Shown piece after piece: positions 1-64,000 of a stretch of DNA of 64,000 bases (positions are counted from its first letter, which is position 1; each line of letters begins with the position of its first letter). The translations under genes were made by a program, and so were the position numbers. The stretch spans positions 1 to 64,000 of the forward strand of contig NZ_AYKH01000010.1 of NCBI RefSeq assembly GCF_003788635.1, in the 5' to 3' direction. The notes beneath the pieces are model-generated. The model ran no database searches. It worked only from the letters and a program-made list of their open reading frames with translations, and was not told the DNA's origin. This stretch comes from Salinisphaera orenii subsp. orenii MK-B5. Lineage in GTDB: Bacteria > Pseudomonadota > Gammaproteobacteria > Nevskiales > Salinisphaeraceae.

Positions 1-33
1 CGCGGCTGAGCGTTCCGTAGGTCCATAGCTCCG

Positions 34-157
34 TAGGTCGGATTAGCCGACGGCGTCATACGACGGGCCGAAGCCGCGACCATCCGGGCATCTGCAGATC
101 GCATCGAGCCTGGCGGGCGTTTCCGTCGGCTTACGGCCTGTGGCCTAAGCCGACCTA
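34..157. repeat. Imperfect palindromic intergenic repeat
   Basis: Positions 34-46 (TAGGTCGGATTAG) are an inverted match, with one mismatch, to 145-157. Inside them AGCCGACGG (45-53) is exactly complementary to 123-131. A short direct copy, CCGTAGGTC, sits at 15-23 and 31-39. The nested inverted arms suggest a small dispersed palindromic element downstream of recR. No protein is evident in 1-233. The family is not identified. Confidence 0.5.
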
Positions 158-233
158 TGCGGCTGTGTGGCTCCGCTCGCCGCTGATCGCGTCAGTCGAT
201 AGCTCGGCGCTTAATCGGCCGCAGGCATGTCGC

Positions 234-830
234 TCAGACCGGCCGCCGACCGGAAAACGCCTGACTGAGGGTGCCGGCGTCGACATACTCCAGCTCGCCG
301 CCCACCGGCACGCCGTGGGCGATCCGCGATATGCGGGCGCCGTTCTGACGCGCCAGGTCGCCGACGTATTGGGCGGTGGCCTCGCCCTCGACCGTCGCGC
401 CCATGGCGAGAATCAGTTCCTCGACCGTGCCCGCCGCCAGGCGCTCGCGCAGAATGCCGAGGCCGAGCTCCTCCGGGCCCACGCCGTCCAGCGGCGACAG
501 TTTGCCCATGAGCACGAAATAGCGACCGCGATAGTCGGTGTTCTGCTCGATGGCCATGACGTCGGCCGGGCTCTCCACGACACAGACGAGCGCGGGATCG
601 CGGCGTTCGTTGGCGCAGATCTCGCAGCGTTCGCCTTCGGTGAACATGCGGCATTCGCTGCAGTGGCGCACGGTGGCGATGGCGTGTTCCAGCGTCGTCG
701 CCAGATGCCGCCCGCCCTGGCGCTCCCGCTGCAGCAGATGAAACGCCATGCGTTGGGCGCTCTTGGCGCCCACGCCGGGCAGGACCCGCAGGGCGTCTAT
801 GAGCTGGGTCAGGGCCGGTGAAAAGGCCAC
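234..830 (-). CDS. recR: Recombination mediator RecR
   Basis: The 198-residue product has the RecR layout. An N-terminal helix-hairpin-helix (about 8-30) contains [15 protein letters not shown] four-cysteine zinc finger is formed by C57, C60, C69 and C72. A Toprim domain follows from about residue 80 ([13 protein letters not shown]) and the C-terminus is conserved ([10 protein letters not shown]). RecR works with RecF and RecO to load RecA on gapped DNA. The length is normal for the family (about 200). It is the last gene of the minus-strand dnaX-ybaB-recR series, a conserved bacterial order, so cotranscription is likely. No terminator is obvious downstream. Confidence 0.97.
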
Positions 831-897
831 GGTCAGCCAGACCCCATCGGCCGCGCGGCGCCTGTGTCCAGATACCGAAGGGTGCGTGCCATCGCGC

Positions 898-1221
898 TCA
901 GAACGGCAGGTTCATGCCCGGCGGCAGATCCATGCCGCCCGTGAGCTCCGACATCTTCTCCTTGCTGGCGGCATCCACGCGCTGGACGGCGTCGTTGATC
1001 GCCGCCGCCATTAGATCCTCCGCGAATTCGCGATCCTCCTCGAAGACGCTCGGGTCGATGATCACGTTCTTGACCTCGTGCTTGCCGGTCATGACGACCT
1101 TGACCAGGCCGGCGCCGGACTCGCCCGTGATCTCCATCTTGGCGAGCTCTTCCTGCGCCTCCTGCATCTTGCCCTGCATCGCCTGGGCCTGCTGCATGAT
1201 CTTGCCTATGGAACCTTTCAT
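898..1221 (-). CDS. ybaB: YbaB/EbfC nucleoid-associated protein
   Basis: This 107-residue protein starts [20 protein letters not shown] and has the helical N-terminus and glycine/valine-rich core ([15 protein letters not shown]) typical of YbaB/EbfC. These proteins form dimers that bind DNA with little sequence specificity and influence nucleoid organisation. The ATG overlaps the dnaX stop by four bases (ATGA), indicating translational coupling. recR follows 67 bp downstream. Length and position between dnaX and recR match the family exactly. Confidence 0.95.
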
Positions 1222-3287
1222 CGCTCTTCTCGCTGTTGCGCCGCCGCGCTGCGGCGGTTGGGCTTGATGGTATCGGCGCGCAGCTGCGCGCCCAGCCGAT
1301 CGCGCAGCCGATGCACGAACGGATCGTTCTCGATCGAGGCGATCGCGTCCCGCTGCCTCGCCTCGGCGTCCTGTTCCTGCCGCTGGGCGGGCGTGTCCCG
1401 GGCCTCGTCCACGAATTCGACCGACAGTTTCGGTGCCGGCTGCGGCGCCCAGTACGCGGCCAGTGCCGCCTCCAGCTTTCGCTTTGCGCCGGCTGTCGCG
1501 AGGAACTCGTTGCTGCGCGCCAGCTCGAGCACCACCTGTTTCTCATCGAGATGGCGACAGACCCCGTTGTTTGCAAGCTGCGCACCGAATCCCGACACCT
1601 CCAGCCGCGGGACCAGCGCGTGCCAGTCCTCGGGGTGATCGCGGCCCGCGGCGTCGTCCCCGGTCGACGGTTGCTCGACGTCGCTGCCGGCGGGCTCGGC
1701 CGGTGTCGCTTCAGTGGCCGGGTCGGGCTCGGCCGCTGGTGTCGTTTCGGGGTCCGGAGTCGGCTCCGGCTCCGGCTCGGCAGCGGGCATCGCTTCGGTC
1801 GGCGTCGATGCTGTGGCCGCATCCGGTTTCGACTCGGTTCGCGGTGCCGGCGCACCCGGCTCGCTGTTCTCTGCCGACGGTTCACTGGCAGCGGCCGGGG
1901 TCAGCGTCTCCCGTGCCGGCGGCTCAGACGGCGCGGGCTCGGCGGCGGACGGCGGCGATGTCTCCTGAGTAGACGATTGCCGCGCCACGGGCTGCCCGTT
2001 CGGTTCGCCCGCCTGTCCCTTCACCACCGGCTGTTCAGCCGTGGCCTGCGGCGCCGCGGGCGCGGCGGCTTGATGTGAGCTGGTCGCGGTCGAACGCCCC
2101 AGCTGCTCGCGCAGCGCGGCGGGGCCGCTGCGGGCGGGCTCGGCGCTAGGCTTTGCCGGGCGCTCCGATCCGCCGGGTGCGTTCGAATGACCGGTGGCCG
2201 CGCCGGCCGGCACGAAGGCCAGCATCCGCAGTACCGTCATCTTGACGCCCACCAGCGGATCCGGCGCGTGCGCGAGATCGCGCACACCGGCCAGCGTGAT
2301 GTCGTACAGCACCTGAACCGTCGCCGCGTCCGCCCGGGCCGCGGTTTCGCGCCAGGGCTCGGCCTCCTCGTCGACCACGTCACCGACGATCTGAATCGTG
2401 GCGATGTGCTGCCAGGCGGTGGCCAGCGCATCCAGCAGATAGCGCATGTCGATCCCCTGGGCGTAGAGCGCGGCGAGTGCTTCAAGTGCCGTCGCGGCAT
2501 CCGCGTCCACGATCGCCGTGACCAGTTCGGCGACGCGGGCCTGGCCGAGCGTGCCCAGCATCTCGCGCACGGCTTCGGACTCGAGCCGGCCGCCGCCGAA
2601 GGCGATCGCCTGGTCCAGCAGCGACAGTCCGTCGCGCATGCTGCCGTCGGCCGCGCGGGCGATTTCGGTCAGTGCGCCCTCTTCCACGCTCAGCGATTCG
2701 GCGTCGACGACGGTCTGCAGCTGGGCGCTGATCTCGGCGACGGGCAGCCGCTTGAGCGGGAACTGCAGACAGCGGGACAGGATGGTGACCGGGATCTTTT
2801 CCGGTTCCGTCGTGGCGAGCAGGAACTGCACGCGCGGCGGCGGCTCCTCGAGCGTCTTCAGCAACGCGTTGAAGGAATGTTTGGACAGCATGTGCACCTC
2901 GTCGATGAGATACACCTTGCTGCGGCCGCGCGTGGGCGCGTACTGGACGTTGTCCATGAGGTCGCGGGTGTCGTCGACACCGGTACGCGAGGCGGCGTCG
3001 ACCTCGATCAGGTCGACGAAGCGCCCTTCGTCGATCTCACGGCAGGTGCCGCAGGCGTCGTCGCCCCGACACGGATGCGCGGTGACACCGTGCTCGCAGT
3101 TCAGGCACTTGGCGATGATGCGCGCCAGCGTGGTCTTGCCGACGCCGCGCGTGCCCGAAAACAGCAGCGCGTGGTGGAGCTGGTCCTGTTCGAGCGCGTG
3201 GGTGAGCGCACGCACCACATGCGTCTGCCCCACGAGCTCGTCGAAGCGCCGCGGGCGCCAGGTTCGGGCGAGCGCCTGGAAACTCAT
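1218..3287 (-). CDS. dnaX: DNA polymerase III subunit tau (DnaX)
   Basis: DnaX is the clamp-loader ATPase that assembles the replicative polymerase. The start chosen is ATG at 3287, giving 689 residues beginning [20 protein letters not shown], the invariant family N-terminus; the reading frame stays open for another 93 codons upstream. Walker A is GTRGVGKT at 45-52 and the zinc-module cysteines are C61, C64, C73, C79 and C82. Domains I-III end near residue 380. A long Ala/Pro/Glu-rich linker of nearly 200 residues follows, then a tau-type C-terminal domain that contacts the polymerase. No A-AAA-AAG-type slippery heptamer was seen, so a frameshifted gamma form is not predicted by that signal. 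It overlaps ybaB by four bases. Confidence 0.96.
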
Positions 3288-3480
3288 GCGGCGGGGCCGG
3301 AGCGTGCCGTGTCGGCCGCGAGGATATGCACCATGATCTGCCTGATGGCCGGGCGGTCGATTGATCCGCGAACACACACTATCGCGGCCCGCCGGTGGAG
3401 TTTCAAGCCGCCCGATCGCCCATCCCGTTTCGCGGGATGGCCCGGCCCGCGCGGACCGAAGGCCGCGCCGCGTGAGACAA

Positions 3481-3597
3481 GGGTGGCGGCCCGCACCAGC
3501 GACACCCCGGCGCCCGAGTCCGCCGCTACCGCTGCTCCCTTCCGGGCCTGACGGGATTTGCGGCATGTCGTCGCGGGGGCACCGACACGGGCCACCA
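3481..3597 (-). ncRNA. ffs: 4.5S RNA of the signal recognition particle
   Basis: Read on the minus strand, this region carries the SRP RNA apical domain: GTCAGGCCCGGAAGGGAGCAGC contains the GGAA tetraloop hairpin and the asymmetric internal loop that bind Ffh (here about 3532-3553). The ends pair (GGTGGC at the 5' end with GCCACC at the 3' end), giving the usual single long hairpin of about 115 nt. It lies between tRNA-Ser and dnaX, a common gammaproteobacterial arrangement. Exact ends are estimated from pairing. Confidence 0.92.
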
Positions 3598-3637
3598 TTG
3601 ATTGGTCGGCGCGCGGCTAAGGCCGCCGCGCCATGTC

Positions 3638-3728
<91 letters not shown>

Positions 3729-3871
3729 TAAAAAACGGCTGCAGATTGTAACTTATGCGTCGCCCTCGCGGGCGACCGGAGAGGTCGGGATTGCGAAAAT
3801 CGCTTTTGGCGATTTTCGTCCTTCGGACTCACATGCTCGGCATGTTCGCGCCAGCCGCAGTGCGGCTGGTC
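3729..3871. other. Hairpin-rich spacer between tRNA-Ser and its partial copy
   Basis: This 143-bp spacer contains three clear inverted repeats. CGAAAATCGC (10-bp perfect stem) surrounds a TTTTG loop near 3797-3821. ACATGC/GCATGT lies near 3831-3845. CCAGCCGC/GCGGCTGG (8-bp stem) lies at 3851-3869. The last hairpin ends almost exactly where the tRNA fragment begins. No open reading frame of note is present. It resembles a small REP-like insertion, but the family is not recognised. Confidence 0.6.
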
Positions 3872-3941
3872 AACCCTCGGTACGGGGTTACCGCACACAC
3901 GCTTTCCAGGCGTGCTCCTTCGACCGCTCGGACACCTCTCC
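3872..3941 (-). pseudogene. Partial duplicate of tRNA-Ser(GGA)
   Basis: These 70 bases are identical to 3659-3728. They include the 5' acceptor strand, D arm, anticodon arm, variable arm and the start of the T stem. The identity stops at the T stem, so the T loop, 3' acceptor strand and CCA are missing and no mature tRNA can form. An upstream GTTACAAT (3954-3961, minus strand) resembles that of the intact gene, so the fragment may still be transcribed. It may mark an old integration or recombination event. Confidence 0.88.
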
Positions 3942-4323
3942 GTAGAGCGCGGCATTGTAACGCATGTGATCGGCCTCCGGGGATGATCCGTCCTACGGGG
4001 TAACGGCAAGGCTACAACGGACAGACACGGAAGACTGGCGAGCGCAACATTTGAGTTGCGCGCTTGTACGTTACCAGCGCCTGCCTTGGTCTGATCGCGC
4101 ACGCGGCGCTACCGCGATACACCGGCCCCAAAATGCGCGCCAGCGCAGCGTCACCGACCCTATGCCGTGTCGGGCTATATTTCCCGTATGTCAGCCGACC
4201 GTATATCACACCATCGATATGCTTCGGATCGCTGTGCACAACCCCGCAAATCGTGTGCAGGCCGTTGAGATCGAGCTGCGGCCAACGTCTGAAGCCGCTG
4301 CCAGCTACAACGCTCTGCCAGGT
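3942..4323. other. Intergenic stretch without a recognised gene
   Basis: About 380 bp lie between the tRNA-Ser fragment and the mini-BamC lipoprotein gene. Short overlapping reading frames exist on both strands, but none has a recognisable motif, a good ribosome-binding site or codon use like the neighbours. Apart from the GTTACAAT near 3954-3961, I see no convincing promoter, terminator or repeat. Confidence 0.5.
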
Positions 4324-4605
4324 CTAGCTGCTCATCGCCGGCGGTGAGGTTAGACAACGGGCTCTCGGGTCACTGCTGACCGAGTGAGCCGGTGCCTCAT
4401 CGTATTTACCTACGGGGCCGCGTTCGACTTCCGGGATTTGCATCGCCGAGTCCGGCTCGGGAACATCGAGACCCGGCGGACTCTCAAGCGGCGGAAACGA
4501 TTTCGCGTCCATGTAAGCCTGATTCTCAAGGCAGTCCGGGGTACCGGCACAGGCCGTCAGGCCCGTGGCGACGATACCCAGCATAAAGAGGAGAGTTGCC
4601 TTCAC
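4324..4605 (-). CDS. Short lipoprotein resembling the N-terminal segment of BamC
   Basis: The start chosen is GTG at 4605 because GGGAG sits five bases upstream; an ATG at 4623 would add six residues. The 93-residue product has a signal peptide and lipobox (LTAC), so it should be an outer-membrane-directed lipoprotein. The mature part contains YMDAKSFPPLESPPG, then LDVPEPDSAMQIPEV and GPVGK. This spacing matches the unstructured BamC N-terminus that wraps around BamD (Y..A...L..P.G...P...IP..VGK), as I remember the E. coli protein. The two folded BamC domains are absent. It lies where bamC usually follows dapA, but yjbEFGH intervenes. The BamC link is an inference from motif spacing and synteny. 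Confidence 0.75.
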   Translation of the reverse strand: MKATLLFMLGIVATGLTACAGTPDCLENQAYMDAKSFPPLESPPGLDVPEPDSAMQIPEVERGPVGKYDEAPAHSVSSDPRARCLTSPPAMSS

Positions 4606-4762
4606 TGATACTCCCGTAACCATTCATTAAGTATGAGATGTGGCGTCCGCTATACGTATTGCGCCTGGATACCGGCGACGAACCCTATCACTGGGGCGGC
4701 CGAACAGCATAAGACAAGACACCGTCACGGACCGTAAGCCACCACGTCTGCCTCCCATTCGG

Positions 4763-6910
4763 TCACTGGAAGTCTTCCCAGTAATTGCCGAGATTCCTCA
4801 GAGACGTAAGGCCGTAAAGCGAGTAGCGACGTGACAACCGCGCGCCACCATCTCGTGTCAGCGGCCGCCAAGCAATACCGGCGCGTTGTGAACTCGACTC
4901 CGTGAAAAACAAGTCCAGGGGCATGCTGAGATATATCCCCTTGTCGAAGCTGCCTTCACCATACGCGTCGCCTGCGTCAGTGAACGTCGCATAGGCTCCT
5001 AATCGGACGCCATTGTCGAACAGGCGCGAGAAATCGAGGGTCGCCCCGATGTCTTTCGCTAGATAGCGCCCTACGCTGAGCTGAGCCAGCACATCCTTGA
5101 TGCCCGTGTCGACATACGCTGTCGCGTGCCCCGTCCAGGTCGAATAATCGCGCAGGCCGAACTGGGTATCGAATTCGCGTTGACGCACCCAGTTGGCATT
5201 GAAGCCAAACGCGATATCGCTGTTGAACGGGCGATACAGAACTTCGCCACCCGCCCCGGCGTACATCTGCTCTAGATAACCGCCATACGCCATGCCGAAC
5301 CAGTTATCGGACAAACGCGCCGTACGCGTATATTGCAAGTTATATATGCCGACTTCGGTTTCATCCAGATACCGAGTTACGAAGGTCCGCACGCGCGGCA
5401 AGTCGGAAGGTGCGATGTAATCGGCGTTGTCCAGGTTGTCGAACAGCGTATAGCCGAGGCTGCCGGAGAACCACCCATGTTCGTCTGTACGGAACTGCGC
5501 ACCGAGTTTAGCCAGAACTTGATAAAGATAACCGTCCGGGCCACCGTAGTTCTGATTCACGTCCGGCCACAAGCTCCAGGAAAAGCGATCGCCGAACGAT
5601 TCGTAGAGCGCTTGTTCCTGAGACGACGACGCAGGCTCGCCAACCGTGTTCACTGCGGCGACACCACGCCGATAGTCGAGATCCGCAAAGGCGCTGCCGG
5701 GCTCGACCAATATCGGTGCATGCGGCAGCGGATCACGCGGCATGACGTCCTCGCGCAGATGGAACCCATTACTGATCCAACGATAGCGAAACGTATCAAT
5801 ATCGGGGCCGGCCGCGTTGTGCAGAATACGATTCGCCCGCATCTCGGCTTCTGGCATTCGACGGTACTTTGCCGCCACACCCTCTACGACGAGGGCGTTC
5901 CCATCCCGAGTGATACGGCTGGCGCGGATACCGGCGTTGTCAGCCAAGGCATCAGCGACTTCGGACCAATCATTCGTATTGTGATCCCGACCCGGTTTGG
6001 GAGGCACCGGAGCCGGATCATTCTTGGGTTGCGACAGTCCGGCAAGGTTCGCGCTGAGCGTCATACCGAACATTGCGGTGTTGCCCCGTTCCCATGCGGC
6101 CGAAAGCGTCACGTTGTCGTGGACGCGCAGCCGCGCACCCACATTGATCGGTGAATCCTGCTCCTGTGGATTATCGAGCGGCTCGCTCGAATAGTCATTG
6201 CCATCGTATTCGAGCTGCAACGTCAATGGTTCGAACGGAGTCTGATACTGGATCCCGCCGAATAAAGCCGCTTTGCCCGTAAACAATTCATTGAGATTGA
6301 AGTCACCGCCGCCATCAGCACTGCGCCCGGTGCGCTCCTCGAACCGCTCGCCGGCTACACGCAACGGATTCTCCAAATCCGCCCGCGAGCCGAGATAGCC
6401 CCACGCCAGCCCCAGGCTAAAATCGAAGTTATACCAACGCTTGTTTGCTACAACGTACTCGCTGCCAAACAAGCCAGTCCCGCCGAAATCGCGAAACCCC
6501 AACGCGACCTCAGGCACATACCGGCTCTCATCGATGAGCGATAGCTTTAAATCCACTCCTTTGTCGAGATATTCCAACTCCCGTTGCCCCGAAGCCGGGT
6601 ACAGTCGGTCGGATATCTGAGTATAGCGAAAGCCGGCTTCCAACCACTCGAAAGGTTGCAGGCTGAATGCGTAATGCGTGTAAGGATCCACTTGGTCGTA
6701 CGTGAACGACATCTGTGCGGTCGGCTTCATGCGGGCTGTCGGCGTCTGCATGAGCCCGACGCCACCAAAATCGCTCTGAAACAGGTTCAGCGAATAATCG
6801 CTACTGGCGGCCAACGCACGCCCCGACAGACAGGGCACTACAACCAAACCACTGATTACAGCGGCTCGCGCAACGCCCAAGGCGCAACCATAGATCCGGG
6901 TCTTACTCAT
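4763..6910 (-). CDS. yjbH: YjbH/GfcD-family outer membrane protein for exopolysaccharide
   Basis: The 715-residue protein has a signal peptide (cleavage near GRALA/ASS, about residue 35), followed by the YjbH hallmark FGGVGLMQTPTARM. Many aromatic, beta-strand-like segments follow throughout. YjbH/GfcD proteins are predicted beta-barrels linked to secretion of a capsule-like exopolysaccharide. The length is close to the family norm (about 700). Its ATG overlaps the preceding GfcC-type gene by eight bases, so it is translated from the same operon. GC is about 53-55% in sampled lines, well below the flanking genes. Confidence 0.9.
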   Translation of the reverse strand: MSKTRIYGCALGVARAAVISGLVVVPCLSGRALAASSDYSLNLFQSDFGGVGLMQTPTARMKPTAQMSFTYDQVDPYTHYAFSLQPFEWLEAGFRYTQISDRLYPASGQRELEYLDKGVDLKLSLIDESRYVPEVALGFRDFGGTGLFGSEYVVANKRWYNFDFSLGLAWGYLGSRADLENPLRVAGERFEERTGRSADGGGDFNLNELFTGKAALFGGIQYQTPFEPLTLQLEYDGNDYSSEPLDNPQEQDSPINVGARLRVHDNVTLSAAWERGNTAMFGMTLSANLAGLSQPKNDPAPVPPKPGRDHNTNDWSEVADALADNAGIRASRITRDGNALVVEGVAAKYRRMPEAEMRANRILHNAAGPDIDTFRYRWISNGFHLREDVMPRDPLPHAPILVEPGSAFADLDYRRGVAAVNTVGEPASSSQEQALYESFGDRFSWSLWPDVNQNYGGPDGYLYQVLAKLGAQFRTDEHGWFSGSLGYTLFDNLDNADYIAPSDLPRVRTFVTRYLDETEVGIYNLQYTRTARLSDNWFGMAYGGYLEQMYAGAGGEVLYRPFNSDIAFGFNANWVRQREFDTQFGLRDYSTWTGHATAYVDTGIKDVLAQLSVGRYLAKDIGATLDFSRLFDNGVRLGAYATFTDAGDAYGEGSFDKGIYLSMPLDLFFTESSSQRAGIAWRPLTRDGGARLSRRYSLYGLTSLRNLGNYWEDFQ

Positions 6911-7676
6911 GGCGGGCCGAATCCTGGCGGAATTCCGACTCTCGGCACTCGGTCCCCGTCGGGGTGCGCGCCGTTAGACGGGCGATCGCATCCCGTATCC
7001 ACGGAAACGCATCCCCCTTAAACGGCAACGCTACGATCACCCTGGAGCCTGGCATCAAATCCATGTCTGTGTAATTCCAGGCTTGAATCCCCCGGTGTAC
7101 TACATGGCCCATCGGTGTAACCACAGCGACTTGGCCATCGCCCGTCGCCGAAATTACATCGTCGTCGACAAGATCACCGAGCGAGCGCGCCGAAGGCCAA
7201 TCCAGACGGCGAATGCCCTGAACATCCCAGACTTCCACCCAGTTCGGCGGCTGACAGCTTCCGATCGCTGAAATACGCGAAAGCGGGACATTGTGCTCAG
7301 GTTGAGCCAAAAGTTGCGCGGCACCCCAGTCGCCAGGCAATCGAAATGCCTGTAGCGATTCGATTCGTCTACGCCATGCGGCAACGGTCTCGACCGGCCT
7401 GACGTATCCCATTTCCTCAAGACGCCAGGACAGGTTATCCAGCTCCCCCAGCAGGTCACGTTTTATTCGCCGCGCTGTCTCTGCCGCATCGATCTCGCGT
7501 ATGTAGGCGTAAGGCCAATCAACTGACGCCAGATCGGGGTATGCCAGCCATGCTTGCAACAGTCGTGGCCCGTCTGTTCTCGACGTCGCCGCTGCGGAGG
7601 TAAAGAAGACGCCACCGACTATGGCAATGAGCAAACCAGCCGAAGCCGCACGCAGACATCCGAAGAGAGACGACAT
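6903..7676 (-). CDS. yjbG: YjbG/GfcC-type capsule biosynthesis periplasmic protein
   Basis: The start is taken at ATG 7676 (MSSLFGCLRAASAGLL), which gives a clean signal peptide ending near SAAA and 257 residues, the usual YjbG/GfcC size. The frame stays open 67 codons further upstream into the yjbF end, but that stretch lacks family character. The mature protein has the GfcC pattern of tryptophan- and leucine-rich helices (RLLQAWLAYPDLASVDWPY) and a C-terminal region with VIVALPFKG. It is thought to act in the periplasm in exopolysaccharide export. It sits between yjbF and yjbH as in E. coli yjbEFGH. Confidence 0.85.
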   Translation of the reverse strand: MSSLFGCLRAASAGLLIAIVGGVFFTSAAATSRTDGPRLLQAWLAYPDLASVDWPYAYIREIDAAETARRIKRDLLGELDNLSWRLEEMGYVRPVETVAAWRRRIESLQAFRLPGDWGAAQLLAQPEHNVPLSRISAIGSCQPPNWVEVWDVQGIRRLDWPSARSLGDLVDDDVISATGDGQVAVVTPMGHVVHRGIQAWNYTDMDLMPGSRVIVALPFKGDAFPWIRDAIARLTARTPTGTECRESEFRQDSARHE

Positions 7677-7726
7677 CAAGCTCCCAGTAATCGCATGAAT
7701 GCCGTTTACCGGCGCTGAAACAAACA

Positions 7727-8416
7727 CTACCACCAGGGTCTGGCCACGCGCCAAGCAATAACAGGCCCGCCCGGCCACGGTACGACTTCTGCCGCCCAAA
7801 TATGACGATCCCCGGGAGAACGCCAGATCACGGAGGCAGTCTGTTTGCCATTGGACCAGGAAACGACCTCGCGACAACGCTCAAGCCGTATCGCGGCCAG
7901 GGGCAGGTCAAGCTTCTCGCGCTCCGGGCCGCAAGTGAGGGTTGCGTTACCCTGCCCGGCTTTTTCGCGACCCTCGCTGTCTCGCCAGGATCTTTCAACC
8001 TTATAAGACACGGGATCACCCACCGCGCCGTGCCATGGCGGCGACGATTCCCCTACAACTCGTGCAGAAAGCAGATCTCGACTCAACCCCCTTGTGGCTT
8101 CAAGATACTCGTTAGCGAGAACAACAGTCTCGCCGGTACTTGTTTGCCAGAAGGTTACCCGATCGCTTTTCTCTGCGAGCACCAGCAGCCCGCCATGACC
8201 GGCGACTGATAACGCGATCGAAGCATAGGGGATTGATTCAGCCTGACGAGAATAATCGCCCTCGCCCGGAATGAATGTCGCGACCGTGGACGAAAACGGA
8301 CCACCGTTACCACCGGCGCATGCGCTCAGCGCAATACCGACCCAAAAAAACCACCCACAAAGAAAGGCCGCCCGAAGGCGGCCTTTCGATTTGTTCGCGA
8401 TATCTGGCAGCTGCAT
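7727..8416 (-). CDS. yjbF: YjbF/GfcB-family lipoprotein
   Basis: The 229-residue product has a long N-terminus with basic residues and a lipobox (LSAC), then a YjbF-like mature part (IPYASIALSVAGHGGLLVLAEK; a C-terminal W-rich end). YjbF proteins are lipoproteins of the exopolysaccharide operon. ATG at 8416 is the only reasonable in-frame start before the signal sequence, and its ribosome-binding site is weak. Codons 12-19 lie inside a perfect 10-bp hairpin (8363-8386), which would both terminate transcription and encode part of the signal peptide. It begins 21 bp after the yjbE stop. Confidence 0.8.
   Translation of the reverse strand: MQLPDIANKSKGRLRAAFLCGWFFWVGIALSACAGGNGGPFSSTVATFIPGEGDYSRQAESIPYASIALSVAGHGGLLVLAEKSDRVTFWQTSTGETVVLANEYLEATRGLSRDLLSARVVGESSPPWHGAVGDPVSYKVERSWRDSEGREKAGQGNATLTCGPEREKLDLPLAAIRLERCREVVSWSNGKQTASVIWRSPGDRHIWAAEVVPWPGGPVIAWRVARPWW
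8363..8386 (-). terminator. Terminator-like hairpin within the 5' end of yjbF
   Basis: On the minus strand AAAGGCCGCC pairs perfectly with GGCGGCCTTT around a TTCG tetraloop, followed by CTTTG. A stable stem, UUCG loop and U-rich 3' arm are typical of intrinsic terminators. It lies after yjbE but inside the coding sequence of yjbF, so it probably lowers yjbFGH expression relative to yjbE. Confidence 0.7.
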
Positions 8417-8437
8417 TAGACTGCGAACGTTACTGGG

Positions 8438-8761
8438 TCAGTTCGTGCCAACCGTCCCAGTCGTGCCTGTCGTACCCGTCGTACCCGTCGTACCAGTTGT
8501 ACCCGTAGTTCCGGTGGTGCCACCCAAGTTCACGTCTTCATCACCACTGTCCGCCAGCGCGAGCGCGCCGCCGATGAGTGCAGCCGCACCACCGGCCGCC
8601 AGCGCGCCGTGCGCAACCGTCTGAGCATTGTCAGAACCCGCCGCGCCGCCAGAGGCAACCGGCTGCTCGTCACTGCTGTCTGCGTCGGAGCTGTTCTGTG
8701 CCATGGCGACTGGCGCCATCAGCAGCATGGCGATACTGGTTGCAGCCAGAATATTTTTCAT
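8438..8761 (-). CDS. yjbE: YjbE-like small secreted repeat protein
   Basis: The start is ATG at 8761, preceded by GGGAG eight bases upstream, giving 107 residues. A signal peptide (MKNILAATSIAMLL...VAMA/QN) is followed by an acidic, Ser/Asp-rich segment, an Ala/Gly-rich hydrophobic stretch and a C-terminal run of Gly-Thr-Thr repeats. E. coli YjbE has the same design (secreted, Ala/Gly segment, Thr-rich tail), and the gene is first in the yjbEFGH operon, as here. Its molecular role in exopolysaccharide production is not known. No strong promoter was identified in 8762-8898. Confidence 0.8.
   Translation of the reverse strand: MKNILAATSIAMLLMAPVAMAQNSSDADSSDEQPVASGGAAGSDNAQTVAHGALAAGGAAALIGGALALADSGDEDVNLGGTTGTTGTTGTTGTTGTTGTTGTVGTN
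8450..8522. repeat. 9-bp tandem repeats in yjbE encoding Gly-Thr-Thr units
   Basis: About eight imperfect copies of a nine-base unit (GTCGTACCC and variants on the + strand) encode the Gly-Thr-Thr tail of the YjbE-like protein. Copy number could vary by slippage without breaking the frame. Confidence 0.8.
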
Positions 8762-8898
8762 CGTTCTGTCTCCCAAGAAGGGCATAAGTTTTTGCGCAGC
8801 TTGAAAACTACAACAGCCTGGGCTGAAACGCAAACCGCTGTACAAGACACTACGCCAAGGACAGGAGTCTTGCTCACAATTACTCCGAACGCAAGCGA

Positions 8899-9801
8899 TC
8901 ACGAACCGGTCAACAGCCTCAACTGGCGCAATGCCTCCCGCACCGGCTCGTGGAAATGCTCGGCCAGCGGCGTCATCGGCAGGCGGATGCCGGGCCCGAT
9001 ATAGCCCATCTCACCGAGCGCCCACTTGACCGCGATCGGATTGGGTTCGAGAAACAGTGCGTTGTGCAGCGGCAGCAGCTCGGCGTCGAGTGCCTCCGCC
9101 CGCTCGCGATCGCCGGCGACCGCGGCCTCACACATGTCGTGCATCAGGCGCGGCGCGACGTTGGCGGTGACCGAGATGTCGCCCTTGCCGCCGACGAGCA
9201 TGGTCTCCATGGCCGTGCCGTCGTCGCCGGAGAAGATGCGGATGTTGTCGCCGACCTCCTCGATCAGCGCATGGATCCGTTCGATGGAGCCCTTGGCCTC
9301 CTTGAGCGCGACGATGTTGTCGATCTCGGCCAGGCGCCCGACCGTCTCGGGCAGCATGTCCACGCCCGTGCGGCTCGGCACGTTGTAGAGCACCTGTGGA
9401 ATGTCGACGGCCATGGCGATGGCATGGAAGTGCCGGTACAGGCCTTCCTGCGTGGGCTTGTTGTAGTACGGACAGACGAGCAGACAGGCATCGGCACCCA
9501 CGCGCTTGGCGTGGCGCGTCAGGCGGATGGCTTCGTCGGTGGCGTTGCCGCCCGTGCCGGCAATCACCGGTACGCGCCTGTCCACGATCTCGACCGCGCG
9601 CTCGATGACCTCATCGTGCTCGCGAAAGCCGAGCGTCGAGGATTCGCCGGTGGTACCGACCGCGACGATGCCGTCGGTGCCCTCGCTGATGTGCCAGTCG
9701 ATGAGCCGTTCGAAACTCTCCCAGTCGACGCTGCCGTCGGCGTGCATGGGCGTGACGATGGCGACCATGCTGCCGCCCAGTTCCTGATTGCCTTTTACCA
9801 C
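8899..9801 (-). CDS. dapA: 4-hydroxy-tetrahydrodipicolinate synthase
   Basis: DapA condenses pyruvate with aspartate semialdehyde, the first committed step of lysine and diaminopimelate synthesis. The product has 300 residues. The Schiff-base lysine is K167 in VALKEA, the catalytic tyrosine Y139 lies in YNVPSRTG, and GTTGES at 49-54 is the conserved substrate loop. The start is GTG at 9801, with AGGAG five bases upstream. gcvR and bcp are divergent, a conserved neighbourhood. bamC, which normally follows dapA, is replaced here by yjbEFGH and then a mini-BamC gene. Confidence 0.97.
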   Translation of the reverse strand: MVKGNQELGGSMVAIVTPMHADGSVDWESFERLIDWHISEGTDGIVAVGTTGESSTLGFREHDEVIERAVEIVDRRVPVIAGTGGNATDEAIRLTRHAKRVGADACLLVCPYYNKPTQEGLYRHFHAIAMAVDIPQVLYNVPSRTGVDMLPETVGRLAEIDNIVALKEAKGSIERIHALIEEVGDNIRIFSGDDGTAMETMLVGGKGDISVTANVAPRLMHDMCEAAVAGDRERAEALDAELLPLHNALFLEPNPIAVKWALGEMGYIGPGIRLPMTPLAEHFHEPVREALRQLRLLTGS

Positions 9802-9920
9802 GTTGTCTCCTGTCGTACCCGTGCACGGGCGACGGATTGTAACCGCGTGTGCGCGTGCCTTGTAGTGCTAACATAGCCGGCTTTTCCAGTCGCCGACGTT
9901 CTTCGAGCCGAGCTCTGCCC

Positions 9921-10460
9921 ATGCCGGAAATCAAGAAGTATCTTTCGATCGTGGCAGTAGGCGCGAGTCGCGACAAGCTCGCGCGCGATCTCGTCGATGC
10001 CGTCGTGCAGCGCGGCTGCGAGATTTCGGAATGCCGCATCACCCCGCTGGGGGATCAATTCTCGGCCGCGCTGCTGCTGTCGGGCAACTGGAGCGCCATG
10101 GGCAAGATGGAAAGTGCCCTGCCCGGGCTGGCCGAACAGCTCGGTCTGGCGATCCAGTCCCGACACAGCCGGCCGGCGGAACCGGAGACCGCGTATCGCC
10201 CCTATGCCGCCGAGGTCGTCGCGCCGCAGCAGACACGGCTGCTCGGCGAGTTGCTGGATTTCTTCGCCGAGCAGGAGACCCGCGTGGTCGAGATCAGCGC
10301 CCAGGCCTACGAATCCGGGCTGACCGGCGCGCCGATGTGCACGCTGCATATCGCGCTGCAGGTGCCGCTGAACCATCATCCGCAGACGCTGCGCGATGCC
10401 TTCATGGATATCTGCGACGACCTGCATGCCGACGGCCTGCTCGACCCGGTCAAGACCTGA
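9921..10460 (+). CDS. gcvR: Glycine cleavage system transcriptional repressor GcvR
   Basis: The start is ATG at 9921 (MPEIKKYLSIVAVGASRDK), giving 179 residues, close to E. coli GcvR (190). Two ACT-like domains are visible: SIVAVGASRDKLARDLVDAV near the start, and a second beginning with the VVEISAQAYESG region. GcvR is an ACT protein that binds GcvA and keeps the glycine-cleavage operon repressed when glycine is low. It has no DNA-binding motif of its own. bcp follows 49 bp downstream, as in many gammaproteobacteria, and dapA is divergent. Confidence 0.88.
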   Translation: MPEIKKYLSIVAVGASRDKLARDLVDAVVQRGCEISECRITPLGDQFSAALLLSGNWSAMGKMESALPGLAEQLGLAIQSRHSRPAEPETAYRPYAAEVVAPQQTRLLGELLDFFAEQETRVVEISAQAYESGLTGAPMCTLHIALQVPLNHHPQTLRDAFMDICDDLHADGLLDPVKT

Positions 10461-10509
10461 CGGCCCAATCGCGACAGCCACCATCGCGACATCCAGAGGA
10501 GACCCGCCG

Positions 10510-10980
10510 ATGACCGCCGAAACCGGGGCGCAAGCGCCCGATTTCTCCGCTCCCGCGACGGGCGACAAGACACTGTCGCTGTCGGAGTTCGCCGGCCGCA
10601 CCCTGGTGCTGTATTTCTATCCGCGCGACAACACGCCCGGCTGCACCCAGGAAGGCGAAGCGTTTCGCGATGCCTACGACGACTTTCGCGCCGCGGGTGC
10701 CGATATCGTGGGCGTCTCCCGCGACTCGCTGCGCAAGCACGAGAATTTCCGCCGCAAGTATGGCTTTCCCTTCGATCTCGTCAGCGACCCGGACGAAAAG
10801 CTCTGCCGCGCCTACGATGTCCTCAAGGAGAAGAACATGTACGGGCGCCGACATATCGGCATCGAGCGCAGCACCTTCGTGATTGACGGTGACGGCGTCA
10901 TTCGCCACGTCTGGCGCGGGGTCAAGGTCGCCGACCACGCGCAGGAAGTGCTCGACGCGGTGCGCGCCCTGGCCGCTTAG
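10510..10980 (+). CDS. bcp: Thioredoxin-dependent peroxiredoxin Bcp
   Basis: This 156-residue AhpC/TSA-fold protein reduces hydroperoxides. The peroxidatic cysteine is C45 in TPGCTQEGE. The usual second cysteine five residues later is replaced by E50, so this is a one-Cys type by sequence. The conserved SRDS and FVIDGDG segments are present. The start is ATG at 10510, preceded by GAGGAG. It is paired with gcvR as in E. coli. Confidence 0.95.
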   Translation: MTAETGAQAPDFSAPATGDKTLSLSEFAGRTLVLYFYPRDNTPGCTQEGEAFRDAYDDFRAAGADIVGVSRDSLRKHENFRRKYGFPFDLVSDPDEKLCRAYDVLKEKNMYGRRHIGIERSTFVIDGDGVIRHVWRGVKVADHAQEVLDAVRALAA

Positions 10981-11088
10981 CGGCACGGGTCGCCGCTCTG
11001 TCGCGACAAAGGCGGCATCGGTCGACGCCGTCTTCCGATAACACGGCCCGGCCGCGCCCGGGCTCCACTCGTCCGACCGGATCGCTCC

Positions 11089-12498
11089 ATGTCCAAACGA
11101 GTCTTCGTTCTCGACACCAACGTGCTCATGCACGACCCGACGGCGCTGTTCCGCTTCCAGGAGCACGACATCTTCATCCCGATGGTCGTGCTCGAAGAGC
11201 TCGACGCCGGCAAGAAGGGCGTGTCCGAGGTCGCGCGCAACGTGCGCCAGGTCAGCCGTTTTCTCGACACGCTGATGGCGCGCCACACGCACGCCGAGAT
11301 CGACGCCGGCCTGGCGCTCGACCAGGGCGTCGAATTCGCGGCCAGCGCCGACGAGGACGCCCCGCGCGCCAGCGGCCGGCTGTACTTCGAGACCCGCCCG
11401 GCCGAGGGCAGCCTGCCGACCATGCTGCCGGGCAACAAGGCCGACAACTCGATCCTGCTGTCGGCGCTGTCGCTGCGCGGCGTGTTCACCGGCGCCGAGG
11501 TCGTGCTGGTGTCCAAGGACATCAACCTGCGGATCAAGGCGTCGGTGATCGGCATCGAGGCCGAGGATTACATCAACGACAAGGTGCTCGAGGACCTCGA
11601 CCTGCTCTACACCGGCTACGCCGAGCTGCCGGGCGATTTCTGGAGCACGCACGGCCAGAACATGGATTCCTGGCAGGAGGCCGGGCGGACCTTCTACCAG
11701 CTCAGCGGCCCGGAAGTCACCGACTGGCATCTCAACGAGCTGCTCTATTTCGGCCGCGAGAACGACATCGAGCTCATCACCCGCGAGCTCGACGGCGACA
11801 CCGCCACCCTCGAACTCGCCGACGACTACCGCCCCGGCAAGGGCTCGGTCTGGGGGGTGAACGCGCGCAACCGCGAACAGAACTTCGCCCTCAACCTGCT
11901 CATGGACCCGGAGATCGATTTCGTCACCCTGCTCGGCGCGGCCGGCACCGGCAAGACGCTGCTCACGCTCGCCGCAGCGCTGGCGCAGACGCTGGACGAA
12001 TCGCGCTATCGCGAGATCATCATGACCCGCGTGACCGTGCCGGTCGGCGACGACATCGGCTTTCTGCCCGGCACCGAGGAAGAGAAGATGACGCCCTGGA
12101 TGGGCGCGCTCATGGACAACCTCGAGGTGCTCACCGGCAACGGCGGCGGCTCCGACTGGGAGCGCGCGGCCACCAACGAGCTGCTGTCCAAGCGCATCAA
12201 GATCCGTTCGGTCAACTTCATGCGCGGTCGCACCTTCCTCGAGCGCTTCATCATCCTGGACGAGGCCCAGAATCTGACCCCCAAGCAGATGAAGACGCTG
12301 ATCACCCGCGCCGGGCCGGGCACCAAGTTCGTCTGTCTGGGCAATCTGGCCCAGATCGACACGCCCTATCTCACCGAGACCACCTCCGGGCTGACCAACG
12401 TGGTGGACCGGTTCCGGAACTGGCGCCATGCCGGCCACGTGACGCTCGCACGCGGCGAACGCTCGCGTCTGGCCGACTACGCCTCTGATAAACTCTGA
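11089..12498 (+). CDS. PhoH family ATPase with N-terminal PIN domain
   Basis: The 469-residue protein joins a PIN ribonuclease-like domain (about 1-140, starting VFVLDTNVLMHDP with the first catalytic Asp) to a PhoH ATPase domain (about 240-460). Walker A is GAAGTGKT at about 282-289 and Walker B is FIILDEAQN. This PhoH2/YlaK architecture is associated with RNA unwinding and cleavage in other bacteria. The gene stands alone between bcp and glcD. Its substrate here cannot be told from the sequence. Confidence 0.92.
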   Translation: MSKRVFVLDTNVLMHDPTALFRFQEHDIFIPMVVLEELDAGKKGVSEVARNVRQVSRFLDTLMARHTHAEIDAGLALDQGVEFAASADEDAPRASGRLYFETRPAEGSLPTMLPGNKADNSILLSALSLRGVFTGAEVVLVSKDINLRIKASVIGIEAEDYINDKVLEDLDLLYTGYAELPGDFWSTHGQNMDSWQEAGRTFYQLSGPEVTDWHLNELLYFGRENDIELITRELDGDTATLELADDYRPGKGSVWGVNARNREQNFALNLLMDPEIDFVTLLGAAGTGKTLLTLAAALAQTLDESRYREIIMTRVTVPVGDDIGFLPGTEEEKMTPWMGALMDNLEVLTGNGGGSDWERAATNELLSKRIKIRSVNFMRGRTFLERFIILDEAQNLTPKQMKTLITRAGPGTKFVCLGNLAQIDTPYLTETTSGLTNVVDRFRNWRHAGHVTLARGERSRLADYASDKL

Positions 12499-12561
12499 AT
12501 CGAATCAGGCTTCAAGAACCGCCTGCAACGCTCACAGCGCGCGCAGGCGCCAGGAGTTTCC

Positions 12562-14067
12562 ATGGCCCATGCCGATCTTGCCGCGTCGACCGAGCAGGCG
12601 CTCGGTGGCGCGCCCCGGAAACAGCAGCTCATCGAGCGGCTCACGGCGGAGCTGCCCGCCGATATCGTGCTGCACGCGGACGAGGATCTGCGCCCGTTCG
12701 AATGCGACGGCCTGTCGGCCTATCGCCAGGTGCCGATGATCGTGGTGCTGCCGTCGACCATCGCCCAGGTCCAGACGACCATGCGCATCTGCCACGACAA
12801 CGACGTGCCGGTGGTCGCCCGCGGCGCCGGCACCGGCCTGTCGGGCGGCGCGCTGCCGCTGGACGACGGCGTGCTGCTGTCGCTGGCCAAGTTCAACCGC
12901 ATTCTGGACATCGACACCGACAACCGGCGGGCCACGGTCCAGCCCGGCGTGCGCAACCTCGCGATCTCCGAGGCGGTATCGCATCTCGGGCTCTACTATG
13001 CGCCCGACCCGTCCTCCCAGATCGCCTGTTCGATCGGCGGCAACGTCGCGGAGAACTCCGGCGGCGTTCACTGTCTGAAATACGGCCTGACCACCCACAA
13101 CATCGTCCAGATCGAGATCGTGACCGTGGAGGGCGAGCGCCTGACGATCGGCAGCAGCGCCCTGGACAGCCCCGGTTTCGACCTGCTCGCGCTGATGACC
13201 GGCTCCGAGGGCCTGCTCGGCGTGATCGTCGAGGTCACGGTCAAGCTGCTGGCCAAGCCGGAGCTGGCGCGGGTCGCGCTGGTGGCCTTCGACGACGTCC
13301 GCAAGGCCGGCGACGCCGTGGCCGCAATCATCCAGGCCGGGATCGTGCCCGCGGGCCTGGAGATGCTGGACAACCCGGCGATCGTGGCCACCGAGGAATT
13401 CGTGCACGCGGGTTATCCCAAGGACGCCGCCGCCATCCTGCTCTGCGAGGTCGACGGCACCGAGGCCGAGGTGGAGGAGGATATCGAACGCGTGCGCGAG
13501 GTCGTCGAGCGCGAGGGCGCGACCGAGGTCCGCATCTCGCGCGACGACGGCGAGCGCGCCCTGTTCTGGGCCGGGCGCAAGGCCGCCTTCCCGGCCATGG
13601 GGCGTATCTCGCCGGACTACTACTGCATGGACGGCACGATCCCGCGCAAGGCGCTCGCCGAGGTGCTGATCGGCATCGGCGAGCTGTCGGAAGAATACGG
13701 CCAGCGCGTGGCCAACGTCTTTCACGCCGGCGACGGCAACCTGCATCCGCTGATTCTCTACGATGCCAATCAGGAAGGCGAGCTGGAACGCACCGAAGCC
13801 TTCGGCGGCGCGATCTGCCGGCTGTGCCTGGAGCACGGCGGCTCGATCACCGGCGAGCACGGTGTCGGCGTGGAGAAGATCGATCAGATGTGCGTCCAGT
13901 TTCCGTCGGCCGAGCTGACCCAGTTCCACGCGGTCAAGGAAGCCTTCGATCCGAAGGGCCTGCTCAATCCGGGCAAGGCCGTGCCCACGCTGCACCGCTG
14001 CGCCGAATTCGGTGCCATGCATGTCCACAACGGCGAACTGCCCCACCCCGAACTGGAGCGACTGTGA
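12562..14067 (+). CDS. glcD: Glycolate oxidase subunit GlcD
   Basis: GlcD is the FAD-binding catalytic subunit that oxidises glycolate to glyoxylate. The product has 501 residues (E. coli 499). The FAD-binding type 4 domain has VVARGAGTGLSGGALP and a second region GNVAENSGGVHCLKYG. The C-terminal FAD-oxidase domain includes FHAGDGNLHP and GEHGVGVEK. The stop overlaps the GTG start of glcE (GTGA), so glcDEF is one coupled operon. A GAGTTTC-type ribosome-binding region precedes the ATG. Confidence 0.96.
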   Translation: MAHADLAASTEQALGGAPRKQQLIERLTAELPADIVLHADEDLRPFECDGLSAYRQVPMIVVLPSTIAQVQTTMRICHDNDVPVVARGAGTGLSGGALPLDDGVLLSLAKFNRILDIDTDNRRATVQPGVRNLAISEAVSHLGLYYAPDPSSQIACSIGGNVAENSGGVHCLKYGLTTHNIVQIEIVTVEGERLTIGSSALDSPGFDLLALMTGSEGLLGVIVEVTVKLLAKPELARVALVAFDDVRKAGDAVAAIIQAGIVPAGLEMLDNPAIVATEEFVHAGYPKDAAAILLCEVDGTEAEVEEDIERVREVVEREGATEVRISRDDGERALFWAGRKAAFPAMGRISPDYYCMDGTIPRKALAEVLIGIGELSEEYGQRVANVFHAGDGNLHPLILYDANQEGELERTEAFGGAICRLCLEHGGSITGEHGVGVEKIDQMCVQFPSAELTQFHAVKEAFDPKGLLNPGKAVPTLHRCAEFGAMHVHNGELPHPELERL

Positions 14068-15125
14068 GCGAGCACGCCGATCTGAGCCGGGAGCTGAGCG
14101 AACGCGTCGCCGACGCCGCGGCCCGCGAGGCGCCGCTGGCGATCCGCGGCGGCGGCACCAAGGCGTTTCTGGGCGAGCGCAGCGAGGGCGAAGCGCTGGA
14201 CGTGACCGGCCACCGCGGCATCGTGTCCTACGAGCCGGGCGAGCTGGTGCTCACCGCACGCGCCGGCACGCCGCTGACCGAGATCGAGGCCGCGCTCGCC
14301 GACGCCGGTCAGATGCTGCCCTTCGAACCGCCGCACCACGGCGCCAACGCGACCCTCGGCGGCACCATCGCCGCCGGCGTCTCCGGGCCCGGCCGGCCGT
14401 TCTTCGGTGCCGCCCGCGATCTCGTGCTGGGCACGCGCATCGTCAACGGCCGGGGCGAGGATCTGCGCTTCGGCGGCGAGGTCATGAAAAACGTCGCGGG
14501 CTACGATCTGTCGCGGCTGATGGCCGGCGCCCACGGCACGCTCGGCATGCTGCTGGAGATCAGCCTCAAGGTACTGCCGGCCCCACGCGCCCGCGCCACG
14601 CGGGTGTTCGAGCACGACGCCGCCACGGCCATCGAGCAGATCAACGCCTGGCAGCGCAAGCCGTGGCCGATCACCGCGGCCTACTGGGAGGACGGCCGGA
14701 CCTATCTACGGCTGGCCGGCGCACAGTCCTCAGTGGACTCGGCCATCCGGGCCCTGGGGGGCGAGGCGCTGACCGACGACGGCACCTTCTGGCAGAGCGT
14801 GCGCGAGCAGACGCGCAAATTCTTCGAAGGCGACGACCCGCTGTGGCGCTTGTCCGTGGCCCCGGCCACACCCATGATGGATCTTGAGGGGCCGACGGCG
14901 CTCGACTGGGCCGGCGCCCAGCGCTGGCTGCGATCGGCCGCACCCGCGGAGACGGTCCGCGCGGCGGTATCGAGCCACGGCGGCCACGCCAGCATTTATC
15001 GCGGTGACGCGTCGCCGCGTTTTCATCCATTGCCCAAGGCGCTGATGGCGCTGCATCGGCGCGTCAAGCAATCCGTCGATCCGGCCGGTATTCTCAACCG
15101 CGGCCGGCTCTACCCGGACTTCTGA
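14064..15125 (+). CDS. glcE: Glycolate oxidase subunit GlcE
   Basis: The start is GTG at 14064, overlapping the glcD stop by four bases and giving 353 residues, near the E. coli length (350). The FAD-binding domain carries LAIRGGGTKAFLG, ATLGGTIAAGVSGPGRP and GEVMKNVAGYDLSRL, the usual GlcE signatures. The shorter C-terminus ends with PAGILNRGRLYPDF. GlcE is the second flavoprotein subunit of the membrane-linked glycolate oxidase. glcF starts one base after its stop. Confidence 0.95.
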   Translation: MSEHADLSRELSERVADAAAREAPLAIRGGGTKAFLGERSEGEALDVTGHRGIVSYEPGELVLTARAGTPLTEIEAALADAGQMLPFEPPHHGANATLGGTIAAGVSGPGRPFFGAARDLVLGTRIVNGRGEDLRFGGEVMKNVAGYDLSRLMAGAHGTLGMLLEISLKVLPAPRARATRVFEHDAATAIEQINAWQRKPWPITAAYWEDGRTYLRLAGAQSSVDSAIRALGGEALTDDGTFWQSVREQTRKFFEGDDPLWRLSVAPATPMMDLEGPTALDWAGAQRWLRSAAPAETVRAAVSSHGGHASIYRGDASPRFHPLPKALMALHRRVKQSVDPAGILNRGRLYPDF

Positions 15126-15126
15126 T

Positions 15127-16371
15127 ATGCAGACATCGATCATCCCGCAACTGCGCGACACCGCCGACGGCCAGGAGGCCGACCGCATCCTGCGCGCCTG
15201 CACCCACTGCGGCTTCTGTACCGCCACCTGCCCGACCTACCAGCTGGTAGGCGACGAGCGGGACGGCCCGCGCGGGCGCATCTACATGATCAAGCAGGTG
15301 CTGGAAGGCGAAGAGCCGACCGAGAAGACCCAGCGTCATCTCGACCGCTGCCTGACCTGCCGCGCCTGCGAGACCACCTGCCCGTCGGGCGTGGAGTACG
15401 CCAAGCTCGCCGACATCGGCCGCGAACTGGTCGATCAGAAGGTGCAGCGGCCGCTGCCGCAGCGGGTCGTGCGCTGGCTGCTGCGTCATATCGTGGCCTA
15501 CCGGAACCGTTTCGGTTTCGTCTTCGCGCTCGGCCATTTCTTCAAGCCGCTGCTGGTGGGGCCGCTGGCGCCGCTGCGCCAGAAGATGCCACCGAAACAG
15601 GAGCGCATCGACTGGCCGCAGGCGGACAACACCCAACGCACCATGCTCGTCCATGACGGCTGCGTGCAGCCGGTGGCCGCGCCCAACACCAACGCCCACG
15701 CCGCGCGCATTCTCTCGAAACTCGGCGTGCGCCTGATCGCGCCGAAGGCCAGCGGCTGCTGCGGCGCGCTGTCCCAGCATCTGAGCCACCGCGAGGAGGC
15801 GCTGGATTTCGCGCGCGCCAACATCGATGCCTGGTGGCCGCATATCGAGGCCGGCGCCGAGGCGATCGTGATCACCGCCAGCGGCTGCGGCGCCTCGGTG
15901 GCCGAGTACGGCTACATGCTGCGCAACGACCCGGTGTACGCGGACAAGGCCGCGCGGGTCTCGGAACTCACGCGCGATCTAAGCGACGTGCTGGCGCAGG
16001 AGGACCTGACCTCGCTCGGCGACATCGGCGACGGCCGCAAGGTCGCCTATCATCCGCCGTGCACGCTGCAGAACGCCCCCGGCCTGCACGACAACGTCGC
16101 CGAGATCCTGACCCAGGCAGGCTATCAGCTCACCCACGTGCAGGATCCGCATCTGTGCTGCGGCTCCGCGGGGACCTATTCGATCCTGCAGCCGACCATG
16201 GCCAACGAGCTGCGCGACAACAAGCTCGCCTCGCTCAATGCCGGTGCCCCGGACGTGATCGTCACCGCCAACATCGGCTGCCAGCTGCATCTGGAAGCCG
16301 CCGCCGGCATCCCGGTGCGGCACTGGATCGAGCTGCTGGAACCGCGGATGGCCCAGCCCGCGGCGGCCTGA
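15127..16371 (+). CDS. glcF: Glycolate oxidase iron-sulfur subunit GlcF
   Basis: The 414-residue protein passes electrons from GlcDE to the quinone pool. Two 4Fe-4S motifs are visible: C25, C28, C31, C35 and C75, C78, C81, C85, each C-x2-C-x2-C-x3-C followed by P. Two CCG domains follow (SGCCGALS and CCGSAGTY). E. coli GlcF has 407 residues. It is last in the glcDEF operon and converges with the perM-like gene 40 bp downstream. Confidence 0.96.
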   Translation: MQTSIIPQLRDTADGQEADRILRACTHCGFCTATCPTYQLVGDERDGPRGRIYMIKQVLEGEEPTEKTQRHLDRCLTCRACETTCPSGVEYAKLADIGRELVDQKVQRPLPQRVVRWLLRHIVAYRNRFGFVFALGHFFKPLLVGPLAPLRQKMPPKQERIDWPQADNTQRTMLVHDGCVQPVAAPNTNAHAARILSKLGVRLIAPKASGCCGALSQHLSHREEALDFARANIDAWWPHIEAGAEAIVITASGCGASVAEYGYMLRNDPVYADKAARVSELTRDLSDVLAQEDLTSLGDIGDGRKVAYHPPCTLQNAPGLHDNVAEILTQAGYQLTHVQDPHLCCGSAGTYSILQPTMANELRDNKLASLNAGAPDVIVTANIGCQLHLEAAAGIPVRHWIELLEPRMAQPAAA

Positions 16372-16410
16372 GACTCCGGGGGGCCTGAGGGCCCCTGGCG
16401 CCGCCGCGGC

Positions 16411-17496
16411 TCAGCCGGCCCCCAGGCCGCGCGTGTCACCCTCGAGCGGCGCGTGTGTTCGCGGCCAGGCCTTGATCACGGCGTGGACGACGGTCGCCAG
16501 GGGTATCGCGAAGAACACGCCCCAGAAGCCCCAAACGCCGCCGAAGAAGAGCACGGCCGTGATGATGGCCACCGGATGCAGGTCCACCGCCTCCGAGAAG
16601 AGCACCGGCACCAGTATGTTGCCGTCGATCATCTGCAATACGATATAGGCGACGAGCACGTACAGCGTCTGGGCCTCCATGCCCCACTGCGCGTAGGCGA
16701 CCAGCATCACCGGCACGGTCATGCCGAAGGCGCCGATATAGGGCACGAGCACCGAGAACCCGACCAGGGCGGACAGCAGCATCGCGTACTTGAGCCCGAG
16801 CAGCGTGAACGTCGCGTAAGCGGCGACCCAGACGATGGCGATCTCCACCGCCTTGCCGCGGACGTAGTTGCTCAGCTGGGCGTTGACGTCGGTCCAGACC
16901 GACTGCACCAGCCCCCGGTTACGTGGCACGAAACCTGCGACCCACGTCAGAATCAGGTGCTTGTCGCGCAGCATGAAGAACACCATCAGCGGCACGAGCA
17001 GGATATAGACACCCAGATACAGCAGGCCCATGCCCACCACCAGCGACCGCGTGACCAGCGACTGGCGCCAGGAGGCGACGTCGATCGTGGTGGTGTTCAG
17101 CAGCGCATCGATCTGCTCGCCCGTGATCAGCGCCGGATAACGTGAGGGCAGCGACGCGATCCATGTCTGGATGCGATCGATCAACGCCGGCAGTTCCTGC
17201 ACGATCTGGCCGGCCTGCCGGGTGAGCAGCGGCAGCAGCGCGAAGCTCACCCAGACCACGCTCAGCAGCAGGGCGGTCGAGAGCAGCGCGGCCGCCACCC
17301 AGCGCGGCACCCGCAGCCGCTCGAGCCGACAGACCGGGCCATCGAGCAGATAGGCGACCACCACAGAGGCCAGCACGGGCGTGAGCAGCGTGCCGAAGAG
17401 CATGAGCAGGACAAGGCCGCTGAGCAGAATCAGCGCCAGCGCGACCACCTGCGGATCGGAGAAATGCCGGGCGAACCAGGAGCGGATGATGTTCAT
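16411..17496 (-). CDS. AI-2E family (PerM-type) membrane permease
   Basis: The 361-residue protein has about eight predicted membrane helices. They include ALILLSGLVLLMLFG near residue 20, a pair around LVVYLLDG, and a C-terminal cluster with VGFSVLVPYIGAFGMTVPVM and GVWGFWGVFFAIPLAT. The segments PYIGAFG and DGNILVPVL are typical of the AI-2E transporter family. Members export small molecules or ions; the substrate here is unknown. In gammaproteobacteria PerM often neighbours bepA, and the divergent next gene is bepA. Confidence 0.88.
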   Translation of the reverse strand: MNIIRSWFARHFSDPQVVALALILLSGLVLLMLFGTLLTPVLASVVVAYLLDGPVCRLERLRVPRWVAAALLSTALLLSVVWVSFALLPLLTRQAGQIVQELPALIDRIQTWIASLPSRYPALITGEQIDALLNTTTIDVASWRQSLVTRSLVVGMGLLYLGVYILLVPLMVFFMLRDKHLILTWVAGFVPRNRGLVQSVWTDVNAQLSNYVRGKAVEIAIVWVAAYATFTLLGLKYAMLLSALVGFSVLVPYIGAFGMTVPVMLVAYAQWGMEAQTLYVLVAYIVLQMIDGNILVPVLFSEAVDLHPVAIITAVLFFGGVWGFWGVFFAIPLATVVHAVIKAWPRTHAPLEGDTRGLGAG

Positions 17497-17661
17497 GCCG
17501 CGAGCCCGTCGACCCGGCGCGCTCCGCCGGAGGCACCCCGCGGATGATGCCTGTTGCGCTGTTGACCCAACTCTGTCTCCTTGTCTCGCATCGGTGCAGA
17601 CGCTTGGCGGGCAGTTTAATGGAATGAACGAATCACGCTAACCTGAGTCTCACTGGGACCG

Positions 17662-19197
17662 ATGTCGGAAAGGCTCTTCGTGCGCGCGACCCCCACCCTC
17701 GTCCGCTGGCTCGCGGGCTGCCTGGCGTGTTTCATCGTCATGGCGACCGCCGGCGCGGCCCGCGACTATCAACTGCCGACCATCGGTCAGCCCGCCGACG
17801 CGTATATGTCGCCGGCCAAGGAGGACAAGCTGGGTCGGCAGGTCGTCTCCGAACTGCTCGGCCGCGGCATGATCATCGAGGACGCGCTGCTGTCCGAATA
17901 CGTCAACCAGGTCGGGAACCGGCTGGTCCGTCACACCTCGGGCAACGCCGGCAACTTCCGGTTCTACGTCATCGACAGCGCGCAAGTGAACGCCTTCGCC
18001 CTGCCGGGCGGTTATGTGGGCATCAATGCCGGCTTGCTCACCGAGACCGATAACGAGAGCGAACTCGCCGGCGTCATGAGCCACGAGATCGCGCACGTCA
18101 CCCAGCGCCACATCGCCCGCCAGATCGAGGCGACGTCGGGGATGGGCTGGGCGACCGCCGCAGCGGTTCTGCTCGCGGCCGTCGCCGGCGGCGGCGACCC
18201 CGATGCCATCTCGGCGGCCGTGGCCGCCGGCGTGTCCAACCTCGGCCAGCAGCAGACGAACTACACCCGCTCGCACGAATACGAAGCCGATCGCCTCGGC
18301 ATCCGTACGCTGGCCGCGGCCGACTACGATCCCGACGCCATGTCGAGCTTCTTCGCGAAGATGCAGCGCCGCGCCCGGCTTTACGGGACCCAACTGCCAC
18401 AGATCCTACTCTCGCATCCGGTGAGCACCACGCGCATGGCCGAGGCCGAATCGCGAGCCGCCGACTACGGCGCGATCGACGTTCGCGAGTCGCCCCAATA
18501 CGCCCTGATGAAGGAGCGCGCCCGCGTGCTGGCCGGCCGCCAGCTGAGCGATCTTGCGCGTTATTACGAGAACCGGCGCGCCGACGGGCGCCCGGCGCCC
18601 GCGCTGGACTACGGCTACGCCCTGGTGCTGAATCGACTCGGCCGCAACCAGGAGGCGGCCGATCTGCTGCGGCCATTGGCGCGGGCCCATCCCGACATGC
18701 TCGCCTATCGACTGGCGCTGGCGCACACCTATTCGCGCGCCGGGCAGCTCGCCACGGCGCGGCGCCAGCTCGACGCCATCCGGGCGGATTTTCCCGACAG
18801 CGCAGCCGCCAAGCTCGACTACGCGCGCACGCTCATCGAAGCCGGCGAGCCCGGCGCCGCGCGCGACTACCTGCTCGGCGAGACCCAACTGCTGGCCAGC
18901 GCGTCCGAAGCACAGGAGATGCTCGCCCGCGCCGCCAGCCAGCAGGGCCGCCTGGGCGAGGCCTACTATCGCCAGGCCCGGTTCCACGAGATGCGCGGCG
19001 CCTACGCGCCGGCCATCAATCAATTGCGCGCCGCGCTGCAGACCGCCGACCTGAACGCCTTCGACGAAAGCCGCCTGCGCGCGCAGCTCGACCAGATCGT
19101 CCGCGCCTGCCATGACGCCTGGTCCGAGCGCGAATGTCGCGAGCGCGTCAACGAGGACGCACGACCCGCTTCGACGCGCCCCGGTTCCGCACGATGA
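17662..19197 (+). CDS. bepA: Periplasmic M48 metalloprotease/chaperone BepA
   Basis: BepA (YfgC) aids or degrades outer-membrane proteins such as LptD at the BAM complex. The 511-residue protein has a signal peptide (to about VMATAGAA), an M48 peptidase domain with HEIAH at 141-145 and a later metal-ligand region SHEYEADRLG. A C-terminal half of TPR helices with repeating Ala/Leu pairs follows. E. coli BepA has 487 residues. It is divergent from the perM-like gene with about 165 bp between. Confidence 0.94.
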   Translation: MSERLFVRATPTLVRWLAGCLACFIVMATAGAARDYQLPTIGQPADAYMSPAKEDKLGRQVVSELLGRGMIIEDALLSEYVNQVGNRLVRHTSGNAGNFRFYVIDSAQVNAFALPGGYVGINAGLLTETDNESELAGVMSHEIAHVTQRHIARQIEATSGMGWATAAAVLLAAVAGGGDPDAISAAVAAGVSNLGQQQTNYTRSHEYEADRLGIRTLAAADYDPDAMSSFFAKMQRRARLYGTQLPQILLSHPVSTTRMAEAESRAADYGAIDVRESPQYALMKERARVLAGRQLSDLARYYENRRADGRPAPALDYGYALVLNRLGRNQEAADLLRPLARAHPDMLAYRLALAHTYSRAGQLATARRQLDAIRADFPDSAAAKLDYARTLIEAGEPGAARDYLLGETQLLASASEAQEMLARAASQQGRLGEAYYRQARFHEMRGAYAPAINQLRAALQTADLNAFDESRLRAQLDQIVRACHDAWSERECRERVNEDARPASTRPGSAR

Positions 19198-19500
19198 CTC
19201 AGCACGCAGTGCCCGGCGGGCACTTAAAGGCCTGTTAATACTTCATGCGAACGCCGCGTTGGAGACCGCACATCGTGTGCGGCAAGGCACGAGTCGCCGA
19301 TCGCGGCGAGCCACGATCAAGACTGGCAATGCCGCCGAGTGCCCATGGTCGTTTCATGCGCGGTCCAGCCCCTGGGGCCAGGCGCTGTTGTACAGCAACC
19401 CAGCGTTTTCGCATGCTCGCGCAGACCGACTGCGCGGCGCGTACTGCGCCTTGCCTTGTCGCACGACAGCGCTTGACGCGGCTCATAATGTTGACACGCC
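19198..19500. other. Convergent intergenic region between bepA and lapB
   Basis: About 300 bp separate the ends of bepA and lapB. CCGCACA/TGTGCGG (19266-19282) forms a perfect 7-bp hairpin just after bepA, with no U-run. Reading frames of 80-130 codons exist but have no recognisable motif or ribosome-binding site, and I do not call them genes. A remnant of a dispersed repeat is possible but cannot be shown from one copy. Confidence 0.45.
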
Positions 19501-20703
19501 CTAGAGCAGGCGCGCACTCCGGGTCGGCGCTGTCTCACCGGGACGCACATCCCGCACGGGCGTGACCGTGTTCCATTGCCGGCAGCTCGGGCACTGCCAA
19601 TGCAGATAGCGCCCCGCGAACCCACACTGCCCGCAGTGATAGAGGGACTGACGTTCGATGATGCGGCCCAGCGACTGCCGCAGACTGTCGAGCGGACCGG
19701 TGAGATTGCTGCGCGTCTGCGACCAGGTCAGGTCGAGCAGATGATAGAAACCGATCCAGTTCGGTTCGGATTGCAGATACTGCGAGATGTGCGCGATCGC
19801 TTCGTCCACCCGCCCCTGGCGCTGCAGCAGGCGCGCATAGGCCACATGCGGGTGAGCGCCGTCGCATAGCGGCATCAGCTCCCGCAGGAACTGGGCGTAG
19901 CCGCGCTCGTCATGCAGTGCCGCGTGACAGCGCCGCATTGGTTCGACGATTTCGGAGATGAACGCGGCGTCCTGGCGCAGGATCTGGCGGTAGGCGCGAA
20001 TCGCGGCCCGGTGTTCGCCGCCCTGTTCCGCGACCGCGCCCGCGATCAGGCTCGCCCGGGCACAGTCCCGAAAGGAATGGCGCGCGGCCTTGAGATGGCG
20101 TTGCAGCGCCTCGTGCGCGCCTTCACTGCGCGCCTGTTCCGCCAGCTCGCAGAAATATTGCGCGATCACCGGGCGTAGCGAGGTCCCGCGTACCGTCTCG
20201 AGACGACGCGTCGTCTCGATGGCCTGTGACCAGTCCCGCTCCTGCTCGTAGATCGCGATCAGGCCGGTCAGGGACCGGTCCAGAAACAGGTTCTGGTCGG
20301 CGAGCTCGCGGAACAGATTCTCCGCCCGGTCGAGCACGCCGGCCCGCAGATAATCCTGGGCCAGTTCGTAACGTGCCTGATTGCGATGCGCCGCTTTCAG
20401 ATTCGGACGCGCCACCAGGTTCTGGTGAACACGCAGGGCCCGGTCGACTTCACCCTGGCGACGAAAGAGATTGCCGAGCGCGATATGAGTCTCGGCGGTA
20501 TCGTTATCGACGTCGAGCAGACGCACGAAGGCGGCAATCGCGCGATCCGCATCGTCGTTGACGAGATGACTGATGCCGCGCAGATAGTCGGCGTTGACCG
20601 GTGCAGCCGACTCGTCCGGATCCCGGCTTCGACCCCGTGCATACCACCCGGACGCCGCCGCGACGGGCAGCAGGAGCAGCACGACCCAGATGCCGTCAAG
20701 CAT
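19501..20703 (-). CDS. lapB: Lipopolysaccharide assembly protein LapB
   Basis: LapB (YciM) is an inner-membrane TPR protein that controls LPS synthesis by directing FtsH to degrade LpxC. The 400-residue product has one N-terminal membrane helix (IWVVLLLLPVAAASGWYARG), a long array of TPR helices, and a C-terminal rubredoxin-like metal site with two CxxC pairs (CGQC and CPSC). The domain order and size match E. coli LapB (389). It overlaps lapA by eight bases. Confidence 0.95.
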   Translation of the reverse strand: MLDGIWVVLLLLPVAAASGWYARGRSRDPDESAAPVNADYLRGISHLVNDDADRAIAAFVRLLDVDNDTAETHIALGNLFRRQGEVDRALRVHQNLVARPNLKAAHRNQARYELAQDYLRAGVLDRAENLFRELADQNLFLDRSLTGLIAIYEQERDWSQAIETTRRLETVRGTSLRPVIAQYFCELAEQARSEGAHEALQRHLKAARHSFRDCARASLIAGAVAEQGGEHRAAIRAYRQILRQDAAFISEIVEPMRRCHAALHDERGYAQFLRELMPLCDGAHPHVAYARLLQRQGRVDEAIAHISQYLQSEPNWIGFYHLLDLTWSQTRSNLTGPLDSLRQSLGRIIERQSLYHCGQCGFAGRYLHWQCPSCRQWNTVTPVRDVRPGETAPTRSARLL

Positions 20704-20986
20704 CGTGGATAGGCAGGCTCCGCAGGTTGGATATCTCGGACCGGGCGTCCTTCAGCTTGCGCTGGGCGCTCGACAGCTGACTCCGCAACCGTGCGATACG
20801 CACGCCGCAGACGAGCAGCGTGATGAGAAAACCGATCACGAACGCCACGGCCAGCAGCACGACGAGCGGCGCCTCCGTCGTCGTCCAGAGCAGATCGACG
20901 CTGACCAGGTCATAGTTGAAAAAGCCGAATGCGACGCCGAGCACCAGAGCGACAATCACAACCAGGTTACGTATCAGGCGCAGCAT
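20696..20986 (-). CDS. lapA: Lipopolysaccharide assembly protein LapA
   Basis: The 96-residue protein has two membrane helices (NLVVIVALVLGVAFGFFNYD and VVLLAVAFVIGFLITLLVCG) and a short coiled-coil tail, as in LapA (YciS/DUF1049). It is the membrane partner of LapB. It overlaps lapB by eight bases and follows ihfB, the usual rpsA-ihfB-lapA-lapB order. The start is ATG at 20986. Confidence 0.92.
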   Translation of the reverse strand: MLRLIRNLVVIVALVLGVAFGFFNYDLVSVDLLWTTTEAPLVVLLAVAFVIGFLITLLVCGVRIARLRSQLSSAQRKLKDARSEISNLRSLPIHDA

Positions 20987-21044
20987 TGAGACACCGTATT
21001 ATTGCCATGGTCGAGCGGCGTCTGAGAGGCGCGCCACCGCTCGG

Positions 21045-21332
21045 CTATGAGTGGTTCGTATTGACGCGCTCGCGCAGTTCCTTGCCGGGCTTGAAGTGCG
21101 GCACGTACTTTTCCGGAATGTCCACGGACTCCCCAGTCTTCGGGTTGCGCCCCCGCCGTGCCGGCCGATGGTGTACGGAAAAGCTGCCGAACCCGCGGAT
21201 CTCGACCCGGCCGCCGTCGGCCAGTTCTCCGATCACGTTGTCCAGCAACAGCTTGACGGCCAGTTCCACGTCCCGGTGCGACATATGCGCCTGACGTTGG
21301 ACCAACCGCTCGATCAACTCCGATTTAGTCAT
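21045..21332 (-). CDS. ihfB: Integration host factor subunit beta
   Basis: The start is ATG at 21332 ([10 protein letters not shown]), giving 95 residues; an upstream extension of 15 codons does not fit the family. The HU/IHF arm [20 protein letters not shown] and the body [15 protein letters not shown] are clear. IHF-beta pairs with IHF-alpha to bend DNA sharply at specific sites. It lies downstream of rpsA beyond a strong terminator and upstream of lapA. Confidence 0.97.
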
Positions 21333-21400
21333 GCAGCGCTCTCCCTCGAAACGCCGACCCCCGATCATGCGCCGCAATGACGCACCCCTAGCGAGAGGCT

Positions 21401-21434
21401 ATTTAAAACGCGGGGCGCGCGCAAGCGCCCCGCG
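21401..21434 (-). terminator. Intrinsic terminator downstream of rpsA
   Basis: On the minus strand CGCGGGGCGC (21434-21425) pairs perfectly with GCGCCCCGCG (21418-21409) around a six-base loop, followed by TTTTAAA. It lies 24 bp after the rpsA stop and before ihfB, so ihfB needs read-through or its own promoter. Confidence 0.85.
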
Positions 21435-21457
21435 TCGCCGCACCGGGCGAACCCCGA

Positions 21458-23143
21458 CTAATCGGTGCGATCGTTGGCGTCGATCTGCTCCTTGAGCAGC
21501 TCGCCCAGGCTGGTCGTGCCGGTCGACGCGTCGGTATCCGCGTATTCGCGCATCGCCTGCTGCTCGTCCTTCTCTTCCTTGGCACGAATCGACAGGCTGA
21601 TGGTGCGGTTGCGGCGATCGACGCCGACGAAGCGGGCCTCGACCTGCTCGCCCTCGGAGAGCACCGAACGCGCATCCTCGACGCGGTCGCGCGCGATGTC
21701 CGACGCGCGGATGTAGCCGGAGACGTCGTTGCCGAGGTCGACCACCGCCCCGCGCGCGTCCACGCTCGAGATGGTCCCGGTGACGATGCTGCCCTTGGGA
21801 TGATCGGCGACGAAGCTGCCGAGCGGATCCTGCGCCAGCTGCTTGATGCCCAGCGAGATGCGCTCGCGATCGGCGTCGATCGACAGCACCACGGCCTCGA
21901 CCTCTTCACCCTTCGAGTAGTTGCGCACCACTTCCTCGCCGGCCTCGTTCCAGGACAGGTCGGACAGGTGCACGAGACCGTCGATGTTGCCCGGCAGGCC
22001 GACGAAGATGCCGAAATCCGTGATCGACTTGATCTGGCCGGAGACCTGATCGCCACGCTGGTGGTTGGCAGCGAAGTCCTCCCACGGGTTCGACTGGCAC
22101 TGCTTCATGCCCAGCGAGATGCGGCGGCGCTCCTCGTCGATCTCCAGCACCATGACCTCGACCTCGTCGCCCACCGACACGAGCTGGCCGGGATTGACGT
22201 TCTTGTTGGTCCAGTCCATCTCGGAGACGTGCACCAGGCCTTCGACACCCGATTCGATCTCGACGAAGGCGCCGTAGTCGGTGATATTGGTCACGTTGCC
22301 GAACAGGCGCGTGTTCTCCGGATAGCGGCGCGCGATGTTGACCCACGGATCGTCGCCGAGCTGCTTCAGGCCGAGCGAGACGCGGGTGCGCTCACGATCG
22401 AACTTGAGCACCTTGACCTCGATCTCCTCGCCGACGTTGACGACATCGGTCGGGTCCTTGATGCGCTTCCAGGACATGTCCGTGATGTGCAGCAGGCCGT
22501 CGATGCCGCCGAGGTCCACGAAGGCGCCGTAGTCGACCAGGTTCTTGACGATGCCCTTGAGCACGATGCCTTCCTGGAGCGTGTCGAGCAGCTGCTTGCG
22601 CTCTTCGCTGTACTCTTCCTTGAGCACATCGCGACGCGACACGACCACGTTGTTGCGCAGACGGTCGAGCTTGATGACACGGAATTCGAGCGGCTTGCCT
22701 TCCAGATACGTGGTGTCGCGCACCGGGCGCACGTCGACCAGCGAACCCGGCAGGAAGGCGCGGATGTTGCCGACATCGACGGTGTAGCCGCCCTTGACCT
22801 TGCCCGAGATGTGTCCGACCACGGATTCGCTGTTCTCGTAGGCGCTGGTGAGGAAGTCCCAGGTGCGGATCCGCTGGGCCTTTTCCTTCGACAGCCGGGT
22901 GGCGCCGAAACCGTCCTCGACGGCCTCCAGCGCGACTTCGACCTTGTCGCCCTCCGAGACCGACAGTTCGCCGTTCTCGTCGTAGAATTCATCGACCGGG
23001 ATCACGCCTTCGGACTTGAGGCCCGCGTCGACGATCACGACGTCGTTCTTGACTTCCAGCACCTCGGCGTTGATGAGGGAACCGGGCTGCATGGTGCGAC
23101 CCTGCAGACTTTGCTCGAATAGTTCGGCGAAACTTTCAGACAT
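21458..23143 (-). CDS. rpsA: 30S ribosomal protein S1
   Basis: S1 binds mRNA on the 30S subunit and helps translation initiation. The 561-residue product (E. coli 557) shows six S1 repeats; the best conserved carry [40 protein letters not shown] and [18 protein letters not shown]. The start [13 protein letters not shown] is conserved. cmk lies upstream, the standard cmk-rpsA order. Confidence 0.98.
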
Positions 23144-23260
23144 GGGTGGGACTTGATCCTGCGGCGCACGAGAAAGGCGCCATCGGTGGTTGAAAAAACA
23201 ATCCGTGAAACGGCCTTGCGCCGCCTCCGGCCCTGAGTTTGCGCGACTGGACCCTATAGA

Positions 23261-23950
23261 TTAAAGCCAGCCCTTTTCGCGCACAAGACCGCGGACGCGC
23301 TCGATCGAGGCGGCCACGGTCTCGCCGGTGGTGTCGATGACGTGGGCATCGACCGCCGGCTTGAGAGGCGCAACGGCACGCGATGCATCGCGCGCGTCCC
23401 GCTCCACAATCTCCTGATATATTCGGTCAAGGTTAGCATCGGCGTGCAACTCGGACAACTGCGCGTATCGCCGCGCCGCGCGTTCGGCGGCCGAGGCGGT
23501 CACGAACAGCTTCAGGTCGGCCTCGGGAAAGATCACGGTCCCCATGTCACGGCCGTCGGCGATCAGGCCCGGCGGAACCGCAAATGCGCGCTGACGCTGC
23601 AGCAGCGCGTCGCGCACGGCGGCCTGCACCGCCCACTGCGATGCTGCCTCCGAGACGAGATCGCTGCGGATCGCCTCGGTGACGTCCTCGCCGGCCAGAT
23701 GGACGCGCTGCCCGTCGCCACTGTCGGGCTCGAAATACAGCTCGAGATGCCGCGCCGCCTCGGCGCCCCGTTCGCGATCCGTCTCGGCTGCCGGGTCCAG
23801 GCCGCGGCGCAGGGCCGTCAGCCCCACCAGACGATACAGCGCCCCGCTGTCCAGCAGATACCAGCCCAGCTCCCGCGCCAGGGCCGAGGCCAGCGTCCCC
23901 TTGCCGGCGCCGCCGGGCCCGTCGAGCGTCATCACCGGCGAGGAATTCAC
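23261..23950 (-). CDS. cmk: Cytidylate kinase
   Basis: Cmk phosphorylates CMP and dCMP to the diphosphates. The 229-residue protein has the P-loop GPGGAGKGT at 11-19, the CMP-binding GRDMGTVIFPEADLKLF segment, and the arginine-rich lid (AAERAARRY). The start is GTG at 23950, overlapping the aroA stop by four bases; ATG at 23932 is an alternative. It connects the aromatic genes with rpsA. Confidence 0.95.
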   Translation of the reverse strand: MNSSPVMTLDGPGGAGKGTLASALARELGWYLLDSGALYRLVGLTALRRGLDPAAETDRERGAEAARHLELYFEPDSGDGQRVHLAGEDVTEAIRSDLVSEAASQWAVQAAVRDALLQRQRAFAVPPGLIADGRDMGTVIFPEADLKLFVTASAAERAARRYAQLSELHADANLDRIYQEIVERDARDASRAVAPLKPAVDAHVIDTTGETVAASIERVRGLVREKGWL

Positions 23951-25269
23951 GACGCCGCCCGCTCGCTACGGATCGCCAGCCCGGCCGCGGCGGCCACCGA
24001 CACGAAGCCGGGAAACGAGGTGTCGACGTAGTCGCAGTCATCGATCGTGATCGCGGCGTCCGCACGCAGCGCGGCGATCGCGAACGCCATGGCGATGCGA
24101 TGATCGGCATGGCTGGCGACATGCCCTCCGCCGAAGCTCGGCGCCTGCGGCCGGCCGACGATCGTGAGCCCGTCCTCGGCCACGGTCACGTCGACACCCA
24201 GCGTGGCCAGGCCGTCGGCCATGACCGCGATCCGATCCGATTCCTTGACCCGCAACTCGGCGGCGCCGGTCAGGCGCGTGGTGCCCTCGGCGCAGGCCGC
24301 GGCGATGAAGATCGCCGGGAACTCGTCGATCGCCAGCTCGACCTGATCGCCGCCGATGGCGATGCCTTTAAGGGGCGCGCTGCGCACCCGGATGTCGGCC
24401 ACCGGTTCGCCGGCCTGCTCGCGCTCGTTGCCGAGGACGATGTCCGCCCCCATCGCCAGCAGGATGTCGATCACCCCGCGGCGGGTCGGATTGATGCCCA
24501 CCCCCGGCAGCCGCAGCTCGCTGTCCGGGGCGATGCTGGCCGCCACCATGAAGAAGGCCGCCGACGACAGGTCGGCGGGCACGGCGACATCGGCGGCGCG
24601 CAGCCGCTCGACCGGCTGCAGCGCCACCCGGCGATCGCCGCGTCGCAGCGGCACGCCGAAGGCGGCGAGCATGCGTTCGGTATGGTCGCGACTGACGCCG
24701 GGCTCCTCGATGCGCGTCTCACCGTCGGCGTAGAGACCGGCCAGCAGCACGCAGGACTTGATCTGGGCACTGGCCACGGGCGGACGGTAGGTGATGCCGC
24801 GCAGGGGCCGACCGCCCCGGATGTGCAGCGGCGCGCGGCCGGCCGCGTCGCCGCGGATATCGGCCCCCATCCGGGTCAGCGGCTCGATGACCCGCGCCAT
24901 CGGGCGCCGCGACAGACTGGCATCGCCGGTGAGCACGCTGTCGAACGCCTGCCCGGCCATCAGGCCGGACAGCAGTCGCATGGAGGTACCCGCGTTGCCG
25001 AGATCCAACGGTGCATCGGGCGCCTGAAGCCCGTGCAGGCCGACGCCGTCGATGACCAGGGCATTGCCCTCGCGTCGATGTGCCACGCCCATCGCGGCGA
25101 AGGCCGCCAGGGTCGCCAGGCAGTCCGCACTCTCCAGGAAGCCGGTCACGCGGGTCGTGCCCGAGGCGAGCGCCGCGAACATCACCGCCCGGTGGGAGAC
25201 GGACTTGTCGCCGGGCACCTGCACCTCACCCTGCAGATGGCCGCCGGGCTCGATCCGGAAACGACGCAC
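23947..25269 (-). CDS. aroA: 3-phosphoshikimate 1-carboxyvinyltransferase (EPSP synthase)
   Basis: AroA joins PEP to shikimate-3-phosphate in the pathway to chorismate. The 440-residue product starts with GTG at 25269. K22 in PGDKSVSHRA, LGNAGTSMRLLSG, and the C-terminal RVKESDRI and HADHRIAMAF motifs are present. The glycine-rich LGNAGTSMR loop is the usual form. It begins three bases after tyrA ends and overlaps cmk. Confidence 0.97.
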   Translation of the reverse strand: MRRFRIEPGGHLQGEVQVPGDKSVSHRAVMFAALASGTTRVTGFLESADCLATLAAFAAMGVAHRREGNALVIDGVGLHGLQAPDAPLDLGNAGTSMRLLSGLMAGQAFDSVLTGDASLSRRPMARVIEPLTRMGADIRGDAAGRAPLHIRGGRPLRGITYRPPVASAQIKSCVLLAGLYADGETRIEEPGVSRDHTERMLAAFGVPLRRGDRRVALQPVERLRAADVAVPADLSSAAFFMVAASIAPDSELRLPGVGINPTRRGVIDILLAMGADIVLGNEREQAGEPVADIRVRSAPLKGIAIGGDQVELAIDEFPAIFIAAACAEGTTRLTGAAELRVKESDRIAVMADGLATLGVDVTVAEDGLTIVGRPQAPSFGGGHVASHADHRIAMAFAIAALRADAAITIDDCDYVDTSFPGFVSVAAAAGLAIRSERAAS

Positions 25270-25272
25270 GAC

Positions 25273-26163
25273 TCAGCCGCCCCGCGCGGCGGTGAAGCGG
25301 TCCCGCGCCTGCTTGGCGCGGCCGAAACAATCCATCAACGGCGCCCGCTCGCCCTGTTCGATGGCCGCCCGCAGGGTCTCCAGATCGCCGATGTAGCGCG
25401 AGAGCACCGGCAGGATCGCGTCCCGGTTGGCCCCGACGATATCGCTCCACAGCGTGGGATCGCTGGAGGCGATGCGGGTGAAGTCGGCGAAGCCGCCGGC
25501 CGCGTAGTCGAAGATCTCGGTGCGCTCGGCCATGCGCGCGAGACTGTCGACCAGCGCGAAGGCCAGCACGTGCGGCAGATGGCTGGTGGCCGCCAGCACC
25601 TCGTCGTGGTGGGCCGCGCCCATCTCGGTGACACGGGCGCCGAGGCCGTGCCACAGCCCGGTCACCGTCGCCAGCGCGTCGGCGTCGGTCTCCGCCGTCG
25701 GCGTGAGAATCACGCGGCGACCCGCGTAGAGTTCCGCAAAGCCGGCCTCCAGCCCGCTGTGCTCGGTGCCGGCGATCGGATGACCCGGCACGAAACGGGC
25801 AAAGCGCTCGCCGAGCCCGGCGCGGGCCTCGGCGATCACGCTCAGCTTGGTGCTGCCGACATCGGTGACCGCGGCCGCCGGCGCCAGGGCCGGCGCGATC
25901 GTCGCGAGCGTATCCGCCATCGCCCCGATCGGCACCGCCACGACCACCAGATCCGCCCCGGCCACGGCGACGGCGGCGTCGGTTCCGGCTTCGTCGACCA
26001 GCCCCAGCGCCAGCGCCCGATCGGCGTCAGCGGGCGTGCGCACGCAGCCGACCAGCACGCCCTCGTGACCGCGGGCGCGCAGACCGCGCGCGACCGATCC
26101 GCCGATCAGGCCGAGGCCGATGATGGCGATGCGCTCGGGCAATGCCGGCGCAGGCTCAGCCAC
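25273..26163 (-). CDS. tyrA: Prephenate dehydrogenase
   Basis: TyrA converts prephenate to 4-hydroxyphenylpyruvate for tyrosine. With GTG at 26163 as start it has 296 residues and overlaps hisC by eight bases; ATG at 26178 is an alternative. The NAD-binding GLGLIGG is at 16-22 and the catalytic region holds GHPIAGTEHSG. A helical dimerisation domain follows (LPHVLAFALVDSLA). The chorismate-mutase domain of E. coli TyrA is absent, so this is a monofunctional dehydrogenase, as in pseudomonads. Confidence 0.93.
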   Translation of the reverse strand: MAEPAPALPERIAIIGLGLIGGSVARGLRARGHEGVLVGCVRTPADADRALALGLVDEAGTDAAVAVAGADLVVVAVPIGAMADTLATIAPALAPAAAVTDVGSTKLSVIAEARAGLGERFARFVPGHPIAGTEHSGLEAGFAELYAGRRVILTPTAETDADALATVTGLWHGLGARVTEMGAAHHDEVLAATSHLPHVLAFALVDSLARMAERTEIFDYAAGGFADFTRIASSDPTLWSDIVGANRDAILPVLSRYIGDLETLRAAIEQGERAPLMDCFGRAKQARDRFTAARGG

Positions 26164-27280
26164 GGTCCCGCACCACATCGAGCGCGGCCAGAAAACGCGC
26201 GTTGTCCTCGGCCGCACCGACGGTCACCCGCAGATGTTCGGGCATGTCGTAACTGGCCAGCGGGCGCACGATCACGCCCTCGCGCAGCATCGCCTGGAAC
26301 AGCGGCGTCGAAGCCTCGCCGCAGTCGAAGGTGATGAAGTTGGCCTGCGACGGCAGGCAGGACAGCCCGCGCGCCTGCAGCTCCGCGGCGAGCGCGGCCC
26401 GTTGCACGGTGTTGGTCCCGATCGACCGGTCGATGAACGCCTTGTCGTCGAGGGCGGCCTCGGCGCAGTGCAGGCCGATGGTGCTGACATTGAAGGGCTG
26501 ACGCACCCGGTTGATGTAGTCCGCGACCTCGGGCGACGACAGTCCGTAGCCAACCCGAAGCCCGGCCATGCCGTAGATCTTGGAAAAGGTCCGCGTGACG
26601 ATCAGGTTGGGATAGCGTTCCAGCCAGGCGCGGCTGTCCGGCCGCTGGTCGCGGTCCTGGTACTCGAGATAGGCCTCGTCGAGCACGACCACAACATGGG
26701 CGGGCAGCGCGTCCAGAAAGGCTTCGATCGCCGCCGGCGCGAGCCAGGTCCCGGTCGGGTTGTTCGGGCTGGCGATGAACACCACGCCGGTGTTGTCGTC
26801 GACGTGATCCATAAAGGCGTCGAGATCGTGTCCACGCGGCATCTCGGCGCTCGCGCCGAGCGCCGGCACCACGCGGGTCTCGGCGTTGACCGCGCGGGCC
26901 ACGATCGGATAGACGGCGAAGGCGTACTCGGAGAACACGGCGTTCTTGCCCGGCCCGAGAAACACGCGGGCGGTGAGCTCGAGCACGTCGTTGGAACCGT
27001 TGCCGAGGGTGATCCGGCCGGGCTCGATGGCGTGCCGCGCGGCCAGCTTCTGCTTCAGCGCGAAGCCGTTGCCGTCCGGGTAGCGATGCAGCTCACCGGC
27101 GAACTCGGCCAGCGCCCGCGTCGCCGCCGGGGCGGTGCCGAGCGGATTCTCGTTCGACGCCAGCTTGATGATCGAGGACAGGCCGAGCTCTCGCTTGAGG
27201 TCCTCGATCGGCTTGCCGGGCTCGTAGGCGTGCAGGCTGCGAATCCCGGCATGCGCCTGATCGGTCAGCGTAAGACTCAT
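26156..27280 (-). CDS. hisC: Histidinol-phosphate/aromatic aminotransferase HisC
   Basis: The start is ATG at 27280 (MSLTLTDQAHAGIRSLHAYEPGKP), giving 374 residues; an open extension upstream of 185 codons has no family character. The PLP lysine is K234 in TFSKIYGMAGLRVGYG, and SNENPLG and FIASPNNPTGTW are present. Located between pheA and tyrA, it probably also transaminates aromatic keto acids as well as, or instead of, imidazole acetol phosphate. It is the HisC2-type gene of the aromatic cluster. Confidence 0.93.
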   Translation of the reverse strand: MSLTLTDQAHAGIRSLHAYEPGKPIEDLKRELGLSSIIKLASNENPLGTAPAATRALAEFAGELHRYPDGNGFALKQKLAARHAIEPGRITLGNGSNDVLELTARVFLGPGKNAVFSEYAFAVYPIVARAVNAETRVVPALGASAEMPRGHDLDAFMDHVDDNTGVVFIASPNNPTGTWLAPAAIEAFLDALPAHVVVVLDEAYLEYQDRDQRPDSRAWLERYPNLIVTRTFSKIYGMAGLRVGYGLSSPEVADYINRVRQPFNVSTIGLHCAEAALDDKAFIDRSIGTNTVQRAALAAELQARGLSCLPSQANFITFDCGEASTPLFQAMLREGVIVRPLASYDMPEHLRVTVGAAEDNARFLAALDVVRDRG

Positions 27281-27327
27281 GGCATCAACCGCTTGCGTTT
27301 CGTATTCAAAGTCGTTTCGAGATTGCG

Positions 27328-28437
27328 TCAGGGGCTGCCGGCGCCGAAACCGACCGAACGCGGATAGGAGCCCAGAACCTTGAGGAAAGCCGCCTCGGAT
27401 TCGATTGCATCCAGCACCTGGCGTACGCGCGGCTCGTCCACGTGGCCCTCGATGTCGATGAAGAAATTGTAATCCCAGGCCTGGCGCCGCGACGGCCGCG
27501 ACTCGATGCGGGCCAGGTCGACGCCCGCCTCGGCCGCCGGTGTGAGCAGCCGATGCAGCATGCCCGGCCGGTTGCGGATGGCCACGAGTATGGACGTCAT
27601 GTCGGCCCCGGTGGCGGGCACCGACTGCCGGCCCAGGACCAGAAAGCGCGTGGTGTTGTTGGGCTCGTCCTCGATGTTGGAGGCGAGCATCGGCAGCGAG
27701 TAGAACTCGGAGGCCGCGCGCCCGGCGATCGCCGCCGCACTGTCCTCGCGCGCGACCATGCGCGCCGCCTCGCCGTTGCTGGACACGCCTTCCCGAACGA
27801 CGCCGGGCAGATGCGCATCCAGCCACTTGCGGCACTGTGCCAGCGACTGCGCATGGGCGACCACGCGGCGCACGCCGTCCAGGGTTCCGGCGTTGGACAG
27901 CAGATGGTGATGCACCGCGAGCGCGACCTCGCCGCAGATCGACAGCGAACTGCCCACGAGCTGGTCCAGCGTATGGCTGACCACGCCCTCGGTGGAGTTC
28001 TCCACCGGCACGACGCCGAAATCGGCGTTGCCGGCCTCCACCTCGCGGAAGATCTCGTCGATGGCCGCCCGCGGCAGTGCATCCACGGCGTGCCCGAAGT
28101 GGCGATACACCGCCGCCTGGGTATAGGTGCCCTCCGGACCGAGGTAGGCGACCTTCAGCGGCGATTCGAGCGCCAGACAGGCCGACATCACCTCGCGCAT
28201 GAGGCGGGTGAGCGTGGCGTCGTCCAGCGGGCCGGCGTTGCGCTCGGCCACCCGGCGGAGCACTTCGGCCTCGCGCTCGGGGCGATAGAAATCCGAACGC
28301 CCCTGCGCCTGCTTGATGCGGGCGACCTCGAGCGCGATCTCCGCCCGCTCGCCGATCAGCGCCTGGATGCGCGCATCCAGCGCGTCGATACGCTCGCGCG
28401 CGCCGGCCAGGGCGTCGCTGTCCGATGAATTGCTCAT
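27328..28437 (-). CDS. pheA: Bifunctional chorismate mutase/prephenate dehydratase
   Basis: PheA makes phenylpyruvate from chorismate. The 369-residue protein has an N-terminal AroQ mutase domain (about 1-95, ERIDALDARIQALIGERAEI), a dehydratase domain starting KVAYLGPEGTYTQAAV, and a C-terminal ACT domain around NRPGMLHRLLTPAAEAGVDL with the ESRPSR allosteric motif. Feedback control by phenylalanine is therefore expected. It is followed by hisC and preceded by serA. Confidence 0.97.
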   Translation of the reverse strand: MSNSSDSDALAGARERIDALDARIQALIGERAEIALEVARIKQAQGRSDFYRPEREAEVLRRVAERNAGPLDDATLTRLMREVMSACLALESPLKVAYLGPEGTYTQAAVYRHFGHAVDALPRAAIDEIFREVEAGNADFGVVPVENSTEGVVSHTLDQLVGSSLSICGEVALAVHHHLLSNAGTLDGVRRVVAHAQSLAQCRKWLDAHLPGVVREGVSSNGEAARMVAREDSAAAIAGRAASEFYSLPMLASNIEDEPNNTTRFLVLGRQSVPATGADMTSILVAIRNRPGMLHRLLTPAAEAGVDLARIESRPSRRQAWDYNFFIDIEGHVDEPRVRQVLDAIESEAAFLKVLGSYPRSVGFGAGSP

Positions 28438-28485
28438 GCCGATCCTGTCCTCACGCTCGCCGCCATGCGCCGGCCGGGCCGCCGG

Positions 28486-29679
28486 TCAGGCGGCCTCGCT
28501 GCCGACGGCCCCGAGATAGCGCACGCACAGCACGCCGTCGATGCCCTCGATCTCGGCCACCGCATCCTCGGCGATGGGCGCATCGACGTCCACCAGCGTG
28601 TAGGCGACGTCGCCCTTGGACTTGTTGAGCAGGTCGGCGATGTTGTGGCCGTGGCGCGCCAGCGCCGAGGAGATCTGCCCGACCATGTTCGGCACGTTGT
28701 TGTTGACCACCGCCATGCGGTGCGCCCGGGCTGTGGGCGGCATGATCGCTTCCGGGAAGTTCACCGAATTGCGGATGTTGCCCACTTCCAGATAGTCGCG
28801 CAGCTGATCGGCGACCATGACCGCGCTGTTGTCCTCGGCCTCGTCGGTGGACGCGCCCAGATGCGGCAGCGTGACCACGCGCGCGTGGCCGCGCAGTTTC
28901 TCGGAGGGGAAATCGCAGATGTAATAGCTCAGCTTGCCGGCATCCAACGCCGCCAGCACCGCGTCCTCGTCCACGATCTCGGCGCGCGAGAAGTTCAGCA
29001 GCACGGCGTTCTTGCGCATGAGCTTGAGCCGCTTGGCGTCGATCAGCCCGCGGGTGTCCTCGACCAGCGGCACGTGCAGGGTGACGAAGTCGGAACGCGA
29101 GAGCAGCTCGTCGATCGACAGCGCCTCGGAGACCCCCGCGTGCAGCCGCCAGGCGTTGTTGACGGTGATGCCCGGGTCGAAGCCGAGCACGCTCATGCCC
29201 AGCGACTGCGCGGCGTTGGCCACGTTGACGCCGATCGCCCCCAGGCCGGCGATGCCGAGCGTGCGCCCGGGCAGCTCGATGCCCTTGAAGCGTTTCTTGC
29301 CGGCTTCGACCTCTTTCTTGAGATCCTCGCCGCTGCTGGTCAACTCCTCGACGTAGCGCCAGGCGCCCATCAGATTGCGCGATGAGAGCAGCAGACCGGA
29401 GAGCACCAGCTCCTTGACCGCGTTGGCGTTGGCGCCGGGCGCGTTGAACACGGGCACGCCGCGCTTGCTCATGTCCGCGACCGGGATGTTGTTCACGCCG
29501 GCGCCGGCGCGGCCGATCGCGCGCACCGAAGCGGGAATCTCCATCTCGTGCATGTTGGCCGAACGCAGGATGATCGCGTCGGGGCGCGACAGTTCGGAGG
29601 CGATCTCGTAGAGCTCGCGCGGGAGGCGATCCAGGCCCTTGCTGGAGATGTTGTTGAGCGTCTGTACCTTGTACGTCAT
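28486..29679 (-). CDS. serA: D-3-phosphoglycerate dehydrogenase
   Basis: SerA oxidises 3-phosphoglycerate, the first step of serine synthesis. The 397-residue product has the NAD fold with LGIAGLGAIGVNVANAA, the catalytic arginine region NFSRAEIVDEDA and histidine in LPHLGAST. A C-terminal ACT domain (PNMVGQISSALARHGHNIAD) suggests regulation. Unlike the E. coli gene, it sits next to serC and pheA, a layout seen in several proteobacteria. Confidence 0.95.
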   Translation of the reverse strand: MTYKVQTLNNISSKGLDRLPRELYEIASELSRPDAIILRSANMHEMEIPASVRAIGRAGAGVNNIPVADMSKRGVPVFNAPGANANAVKELVLSGLLLSSRNLMGAWRYVEELTSSGEDLKKEVEAGKKRFKGIELPGRTLGIAGLGAIGVNVANAAQSLGMSVLGFDPGITVNNAWRLHAGVSEALSIDELLSRSDFVTLHVPLVEDTRGLIDAKRLKLMRKNAVLLNFSRAEIVDEDAVLAALDAGKLSYYICDFPSEKLRGHARVVTLPHLGASTDEAEDNSAVMVADQLRDYLEVGNIRNSVNFPEAIMPPTARAHRMAVVNNNVPNMVGQISSALARHGHNIADLLNKSKGDVAYTLVDVDAPIAEDAVAEIEGIDGVLCVRYLGAVGSEAA

Positions 29680-29844
29680 CGAAAACCTTTATCGATCAAA
29701 CCGATTGAAAATGCATCCGGGTGCGCGCGGCCGCCGGGCCGAGGCGACGGCGTCGCCCGCCCGCAGCGGCGGCGCGCGGCCGAGCATGCACCGGCCGTCG
29801 TGTCATCGTGGCGACAGCCGATGCCGCTCGCGGCGGCGTCCCCG

Positions 29845-30927
29845 TCAGCCGTTGTCCTTCTCGAAGCCGCGCATGAAGTCGATCAGCGCGTCCACGCCCG
29901 CTTCGGGCATCGCGTTGTAGATCGATGCGCGCATGCCGCCGACCGAGCGGTGACCCTTGAGCGTCGACAGGCCGGCTTCCTCGGCCTGTGCCAGGAAGGT
30001 CTTGTCGAGGCTGTCGTCGGCGAGCAGAAACGGCACGTTCATGCGCGAGCGCGCCTCGGGCGCCACCGGGTTGCGGTAGAAGTCCGAGCCGTCGATGAAG
30101 TCGTAGAGCTTGCGCGCCTTGCGCGCGTTGCGCTCGGCCATGCCCTCGACGCCGCCGTTGGCTAGGATCCACTCGAAGGTCAGCCCGCACATGTACCAGG
30201 CGAAGCACGGCGGCGTGTTGAGCATGGAATCGGCGTCGGCCTGCTGCTTGTAGTCCAGCACCATGGGCGTCTGCGCGTTCGCGCGGCCCATCAGCTCGTC
30301 GCGCACGATGACCATGGTCACGCCCGCCGGCCCGGCGTTCTTCTGCGCACCGGCATAGATGACGCCGAACTTCGACACGTCCACCGGCTGCGACAGGAAC
30401 GACGAGGACATGTCCGCCACCAGCGGCGTATCGCCGACGTCGGGCACCTCGGGGAACTCGACGCCCTGAATGGTTTCGTTGGGCGTGTAATGGACATAGG
30501 CGGCGTCATCGCGCAGCTGCCAGTCGGCGCGCGGCGGGATACGCGTGAAGGCGTCGGCCTCGCCGGTCGCCGCCACCTGCGCGTCGCCGTACTTGCCGGC
30601 CTCCTTGACCGCCTTCTTGCCCCAGTTGCCGGTGACGATGTAGTCGGCGCGACCGGCATCGCCCATCAGGTTGAGCGGCACGCCGGCGAACTGGCCGGCC
30701 GCCCCACCCTGCAGGAACAGGACGCTGTAGCCCTCCGGCACGTCGAGCAGCTTGCGCAGGTCCGCCGTGGCCTTCTCCGCGATCGAGACGAAGGCATCGC
30801 CGCGGTGGCTCATCTCCATCACCGACATGCCCGTGCCGTGCCAGTCCAGTAGATCGGCCTGGGCGGTTTCGAGCACTTCGACCGGCAGCGTTCCCGGTCC
30901 GGCGCTGAAGTTGTAGACACGTGCCAT
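29845..30927 (-). CDS. serC: Phosphoserine aminotransferase
   Basis: SerC converts 3-phosphohydroxypyruvate to phosphoserine. The 360-residue product begins MARVYNFSAGPGTLPVEVLE; the PLP lysine is K196 in YAGAQKNAGPAG, and the GGAAGQF and TGNWGKKAVKEA motifs are present. It lies between gyrA and serA, so gyrA-serC-serA-pheA follow each other. The 165-bp gap to serA could hold a promoter, but none is clear. Confidence 0.97.
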   Translation of the reverse strand: MARVYNFSAGPGTLPVEVLETAQADLLDWHGTGMSVMEMSHRGDAFVSIAEKATADLRKLLDVPEGYSVLFLQGGAAGQFAGVPLNLMGDAGRADYIVTGNWGKKAVKEAGKYGDAQVAATGEADAFTRIPPRADWQLRDDAAYVHYTPNETIQGVEFPEVPDVGDTPLVADMSSSFLSQPVDVSKFGVIYAGAQKNAGPAGVTMVIVRDELMGRANAQTPMVLDYKQQADADSMLNTPPCFAWYMCGLTFEWILANGGVEGMAERNARKARKLYDFIDGSDFYRNPVAPEARSRMNVPFLLADDSLDKTFLAQAEEAGLSTLKGHRSVGGMRASIYNAMPEAGVDALIDFMRGFEKDNG

Positions 30928-30980
30928 ATAGCTCTATCTCCGGTTCAAGAAATCGTTGAAGGCGGCGCGCGCGGACCGGT

Positions 30981-33569
30981 TCAGTCGATCGCGTCGTCGT
31001 CCGCAGCCTCCGGATCATCCGCGGCGTCGTCGGCATCGTCGGTGGCGATGCGATCCACGCCGACCAGGCGCTGATCGTCGGCGACGCGGATGATGCGCAC
31101 GCCCTGGGTGTTGCGTCCCAGCACCGAGACTTCGGCGACCGCCGTGCGGATGAGCGTGCCCATGTTGGATATCAGCATGATCTCGTCGTCGCCCAGCACC
31201 TGGGTCGCGCCGACGACGGCGCCGGTCTTGTCCGACTGCTTGAGGGCGAGCACGCCCTGCCCGCCGCGGCCGCGCAGCGGATAGTCGGTCGCCGGCGTGC
31301 GCTTGCCGTAGCCGTGTTCGGTCACGGTCAGGATCTCGCCCTCGCGCACGACGATCAGCGCGATCACCGCCGCGTTCTCGCCCTCCGGCAGGCGGATGCC
31401 GCGTACGCCGGCGGCGTTGCGGCCCATCAGGCGCACGTCGGCCTCGGCGAAGCGGATCACCTTGCCGCTGGAAGCGAACAGCATCACCTGATCGTTTCCG
31501 GCGGTGCGGTCGACGCCCACCAGAGCGTCGTCCTCGCGCAGATCGATGGCGATGATGCCGTTGGAACGCGGCCGCGAGAACTGTTCCAGCGCGGTCTTCT
31601 TGACCGTGCCGTTGCGGGTGGCGAAGAACACGTTCTCGTCGGTGTTGAAGTCCTTGACCGGCAGCACCTGCGAGATGCGCTCGTCGGACTCCAGCGGGAG
31701 CAGGTTGACGATCGGCTTGCCTCGGGCCCCGCGGCCCGCGCTGGGCAGCTCGTAGACCTTGAGCCAGTACGCCTTGCCCGCGGACGAGAAGCACAGCAGC
31801 GTGTCGTGGGTGTGGGTCACCCACAGCTTGTCGATGAAGTCGGCGTCCTTGGTGGCCGTGGCCGACTTGCCGCGGCCGCCGCGGCGCTGGGCGCGATAGG
31901 CGTCCAGCGGCTGCGACTTCACATAGCCCTCGTGGGTGAGCGTGACCACCACGTCCTCGGGCGTGATCAGATCGGCGGTGGTCAGATCCAGATGGTCGCC
32001 GATGATCTCGGTCGCACGCGCATCGCCGTACTCGCGCTTGATCGCCTCGAGCTCCTCGCGGATCACCTCGAACAGCCGATCCATGCTCGACAGAATCTCG
32101 ATGTAGTCGGCGATCCGGTCGAGCAGCTGCTCGAACTCCTCGATGATCTTGTCCTGCTCGAGCCCGGTGAGCCGGTGCAGGCGCAGATCGAGAATCGCCT
32201 GGGCCTGGGTCTCGGTCAGCCGATAGACGCCGCTGTCCTGCAGGCCGTAGGCGCGCGACAGATCGGCCGGGCGCGAGGCCTCGGCGCCGGCCCGCTCGAG
32301 CATGTCCACCACCTGCCCCGGCGGCCACTCGCGGCCGATCAGCGCCTCGCGCGCCTCCGACGGCCCGCTGGAGGCCTTGATCAGTGCGATCACCTCGTCG
32401 ATGTTGGCCAGCGCGATGGTCAGGCCTTCCAGCACGTGCGCCCGGGCGCGGGCCTTGGCGAGATCGTACTGGGTGCGCCGGGTGACGACCTCGCGCCGGT
32501 GGCGGATGAACGCCTCCAGCATCTGCTTGAGATCGAGGGTGCGCGGCTGGCCGTCGTCGAGCGCGACCATGTTGATACCGAACACGGTCTGCATCTGCGA
32601 GTGGCGATACAGGTTGTTCAGCACCACCTCGGGGGTCTCCCCGCGGCGCAGCTCGATCACCATGCGCATGCCGTCCTTGTCGGATTCGTCGCGCAGTTCG
32701 GTGATGCCCTCGATGCGCTTGTCCTTGACCAGTTCGGCGATCTTTTCCAGCAGGCGGGCCTTGTTGACCTGGTACGGCAGCTCGGTGACCACGATCGCCT
32801 GCTTGCCGCGCTCGTCCACGTCCTCGAAATGCGCCCGCGCCCGGATATAGATGCGCCCGCGACCGGTCTCGTAGGCCTCGCGGATGCCGTCGGCGCCATT
32901 GATCACGCCGGCCGTGGGAAAATCCGGGCCCGGCACGTAGGCCATGAGATCGGCGACGGTAACGGTCTCGTCGTCGATGACCGCCAGACAGGCGTCGATG
33001 ATCTCGCCGATGTTGTGCGGCGGGATGTTGGTCGCCATGCCCACCGCGATGCCGGTGCCGCCGTTGACCAGCAGGTTCGGCAGCTTCGTCGGCAGCACGG
33101 CCGGCTCGGATTCCGACTCGTCGTAGTTCGGAATGAAGTCGACCGTGTCCTTGCCGATGTCGGCCAGCATCTCGTGGGCCAGCTTGGCCATGCGCACTTC
33201 GGTGTAGCGCATAGCCGCCGGCGCGTCGCCGTCAATGGAGCCGAAATTGCCCTGGCCGTCGACCAGCACATAGCGCATGGAGAAGTCCTGCGCCATGCGG
33301 ACGATGGTGTCGTAGACTGCCGAGTCGCCGTGCGGGTGGTACTTACCGATGACGTCGCCGACCACGCGCGCCGATTTCTTGTACGGCCGGTTCCAGTCGT
33401 TGGACAGCTCGTGCATGGCGTAGAGCACGCGCCGGTGCACGGGCTTGAGCCCGTCCCGCACGTCGGGCAGCGCACGGCCGACGATCACGCTCATCGCATA
33501 GTCGAGATACGACTGGCGCATCTCGTCCTCGAGGTTGATCGACAGAATCTCTTTTGCGACGTCGGCCAT
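30981..33569 (-). CDS. gyrA: DNA gyrase subunit A
   Basis: GyrA cuts and rejoins DNA during supercoiling. The 862-residue protein has the active-site tyrosine Y122 in [10 protein letters not shown]. The quinolone region is [18 protein letters not shown], with S83 and D87 of the susceptible type. The GyrA-box QRRGGRG and beta-pinwheel repeats are in the C-terminal half, and the tail is acidic. The length is close to E. coli (875). Confidence 0.98.
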
Positions 33570-33785
33570 AGGCGTTATCTGGTGGTGCGCTTTCCGGCCC
33601 CGACCACGGTCTTCGACTGCAGCGGAGCGTCAGCACACGGGCTGGCATCCGACCGCCGCGGCACCGGCTGAAACCGGCGCGGGGGCCGTCGCGTAAAGCA
33701 TGCGATGTTACCACAGCCGGTGTGCCAAAACGCCCCGACTACGCTAGAGTGGCCGCCGTCATCGCCCCGCGCAGTCAACCGTTTC

Positions 33786-35141
33786 ATGACCCCGATCGAC
33801 ACACTCATCCTCGCCCGCCGGGTCGTGCCCGTGGCCGGGCCGACGCGGGTTCTGGAGGACCACGCCGTGGCCGTGCGCCACGGCCACATCGAGGCCGTGC
33901 TGCCGGCGGCCGAGGCCCGCGAACGCTTCGAGGCCGTCGAAGTCGTCGAGCTCGACGATCACGTGCTGCTGCCGGGCTTCATCAACGCCCACACCCATGC
34001 GGCGATGAACCTGATGCGCGGCATCGCCAATGACATGCCGCTCATGCCGTGGCTGACCGAACACATCTGGCCCATCGAGAGCGCGTTCATGTCGCCGGGC
34101 TTCGTCGCCGAGGGCACCGACCTGGCGATGGCCGAGATGCTGCGCAGCGGCACGACCTGCTTCAACGACATGTACTTCTTCCCCGACGTCGTCGCCGAAC
34201 GCGTCGACGCCGCCGGCATGCGCGCCGCCGTGGGCATGATCGTGATCGATTTCCCCACCGTCTGGGCCGCCAACGCCGCGGAGTATCTCGACAAGGGGCT
34301 GGCCGTGCGCGACGCCTGGCGCGGCCACGAACGCATCACGCCGGTGTTCGCCCCGCACGCGCCCTACACCGTCTCCGACGAACCGCTGGAAAAGATCCGG
34401 ACCTACGCCGACGAGATGGATCTGCGCGTGCACATGCACGTCCACGAGACCGCCTTCGAGGTGAACGACGCGCTCGAAAAGACCGGCGAGCGCCCGCTGG
34501 CGCGGCTCGACCGCCTGGGCCTGCTCACCCCGAATTTCCTCGCCGTGCACATGACCCAGCTGACCGACGACGAGATCGATCACTGCGCCCGTACCGGGGT
34601 GCATGTGCTGCACTCGCCGGAGTCCAACCTCAAGCTCGCCAGCGGGCTGTGCCCGGTGCAGCGGCTCATCGACGCCGGCGTCAACGTGGCGCTCGGCACC
34701 GACGGCGCGGCCTCCAACAACGACCTCGACATGATCGGCGAGATGCGCACCGCCGCCTTCAGCGGCAAGCTCGCCGGCGCGCAGCCGGATGCGGCCGCGG
34801 TCTCCGCCGATACCGCACTGGAAATGGCCACACTCGGTGGCGCCCGCGCGCTGGGCCTCGACGAGATCACCGGCTCGATCGAACCCGGCAAGGCCGCGGA
34901 CCTGTGCGCCGTCGACCTGTCCGCCATCGAGACGGCACCGATGTTCGATCCGGTCGCGGCCGTGGTCTACAACGCCTCGCGCGAGCGCGTGACCGACACC
35001 TGGGTGGCCGGCCGCCGCCTGCTCGCCGACCGCCGGCTGACCACCCTCGACGAGGCGCAGCTGCTCGACACCGCCGCGCGCTGGCGCGACACCCTCGCCG
35101 GACACGCCCGGCAGCCCGCCGCACGGAGATCCTCCGAATGA
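33786..35141 (+). CDS. mtaD: 5-methylthioadenosine/S-adenosylhomocysteine deaminase
   Basis: The start is ATG at 33786, giving 451 residues. It is an amidohydrolase with the metal-ligand motifs NAHTHAAMNLMRG, HMHVHETAFE, LAVHMTQ and GTDGAASNNDLDM. The TRZ/ATZ-type deaminase at this place, directly before ubiG, is MtaD in pseudomonads, which deaminates methylthioadenosine. The substrate is inferred from family and synteny. The stop overlaps ubiG by four bases, and gyrA is divergent. Confidence 0.88.
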   Translation: MTPIDTLILARRVVPVAGPTRVLEDHAVAVRHGHIEAVLPAAEARERFEAVEVVELDDHVLLPGFINAHTHAAMNLMRGIANDMPLMPWLTEHIWPIESAFMSPGFVAEGTDLAMAEMLRSGTTCFNDMYFFPDVVAERVDAAGMRAAVGMIVIDFPTVWAANAAEYLDKGLAVRDAWRGHERITPVFAPHAPYTVSDEPLEKIRTYADEMDLRVHMHVHETAFEVNDALEKTGERPLARLDRLGLLTPNFLAVHMTQLTDDEIDHCARTGVHVLHSPESNLKLASGLCPVQRLIDAGVNVALGTDGAASNNDLDMIGEMRTAAFSGKLAGAQPDAAAVSADTALEMATLGGARALGLDEITGSIEPGKAADLCAVDLSAIETAPMFDPVAAVVYNASRERVTDTWVAGRRLLADRRLTTLDEAQLLDTAARWRDTLAGHARQPAARRSSE

Positions 35142-35848
35142 GTCCGACCGACCAGAACGCCGAACTCGCCAAGTTCGCCCGCCTGGCCGAGCGCTGGTGG
35201 GATCCCGACGGCGAGATGCGGCCGCTGCACGACATCAACGGCCTGCGGACCGACTACATCGACCAACGCGCGCCGCTGTCCGGAAAGCGCGTGCTCGACG
35301 TCGGCTGCGGCGCCGGCCTGCTCGCCGAGGCCATGGCCGCGCGCGGCGCCGAGGTCACCGGGCTGGATCTGTCCCCCGAGCTGATCGAGGCCGCGCGCGC
35401 CCACGCGGCCGAGTCCGGCCTGGCGATCGACTACCGCTGCGTGGCCACGCGCGAGCTGGCCGCCGACATGGCCGGGGCCTTCGATATCGTGGTCGCCTAC
35501 GAAATGCTGGAGCACGTCGACACGCCGGCCTACGTGGTCGACGACTGCGCGCTGCTCACGCGCCCCGGCGGCGACCTGTTCTTCTCGACCATCAACCGCA
35601 GCCCCAAGGCCTGGGCGCTGGCCATCGGCGGCGCGGAATACGTCCTCGGCCTGCTGCCGCGCGGCACGCACGACTACACCAAGCTCATCCGCCCGGGCGA
35701 GCTCGCGCGCTGGTGCCGCGACGCCGGCCTGACCGTGGCCGACGTCGACGGCATGCACTACAACCCGCTGACGCGGCGTGGGCGGCTGGCCGCACGTCCG
35801 GACGTGAACTACTTCCTGCACGCGACGCGCCCGGACAGCGACCGATGA
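35138..35848 (+). CDS. ubiG: Ubiquinone biosynthesis O-methyltransferase UbiG
   Basis: UbiG carries out both O-methylations in ubiquinone synthesis. The 236-residue product has the SAM motif VLDVGCGAGLLAEAMA, motif II AYEMLEHV, and the UbiG hallmarks FARLAERWWDPDGEMRPLH and LPRGTHDY. It overlaps mtaD upstream and the phosphatase gene downstream by four bases each. The length matches the family (about 240). Confidence 0.96.
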   Translation: MSPTDQNAELAKFARLAERWWDPDGEMRPLHDINGLRTDYIDQRAPLSGKRVLDVGCGAGLLAEAMAARGAEVTGLDLSPELIEAARAHAAESGLAIDYRCVATRELAADMAGAFDIVVAYEMLEHVDTPAYVVDDCALLTRPGGDLFFSTINRSPKAWALAIGGAEYVLGLLPRGTHDYTKLIRPGELARWCRDAGLTVADVDGMHYNPLTRRGRLAARPDVNYFLHATRPDSDR

Positions 35849-36531
35849 GCGCACGCCCCGATCGCGCGGTGCTGTTCGACCTGGACGGCACCCTGCTGCA
35901 CACGGCGCCGGATCTGGCCGGCGCGGTCAACGACATGCGCGTCGAACGCGGCCTGGAGCCGCTGCCGCTGTCCGAGCTCGAGCCGCTGTGCTCCTACGGC
36001 GGGCGCGGCATGCTCGGCCGCGGCCTGGACCTGACCCCGGACGACGCCGAGTACGCGGCCACGTTCGATGCCTTCATCGAGCGCTATCGCGCCCGCATGA
36101 CCCGGGATACACACCCGTACGAAGGCATCCGCGAGCTGGTGCGCGCCATCGTCGGCGACGGCTGCGCCTGGGGCGTGGTCACCAACAAGATCGAATCCCT
36201 GGCGACGCCGCTGATGGATCACATGGCCTTCGACCCCGCGCCCGGCTGCGTGGTCGGCGGCGACTCCGCCGGGGTCCCCAAACCGGATCCGGCGCCGCTC
36301 TATCTGGCCTGCGAGCGCATCGGCGTGGCGCCCGCGCGTTGCATCTACATCGGCGATTCGGATCGCGACATCGACGCCGGCCGGGCCGCGGGCATGGCCA
36401 CCATCGGCGTCGCCTACGGCTATATCCCGCCCGGCGATGACATCCACGGCTGGCAGGCGGACCGCGTCGGCGCCCGCGTGGCCGACCTCGCCGGCCTCAT
36501 CCGCGAACTCAAGGACCACGGAAGCGCATGA
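35845..36531 (+). CDS. gph: HAD phosphatase of the Gph/MupP type
   Basis: The 228-residue HAD hydrolase has motif I DLDGTLLHT, motif III with VPKPDPAP, and motif IV IGDSDRDIDAGRAAGM. By sequence it is a phosphoglycolate-phosphatase-like enzyme, which would fit the glcDEF operon in this window. Its place between ubiG and yciK is, however, that of mupP in pseudomonads, whose product dephosphorylates N-acetylmuramate 6-phosphate for cell-wall recycling. Sequence alone does not decide. It overlaps both neighbours by four bases. Confidence 0.85.
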   Translation: MSARPDRAVLFDLDGTLLHTAPDLAGAVNDMRVERGLEPLPLSELEPLCSYGGRGMLGRGLDLTPDDAEYAATFDAFIERYRARMTRDTHPYEGIRELVRAIVGDGCAWGVVTNKIESLATPLMDHMAFDPAPGCVVGGDSAGVPKPDPAPLYLACERIGVAPARCIYIGDSDRDIDAGRAAGMATIGVAYGYIPPGDDIHGWQADRVGARVADLAGLIRELKDHGSA

Positions 36532-37268
36532 CCGGAACGAGCACCGACACCACCACGCCCGGCCCCCTGGCCGGACGCGTGATCCTGATCACGGGGGCCG
36601 GCGGCGCCATCGGCGCGGCGGTCGCACGCGCCGCGGCTGCGGCCGGCGCCGAGTGCATTCTGCTCGGGCGTCGCGAACGCACCCTGACCCCGGTATTCGA
36701 CGCCATCCGGGCCGACGGCGGCCCGGAGCCGGCGCTGTTCCCGATGGACGTGACCAAGGCCGGGGAGGACGACTATCAGCGCCTGGTGGACGGCATCGCC
36801 GCGGACTGCGGCCGTCTCGACGGCGTGGTGCATACCGCGGCCCGCTTCGACGGCCTGATGCCGCTGGCCACGCACCCGATCGACGGCTGGCAGCGGATCA
36901 TGCACGTCAATCTCACCGCGGCCTTCGCGCTGACCCAGGCCTGCCTGCCCCTGCTGCAGGCCGCCGAGGATGCCTCCGTCGTGTTCACGCTGGACGAGAC
37001 CGCGGCCGCACCGAAGGCGTTCTGGGGCGCCTACGCCGTGAGCAAGGCGGCGCTGGAATCGATGCTGCGGCTGTTCGCGGTCGAACACGAACAGAGCGAC
37101 GCGCTGCGTTTCAACGGCGTCGATCCGGGCGCGCGGGCCACCGGACTGCGCCGCAAGGCCTTTCCCGCCGACGATCCGGCCGCCGCCCCGGCCGAGGACA
37201 TCGCCGGGCAGTACATCCATCTGCTCTCGCGCGCCGCGCGCGGCACCACCGGCACCGTTCAGCGCTGA
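36528..37268 (+). CDS. yciK: YciK-family short-chain dehydrogenase
   Basis: The 246-residue SDR has the cofactor motif ITGAGGAIGAAVARA and the catalytic pair Y and K in WGAYAVSKAAL. The serine that normally precedes this by about a dozen residues is not present: the aligned stretch reads FTLDETAAAPKAF. Function is therefore unclear. Position after ubiG and gph is that of yciK in other gammaproteobacteria. It ends 10 bp inside the convergent glycosylase gene. Confidence 0.85.
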   Translation: MTGTSTDTTTPGPLAGRVILITGAGGAIGAAVARAAAAAGAECILLGRRERTLTPVFDAIRADGGPEPALFPMDVTKAGEDDYQRLVDGIAADCGRLDGVVHTAARFDGLMPLATHPIDGWQRIMHVNLTAAFALTQACLPLLQAAEDASVVFTLDETAAAPKAFWGAYAVSKAALESMLRLFAVEHEQSDALRFNGVDPGARATGLRRKAFPADDPAAAPAEDIAGQYIHLLSRAARGTTGTVQR

Positions 37269-37948
37269 AGCGTCGCCCGCCCGTGGTCGCAGCGATCGCG
37301 GAGCGCGCAGTGGGCGCAGTCGGGGCGACGCTTGTGGCAGCGCCCTCGGGCGTGCGCCACGATCAGCGCGTGCAGCTCGTCGTAGAACGCGGCCGTCGCC
37401 GGGCCGACGGACTCGACCGCCTGCCGCAGCTGCTCGTAACGGCGCGGGCCAAACCACCAGCCGTAGCGCTCGAACAGACGAAACGCATAGGCATCGGCCA
37501 CGAACTGCGGCCGACCGAAGGCATAGAGCAGGATCGCGTCAGCGGTCTCGGGACCCACGCCGCGCACCGTGAGCAGATCGCGCCGCAGCGCCGGCGTCCG
37601 CCAGGCATCGAGGACCTCGAGGCCACCGTGGGCGAGCAGCCACCGGCACAGCGCGCGCAGCCGTTCGGCCTTGACGTGATGCGGCCCGGCGCGTCGGATC
37701 AGGGTGGGCAGATCCGCATGCGCCAGCAGCGCATCCGGCGTGAGCGGCCCGGCCGCGCGCAGGCTCGCGATCGCGCGCTCGACGTTGGTCCAGGCCGTGT
37801 GCTGGGTCAGCACGGCGCCGACGAGCACCTCGAACCGCGGCTGTTCGGCGTCCTGGGTCGGCCACCAATGCTGGGGCCCGTAAGCACGCAGCAGGGTATC
37901 GTGAAAATATCGCAGCCCGCGCGCAGTGGGCGCGCCCCGACCGTCCAC
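37259..37948 (-). CDS. Endonuclease III-fold DNA glycosylase (MagIII-like)
   Basis: The 229-residue protein has an HhH-GPD fold (VLVGAVLTQHTAWTNVERAI) and a C-terminal 4Fe-4S site C-x6-C-x2-C-x5-C (RCHKRRPDCAHCALRDRC). In the hairpin, VRGVGPETADAIL has Glu where endonuclease III has its catalytic lysine, while the aspartate is kept (FVADAYAFRL). That pattern fits monofunctional glycosylases such as H. pylori MagIII, which remove alkylated bases. The start is GTG at 37948, one base after rluB ends. Confidence 0.82.
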   Translation of the reverse strand: MDGRGAPTARGLRYFHDTLLRAYGPQHWWPTQDAEQPRFEVLVGAVLTQHTAWTNVERAIASLRAAGPLTPDALLAHADLPTLIRRAGPHHVKAERLRALCRWLLAHGGLEVLDAWRTPALRRDLLTVRGVGPETADAILLYAFGRPQFVADAYAFRLFERYGWWFGPRRYEQLRQAVESVGPATAAFYDELHALIVAHARGRCHKRRPDCAHCALRDRCDHGRATLQR

Positions 37949-37949
37949 G

Positions 37950-38693
37950 TCAGCGCTTGAGATCGACCGTCGCGGCCAGTTCGCGGATCTGCTTGCGATC
38001 GAGCTCCCGATAGCCGCCGGCCTTGACGCCGCCGGGCAGCGCCACCGGACCGAAGCCGGTGCGCATCAGCCGGGATACGGTCACGCCCTGCGAGGCCCAG
38101 AGTCGGCGGACCACGCGATTGCGGCCCTGACGGACCGTCACCTCGAACCAGCGGTTGGCACGCTGGGCATCGTCGCTCACGCGGATCGAATCGAAGCGGG
38201 CCACGCCGTCGTCGAGCATCACGCCGTCCATCAGCCGTTCCAGCATGGCGTCGTCCACCGCGCCACGAACCCGCACCGCGTAGGTCCGCACGATCTCGTA
38301 GCTGGGATGCTCCAGCCGGCGCTTGAGCTCGCCGTCGGTGGTCATCAGCAGCAGACCGGAGGTGTTGACGTCCAGACGGCCGACCGCCAGCCAGCGGCCG
38401 GCCTTCATGCGCGGCAGGCCCTTGAACACCGTGGGCCGGCCGTCCGGATCGCGGCGGCTCACGACCTGGTCGACGTGCTTCTTGTAGGCCAGCACGCGAC
38501 ACGGCGCCTTGAGGCGCTCGCCGAGATTCAGCCGCTTGCCGTCCATGCGGATCTCGTCGCGCGGGTCGGCCTTGTCGCCGAGCGTGGCCACCCGGTTGTT
38601 CACGCGGATCCGCCCGGCCTCGATGACCTGCTCGAGCTGTCGCCGCGAACCGTAACCGGCGCGGGCGAGCAGTTTCTGGAGACGTTCAGACAT
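37950..38693 (-). CDS. rluB: 23S rRNA pseudouridine synthase RluB
   Basis: RluB modifies U2605 of 23S rRNA. The 247-residue product has an S4 domain (RLQKLLARAGYGSRRQLEQVI) and the RsuA-family catalytic motif VGRLDVNTSGLLLMTTDGEL with its aspartate. It follows fpr and scpB on the minus strand, matching the scpA-scpB-rluB order of gammaproteobacteria except for the intervening fpr. The assignment to RluB rather than RluE or RluF rests on this position and the S4 domain. Confidence 0.93.
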   Translation of the reverse strand: MSERLQKLLARAGYGSRRQLEQVIEAGRIRVNNRVATLGDKADPRDEIRMDGKRLNLGERLKAPCRVLAYKKHVDQVVSRRDPDGRPTVFKGLPRMKAGRWLAVGRLDVNTSGLLLMTTDGELKRRLEHPSYEIVRTYAVRVRGAVDDAMLERLMDGVMLDDGVARFDSIRVSDDAQRANRWFEVTVRQGRNRVVRRLWASQGVTVSRLMRTGFGPVALPGGVKAGGYRELDRKQIRELAATVDLKR

Positions 38694-38724
38694 GGTCGCT
38701 TCCGGACGGTGGGCGGGGACGGCG

Positions 38725-39507
38725 CTACTTGGCCACGAAGGCGCGCTCGATGACGTAGTCGCCGGGCGCGCCGATATGCGGCGAGACCTCGAAGCCGCGC
38801 GCGTCCAGCAACGCCGCGGTGTCGTCGAGCATGGCCGGGCTGCCGCAGATCATGGCCCGGTCGTGTTCCGGGTCCATCGGCGGCAGATCGAGGTCCGAGA
38901 ACAGCCGACCGCTGTCGATGGCGTCGGTCAGGCGGCCCTCGTTGCGGAACGGCTCCCGGCTCACGATCGGGTAATAGAACAGCCGATCGGCGATCAATTC
39001 GCCGAGCAGATCGTCGTTGGGCAGGTTCTCGGTGAGCAGCGCGTCGTAGGCCAGATCGTCGACGTAGCGCACACCGTGGACCACGATCACGCGCTCGAAG
39101 CGCTCGTAGGTCTCCGGATCGCGCGCGATCGACAGGAACGGCGCCAGACCGGTGCCGGTGGACAGCAGATACAGATTGCGGCCCGGATGCACGTCGCTGA
39201 TCAGCAGCGTGCCCGTCGGCTTGGTGCTGACCAGCACCTCGTCGCCCTCCTTCAGATGCTGCAGCCGCGAAGTGAGCGGGCCGTCCGGCACCTTGATGGA
39301 GAAGAATTCGAGATATTCCTCGTAGTTCGCCGAGACGATGCTGTACGCCCGCATCAGCGGCTTGCCGCCATTATCGCCGGGCAGGCCGATCATCACGAAC
39401 TGGCCGTTGTCGAAACGCAGGGCGCGGTCGCGCGTGGTGGTGAACGAAAAGAGCGAATCGTTCCAGTGGTGCACGCTGAGCACGCGCTCGGTATTCAAAG
39501 CTGCCAT
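38725..39507 (-). CDS. fpr: Ferredoxin-NADP+ reductase
   Basis: The 260-residue flavoprotein has the FAD-binding motif RAYSIVSA, the NADP-binding YLLSTGTGLAPFLSIARD and MICGSPAML, and the C-terminal IERAFVAK typical of the bacterial Fpr subclass. It moves electrons between NADPH and ferredoxin or flavodoxin, often in oxidative stress. It lies between scpB and rluB, an uncommon insertion in an otherwise standard gene order. Confidence 0.95.
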   Translation of the reverse strand: MAALNTERVLSVHHWNDSLFSFTTTRDRALRFDNGQFVMIGLPGDNGGKPLMRAYSIVSANYEEYLEFFSIKVPDGPLTSRLQHLKEGDEVLVSTKPTGTLLISDVHPGRNLYLLSTGTGLAPFLSIARDPETYERFERVIVVHGVRYVDDLAYDALLTENLPNDDLLGELIADRLFYYPIVSREPFRNEGRLTDAIDSGRLFSDLDLPPMDPEHDRAMICGSPAMLDDTAALLDARGFEVSPHIGAPGDYVIERAFVAK

Positions 39508-39632
39508 GGTCTCCGTCGAAATTCGGCGCGGGCCGGCGCCTGCGAGGGCGCGCCCGCGGATGAATCAGGATGACGCAAGGCTACATGGGTTCGCGGGCAA
39601 TGCAATCCAAGGCCCGCCGCCCGGCGCCCGTC

Positions 39633-40484
39633 TCAGCGCGACGGCGAGACGCTGTCGGACGGCCCCGCGTCGCCGTCGGCGGCCCGGTCCGGCCCGGTCG
39701 CAGTGGGCGTGTCCGGCGTGTCCGGCGTGTCCGGCGTGTCCGGCGTGTCCGGCGCGTCGGGCGACGGCTGCACCGCGGCGTCGTCGGCATCCGGGCTCGC
39801 GGCGGGATCCTCGGCGTCAGGGGTTGAAGCCTCCTCGTCCGTCGGCGCCGCCGCGTCGCCGCCCTGCAGCCGGGCCACGGCCGCATCCAGCGCATCGAGA
39901 TCCTGCAGCTCCGGCAGGCTCGGCAGATCCGACAGTCGCCGGACGCCGAAGTCGTCGAGAAACGCCGGTGTGGTGCCGAACAGCGCCGGGCGGCCCGGCA
40001 CCTCGCGATGGCCGACGACCTTGATCCAGTCGAACTCCTGAAGCGTCTTGATGATGTTGGACGACACCGACACGCCGCGCACGGCCTCGATGTCCGAGCG
40101 TGCGATCGGCTGGCGGTAACAGATCAGCGCCAGCGTCTCCAGCATCGCCCGCGAAAGCCGGGGTGGCCGCCCCTCCCAGAGTCGGGAGACCAGTCCGGCG
40201 TAATCGGGCCCGACCTGGAACCGCCAGCCGCCGGCCACCTCCACGAGATTCACCGCCGCGTCGGCATAGCGGGCGGCGAGCGCGTCCAGGGCCAGGCGCA
40301 CGTCCTTGCGCTCGACCGCCTGCGTCGTCTCCAGAAGCTGCACCAGGCGATCGGCCGACAGCGGCCCGTCCGCGGCCATGAGCAGCGCCTCGACGCAGCG
40401 CAGCAGCGCCTCGGCCACCAACGGCTCGTCGGCTTCACCTCCAGCGGCCACCCGGTCGTCCGGCTCGTGTTCCTGTTCGCTCAC
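39633..40484 (-). CDS. scpB: Segregation and condensation protein ScpB
   Basis: ScpB is the winged-helix kleisin partner that works with ScpA and Smc in chromosome condensation. The 283-residue product starts with GTG at 40484. The conserved core runs from LLRCVEALLMAADGPLSADR to RALFGTTPAFLDDFGV. Beyond about residue 200 the tail is acidic and low-complexity, ending with five Asp-Thr-Pro repeats, longer than in most ScpB. scpA lies 11 bp upstream. Confidence 0.94.
   Translation of the reverse strand: MSEQEHEPDDRVAAGGEADEPLVAEALLRCVEALLMAADGPLSADRLVQLLETTQAVERKDVRLALDALAARYADAAVNLVEVAGGWRFQVGPDYAGLVSRLWEGRPPRLSRAMLETLALICYRQPIARSDIEAVRGVSVSSNIIKTLQEFDWIKVVGHREVPGRPALFGTTPAFLDDFGVRRLSDLPSLPELQDLDALDAAVARLQGGDAAAPTDEEASTPDAEDPAASPDADDAAVQPSPDAPDTPDTPDTPDTPDTPTATGPDRAADGDAGPSDSVSPSR
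39709..39753. repeat. Five perfect 9-bp tandem repeats in the scpB tail
   Basis: GTGTCCGGC is repeated five times without error and encodes (Asp-Thr-Pro) units near the ScpB C-terminus. A sixth degraded copy follows. Copy-number changes would keep the reading frame. Confidence 0.92.
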
Positions 40485-40495
40485 CCCGGCCTCCG

Positions 40496-41326
40496 TCAGT
40501 TGTCGCCGGACCCGGCCGCCAGCCGCAGCGCGACCGGCGCGCGCGGATCGGTCTGTTCGATCACGATCAGCGCCTCGCGCGCCAGTTCCAGAATCGCGAG
40601 AAACGAGACCACCACGCCCAGCCGCCCCTCACCGGTATCCACGAGCGCCACGAAGGCCGTCGCTGCGCCGCCGCCCAGCCGCTCCAGGATGCGGCTCATG
40701 TGTTCGCGCACGGACAGCGGCTCCCGCTCGATGCGATGTTCGGAGAACAGCTCGGCGCGGGAGAACACGTCGCGCAGCGCGGCCAGCAGCGCGCGCAGAT
40801 CGGCCTCGGGCTCGGGGCGGACGATATCCAGCCGGGCCGGCGGATGCTGGACGGGCACGAGATCGCGCCCGGCCCGCGGCCAGGCATCGAGGTGCTCGGC
40901 CGCCGCCTTGAAGCGTTCGTATTCCTGCAGCCGGCGCACGAGTTCGGCGCGCGGGTCCTCGCCCTCCTCGGCCTCGTCCGCCGCCGGGCTGGGCAGGAGC
41001 ATGCGCGACTTGATCTCGGCCAGCATCGCGGCCATGAGCAGATATTCGCCGGCCAGTTCGATGGCCATGTCCTCCATGAGTTCGATGTAGGCCATGTACT
41101 GCTGGGTGATCGTGAACACCGGGATGTCGAGAATGTCGAGATTCTGGCGCCGGATGAGATAGAGCAGCAGGTCGAGCGGCCCCTCGAAGGCCTCGAGGAA
41201 CACGCGCATGGCGTCCGGCGGGATGTAGAGGTCGTCCGGGAGCGCTTCGAGCGGTTCGCCCGCCACGCGTATCGACTGCGCCTGCGGCTCACCGCCCTCG
41301 GCCGGCTCGGCCGCCGCGGCGCTCAT
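40496..41326 (-). CDS. scpA: Segregation and condensation protein ScpA
   Basis: ScpA is the kleisin that bridges Smc heads. The 276-residue protein has the N-terminal FEGPLDLLLYLIRRQNLDILDI motif and the helical YLLMAAMLAEIKSRMLLP segment, ending with a winged-helix part (FLAILELAREALIVIEQ). It is followed by scpB and preceded by trpS. smc itself lies 10 kb away in this window. Confidence 0.95.
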   Translation of the reverse strand: MSAAAAEPAEGGEPQAQSIRVAGEPLEALPDDLYIPPDAMRVFLEAFEGPLDLLLYLIRRQNLDILDIPVFTITQQYMAYIELMEDMAIELAGEYLLMAAMLAEIKSRMLLPSPAADEAEEGEDPRAELVRRLQEYERFKAAAEHLDAWPRAGRDLVPVQHPPARLDIVRPEPEADLRALLAALRDVFSRAELFSEHRIEREPLSVREHMSRILERLGGGAATAFVALVDTGEGRLGVVVSFLAILELAREALIVIEQTDPRAPVALRLAAGSGDN

Positions 41327-41366
41327 GCACGCGCCCCCGGACGGCCGCGGCGGGCGGCTGCAGCCT

Positions 41367-42380
41367 TCATGCCGAGGGCAGGAAGCCAGTCAGTGCGAAC
41401 GCGCGCTCAAGCGTCGGTTCGGCGCGCTGGCGCGCCGCCGCGGCCCCGCGCGCGAGGATCGCGTCGAGGCCTTCGGGATCGGCACGAAAATCCGCGTAGC
41501 GGGCCTGCAGCGGCTCCAGAAAGGCCACCACGGCATCGGCCAGATCACCCTTGAGAGCGCCGTAGCCCTGGCCGGCGTAGCGCGACTCCAGGGTCGCGAT
41601 GGACTCGTCGGTGACCGCCGAATAGATCGACAACAGATTGGCCACGCCGGGCTTGTTCTCCTCGTCGAAGCGGATCTCGGCGTCGGAATCGGTCACCGCC
41701 CGCTTGATCTTCTTGGCCACCTTCTTCGGCTCGTCGAGCAGTTTGATGACGTTGGCCTCGACGTCGTCCGACTTGGACATCTTCGCGGTCGGATCGCCCA
41801 GGCTCATGATGCGCGCGCCGACCTCCGGAATGAACGGTTCGGGCACGGTGAACAGGTCTTCGCCAACGCGCGCGTTGAAACGCTCGGCCAGATTGCGGGC
41901 CAGCTCCAGATGCTGTTTCTGGTCGTGGCCGACGGGCACCGCGTCGGCCTGGTAGAGCAGGATGTCGGCGGCCATGAGCACCGGATAGTCGAACAGGCCG
42001 GCATTGATGTTGTCTTCGTTCTTCGCCGACTTGTCCTTGAACTGGGTCATCCGGTTCAGCTCGCCCATGGAGGTGTGGCAGTTGAGCAGCCACGCCAGCT
42101 GGGCGTGCGCGGGCACGTGCGACTGCACGAACAGGGTCGCCCGCTCCGGGTCGATGCCGGCGGCGAGATACAGGCACAGGAACTCGTGGCAGCGCTCGCG
42201 CAGCGCGGCCGGGTCCTGGCGAACGGTGATCGCGTGCATGTCCACCAGCGCGAACAGGCAGTCGTGGCTGGCCTGCATGGACACCCAGTGCTTGAGCGCG
42301 CCGATGTAATTGCCGAGCGTCAGCGCGCCCGACGGCTGGATGCCGGACAGGACGACGGGTTTCGCGATCTCCGAACTCAC
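41367..42380 (-). CDS. trpS: Tryptophanyl-tRNA synthetase
   Basis: TrpS charges tRNA-Trp. The 337-residue class I synthetase has the HIGH-like site [10 protein letters not shown], the KMSKS motif AKMSKSD, and [19 protein letters not shown]. The start is GTG at 42380. The length matches the bacterial family. It lies between yciO and scpA, as in pseudomonads. Confidence 0.97.
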
Positions 42381-42456
42381 GCGGTGCAGCCCCTGGTCAA
42401 CGGATGTTCAAGCGCGACAGTATACGCAAGCGCCTGCCGGGCGTGGCCACAGGCCG

Positions 42457-43095
42457 CTACGCCTCGGCGGGGTCCAGTCCCAGCGCTTCGGCGCTGCCCT
42501 TGCCGGCTCGCAGGATCTTCGGCACCGCATCGGTGAGATCGACCACCGTGGTCGGCTCGACGCCGGTCGCACCCGCGTCGACGATGTAGTCCAGCTGGCG
42601 ATCGAAGGCGTCGCGCACGTCCAGCGCCTCGGACAGCGGCATATCCTCGCCCGGGGCCTGGGCGGTCACCGACATCATCGGCGCGTCGAGCGCCTCGGCG
42701 ATCGCGCGCGCCACCGGATGCCCGGGCACGCGGATGCCGATGGTCTTGCGCTTGGGATGCGCGAGCCAGGCCGGCACCTCCTTGGTCGCCGGCAGCACGA
42801 AGGTGTAGGCGCCGGGGGTCGCGGCCTTGAGCAGCCTGAAGCTCGTGTTCTCGACTCGGGCGTAGGTCGAGATCTCCGACAGGTCGCGACAGACCAGGGT
42901 GAAGAAATGATCATGCCCGAGGCCGCGCATCGCGCAGATCCGCTCGATCGCGTCCTTGTCGCCCATGGCGCAGGCCAGGCCGTAGGAGGAGTCGGTCGGA
43001 TAGGCGATCACCTTGCCCGCGCGCAGCGCCTCGGCGATCTGGGTGATGCGCCGCGGCTGCGGCGTCTCGGCGTGTACGTGGATTATGTCTGCCAT
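42457..43095 (-). CDS. yciO: YciO family protein (Sua5/YrdC fold)
   Basis: The start is ATG at 43095 (MADIIHVHAETPQPRRI), giving 212 residues. The YrdC-type core reads VIAYPTDSSYGLACAMGDKDA, FTLVCRDLSEISTY, TPGAYTFVLPATKEVP and PTTVVDLTD, nearly the same layout as E. coli YciO. It is distinct from the tRNA-threonylcarbamoylation enzyme TsaC; the biochemical role of YciO is unsettled. It heads the yciO-trpS-scpA-scpB series. Confidence 0.93.
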   Translation of the reverse strand: MADIIHVHAETPQPRRITQIAEALRAGKVIAYPTDSSYGLACAMGDKDAIERICAMRGLGHDHFFTLVCRDLSEISTYARVENTSFRLLKAATPGAYTFVLPATKEVPAWLAHPKRKTIGIRVPGHPVARAIAEALDAPMMSVTAQAPGEDMPLSEALDVRDAFDRQLDYIVDAGATGVEPTTVVDLTDAVPKILRAGKGSAEALGLDPAEA

Positions 43096-43223
43096 GCTTC
43101 GATTATGAATCGCCTGGAGCGCGCAGGCAAAGCGCCGGCGGCGCTGTGGCCGCGGTCCGGCCGGATACGGCACACTGACGGGCACTGAACGAACGTCGAT
43201 TCACCAGCCAGGACGCAACGCCC

Positions 43224-43526
43224 ATGGACTATTTCGCAATCGTTTCCTTCGACGTGGCCGAGAGCGCGGAAGCCCGTGCCAAGGCGGTCGAGGAGCATCG
43301 CGCCCGCCTGACCGAGCTCGACGCGGAGGGCCGCCTGCTCACGGCCGGTCCGCTGCCGCGCACCGACGCCTACGGCCGCGTCACCGAAGGCTTTCAGGGC
43401 AGCATCATCATCGCCCAGTTCGAAAGCCTCGAGCAGGCGCGGGCCTGGGCCCAGGTCGACCCGTACAACGCCCAGGGCGTGTACATGGAAACCAATGTCT
43501 ATCCCTACAAGAAGGTGTTCGGATGA
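43224..43526 (+). CDS. yciI: YciI family protein
   Basis: This 100-residue ferredoxin-like-fold protein begins MDYFAIVSFDV and has the YciI features HRARLTELDAEGRLLTAGPL and YNAQGVYMETNVYPYKKVFG. YciI homologues are small enzymes of uncertain substrate. Its TGA overlaps the bolA ATG, so the two are co-translated, and yciO is divergent. Confidence 0.92.
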   Translation: MDYFAIVSFDVAESAEARAKAVEEHRARLTELDAEGRLLTAGPLPRTDAYGRVTEGFQGSIIIAQFESLEQARAWAQVDPYNAQGVYMETNVYPYKKVFG

Positions 43527-43789
43527 GTGACCGGGTCCTGCGCATCCGCGAAGCCCTGGCCGAAGGGCTCGACACCGACGACATCGCCATCCGCGACGAC
43601 AGTCACCTGCACCGCGGTCACGAAGGCGCCAAGACCGGCCTGGGCCATTTCCACGTGACCATCCGCTCGCCGCGCTTCACCGGCACGTCGCCGATCGAGC
43701 GCCATCGGCTGGTCTACGAAGCCCTGGGCAGCCTCATGCAGACCGACGTCCACGCGGTCCAGATCCGCGCGCTCGCACCCGAGGAATAG
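43523..43789 (+). CDS. BolA family protein
   Basis: The 88-residue protein has the BolA fold signature: an N-terminal helix (IREALAEG), IRDDSHLHRGHEGA, the FHVTIRSPRFTGTSPIERHRLVYEALG segment, and HAVQIRALAPEE. BolA proteins bind monothiol glutaredoxins and Fe-S clusters or act on DNA. Coupling to yciI by a four-base overlap is a common arrangement in proteobacteria. Confidence 0.92.
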   Translation: MSDRVLRIREALAEGLDTDDIAIRDDSHLHRGHEGAKTGLGHFHVTIRSPRFTGTSPIERHRLVYEALGSLMQTDVHAVQIRALAPEE

Positions 43790-43829
43790 CGCGGCCCGCG
43801 CGCGGCACTGGGCGCGCGCAACCGATACA

Positions 43830-43860
43830 GGCCGGCCCGGGCGTCGCGTCCGGGCCGGCC
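43830..43860 (+). other. Strong GC hairpin between bolA and the TonB receptor
   Basis: GGCCGGCCCGG (43830-43840) pairs perfectly with CCGGGCCGGCC (43850-43860) around a nine-base loop. No U-run follows, so an intrinsic terminator is uncertain. It may still impede read-through from bolA or protect the bolA mRNA 3' end. Confidence 0.6.
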
Positions 43861-43916
43861 GCAGAACGACAACGATACGGCGCCGCGACCGGCGCACCGC
43901 GAGGGGGACAATCGAG

Positions 43917-45977
43917 ATGAACCGAATCCACGTACTGCGCTGCGCGGCCGTCAGCGGACTGCTGGCGTCGAACCCCGCCTGGGCTCAGGCGGACACGGCG
44001 GCGGGTAGCGAGACGCTCGCGCCGATCGAGGTCGAGAGCGTGCGTCTGAACACCGAGGTGCTCGAGACCCCGGCCGCCGTCGACGTGATCGAGGGCGAGG
44101 ACGTGACCCGCGGCCGCCGCAAGACCCAGCTCGACGACGCCCTCAACCGCACGCCGGGCGTCTACGCCAACAACGGCTCCAATTTCGCCCAGAACCTGCG
44201 CGTGTCGATCCGCGGCTTCGGCGCGCGCTCGGCCTTCGGCGTGCGCGGCGTGCGGGTGCGCGTCGACGGCATCCCCGAAACCCTGCCCGACGGCCAGGCC
44301 CAGACCGACAGCATCGACCTCGGCGCCATCGAGCGCCTGGAGGTGGTACGCGGGCCGTTCTCCGCCCTCTACGGCAACGCCACCGGCGGCATCATCGATA
44401 TCACCACGACCGCACCCTCGGACGGGCCGCTCGACCGCGGTGAACTCGCCGCCGGCAGCAACGGCTATCGTCGCGCCAGCGTGTCCTCCGCCCGCCAGCT
44501 CGACGACTGGGGCTATGCCATCACCGCCTCACGCCTGGACCTGGACGGCTACCGGGAGCACAGCGAGGTCGAGAAGAACCAGCTCACCGGCAAGTTCGAA
44601 CGCGCGGTGGGCGACACCGGCACCCTGCGCCTGATCACGCGTGTGCTGGATGCCCCGGACACGCTCGACCCCGGCGGCGTGACGCGCGCCACGGCCCTGG
44701 CGGACCGCCGCGCCGCCCGCGACGCCAATCTGGACTTCGATGCCCGCCAGTCGGCTTCGCAGCAGACCGTCGGCGCGGTCTACGAGGATCAGCTCGGCGA
44801 CAGTCAGAGCTACCAGGCCAACCTGTTCTACACCAACCGCGACTTCATTCAGTTCCTGCCGTTTGAGGACGGCGGCGTGGTCACCTACGACCGGGACTTC
44901 TTCGGCGGCGGCCTGCAGACCACCCGCTTCGACACCCTGTTCGGGCACGAGAACCAGCTGGTCGCCGGCGTCGACGTGAACGTCCAGCAGGATGATCGCC
45001 AGCGCTATGACAACCTCGGCGGCGACCGCGGCGTGCTCGGCCTCGACGAGGACCAGCATGCGACCAGCGTGGGCGTGTTCGCACAGAACGTGTTCTCGAT
45101 CACCGACGACCTCGAGCTCACCACGGGCCTGCGCTACGACTGGCTCGACTTCGATATCGACGACGCATTCGTGACCGCGAACGATCCCGACGATTCCGGC
45201 AGCCGCACCTATCGGGAACTGTCCGCCAACGCCGGCCTGAGCTACGCCTGGGCCGAGCGCCAGCGCGTGTACGCCAACGTCGCCAACGCCTTCGAGTCGC
45301 CCACGTTCACCGAGTTCGCCGATCCGGCCGGCAACGGCGGCTTCAACAGCGAACTCGAACCGCAGAAGGCGACCCAGTACGAGATCGGCGCCAAGGGCGA
45401 GATCGCGGCGCGCGGGCGCTATCAGCTCAGCGCCTTCTGGATCGACGTCCGCGACGAACTCGTGGTATTCAACGACGACGGCCGGCGCGATTTCTACGAG
45501 AACTCCGGCGAGTCCCGCCGCCGCGGCCTCGAAGCCAAGCTGGCCTGGCAGTTCACCGACCGGCTGTCGGCCACCGGCAGCTACACCCTGGCCGAATACG
45601 AGTACCGCGAATTCGTCGACCAGAGCGGCAACGACTACGCCGGCAACCGGCTCCCCGGGCTGCCCGAGGAGACACTGTTCGGGGAACTGGCCTGGCGCGA
45701 CCCGGACATCGGCTACGCGAGCCTCAACGCCCGCTGGATCGGCTCGATCTACGCCGACAACGCCAACGACAGCCGCATCGGCAGCTATGCCGTGGTCGAC
45801 GGCCGTATCGGCAAGACGATCCCGGCCGGGCGCGAATCGCTGACCGTCTATCTCGGCATCGACAACCTGCTCGATAAGGAGTACTACGACAACATCCGCA
45901 TCAACGCCTTCGGCGGGCGCTATTTCGAGCCGGCACCCGACCGGACCTTCTACGCAGGGCTGGTGTACGAACTCTAG
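43917..45977 (+). CDS. TonB-dependent receptor of the PqqU/YncD type
   Basis: The 686-residue outer-membrane protein has a signal peptide (to about LLASNPAWA), a plug domain and a 22-strand barrel with a C-terminal aromatic end (FYAGLVYEL). The plug carries SIRGFGARSAFGVRGVRVRVDGIPETLPDGQ, very like E. coli YncD, now known as the pyrroloquinoline quinone importer PqqU. Substrate is inferred from this similarity; iron chelates remain possible. GGGGG at 43902-43906 precedes the ATG. No Fur-box-like or riboswitch-like sequence was seen upstream. Confidence 0.9.
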   Translation: MNRIHVLRCAAVSGLLASNPAWAQADTAAGSETLAPIEVESVRLNTEVLETPAAVDVIEGEDVTRGRRKTQLDDALNRTPGVYANNGSNFAQNLRVSIRGFGARSAFGVRGVRVRVDGIPETLPDGQAQTDSIDLGAIERLEVVRGPFSALYGNATGGIIDITTTAPSDGPLDRGELAAGSNGYRRASVSSARQLDDWGYAITASRLDLDGYREHSEVEKNQLTGKFERAVGDTGTLRLITRVLDAPDTLDPGGVTRATALADRRAARDANLDFDARQSASQQTVGAVYEDQLGDSQSYQANLFYTNRDFIQFLPFEDGGVVTYDRDFFGGGLQTTRFDTLFGHENQLVAGVDVNVQQDDRQRYDNLGGDRGVLGLDEDQHATSVGVFAQNVFSITDDLELTTGLRYDWLDFDIDDAFVTANDPDDSGSRTYRELSANAGLSYAWAERQRVYANVANAFESPTFTEFADPAGNGGFNSELEPQKATQYEIGAKGEIAARGRYQLSAFWIDVRDELVVFNDDGRRDFYENSGESRRRGLEAKLAWQFTDRLSATGSYTLAEYEYREFVDQSGNDYAGNRLPGLPEETLFGELAWRDPDIGYASLNARWIGSIYADNANDSRIGSYAVVDGRIGKTIPAGRESLTVYLGIDNLLDKEYYDNIRINAFGGRYFEPAPDRTFYAGLVYEL

Positions 45978-46225
45978 GAATAGGTCGCCCCATCCGCGCC
46001 GTCACGCCCGGCGCCGTGCCCAGAGTCGGCGGTGTCGCGAGACGCTATCGACCACGGCCCGGCGTGCCGGCGGCTACGCCGGGCGCTCGCGCAGGTCATG
46101 ACACGGCCTCGGGAGAAACACGGCGGGTACACGGCCGTCCCGCCGGCGGGCAAGGTCGGGCATGCGGGCAGCAGCGATCGTCATCCCGCGGTGCGGCAGC
46201 GACGGGCGGACATGCGCCGGCGCCC

Positions 46226-46627
46226 TCAGGCGTCCTTGAGAAACGCCTCCACGGTGTCGGCGTCGAGCGCGTCCAGCCCGACGGTGCGCGAATGCGGCAG
46301 CGCGCCGGCCCCGGGGGCCTTGCGACGGAGCACCACGAGCGGCTGATAGGCATCGAATTCGGCGACGAAGAAGGCCACGCGCGGATCGCGAGTCGCGTCA
46401 CCTGGGCCGTAGATCCCACAGCGGGCGACCGACCATTCGGTCTCGACATCCTCGCGATACGTCCAGTCGCCGCGCTCGGCCGCGGCCCGGAACGCCGGTT
46501 CCACGCACTCGGTCAGCACCGCCCGGGCGCGCTCGGCGATCGTGCCGCGCCGTTCGGCCAGGCGCTCGCGAGCGCCCTGCTTGGACTGCACTTCATCGGT
46601 GGTGACTTCGAGCCAGCTGCGCGCCAC
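46226..46627 (-). CDS. Hypothetical protein, charged, unknown family
   Basis: A GTG at 46627 gives 133 residues and a weak AGGA site precedes it; an upstream extension of 74 codons is low-quality. The protein begins MARSWLEVTTDEVQSKQGAR, is rich in Arg, Glu and Ala, and contains DVETEWSVARCGIYGPGDATR and VAFFVAEFDAYQPLVVLRRK. There is no signal peptide or membrane segment. I do not recognise the family. It is isolated between the TonB receptor and the ligA-linked lipoprotein. Confidence 0.6.
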   Translation of the reverse strand: MARSWLEVTTDEVQSKQGARERLAERRGTIAERARAVLTECVEPAFRAAAERGDWTYREDVETEWSVARCGIYGPGDATRDPRVAFFVAEFDAYQPLVVLRRKAPGAGALPHSRTVGLDALDADTVEAFLKDA

Positions 46628-46721
46628 GTATCTGTCCTGCCTGCGGGTTGCGGTCGGCGGCCAAGCGTAAGCGCTGGCGCGCCGCCGCACAAGCGCATCG
46701 GGCGCTGCCGCGGCTCGGCGT

Positions 46722-49435
<2,714 letters not shown>

Positions 49436-49439
<4 letters not shown>

Positions 49440-50350
49440 CGGCGCTGGGCGATACGCGCGCGGCGGTCCAGATCCGCGATCTGGTCGAGCATGTACTGCG
49501 CGGTCTGGGCCTTGAGCAGCGCCCGCTTGTCGTCGAGCACGTCGCCGCCGAGCGCCTTGGCGAGGCCGTTGGCCGTCTCCATCATGTCGCGCATGGCCTG
49601 CACGCCCTCGACCGGCCCCGGCAGGACGAGAAACAGCGTCAGGCCCGGCGTGGCGAGCTGATCGCGCTCCGCCGGGTCGAGGGTGCCCGGCTTGAGCATG
49701 TTGGCGACCGCGAACACGGACTCGGGCACGCCGTTGGCCTCGGTCACGCGGTGATAGATGTCGTTGAGCCCGAACTTGAGATCCTGCGCCTTGAGCGCGG
49801 CGTGTATCGCCGGCCCCTCGAAGGCGCGGCCGTCGGGGCTGGCGACATGCAGCTGGAAGATCTGCTGTTCGCCGTCCGGTGCCCGCTGCGGGCGCATGTT
49901 CTCGACCCGCTCGCTGTCCGGCGGCGCCGGAGCCGCCGGCGCCGGCTCGGGCGCCGCGCTCGCTTCCGTGGCCGACGGCTCGCCGGCATCGGCATCCAGC
50001 CCGGACTCGCTGTCGGCCGGGGCCTCGGGCGGCGCGCTCTTGTAGGCCTGCCAGGACGCCTCCGCAGTCTCCTCGGGCAGCTCGGGCTCGGGCGCCGACT
50101 CGGACGCCGAACGCCCCTGCCCGTTCGCGGCCTTGCGACTGGCCGGGGTGCTCGAGGAAAGCGTGCGCACGCCGACGATGTAGGAGTCGCCGCCAAGCGC
50201 CTCACCGCGCGCCTCGGCGCCCTCCTGGTCGGCGGTTTCGTCGTCCATGCCCTGCCAGGGATCGCTCTCGGACTGACGGCGCAGGTACCAGTAGGCACCG
50301 GCCACCACCGCGATCACCAGAATCAGGAGAAGCCATTGCACGATAGACAT
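49436..50350 (-). CDS. zipA: Cell division protein ZipA
   Basis: ZipA tethers FtsZ to the inner membrane. The 304-residue protein has an N-terminal membrane helix (VQWLLLILVIAVVAGAYWYL), a central Pro/Ala/Glu-rich linker (about 60-155) and the C-terminal FtsZ-binding domain (QIFQLHVASPDGRAFEGPAI to the end). Its TAG stop lies within the CTAG that flanks the MITE-like element. smc is 36 bp upstream, the usual smc-zipA-ligA order. Confidence 0.93.
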
Positions 50351-50386
50351 AGGCGGATTGCGTGATGAAAGTGGACCGAACCGGGC

Positions 50387-53300
50387 CTAGCCGGCCATGT
50401 CGAGGGCTTGATCGATATCCACACTGACAAGCCGGGAGACGCCGGGTTCAGCCATCGTCACGCCGTGCAGCTGCTCGGCGAGCGACATCGTCAGCTTGTT
50501 GTGCGTGATCACGATGAATTGGACCTGTGTCGACATCCGGCGCACGAGCTCGCAGAAGCGCGACACGTTGGCATCGTCGAGCGGCGCGTCGATCTCGTCA
50601 AGCATACAGAACGGCGCCGGATTGAGCTCGAACAACGCGAACAGCAGCGCCACGGCCGTGAGCGCCTTCTCGCCGCCGGACAGCATCTGGATGGAGGCGT
50701 TGCGCTTGCCCGGCGGCCGCGCCATGACGCGGATGCCGGTGACCAGCCAGTCGTCTTCGGTCAGCTCCAGCGCGGCCTCGCCGCCGCCGAACAGGTCGGG
50801 GAACATGGCCGCGAAGCGGCCGTTGACCTGCTCGTAGGTGGCACGGAAGCGCTGTCGCGTCTCGCGGTCGATCTTGGCGATGGCCTGCTCGAGCGTCTCC
50901 AGCGCCTCGCTCAGGTCGGCGTGCTGCTCCCCGAGATAGGCCTCGCGCTCGGCCTCGGCGTCGTATTCCTCGATCGCGGCGAGGTTGATCGCGCCGAGAC
51001 CCTGGATACGGCGCTCGACCGCCTCGATCTCGCTGCTCCAGGCGTCGGCCGTGGCGTCGGCGGGCAGCTGTTCGACCAACGACGCCGGTGACTCGCCCAG
51101 CTCCTCCAGCTGTTCGACCACGCCGGCGCGCCGCACACCCGCGGTCTCGACCGCGATCTGGGCCTGCTGCAGCGCCTCGCGCGCGCTCTCCATGCCCTGG
51201 TCGGCCTGCATGGCCGTCTCGGACTGGGTCTCGAGGCGCTTCTCGCAGTCGGCCAGCCGCTCGCGGGCGCCGCGCAGCTCGCGCTCGGCGGCCTCGCGCG
51301 CCGCCACCGCCCGTTCATGGGCGTCGCTGTCGTCGGCCTCGTCGCCGTCCGGCGCGGCCTCGGCATCGAACGCCGCCAGGCGCTCGGCCACGTCCGCCCG
51401 GGCGGCGGCCGTGTCGCGCCGGCGGGCATCGAGACTCTCCACCCGCCCGGCCAGCGCCGTCTGCTGCGCCTCGACGTCGCGCAGGCGCTGCTCGGCTTCG
51501 CCGTGGCGCTTGCGGGCGGTCTCGCGGGCGGCGCGCGCTTCGCCCAGCTCGGCCTGAGCCTGACGCCGACGCGCCTGGAAATCCTCGGCCGCTTCGGCGA
51601 GCCGCTCCAGGCCCGCCTCGCGCGCGGCGGCCTCGTCCTTCGCGGTCTCGATCTGCTCGTTCAGGTCGGCGAGCTCGGTGTCGATCTCGGCGCGGCGCTC
51701 GCGGCGCTGGCGCGCGCGTTCCCGTTCGCCCTGATGCCGCGCACGCCGGGATTCCAGTTCGCTTTCGGCCGCGGCGATCGACTGATCGAGCGCCCGGCGA
51801 CTGTCGCGGGCGGTCTTCAAGGCCTGCCGCTGCTCGTCCAGCGCCGCTACTCGGGCCTCGAGATCGGCCTCGGCCTGGGCCACGGTCGCCGTGAGGGTCT
51901 CGATCCTCGCTTCGCGCTCCAGCACCCCGCGTTCGGCGGCCTCGCCGGCCGGCGTGACCAGCATCCCCCGGCCCACCCGGGCACCGTCCAGGGTCACCAG
52001 CCACTGATCGGCGGCGAGTTCATCGCGCCGGGCCAGCGCCTGGCCGATGTCATCGACCACGTAGATTTGGCGAGCCAGTGACCGGATGGCGGCCGGCGCG
52101 TCGAGACCGTCGGCCAGGCAGGCCAGCCCTGCCGGCCCGGCCGCGGGCGCTTCCGGCCCGTCGGCCGGCTCGGCGTCCGCCTCGGTTTCGACGAGGGTGA
52201 GCGGCTCGGCCGGCCACTCGCCTTCGACTGTCGGCAGGCGCGCGACCGCGAAGCCCTGGAGCCAGGGGCCCAGGGCCGACTCGACCGCGGTCTGCCAGCC
52301 CTCGCGGACCTTGATCCGGCGGGCGATGCCGGGCGCTTCGGCGCGCTCGTGCGCGGCCAGCCAGTCGCGCACGCCGGCATCGTCCTCGCGCAACACGGAC
52401 TGCTGGAGCTGGCGTTCGGAGGCCAGCCGCGCGCGACTCTCGCCGAGCTCGGTGCGCAGGCGCTCCACGGTCTGCTCCGACTCGGCCACACGCTGCTCGA
52501 GCGTTTCGACTTCCTCGGCGTGCCCGCGGGCGGCGCGCCGGTCGGCCTCGATCGCCGCCGAGCGCGTCTCGAGATCCTGTTCGGCGGCCGCCAGAGCTTC
52601 ATCATCCTCGCCGCCGAGACCTTCGCGCTCGCCGGTGCGGGCGTCGCGCCGCTGAATGAGCTCGTCGCAGCGCTCGCGGGCATAGCGTGCGCGGGTGCGC
52701 TCGGCCTCCAGCCGCTGGGCGGGGTTGTCGTCGCTGGCGTTGTGCTCGTCCCAGACGCGCTCGGCGTCGACCGCGGCCTGTTCGGCCGCATCCAGCGCCC
52801 GGCGGGCCTCGGAGCGTTCCGCCTCGGCCTGCGCCCGCGCGCGTTCGGCCGCGTCCCGCTCGGCGGCGAGATCCTCGGCCTGCCGGTGGTCCTCGGCCTC
52901 GCGCGCATCCAGCGTCTCGAGGCGCTCGACCAGTTCCGCGCGCTCGCGTTCGCGCAGCTCGCGCATTTCGCGGGCGTGGGCCCGCCGCTGCTCGATGCGT
53001 GCGGCTTCGCTCTGGGCGTCGTAGAACGCCGCCTGAGCCTGCTGGACCGCGGTCATCGCCGCCTGCTGGTCGGCGGCCAGCGCCTCGCGGGCCTCGCGGG
53101 CCTCGCGCTGGCCGGAGATCGCGCGGCGCAGCGCGTCCTCGCATTCGCGCTGCCGGGCCTCCGCGCCCTCGACCTGTTCGCTCTGGGCGGCCCAGCGCAG
53201 TGCCAGCAGCTCCGCGCGCAGACGGCGTTCGTCGGCCTTGAGCCTCTTGTATTTCTCGGCGTTGGCCGCCTGGCGCTTGAGCACGCCCAGGCGCTGGGTC

Positions 53301-53905
53301 ACCTCGCCGATGAGATCGTTCAGGCGCTCGAGATTCTCGCGGGTGTGGCGGATGCGGTTCTCGGTCTCGCGCCGGCGCTCCTTGTACTTGGAAATGCCGG
53401 CGGCCTCCTCCAGCACCTGCCGCATTTCCTCCGGGCGGGCCTCGATCAGGCGGTTGACCGCGCCCTGCTCGATCACGGCGTAGTTGCTGCGCCCGCCGAG
53501 ACCGGTCCCCAGGAACAGATCGATGACGTCCCGGCGCCGCGACTTCGCGCCGTTGATGAAATAGCGCGAGCCGCCGTCGCGGGCCAGTTCGCGCTTGATC
53601 GAGATTTCGCTGAATGCCCCGTACTCGCCGCCGAGCGTGCCTTCGCTGTTGTCGAACTTGAGTTCGACCGAAGCGCGGCCGACCGGCTTGCGCGCGCGCG
53701 AGCCGTTGAAGATGACGTCCTCGAGCGCCTCGCCGCGCAGCTGGCGCGCGCTGGATTCCCCGGTCACCCAGCGGACTGCGTCGATGACGTTGGACTTGCC
53801 GCAGCCGTTGGGCCCGACGACGGCCGACAGGTTGGAATCCAGCACGATCGTGGTCGGATCGACGAAGGACTTGAAGCCGGCGAGACGGATCGAACTCAGA
53901 CGCAT
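50387..53905 (-). CDS. smc: Chromosome partition protein Smc
   Basis: Smc is the ATPase of the ScpAB-Smc condensin. The 1172-residue protein has Walker A GPNGCGKSN near 31-39, two long coiled coils rich in Ala/Glu/Arg, a hinge around residues 490-650 with GWQTAVESALGPWLQ, and a C-terminal LSGGEKALTAVALLFALF signature followed by FCMLDEIDAPLDDANV. Smc plus ScpAB (rather than MukBEF) fits a non-enteric gammaproteobacterium. Confidence 0.97.
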   Translation of the reverse strand: MRLSSIRLAGFKSFVDPTTIVLDSNLSAVVGPNGCGKSNVIDAVRWVTGESSARQLRGEALEDVIFNGSRARKPVGRASVELKFDNSEGTLGGEYGAFSEISIKRELARDGGSRYFINGAKSRRRDVIDLFLGTGLGGRSNYAVIEQGAVNRLIEARPEEMRQVLEEAAGISKYKERRRETENRIRHTRENLERLNDLIGEVTQRLGVLKRQAANAEKYKRLKADERRLRAELLALRWAAQSEQVEGAEARQRECEDALRRAISGQREAREAREALAADQQAAMTAVQQAQAAFYDAQSEAARIEQRRAHAREMRELRERERAELVERLETLDAREAEDHRQAEDLAAERDAAERARAQAEAERSEARRALDAAEQAAVDAERVWDEHNASDDNPAQRLEAERTRARYARERCDELIQRRDARTGEREGLGGEDDEALAAAEQDLETRSAAIEADRRAARGHAEEVETLEQRVAESEQTVERLRTELGESRARLASERQLQQSVLREDDAGVRDWLAAHERAEAPGIARRIKVREGWQTAVESALGPWLQGFAVARLPTVEGEWPAEPLTLVETEADAEPADGPEAPAAGPAGLACLADGLDAPAAIRSLARQIYVVDDIGQALARRDELAADQWLVTLDGARVGRGMLVTPAGEAAERGVLEREARIETLTATVAQAEADLEARVAALDEQRQALKTARDSRRALDQSIAAAESELESRRARHQGERERARQRRERRAEIDTELADLNEQIETAKDEAAAREAGLERLAEAAEDFQARRRQAQAELGEARAARETARKRHGEAEQRLRDVEAQQTALAGRVESLDARRRDTAAARADVAERLAAFDAEAAPDGDEADDSDAHERAVAAREAAERELRGARERLADCEKRLETQSETAMQADQGMESAREALQQAQIAVETAGVRRAGVVEQLEELGESPASLVEQLPADATADAWSSEIEAVERRIQGLGAINLAAIEEYDAEAEREAYLGEQHADLSEALETLEQAIAKIDRETRQRFRATYEQVNGRFAAMFPDLFGGGEAALELTEDDWLVTGIRVMARPPGKRNASIQMLSGGEKALTAVALLFALFELNPAPFCMLDEIDAPLDDANVSRFCELVRRMSTQVQFIVITHNKLTMSLAEQLHGVTMAEPGVSRLVSVDIDQALDMAG

Positions 53906-54080
53906 GAGGGGCGCTCGATCGCGGGCCGCCCGGGGCCGCGGCGGCTGGTCGCATTGTGGCTGGCCCGGATCACATCGGCCTCCGCAGGCGGCATCGAGTC
54001 GGTGCGGCGCTTGGACGCGCGCCGAGCCGGCTAGTGTACCCTAGCGATTCACACGCGTTACAAAGCCGCCGACATCGACC

Positions 54081-54470
54081 ATGCCGAGCCAGCCCAGCCG
54101 CGACCTGCAGACCTTCGACAATCCGACCCCGGAACGCGACTACACGATCCGCATGCGAATCCCGGAATTCACCTGCCTGTGTCCGGTCACCGGGCAGCCG
54201 GACTTCGCCACGATCCATCTCGAGTACGTGCCGGAAGCCCGGTGCGTGGAGCTGAAGTCGCTCAAGCTCTACATCTGGTCCTATCGCGACGAGGGCGCGT
54301 TTCACGAGGCCGTCACCAACCAGATCCTGGCGGATCTGGTGGCGGCGACGGACCCGCGATTCATGCGCGTTAGAGCCGAGTTCTGGATGCGCGGCGGCAT
54401 CGATACGAGCGTGATCGCCGAGCACCGCGCCGACAACTGGCACCCCGGCACGCCGGTCGCTCTGCCGTAA
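54081..54470 (+). CDS. queF: NADPH-dependent preQ0 reductase QueF (unimodular)
   Basis: QueF reduces the nitrile of preQ0 to the amine of preQ1 for queuosine in tRNA. The 129-residue product has the catalytic cysteine in [16 protein letters not shown] and the QueF motif [20 protein letters not shown]. It belongs to the short type I form, not the bimodular 280-residue form of E. coli. It is divergent from smc. Confidence 0.95.
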
Positions 54471-54500
54471 GCGGCAGGCCGGCCGCCTGCACGGCCGGCA

Positions 54501-55172
54501 TCAGCGCATCAGCACCAGGTTGTTGCCCTGCACACGCACCCGCGTTCCGGTGTCGATGGTATCGGCGGTGGCGACATCGACCCGGCGACTGCCACCGGCA
54601 TCCATGGCCACTTCGACCTGGTAGTAGGTCTCCTTGCGGATGCGCTTCTCGACCTCGTTGCCGGCGAAGGCGCCGCCCAGCGTGCCGGCGATCTGCGCGA
54701 TCGTCTTGCCGGAGCCGCTGCCGATCTGACTGCCCACGACGGCGCCGGCCACGCCACCGGCCACCGCGCCCACGCCGGAACCGCTCTGGGCGTTGCGGGT
54801 CACTGGCGTGATCGATTGCACCGTGCCGCAGTCACCGCATACCGGCTCCTGCTCGCGCGCCGCGGCCTCACCGGTATCGCCGGTCTCGGCCTGCGCCTGC
54901 CCGGTATCGGCGTCGGAGTCATCGCGGGCCTCGGCCTGGCGCTGTTCGGCCTCGCGCTTGTCGGCGGCCGCCGCCTCGATCTCTTCGCGGGCCTCGGCTT
55001 CGGCCTTGGCCTGCTCGGCGTCCTCGAGACGCTGTCGGGCCTCGGCCAGCTCGGCGTCGGCCTGCTCGATATCGGTGCGGGCGTCTTCGGCGCCGCTGTC
55101 GGAACAGCCCGCGAGCATGGTGAGCGCCAGCATCAGCGCGAAGCATACGGCGGGCATACGAATCGTTGTCAT
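54501..55172 (-). CDS. Glycine-zipper (SlyB-like) lipoprotein
   Basis: The start is ATG at 55172 (MTTIRMPAVCFALMLAL) with GGAAG upstream, giving 223 residues. A lipobox (LAGC) makes it a lipoprotein. A long Glu/Ala/Arg coiled coil spans about 28-85. The C-terminal half has the glycine zipper GVGAVAGGVAGAVVGSQIGSG and a conserved SlyB/Pcp end (YYQVEVAMDAGGSRRVDV). Such proteins occur at the outer membrane; function is unknown. The N-terminal coiled coil is an extra relative to typical SlyB. Confidence 0.85.
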   Translation of the reverse strand: MTTIRMPAVCFALMLALTMLAGCSDSGAEDARTDIEQADAELAEARQRLEDAEQAKAEAEAREEIEAAAADKREAEQRQAEARDDSDADTGQAQAETGDTGEAAAREQEPVCGDCGTVQSITPVTRNAQSGSGVGAVAGGVAGAVVGSQIGSGSGKTIAQIAGTLGGAFAGNEVEKRIRKETYYQVEVAMDAGGSRRVDVATADTIDTGTRVRVQGNNLVLMR

Positions 55173-55291
55173 GACGTGCTTCCCCTTGAATCTTCTACAC
55201 TGTCGCGGCCATTGACGGTGTCTCGACCGGGCCGGTCGAGTCGCCGCCCTTGCGCCATCATCAGAGTCTATTCGCGCCAACCGAACGCAGC

Positions 55292-56080
55292 ATGAATCCG
55301 ATCGCCGAATTCTCGTCGGGCCCGACGTATCTGCTCCGCGGCTTCGCGCTCCTGCGCGAACGCTCGCTGCGGCGCTACGTCGTCATCCCCATCGTCATCA
55401 ACATCCTGCTGATCGCGGCCATGGTATCGCTGCTCGGCTGGGGGCTGGATCGCTGGCTGGACGCCTGGCTCGCCGGGCTGCCGGACTGGCTCGCCTGGCT
55501 GGAGGGCGTGCTCTGGTGGGTCGGTATCGTGCTGTCGACGCTCGCCTTCTGCTACGTGTTCACACTGCTCGCCAATCTCATCGCGAGCCCCTTCAACGGC
55601 CTGCTCTCCGGGCGCGTCGAGGAGCTCGTGACCGGCCGGGCCCCGGATTCGGGCATGAGTCTCACGCGCGAGATGGCCGACGGCGTGTTCGGCGAACTGC
55701 GGCGGTTGCGCTGGTACGCCGGCAAGGCATTGTCGCTGGGACTGGTCAGCCTGGTGCTGCTGTTCCTGCCGCTGGTCAATCTGGCGATCGCACCGCTGTG
55801 GTTCGCCTTCGGCGCCTTCATGCTCGCCTTCGAATATCTAGACCAGCCGATGGGCAATCGCGGCATGGCCTTCGACGCCAAGATCGCGCGTCTGCGGGCC
55901 CACCGCTGGCGTCACCTCGGTTTCGGCAGTCTGGTGACGCTGGCCACGGCCGTGCCCCTGGCCAATCTCGTCGTGATGCCGGCCGCCGTGGTGGGGGCGA
56001 CGCTGCTCTATCTGGAGACCGATACGAGCGAAGATGCGGTCAACCGCGCCGCGACGAGCGCTCCTGCCAGGCGTCGCTGA
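55292..56080 (+). CDS. cysZ: Sulfate transporter CysZ
   Basis: The 262-residue membrane protein begins MNPIAEFSSGPTYLLRGF and has the CysZ pattern: helices around VIPIVINILLIAAMVSLLGW, FCYVFTLLANLIASPFNGLLS, LVSLVLLFLPLVNLAIAPLWF and a last hydrophobic pair. LIASPFNGLLS is a family signature. CysZ proteins carry sulfate into the cell for cysteine synthesis. The end overlaps the convergent phosphatase gene by 41 bp. Confidence 0.93.
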   Translation: MNPIAEFSSGPTYLLRGFALLRERSLRRYVVIPIVINILLIAAMVSLLGWGLDRWLDAWLAGLPDWLAWLEGVLWWVGIVLSTLAFCYVFTLLANLIASPFNGLLSGRVEELVTGRAPDSGMSLTREMADGVFGELRRLRWYAGKALSLGLVSLVLLFLPLVNLAIAPLWFAFGAFMLAFEYLDQPMGNRGMAFDAKIARLRAHRWRHLGFGSLVTLATAVPLANLVVMPAAVVGATLLYLETDTSEDAVNRAATSAPARRR

Positions 56081-56843
56081 CCGCGCGCACGAGTGCCAGC
56101 GTGACATGATCGAAATCGTAGTCGGTCGCCGTCCGCAGTCGCTCCGCGGGGCGGCCCGGCTCACCCAGCGAGTCCAGCACGAGCACGGCATCGTCGAAAC
56201 GCTGGCGCCGCGTATCGTCGTTGACGGTCACGATCGACGCCACCCCGGCGCCCGTGGCTGCGGTCACGCCGACCGCGGAATCCTCAACAGTGACGCAGCG
56301 CTCGGGGGCGCAATTTAGCCGGCGGCAGGCCTCGCGATAGAGATCGGGCGCGGGTTTCTTGTGCTCGACCTCGTCGCCGCAGACACAGAGCGCGATGTGG
56401 CGCACGAGAGCCGGGCCCAGTGCATGGGCCAGAAACGGCTCCAGGGTCGGCCGGCTGGCGTTGGTGACGATGGCCACCGGCACGCCGGCATCGCCCGCCT
56501 CCGCGATCAGGCGGGCCACGCCGGGCCGCAGCGGGATCTCGCCCCGCTCGAGGCGACTGCGGAAATGATGCGTCTTGCGCTGATGCAGTTCACGCACCCA
56601 GCCAGCCGCGTCGTCGTCGATCGCCGCGTCGTGATGGCCGAGCGACGGATCGAACTGCTCGATGTAGTGATGGATACGCTCACGCCCGCCGGAGACGCGC
56701 AGCAACCGGCGATAGAGTTCCGGCGTCCACCGCCAATCGAGACCGAAGTCCTCGAAAGCGCGATTGTAGGCGGGCAGATGGCCCTGGGGTTCGGTGTCGG
56801 CAAGCGTGCCGTCCACATCGAAGAGGAGCGCACCGAGGCTCAT
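56040..56843 (-). CDS. CbbY/beta-phosphoglucomutase-type HAD hydrolase
   Basis: The start is ATG at 56843 (MSLGALLFDVDGTLADTEPQG), giving 267 residues. Motif I DVDGTLADTE, the CbbY-type cap with HLPAYNRAFEDFGLDWRW, motif II IVTNAS and motif III with KKPAPDLYREACRRL are present. CbbY homologues hydrolyse sugar phosphates such as xylulose-1,5-bisphosphate; the substrate here is not known. It is convergent with cysZ (41-bp overlap) and divergent from dksA. Confidence 0.88.
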   Translation of the reverse strand: MSLGALLFDVDGTLADTEPQGHLPAYNRAFEDFGLDWRWTPELYRRLLRVSGGRERIHHYIEQFDPSLGHHDAAIDDDAAGWVRELHQRKTHHFRSRLERGEIPLRPGVARLIAEAGDAGVPVAIVTNASRPTLEPFLAHALGPALVRHIALCVCGDEVEHKKPAPDLYREACRRLNCAPERCVTVEDSAVGVTAATGAGVASIVTVNDDTRRQRFDDAVLVLDSLGEPGRPAERLRTATDYDFDHVTLALVRAVSDAWQERSSRRG

Positions 56844-56985
56844 GTTGGCGTTGCGGACTCGTGGGTGGGGTCGGAAGCGGCGCAGTGTGCCAGAGCCCGA
56901 TGCCGGCTGCACGGCCGCAACGAACGATTGCGCAGGCGCTGTTTTTTTGCTAAACGTACGCGCTGTTTTACGACTCGAGCGCATC

Positions 56986-57429
56986 ATGGCGGTTAAAAGC
57001 AGCACCTCCAAACTCGACGCACCTCAAGAGTTTACGCCCTACACCCCGAAAGAGGGTGAGGAGTACATGAATGAGGCGCAGCGCGAACACTTCCGCAACA
57101 TCCTCGTGAACTGGAAGCGCGAGCTGATGGAGGAAGTCGACCGCACGATGCATCACATGAAGGACGAGGCCGCGAACTTTCCCGACCCGACGGATCGCGC
57201 CAGTCAGGAGTCGGAATTCAGCTTGGAGCTGCGCACGCGCGATCGCGAGCGCAAGCTGATCCGCAAGATCGACCAGGGCATCGCCCGCGTCGACCGTGAC
57301 GAATACGGTTTCTGCGATACCTGCGGCACGGAGATCGGCATACGCCGCCTCGAGGCCCGCCCCACGGCCACCCTCTGCGTCGACTGCAAGAGCCTGGACG
57401 AGATCCGCGAGCGCCAGCTCGGACGCTGA
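56986..57429 (+). CDS. dksA: RNA polymerase-binding transcription factor DksA
   Basis: DksA enters the RNA polymerase secondary channel and, with ppGpp, controls rRNA and amino-acid promoters. The 147-residue product (E. coli 151) has the coiled-coil tip DPTDRASQESEFSLELR with the two acidic residues needed for activity, and a four-cysteine zinc finger (CDTC and CVDC). The start is ATG at 56986. A terminator follows at 57453. Confidence 0.97.
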   Translation: MAVKSSTSKLDAPQEFTPYTPKEGEEYMNEAQREHFRNILVNWKRELMEEVDRTMHHMKDEAANFPDPTDRASQESEFSLELRTRDRERKLIRKIDQGIARVDRDEYGFCDTCGTEIGIRRLEARPTATLCVDCKSLDEIRERQLGR

Positions 57430-57452
57430 CCGCGGGGCAACCGCACGCCGAC

Positions 57453-57480
57453 AATGCCCGCCACCGCGCGGGCATTTTTA
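57453..57480 (+). terminator. Intrinsic terminator after dksA
   Basis: AATGCCCGC (57453-57461) pairs with GCGGGCATT (57468-57476) around a six-base loop, followed by TTTA. It sits 24 bp after the dksA stop and separates it from phaR. Confidence 0.85.
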
Positions 57481-57577
57481 ATGTACTGCGCAGCGATCTG
57501 GGTTCGCCACGCCGAATCTGGCACAATCATCATGTCGCAACGCAGCATGACTGCGTCCTTCAGCCGGGGCACCGAGG

Positions 57578-58120
57578 ATGACCGAAAACACACGCATCAT
57601 TAAGAAATATCCGAACCGGCGGCTCTACGATACCGAGGTGAGTCGTTACATCACGCTGGAGAACATTCGTCAGCTCGTGATTCGCGGCGAGGATTTTCAG
57701 GTGATCGACAAGCGCAGCGGCGAGAACATCACGCGCACTATCCTGCTGCAGGTCATCAGCGAGCAGGAGGAAGGCGGCGACCCCATCTTCCGGACCGAGG
57801 TCCTGCGCAACATCATCCGTTTCTACGGCGATTCGATGCAGAGCACCTTCAGCTCCTATCTCGAGCTCTCGCTGGAGTTCTTCAGTGAACAGCAGCATCA
57901 GTTCAAGGAACGCATGCGGCGCCTGCTCGGCGCCAACAATCCGCTCACGGCGCTGCGCGAACTGTCGCAATATCAGCTGCCGATCTGGCGCAGTGTCCGT
58001 CGCGAGTTTCTGTCCAACCTGACCCGCCGCGAGAAGGAAGAGGCCACACAGAAGTCGCTGTCGGAGAGTGAAAGCCGGAAGGCGTCGCCGGACAGCGACG
58101 AGCGATCCGACGATCGTTAG
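57578..58120 (+). CDS. phaR: Polyhydroxyalkanoate synthesis repressor PhaR
   Basis: PhaR represses PHA granule genes by DNA binding that is relieved by polymer. The 180-residue protein has the N-terminal PhaR DNA-binding motif RIIKKYPNRRLYDTEVSRYI and the accumulation-regulator domain with TILLQVISEQEEGGDPIF. The C-terminus is acidic and disordered. No PHA synthase genes are in this window. A weak inverted repeat follows at about 58120-58155. Confidence 0.94.
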   Translation: MTENTRIIKKYPNRRLYDTEVSRYITLENIRQLVIRGEDFQVIDKRSGENITRTILLQVISEQEEGGDPIFRTEVLRNIIRFYGDSMQSTFSSYLELSLEFFSEQQHQFKERMRRLLGANNPLTALRELSQYQLPIWRSVRREFLSNLTRREKEEATQKSLSESESRKASPDSDERSDDR

Positions 58121-58170
58121 AAACTATCGACGCCATCAAAACGCAGTTTCGTTTTTCGGGCTCACGATGT

Positions 58171-58199
58171 TTGACTAAAGTCGTAGACGCAACTATACT
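58171..58199 (+). promoter_or_regulatory. Sigma70-like promoter of a candidate small RNA
   Basis: TTGACT (58171-58176) and TATACT (58194-58199) are separated by exactly 17 bp, close to consensus. No protein gene follows on this strand; instead the three-hairpin candidate RNA and its terminator do. Confidence 0.8.
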
Positions 58200-58205
58200 G
58201 CAACG

Positions 58206-58297
58206 CAACATCGGCAGACACGCCGAACCACCGAATCTCCTCCGAAAGGCCTAACGGCCTTTCTCGCACCTTGCCCCCTTTCCTAGGGGGCTTTTTT
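58206..58297 (+). ncRNA. Candidate intergenic small RNA with anti-Shine-Dalgarno motif
   Basis: About 92 nt are expected from a promoter at 58171-58199 to the end of a U-run at 58297. Hairpin 1 is TCGGC/GCCGA (58211-58226). Hairpin 2 is GAAAGGCC/GGCCTTTC with a TAAC loop (58244-58263). Hairpin 3 is the terminator. Between hairpins 1 and 2 is an unpaired stretch with CTCCTCC (about 58237-58243), complementary to Shine-Dalgarno sequences. It lies between phaR and the convergent pnp, with no coding capacity. I do not recognise a known RNA family; the 5' end is inferred. Confidence 0.72.
58273..58297 (+). terminator. Intrinsic terminator of the candidate small RNA
   Basis: GCCCCCT (58273-58279) pairs with AGGGGGC (58285-58291) around a five-base loop, followed immediately by six T residues. 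Confidence 0.9.
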
Positions 58298-58355
58298 ATG
58301 GGTGTCGTAGAAATCCGACCGCCCGAGCGATCAGGCCCTCTCGCCACGCAGCCAC

Positions 58356-58382
58356 AAAAAAGGGCCCCGAAGGGCCCTTCTT
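58356..58382 (-). terminator. Intrinsic terminator of pnp
   Basis: On the minus strand AAGGGCCC pairs with GGGCCCTT around a TTCG tetraloop (58379-58360), followed by a run of T residues. It lies about 70 bp after the pnp stop. Confidence 0.9.
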
Positions 58383-58452
58383 TCATCCCGCCCGAATCGT
58401 CACAGCGATCCGGTCATGCCCGTTGCAGGCATCGGGAAATCGTCATCCCGGC

Positions 58453-60567
58453 TCAGGCATTCTCTTCGGCCGCCAGCTCCTTCATGGACAGGCGCACGCG
58501 CCCCTGGCGATCGACCTCGAGCACCTTGACCCGCACCGTCTGGCCTTCCTCCAGCTCGTCGCTGACCTTCTCCACACGGTGATCGGCGATCTGGGAGATG
58601 TGCACCAGCCCGTCGCGCCCCGGAACCAGGTTGACGAAGGCGCCGAAGTCGACGATGCGCACGACCTTGCCCTCATAGACCTGGCCGGCCTCGATGTCGC
58701 GGGTGATGTCCTCGACCCGCTTGATGGCCATGTCCGCAGCGGTCTTGTCCACAGCGGCGATATGGATCGTGCCGTCGTCCTCGATGTCGATGCTCGCGCC
58801 CGTCTCTTCAGTGATCGAGCGGATCGTGGCGCCGCCCTTGCCGATGACGTCGCGGATCTTCTCGGAGTCGATCTTGATGGTGAAGATGCGCGGCGCCCAC
58901 TCGGAGACTTCCTGGCGCGGCTGCTCGATCGCCTCGCCCATGACACCGAGGATGTGCAGCCGACCCTCGCGCGCCTGCTCGAGCGCGGCCTCCATGATCT
59001 CGCGGGTGATGCCGCCGATCTTGATGTCCATCTGCAGCGCGGTGACGCCGTCGGTGGAGCCGGCGACCTTGAAGTCCATGTCGCCGAGATGATCCTCGTC
59101 GCCGAGGATATCGGTGAGCACGGCGAACTTGTCGCCCTCCTTGATCAGGCCCATGGCCACGCCGGCCACCGGCGCCTTGATCGGCACGCCGGCGTCCATC
59201 AGTGCGAGGCTGGTGCCGCAGACCGAGGCCATCGACGAAGAGCCGTTCGACTCGGTGACCTCGGAGACCACCCGCATGACGTAGGGGAACTCTTTCTCCA
59301 GATCCGGCAGTACGCCCACGATCGCGCGCTTGGCCAGCTTGCCGTGGCCGATCTCGCGGCGCTTGGGGCTGCCCATGAAGCCGGTCTCGCCCACGCAGTA
59401 CGGCGGGAAGTTGTAATGCAGCATGAAGGGCTCTTCATGCTTGCCCTCGACTGCGTCGATGATCTGGGCGTCGCGGCCGGTGCCCAGCGTCGACACCACC
59501 AGCGCCTGGGTCTCGCCGCGCGTGAACAGCGCGGAACCGTGCGTACGCGGCAGCACGCCGGTGCGGATGTCCAGCGGCCGTACCGTGCGCGTGTCGCGGC
59601 CATCGATACGCGGCTGACCCTCGAGGATGCGCGAGCGCACCGTCTTCTTCTCGAGCGCGCCGAGAGCGTCCTTGACGTCGTCGGCCGCGTGGCCGCTGTC
59701 GCCGTCCGCGGCAGCCAGTTCCTCGACCACGCGCTTCTTGATCTCCGACAGCCGCGCCTGGCGCTCCTGCTTGTCGGCGATCTGATAGGCCTCGGTGACA
59801 TCGTCCCCGGCGACCCGGGCCACGGCCTCGGCCAGCGACTCGTCGGCGGCCGGCGGCTGCCAGTCCCAGGCCGGCTTGCCGGCTTCGGCCACCAGCGCAT
59901 CGATCGCCTGCACGGCGACCTGGAGCTGTTCGTGACCGAACAGCACCGCGCCCAGCATCACCTCTTCGGAGAGCTGCTTGGCCTCGGACTCGACCATGAG
60001 CACGGCCTCGTTCGTGCCGGCCACGACCAGGTTCAGGTCGCTGGCCTTGATCTGCGTCGCACTCGGGTTGAGTATGTACTCGCCGTCGGCATAACCCACG
60101 CGGCAGCCGCCGATCGGGCCTGCGAACGGCATGCCCGAGAGTGCCAGCGCCGCGGAGGCGCCGATCATGGCGGGAATGTCGGAATCGATTTCCGGATCCA
60201 CCGACATCACAGTCGCGATGACCTGGACCTCATTGTAGAAGCCCTTGGGGAACAGCGGCCGAATGGGGCGGTCGATCAGGCGGCAGGTCAGCGTCTCCTT
60301 CTCGCGGGGGGCGCCCTCGCGCTTGAAGAAGCCGCCCGGGATCTTGCCACCGGCGTAGGTGCGTTCCTGATAGTTGACGGTCAGCGGGAAGAAGGCCGCG
60401 TCGGGCTTGGCTTCCTTGCGACCGACCGCGGTCACCAGCACCACCGTGTCGCCCATGCTGACCATGACGGCGCCGTCAGCCTGACGCGCGATTTCACCCG
60501 TCTCGAGGGTGACGGTCTGCTCGCCGAACTTGAAGGTCTGTTTGCTGGTTATGTTTGCGTTGCTCAC
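58453..60567 (-). CDS. pnp: Polyribonucleotide nucleotidyltransferase (PNPase)
   Basis: PNPase degrades RNA 3' to 5' using phosphate. The start is GTG at 60567 with AGGA seven bases upstream, giving 704 residues starting [20 protein letters not shown]; an ATG ten codons earlier lies at the rpsO terminator and is unlikely. Two RNase PH domains (with [12 protein letters not shown] and the catalytic [20 protein letters not shown]), a KH domain ([13 protein letters not shown]) and a C-terminal S1 domain ([20 protein letters not shown]) are present. Confidence 0.97.
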
Positions 60568-60592
60568 GAATTCATCCTGTCCTGCGTTCAAA

Positions 60593-60633
60593 AACAAAAA
60601 GCGCCCGTCCCGGCATCACCGGGGGGCGCTTTT
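60593..60633 (-). terminator. Intrinsic terminator between rpsO and pnp
   Basis: On the minus strand AAAAGCGCCC (60633-60624) pairs with GGGCGCTTTT (60606-60597), followed by a T-rich run. It lies 30 bp after the rpsO stop and overlaps the region just before the pnp ribosome-binding site, much as in E. coli. Confidence 0.88.
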
Positions 60634-60662
60634 GCGATAGGCCGGCACGTCGCGCGGATCGA

Positions 60663-60932
60663 TCAGCGGCGAAGACCCAGTTCGCTGATAATCGCCTTGT
60701 AGCGCGAGGCGTCTTGGCCCTTGAGATAGTCGAGCAGCTTGCGGCGCTGGTTGACCATCTTCAGCAGACCGCGGCGCGAGTGATGATCGGCCTTGTGAAC
60801 GTTGAAGTGATCGCCGAGCTGGCTGATGCGGGTCGTGAGCAGCGCCACCTGCACCTCCGGCGAACCGGTATCGCTGCTGTCGCGGCCGTGTTTGTTGATG
60901 ACGTCCGCCTTTTCCTGGGTCGAAAGCGACAT
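60663..60932 (-). CDS. rpsO: 30S ribosomal protein S15
   Basis: The 89-residue product begins [18 protein letters not shown] and has the S15 core [42 protein letters not shown]15 binds the 16S central domain and, in many bacteria, its own mRNA leader. AGGAG lies eight bases before the ATG at 60932. A long hairpin occupies the leader at 60988-61063. Confidence 0.98.
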
Positions 60933-60987
60933 GTTGACTCCTGGTGAATAGACATGTGCCGCGACACCCGACTCGATCGAGCAAGCC

Positions 60988-61063
60988 GGCTTTTTCCAAA
61001 TCGCGAATCGGGGAACGGTGGCCATTCGGCCCGTTTCCCCTGCGGCGCGTTTTGGAAAAAGCC
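60988..61063 (-). promoter_or_regulatory. Long hairpin in the rpsO leader
   Basis: GGCTTTTTCCAAA and TTTGGAAAAAGCC (60988-61000 and 61051-61063) form a perfect 13-bp stem. Inside it GGGGAAACGG pairs with CCGTTCCCC with one bulge, capped by GGCC-GAAT-GGCC. There is no U-run after the stem, so a regulatory leader (S15 feedback site or RNase processing site) is more likely than a terminator. The role is inferred. Confidence 0.65.
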
Positions 61064-61155
61064 CCTGCGCTCGACGCAATGCCGGGCGGCCGCAGCCTTG
61101 GCAAGGCGCGTATTCTAGCGGCTCACGGGTGGCGAGCACAACAACAATCGTGTCT

Positions 61156-62082
61156 TCAACGCTGCGGTCGCGCGAACAACCGCTTCGGTGCGATCTCACC
61201 GGCGTCCGTGACGACGCCGAAGCCGTACAGATCGCCGTTTTCGCCGACCAGACACACCAGCGATTCGCCCGCGGGGACATGGCCCGGACCGAGGACACGG
61301 CGCCCCTGTCCGATCGCGGTCGCCTGCGCGCCGTCCAGCGTCAATCGCGGCCAGTCTTCCAGCACCGTCGACACCGGTTGAAGAAAGTGGTCCAGCGACC
61401 GAACGTCGCCGGCCTGCGCCTCGATGTCGTCGAGCGTGACCATCGCGTGTTCACTGCCAAGCCGGCCCACGCCCAGACGACGCAGCGCGCCCACGTGGGC
61501 GCAGCCGCCCCAGGCGCGGGCGATATCCTCGACGAGCGTGCGGATGTAGGTGCCCGCGGAGACGCTGACGTCCAGCGTGAAACGTTCGGCCGAGCGCGCC
61601 ACGCATTCGATGGCGTACACCTCGATGGCACGCGAATCGCGCTCGATCTCACGCCCGGCGCGGGCATGCTCGTAGAGCCGCTTGCCGTCCTTCTTGAGGG
61701 CCGAATACATCGGTGGTATCTGCTGCTGCGGGCCGAGAAAACGCGCGAGAATGGCGTCGAATTCGGCCGCTTCCGGCGTCGCCGCCTGGCTTTCTCGTGT
61801 GATGCCGCCCTCACGGTCGCCGGTGGCGGTTTCCGACCCGACTTCGGCCGTCACCCGATAACGCTTGTTCGCATGCAGCAGATAGCCGGACGCCTTGGTC
61901 GCCTCGCCGAGGCAGACCGGCAGCAGCCCCGTGGCCAGCGGATCCAGACTCCCGGTGTGGCCGGCCTTGCGGGCATCGAAGGCGCGACGCACGCGTTGGA
62001 GCGCAGCGTTGGAACTGCAGCCCAGCGGCTTGTCGAGCAGGACGACGCCGTCGACGTCGCGCCCGCGTCTACGCCGAGCCAT
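61156..62082 (-). CDS. truB: tRNA pseudouridine-55 synthase TruB
   Basis: TruB makes pseudouridine 55 in the T loop of tRNAs. The start is ATG at 62082, giving 308 residues. The catalytic aspartate lies in [32 protein letters not shown] and [12 protein letters not shown] are also conserved. A PUA-like C-terminal domain is present ([18 protein letters not shown]). It overlaps rbfA by 14 bases. Confidence 0.97.
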
Positions 62083-62479
62083 CGCGCGGAGGTGCGTCCT
62101 CGTCCACGTCGTGCCGGGTGTCCTCGGCCACGGCGTCGTCGATGATGCGCGTGAGCCGCTGCGCCTCGCGCTCGGTGGCATCCTCGTAAAAACGCAGATC
62201 GGGCATCGTCCGGAGCCGCAGGCGCTTGCCCAGTTCCCGTTTGAGAAACCCCCGCGCAGCCCGCAGCCCGGCGAGCACCTCCGAGGCGGGCTCGCTGCTG
62301 GCAGTGACGTCGAAGGCGCCGACAAAGACCTTGGCGTGCTTGAGATCGGGCGAGAGATCGACGTCCGTGATCGTAGCCAGGCGGACCCGCGGATCCTTGA
62401 CCTGAGTGGTGATCAGGACGCCGAGCTCACGCTTGATCTCCTCGGCTACACGATGCTTGCGTGCGAATTCGCGGGGCAT
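62069..62479 (-). CDS. rbfA: Ribosome-binding factor A
   Basis: RbfA is a KH-fold factor for late 30S maturation and cold adaptation. The 136-residue product starts MPREFARKHRVAEEIKRELG, with VRLATITDVDLSPDLKHAKVFV and LRTMPDLRFYEDATE conserved. It lies between infB (15 bp upstream) and truB (overlap), the universal order. Confidence 0.97.
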   Translation of the reverse strand: MPREFARKHRVAEEIKRELGVLITTQVKDPRVRLATITDVDLSPDLKHAKVFVGAFDVTASSEPASEVLAGLRAARGFLKRELGKRLRLRTMPDLRFYEDATEREAQRLTRIIDDAVAEDTRHDVDEDAPPRDGSA

Positions 62480-62494
62480 GGCGTTCGCGCGCGC

Positions 62495-64000
62495 CTAGGC
62501 CGTTTCCGCGGTGTCGACGGTCCGCTGGACCTCTGTGCGCTCGTAGACCTCGATCTGGTCGCCCGGCTTGATGTCGTTGTAGTTCTTGACACCGATGCCG
62601 CACTCCGTACCCGCGGGCACGCGATTGACGTCGTCCTTGTGCCGGCGCAGCGATTCCAGTTCGCCCTCGTAGACGACCACGTTGTCGCGCAGCACGCGGA
62701 TCGGCTGACCACGCACGACGTTGCCGTCGGCCACGAGACAGCCGGCGATCGCGCCCAGCTTGGAGGAGCGGAACACGTCGCGCACCTCGGCGAGACCGAT
62801 GATCTCCTCGCGCAGTTCCGTGCCGAGCAGCCCGCTGACGGCGTCCGTCACATCCTGAATCGCCTCGTAGATGACGCTGTAATAGCGCACATCGACACCC
62901 GACTCCTGGATCGTCTTCCGGGCCTTGGCGTCCGCACGCACGTTGAAGCCGAGAATGATCGCCTGCGAGGCCATCGCCAGTTCGACGTCCGACTCGCTGA
63001 TGCCGCCGACGCCGCTGGAGATGATGCGGATCTTGACCTCTTCCGAGGGGATCTTGCCCAGCGACTCGACCAATGCCTCGACGCTGCCCTGCACGTCGCC
63101 CTTGACGAGCAGGTTGAGGTCCTTGCTCTCGGCCGGGCCGTTCTCGCCGATCGCGGAGAACACTTCCTCCAGGCGCGCGGCCTGCTGCTGCGCGAGCTTG
63201 TTCTCGCGCTGGTGCTCCTCGCGCTGTTCCGCGATCTCGCGCGCGCGCTTCTCGTTGGCCACGACGAAGGCGTCGTCACCCGCCTCCGGCGTACCCGAAA
63301 GCCCGAGCACCTCGACGGGAATCGACGGGCCGGCGGATTTCACCTGCTCGCCGAGCTCGTTGAACATGGCCCGGACGCGGCCGAAATGCGGCCCCGCCAG
63401 GATGCTGTCGCCGCGCTTGAGCGTGCCGGCCTTGACCAGGATCGTGGCCACCGGACCGCGCCCCTTCTCCAGGCTCGATTCGATGACCGTGCCGCGCGCG
63501 GGCACGTCGACCGGAGCCGAGAACTCGCTGACCTCGGCCTGCAGCAGCACCGCATCCAGCAGATTGTCGATCCCCTCGCCCGTCTGGGAGGACACCGGCA
63601 CGACCTGGACGTCACCGCCCCAATCCTCGGGAATGATGTTCTCGGCCGACAGGCCCGCCTTGACCTTCTCGATGTCGGCGCTGGGAATATCCATCTTGGT
63701 CACGGCCACCACGATCGGCACGCCGGCGGCCCGCGCGTGCTGGATCGATTCCTTGGTCTGCGGCATGACGCCGTCGTCGGCGGCCACGATCAGGATCGCG
63801 ATATCCGTGATCTCGGCGCCGCGGGCCCGCATGCGGGTGAACGCGGCGTGACCCGGCGTATCGATGAACGTGATCGCGCCCTTGTCGTGGGTGACGTGAT
63901 AGGCGCCGATATGCTGGGTGATACCCCCGGCCTCGCCGGCCTGCACCTTGGTGCGGCGAATGTAGTCCAGCAGCGAGGTCTTGCCGTGGTCGACGTGGCC
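62495..64000 (-). CDS. infB: Translation initiation factor IF-2 (3' part, runs off window)
   Basis: The visible 501 residues begin in the G domain at [18 protein letters not shown] (G1), so the N-terminal region is beyond the right edge. DTPGHAAF (G3) and TKMD (G4) follow, then domain II and the C-terminal C1/C2 domains ending with [10 protein letters not shown]-2 places initiator tRNA on the 30S subunit. rbfA, truB and rpsO follow in the nusA-infB-type operon. The true start is not in this window. Confidence 0.97.

Follow-up and report, generated by a model that had tools for sequence, protein, structure and literature searches.

A small RNA family conserved across the Salinisphaera/Solimonas/Nevskia order, encoded beside phaR and a candidate component of a PhaR circuit

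Between the genes phaR and pnp of Salinisphaera orenii MK-B5 lies a member of a genuine small-RNA family that is unmatched in Rfam and was not met in the open-licence literature searched. At the sequence level the RNA is structured and conserved, and has a promoter, an operator-like palindrome, synteny with phaR and classes of genes whose leaders are complementary to it. Taken together, these features make it reasonably probable, in our estimate, that the locus specifies a trans-acting small RNA of a PhaR circuit, which would be repressed by PhaR, released by PHB and silence mRNAs for uptake and catabolism. An earlier note on this DNA had proposed an unrecognised small RNA here, and that proposal is well supported by order-wide conservation, covariation and the absence of an Rfam match at the gathering threshold; the promoter palindrome, the order-wide phaR-RNA-pnp synteny, a CGCAC linker and the multi-copy nature of the RNA go beyond it. 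What this adds to the Gammaproteobacteria is a small-RNA family that spans an order and is linked to the PHB regulator PhaR by its position and by a promoter motif; Solimonas, Hydrocarboniphaga and Salinisphaera, which belong to this group, attract interest because of hydrocarbon degradation and storage polymers.

The features of the locus are collected in Table 1, with positions in the window, by which we mean the whole 64,000-nucleotide stretch of DNA that was analysed. The promoter described in the earlier note (TTGACT, 17 bp, TATACT) was re-found; it matches the consensus at 10 of 12 positions and is the sole promoter-like match (58171-58199) within the 2.5 kb from 57000 to 59500, where 0.3 would be expected. 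The flanking genes, likewise named in the note, are borne out by their Pfam domains. Folding of the transcript gives -36.5 kcal/mol, against -20.4 (sd 2.5) in 200 shuffles (z -6.5), none of which was as stable; this fold contains the two stable hairpins and the six-U terminator that had been claimed, and the exposed C/U-rich CTCCTCC linker is indeed unpaired in both the MFE and the centroid structures. The view that the stretch holds no protein gene also stands, the transcript having a single TTG (58271) and neither ATG nor GTG as possible start codons. Behind pnp there is, moreover, a terminator-like inverted repeat (58355-58382) with A and T runs on its flanks, which is probably the pnp terminator.

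Table 1. Positions and strands of the genes, promoter elements and predicted RNA parts in the phaR-pnp region of the window
Feature	Position	Strand	Basis or remark
Weak PhaR-type match CGCAACGCA	57536-57544	+	5' of phaR, read from sequence; might reflect autoregulation
phaR	57578-58120	+	PF07879 (2.2e-29) and PF05233 (1.4e-15) by Pfam; product is a PHB-responsive regulator
-35 box TTGACT	58171-58176	+	Promoter scan
-10 box TATACT	58194-58199	+	Promoter scan; 17-bp spacer to the -35 box
Candidate PhaR-type operator core TGCAACGCA	58199-58207	+	First base is the last of the -10 box; covers the predicted start
Predicted small RNA, ~92 nt	58206-58297	+	Fold, R1 and R2 covariance models; start placed from the -10 spacing alone
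5' hairpin	58211-58226	+	Fold; sequence species-variable, hairpin mostly kept
Unpaired UCUCCUCC, anti-Shine-Dalgarno seed	58236-58243	+	MFE and centroid structures
Second hairpin GAAAGGCC-UAAC-GGCCUUUC	58244-58263	+	Covariation, helix 1
Second conserved linker UCGCACCUU	58264-58272	+	CGCAC conservation
Intrinsic terminator stem and T tract	58273-58297	+	Covariation, helix 2; stem 58273-58291, then six T
pnp	58453-60597	-	Convergent with phaR; RNase_PH, PNPase, KH and S1 domains (ORF list and Pfam)

A DNA search over 61 relatives matched 57 of them at E-values of up to 1, with strong matches at the core of the RNA (58235-58300) and multiple matches in several genomes; its weakest rows are likely to be chance. 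A pattern scan of genome contigs yielded 65 sites on 64 contigs, most of which are named for the Salinisphaera/Solimonas/Nevskia order, and a few otherwise or merely as Gammaproteobacteria. One Salinisphaera-type locus (L104 = G009:C30), from a genome grouped with the source genus, seems to correspond to a record named Endozoicomonas sp. G2_2, which is probably misnamed. The first MAFFT alignment, of 30 sequences, misplaced hairpin 2 by a shift in one group, and the covariance model R1 was therefore built from 14 of them; the remaining sequences were realigned by model, a step that biases them toward the modelled structure. R2 was built from 64 sequences. With R2 the RNA was found in 80 of the 85 genomes of the source order, including 68 of 72 high-quality ones, at 1 to 5 matches per positive genome, and an R2 match is absent from the other five (G011, G014, G016, G345 and G348). 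In G014 and G016 phaR is present and the RNA was found neither by the DNA search nor by R2. Beyond the order the family is rare. In the class, R1 matched 10 of 274 genomes, three of which belong to the order itself and two of which score below 34 bits, and in the phylum R2 matched 4 of 398, namely the source genome and three weak matches (29.6-39.4 bits); since searches over more than 40 genomes use stricter filters, the class and phylum counts are lower bounds. Weak model matches at L040, L041, L042, L237 and L238 were not counted as members.

For 78 matches to the model, 70 of them distinct, covariation scores 0.244, as against 0.081 when shuffled and 0.010-0.079 for slid structures, with two-sided changes in 12 of 15 pairs and 97.3% of cells paired, in an alignment that was fitted to the structure and hence leans toward it. 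Replacements in hairpin 2 are visible across the relatives by inspection of the paired arms (GGCC/GGCC, GGTC/GACC and GGAC/GTCC). The same matches preserve CTCCTCC in 73 cases, UCUCCUCC in 67, TCTCCTCC in 67 and the CGCAC linker in 75; the conservation of this linker and its homologues is about equal to that of the anti-Shine-Dalgarno seed. The earlier note had made its case depend on conservation of the hairpins and of CTCCTCC in related genomes, and the DNA search, the pattern scan and the covariance search find the core of the RNA conserved through the order. The 5' segments fold with z below -1.5 in 51 of 61 cases, and the sequence of the 5' hairpin differs widely between genera. Tandem copies of the RNA occur at L064, L084, L068, L090 and L024; in the second copy at L068 and at L090, UCUCCUCC is replaced by UCUCCUUGA, which perhaps changes the targets.

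The gene neighborhood and the promoter are conserved along with the RNA. phaR is located just upstream on the same strand at 45 of the 65 sites, a lower bound given that some of the other 20 lie near the end of the locus, and 41 of those 45 have pnp downstream as well. A TTGA-type promoter could be placed at 61 of the 65 sites versus 168 of 3200 windows drawn at random from the same loci, and a promoter score of at least 9/12 was reached at 59 sites versus 33 of these windows. Three loci (L052, L055 and L073) keep the RNA behind quite different promoters. PhaR is encoded by 81 of the 274 class genomes, and of 28 such loci scanned two (L210 and L217) hold the RNA family; outside the order, then, phaR usually stands without this RNA. 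In G171, from another gammaproteobacterial family, the RNA (L039) lies behind phaR and a short gene. A phasin-like reading of this short gene, and of one that precedes the RNA in L037, was dropped because Pfam and NCBIfam give no family.

At 50 of the 65 sites the final base of the -10 box also belongs to a palindrome of the form TGCRNYGCA, which lies in every case at a single fixed position, where 0.18 would be expected from its density; palindrome presence broke ties between equally good promoters in this count. Its variants, TGCACTGCA (19 sites), TGCACCGCA (17), TGCAACGCA (4) and others, stay within the PhaR consensus. The Ralstonia eutropha PhaR site is given as YTKNTGCRNYGCANMAR (PMC12849132) and that of Sinorhizobium meliloti as the core YGCRNYGCR (PMC12542648), and our candidate operator fits these reported sites. 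By hand count the source-genome site has three mismatches to the R. eutropha consensus, which is the limit used in that study (PMC12849132). The palindrome is present at 40 of the 45 phaR-adjacent sites and at 10 of the 20 without phaR seen just upstream; a metagenome bin (L050), for instance, keeps the palindrome with phaR not seen at the site. Among the 15 sites that miss it, five are beside phaR (L043, one L064 copy, L066, L082 and L106), with a near variant recognizable by eye at L066. In the source genus it is absent from phaR-less G001, G010 and G013, which do have the RNA, and from phaR-bearing G002, G006 and G008 too, and the association has a Fisher p of 0.07. Four sites in Salinisphaera species that are without the palindrome (L043, L065, L088 and L102) display a perfect inverted repeat, TACGA-AAG-TCGTA, between the -35 and -10 boxes, and this may be a site for another regulator.

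A longer motif, TGCANYGCAACA, has 10 matches in the source genome versus 2 for the reversed control. Besides that at the RNA, four are in gene leaders: 73 nt before the start of an acetyl-CoA acetyltransferase gene, 61 nt before a 3-oxoacyl reductase gene, 130 nt before aceE (pyruvate dehydrogenase E1) and 182 nt before an amino-acid-type ABC transporter gene; of the remaining five, four fall inside coding sequence and one at the end of a gene. The acetyltransferase, the 3-oxoacyl reductase and aceE touch acetyl-CoA and PHB-type chemistry. In a survey of 30 PF09361 loci from the order and the source genome, four short PhaP-type phasin genes (L201, L206, L207 and L208), picked by their N-termini after the table had been seen, are preceded by one or two sites at distances of 59-108 nt from the start, with an extra one at 155 in L208, and five of the other 26 have any palindrome, in a looser form. 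Phasin leaders show at most weak complementarity to the seed. The sole PF09361 gene of the source genome, L147, has one weak operator match; no strong Shine-Dalgarno sequence or good operator was seen there, and hence we do not claim direct repression of this gene.

Studies in other bacteria offer precedents for such an arrangement. In S. meliloti PhaR (AniA) binds the mmgR promoter and represses the mmgR small RNA (PMC12542648), MmgR limits phasins and PHB (PMC8401924), and mRNAs for transport and metabolism are silenced by AbcR1/2, which carry CUCCUCCC (PMC8844928). Because of these MmgR/PhaR and AbcR1/2 precedents, each step of the following circuit, in which we infer transcription, PhaR binding, derepression by PHB, pairing and repression, is plausible. 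When PHB is lacking, PhaR would occupy the palindrome at the -10/start region and block the promoter; as PHB granules form, PhaR would be drawn off to them and the RNA would be made, with the intrinsic terminator setting its 3' end. The exposed UCUCCUCC could then pair with GGAGGAG(A) Shine-Dalgarno regions and block translation of mRNAs that serve the uptake and peripheral catabolism of carbon sources and, perhaps, of those from PHB genes, with the outcome that a cell with full carbon stores would stop importing and burning other substrates. If true, this suggests how the filling of carbon stores could feed back on substrate uptake, a single granule-released RNA switching off many uptake genes at once.

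Candidate targets were sought in the source genome as GGAGGAGA followed by ATG within 10 bases, which occurs 45 times versus once for the reversed control. Loci were obtained for 30 of the 45 sites, 26 of these with an ORF of at least 40 aa, and 25 were scanned with Pfam, the scan having left out L163 (60 aa). A Pfam family was assigned to 22, from which L152 and L164 were dropped (their ATG is seemingly inside a larger gene) to leave 20; three further starts have no Pfam family. The 20 comprise 16 genes of uptake or peripheral catabolism, three sigma54 or AraC regulators and one glutathione transferase. Products of the 16 are the malonate carrier MadL, DctP and other solute-binding proteins, an MFS carrier, an acetone carboxylase gamma subunit, a hydantoinase-type subunit, vanillate demethylase, PQQ and aldehyde dehydrogenases, a cytochrome c/solute-binding protein, AMP-binding ligases and flavin monooxygenases. 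The share of uptake and catabolism is 16 of 20, against a generous count of at most 10 of 30 controls (Fisher p 0.0016), with classes on both sides assigned by one unblinded reader and several target genes adjacent to each other. The controls are other genes with strong Shine-Dalgarno sequences, 30 sampled from 40 found among 302 called genes of 20 stretches (11% of the genome) and the 64-kb window, with starts from a crude gene caller. A different cause of this bias may be that catabolic genes simply favour strong Shine-Dalgarno sequences.

Repression of several mRNAs by CUCCUCC is a plausible idea, which draws indirect support from the kinds of gene whose leaders are perfectly complementary. 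The 11% genome sample and the 64-kb window hold zero GGAGGAGA-ATG sites, and such genes are thus unevenly spread; a Shine-Dalgarno sequence of this type may be the mark of a particular class of genes. Seven of the GGAGGAGA sites are found on contig C2 at 60-115 kb. Samples of 400 kb each from G008 and G045 gave 5 and 2 such starts, of which five of seven are uptake or catabolic; the genes encode a ring-hydroxylating dioxygenase, a TonB receptor, a ureidoglycolate lyase, two solute-binding proteins and a CBS protein, and one of the seven sites is inside an EF-Ts gene.

Other readings of the locus have to be set against the PhaR circuit. The small RNA could be real and its control by PhaR incidental, the palindrome being a mere conserved start region and the phaR neighbourhood inherited synteny, which would sit well with the palindrome missing at 15 of 65 sites and with the three loci that keep the RNA under quite different promoters. 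We regard this as unlikely, however, because all 50 palindromes are at one position and vary inside the PhaR consensus, and because the palindrome also occurs at ten sites where phaR was not seen upstream and is common to the short phasin genes of the order. Action mainly through protein binding, in the manner of a CsrB-type or CrcZ-type sponge rather than by base pairing, is more doubtful still: the second conserved linker and the near-invariant hairpin 2 do exceed the needs of a seed, but by eye the 92 nt contain no repeated GGA or A-rich protein-binding motifs, and what the RNA exposes is, like the AbcR1/2 motif, simply complementary to Shine-Dalgarno sequences.

The two readings that dispense with a regulatory RNA fare worse. 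That the stretch is nothing more than the tail of the phaR transcript, either a 3' UTR or a terminator pair, is very improbable despite its place between the convergent phaR and pnp and the second terminator-like repeat at 58355-58382; promoters are placeable in 61 of 65 sites as against about 5% of random windows, 20 of the 65 sites have no phaR seen just upstream, and the UCUCCUCC and CGCAC linkers, neither of which a terminator needs, are at least as conserved as the stems. As for a short peptide, ORFs cross the region mechanically (58162-58386 on the reverse strand and 58271-58582 on the forward strand), but the idea is scarcely credible for a transcript without ATG or GTG, and any frame would be shifted by the single-base insertions and varied loop lengths seen among the relatives.

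Comparison with known families places this RNA close to, yet apart from, several of them. At gathering cut-offs the Rfam 15 matches in the 64-kb window are limited to the SRP RNA and a tRNA, and 7 other loci gave none. Below threshold, mmgR/suhB (RF00519) scores 16.4 and 14.0 bits against a cut-off of 41, and anti-hemB (RF02837) 14 bits against 49.5. Membership of MmgR/alpha-r8 (RF00519) was dropped, the weak alignment covering the terminator alone, as was that of anti-hemB (RF02837), also a small RNA with a hairpin before the terminator, which aligns on hairpin 2 and the terminator with the first stem missing. MmgR/alpha-r8 RNAs, including Caulobacter SisA-D, nonetheless resemble ours in an unpaired anti-Shine-Dalgarno core after a 5' hairpin and in their multi-copy siblings (PMC12559287), and mmgR in a promoter with a PhaR-type palindrome and a link to PHB (PMC12542648), a palindrome seen here in the DNA of 50 of 65 sites. 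The MmgR/alpha-r8 RNAs are Hfq-dependent and limit PHB and phasins. Their unpaired 10-mer is UUUCCUCCCU (PMC12559287), in contrast to UCUCCUCC here, and our RNA adds a hairpin and the CGCAC linker before the terminator; unlike the alphaproteobacterial MmgR, it is gammaproteobacterial and usually adjoins phaR itself.

AbcR1/AbcR2 (alpha-r15) and NfeR1 of rhizobia resemble it in carrying anti-Shine-Dalgarno motifs of the CUCCUCCC type, through which mRNAs for uptake and metabolism are silenced (PMC8844928). In AbcR1/AbcR2 the first motif is in a hairpin loop, the second motif is UUCCCCUC, and control is by LsrB and RpoH1 (PMC8844928), whereas here CUCCUCC is in the linker after the 5' hairpin and UUCCCCUC is absent from the transcript. 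The Neisseria siblings (NgncR_162/163 and their meningococcal counterparts) are similar by description, being sibling sRNAs with wide metabolic targets (PMC5362039, PMC9973317). With its own promoter, a terminator, a conserved structure and an exposed anti-Shine-Dalgarno motif, all as judged from DNA, the RNA has the features of the class of trans-acting anti-Shine-Dalgarno sRNAs; in its proposed control it comes closest to MmgR and in its proposed mode of action to AbcR1/2, and our tests place it in neither family. In the open-licence literature searched, no paper joined PhaR, sRNA, polyhydroxyalkanoate, phasin and Gammaproteobacteria, and none combined three of Nevskiales, Salinisphaera, Solimonas, small RNA and sRNA; papers there with CCUCCUCCC and sRNA concern rhizobia.

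More speculatively, PhaR and the RNA could form one storage-sensing module that exerts a storage-coupled catabolite repression through GGAGGAGA leaders, with the pairing of PhaR and a C/U-rich sRNA having arisen more than once (MmgR, the present family and L223), a tentative reading that we consider somewhat doubtful as a whole. If PhaR were tied to an anti-Shine-Dalgarno RNA in each of two distant classes, the design would look like a recurring one. The basis for phaR-linked C/U-rich RNAs having arisen more than once is provided by L223 (G268, another gammaproteobacterium), where two tandem terminator-ended units lie downstream of phaR on the reverse strand at about 2150-2600. These units have no Rfam match, and their R1 scores of 13.6 and 12.9 bits are not above chance. 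Each contains a PhaR-type palindrome and large C/U-rich loops, with promoters that are weak or unplaced.
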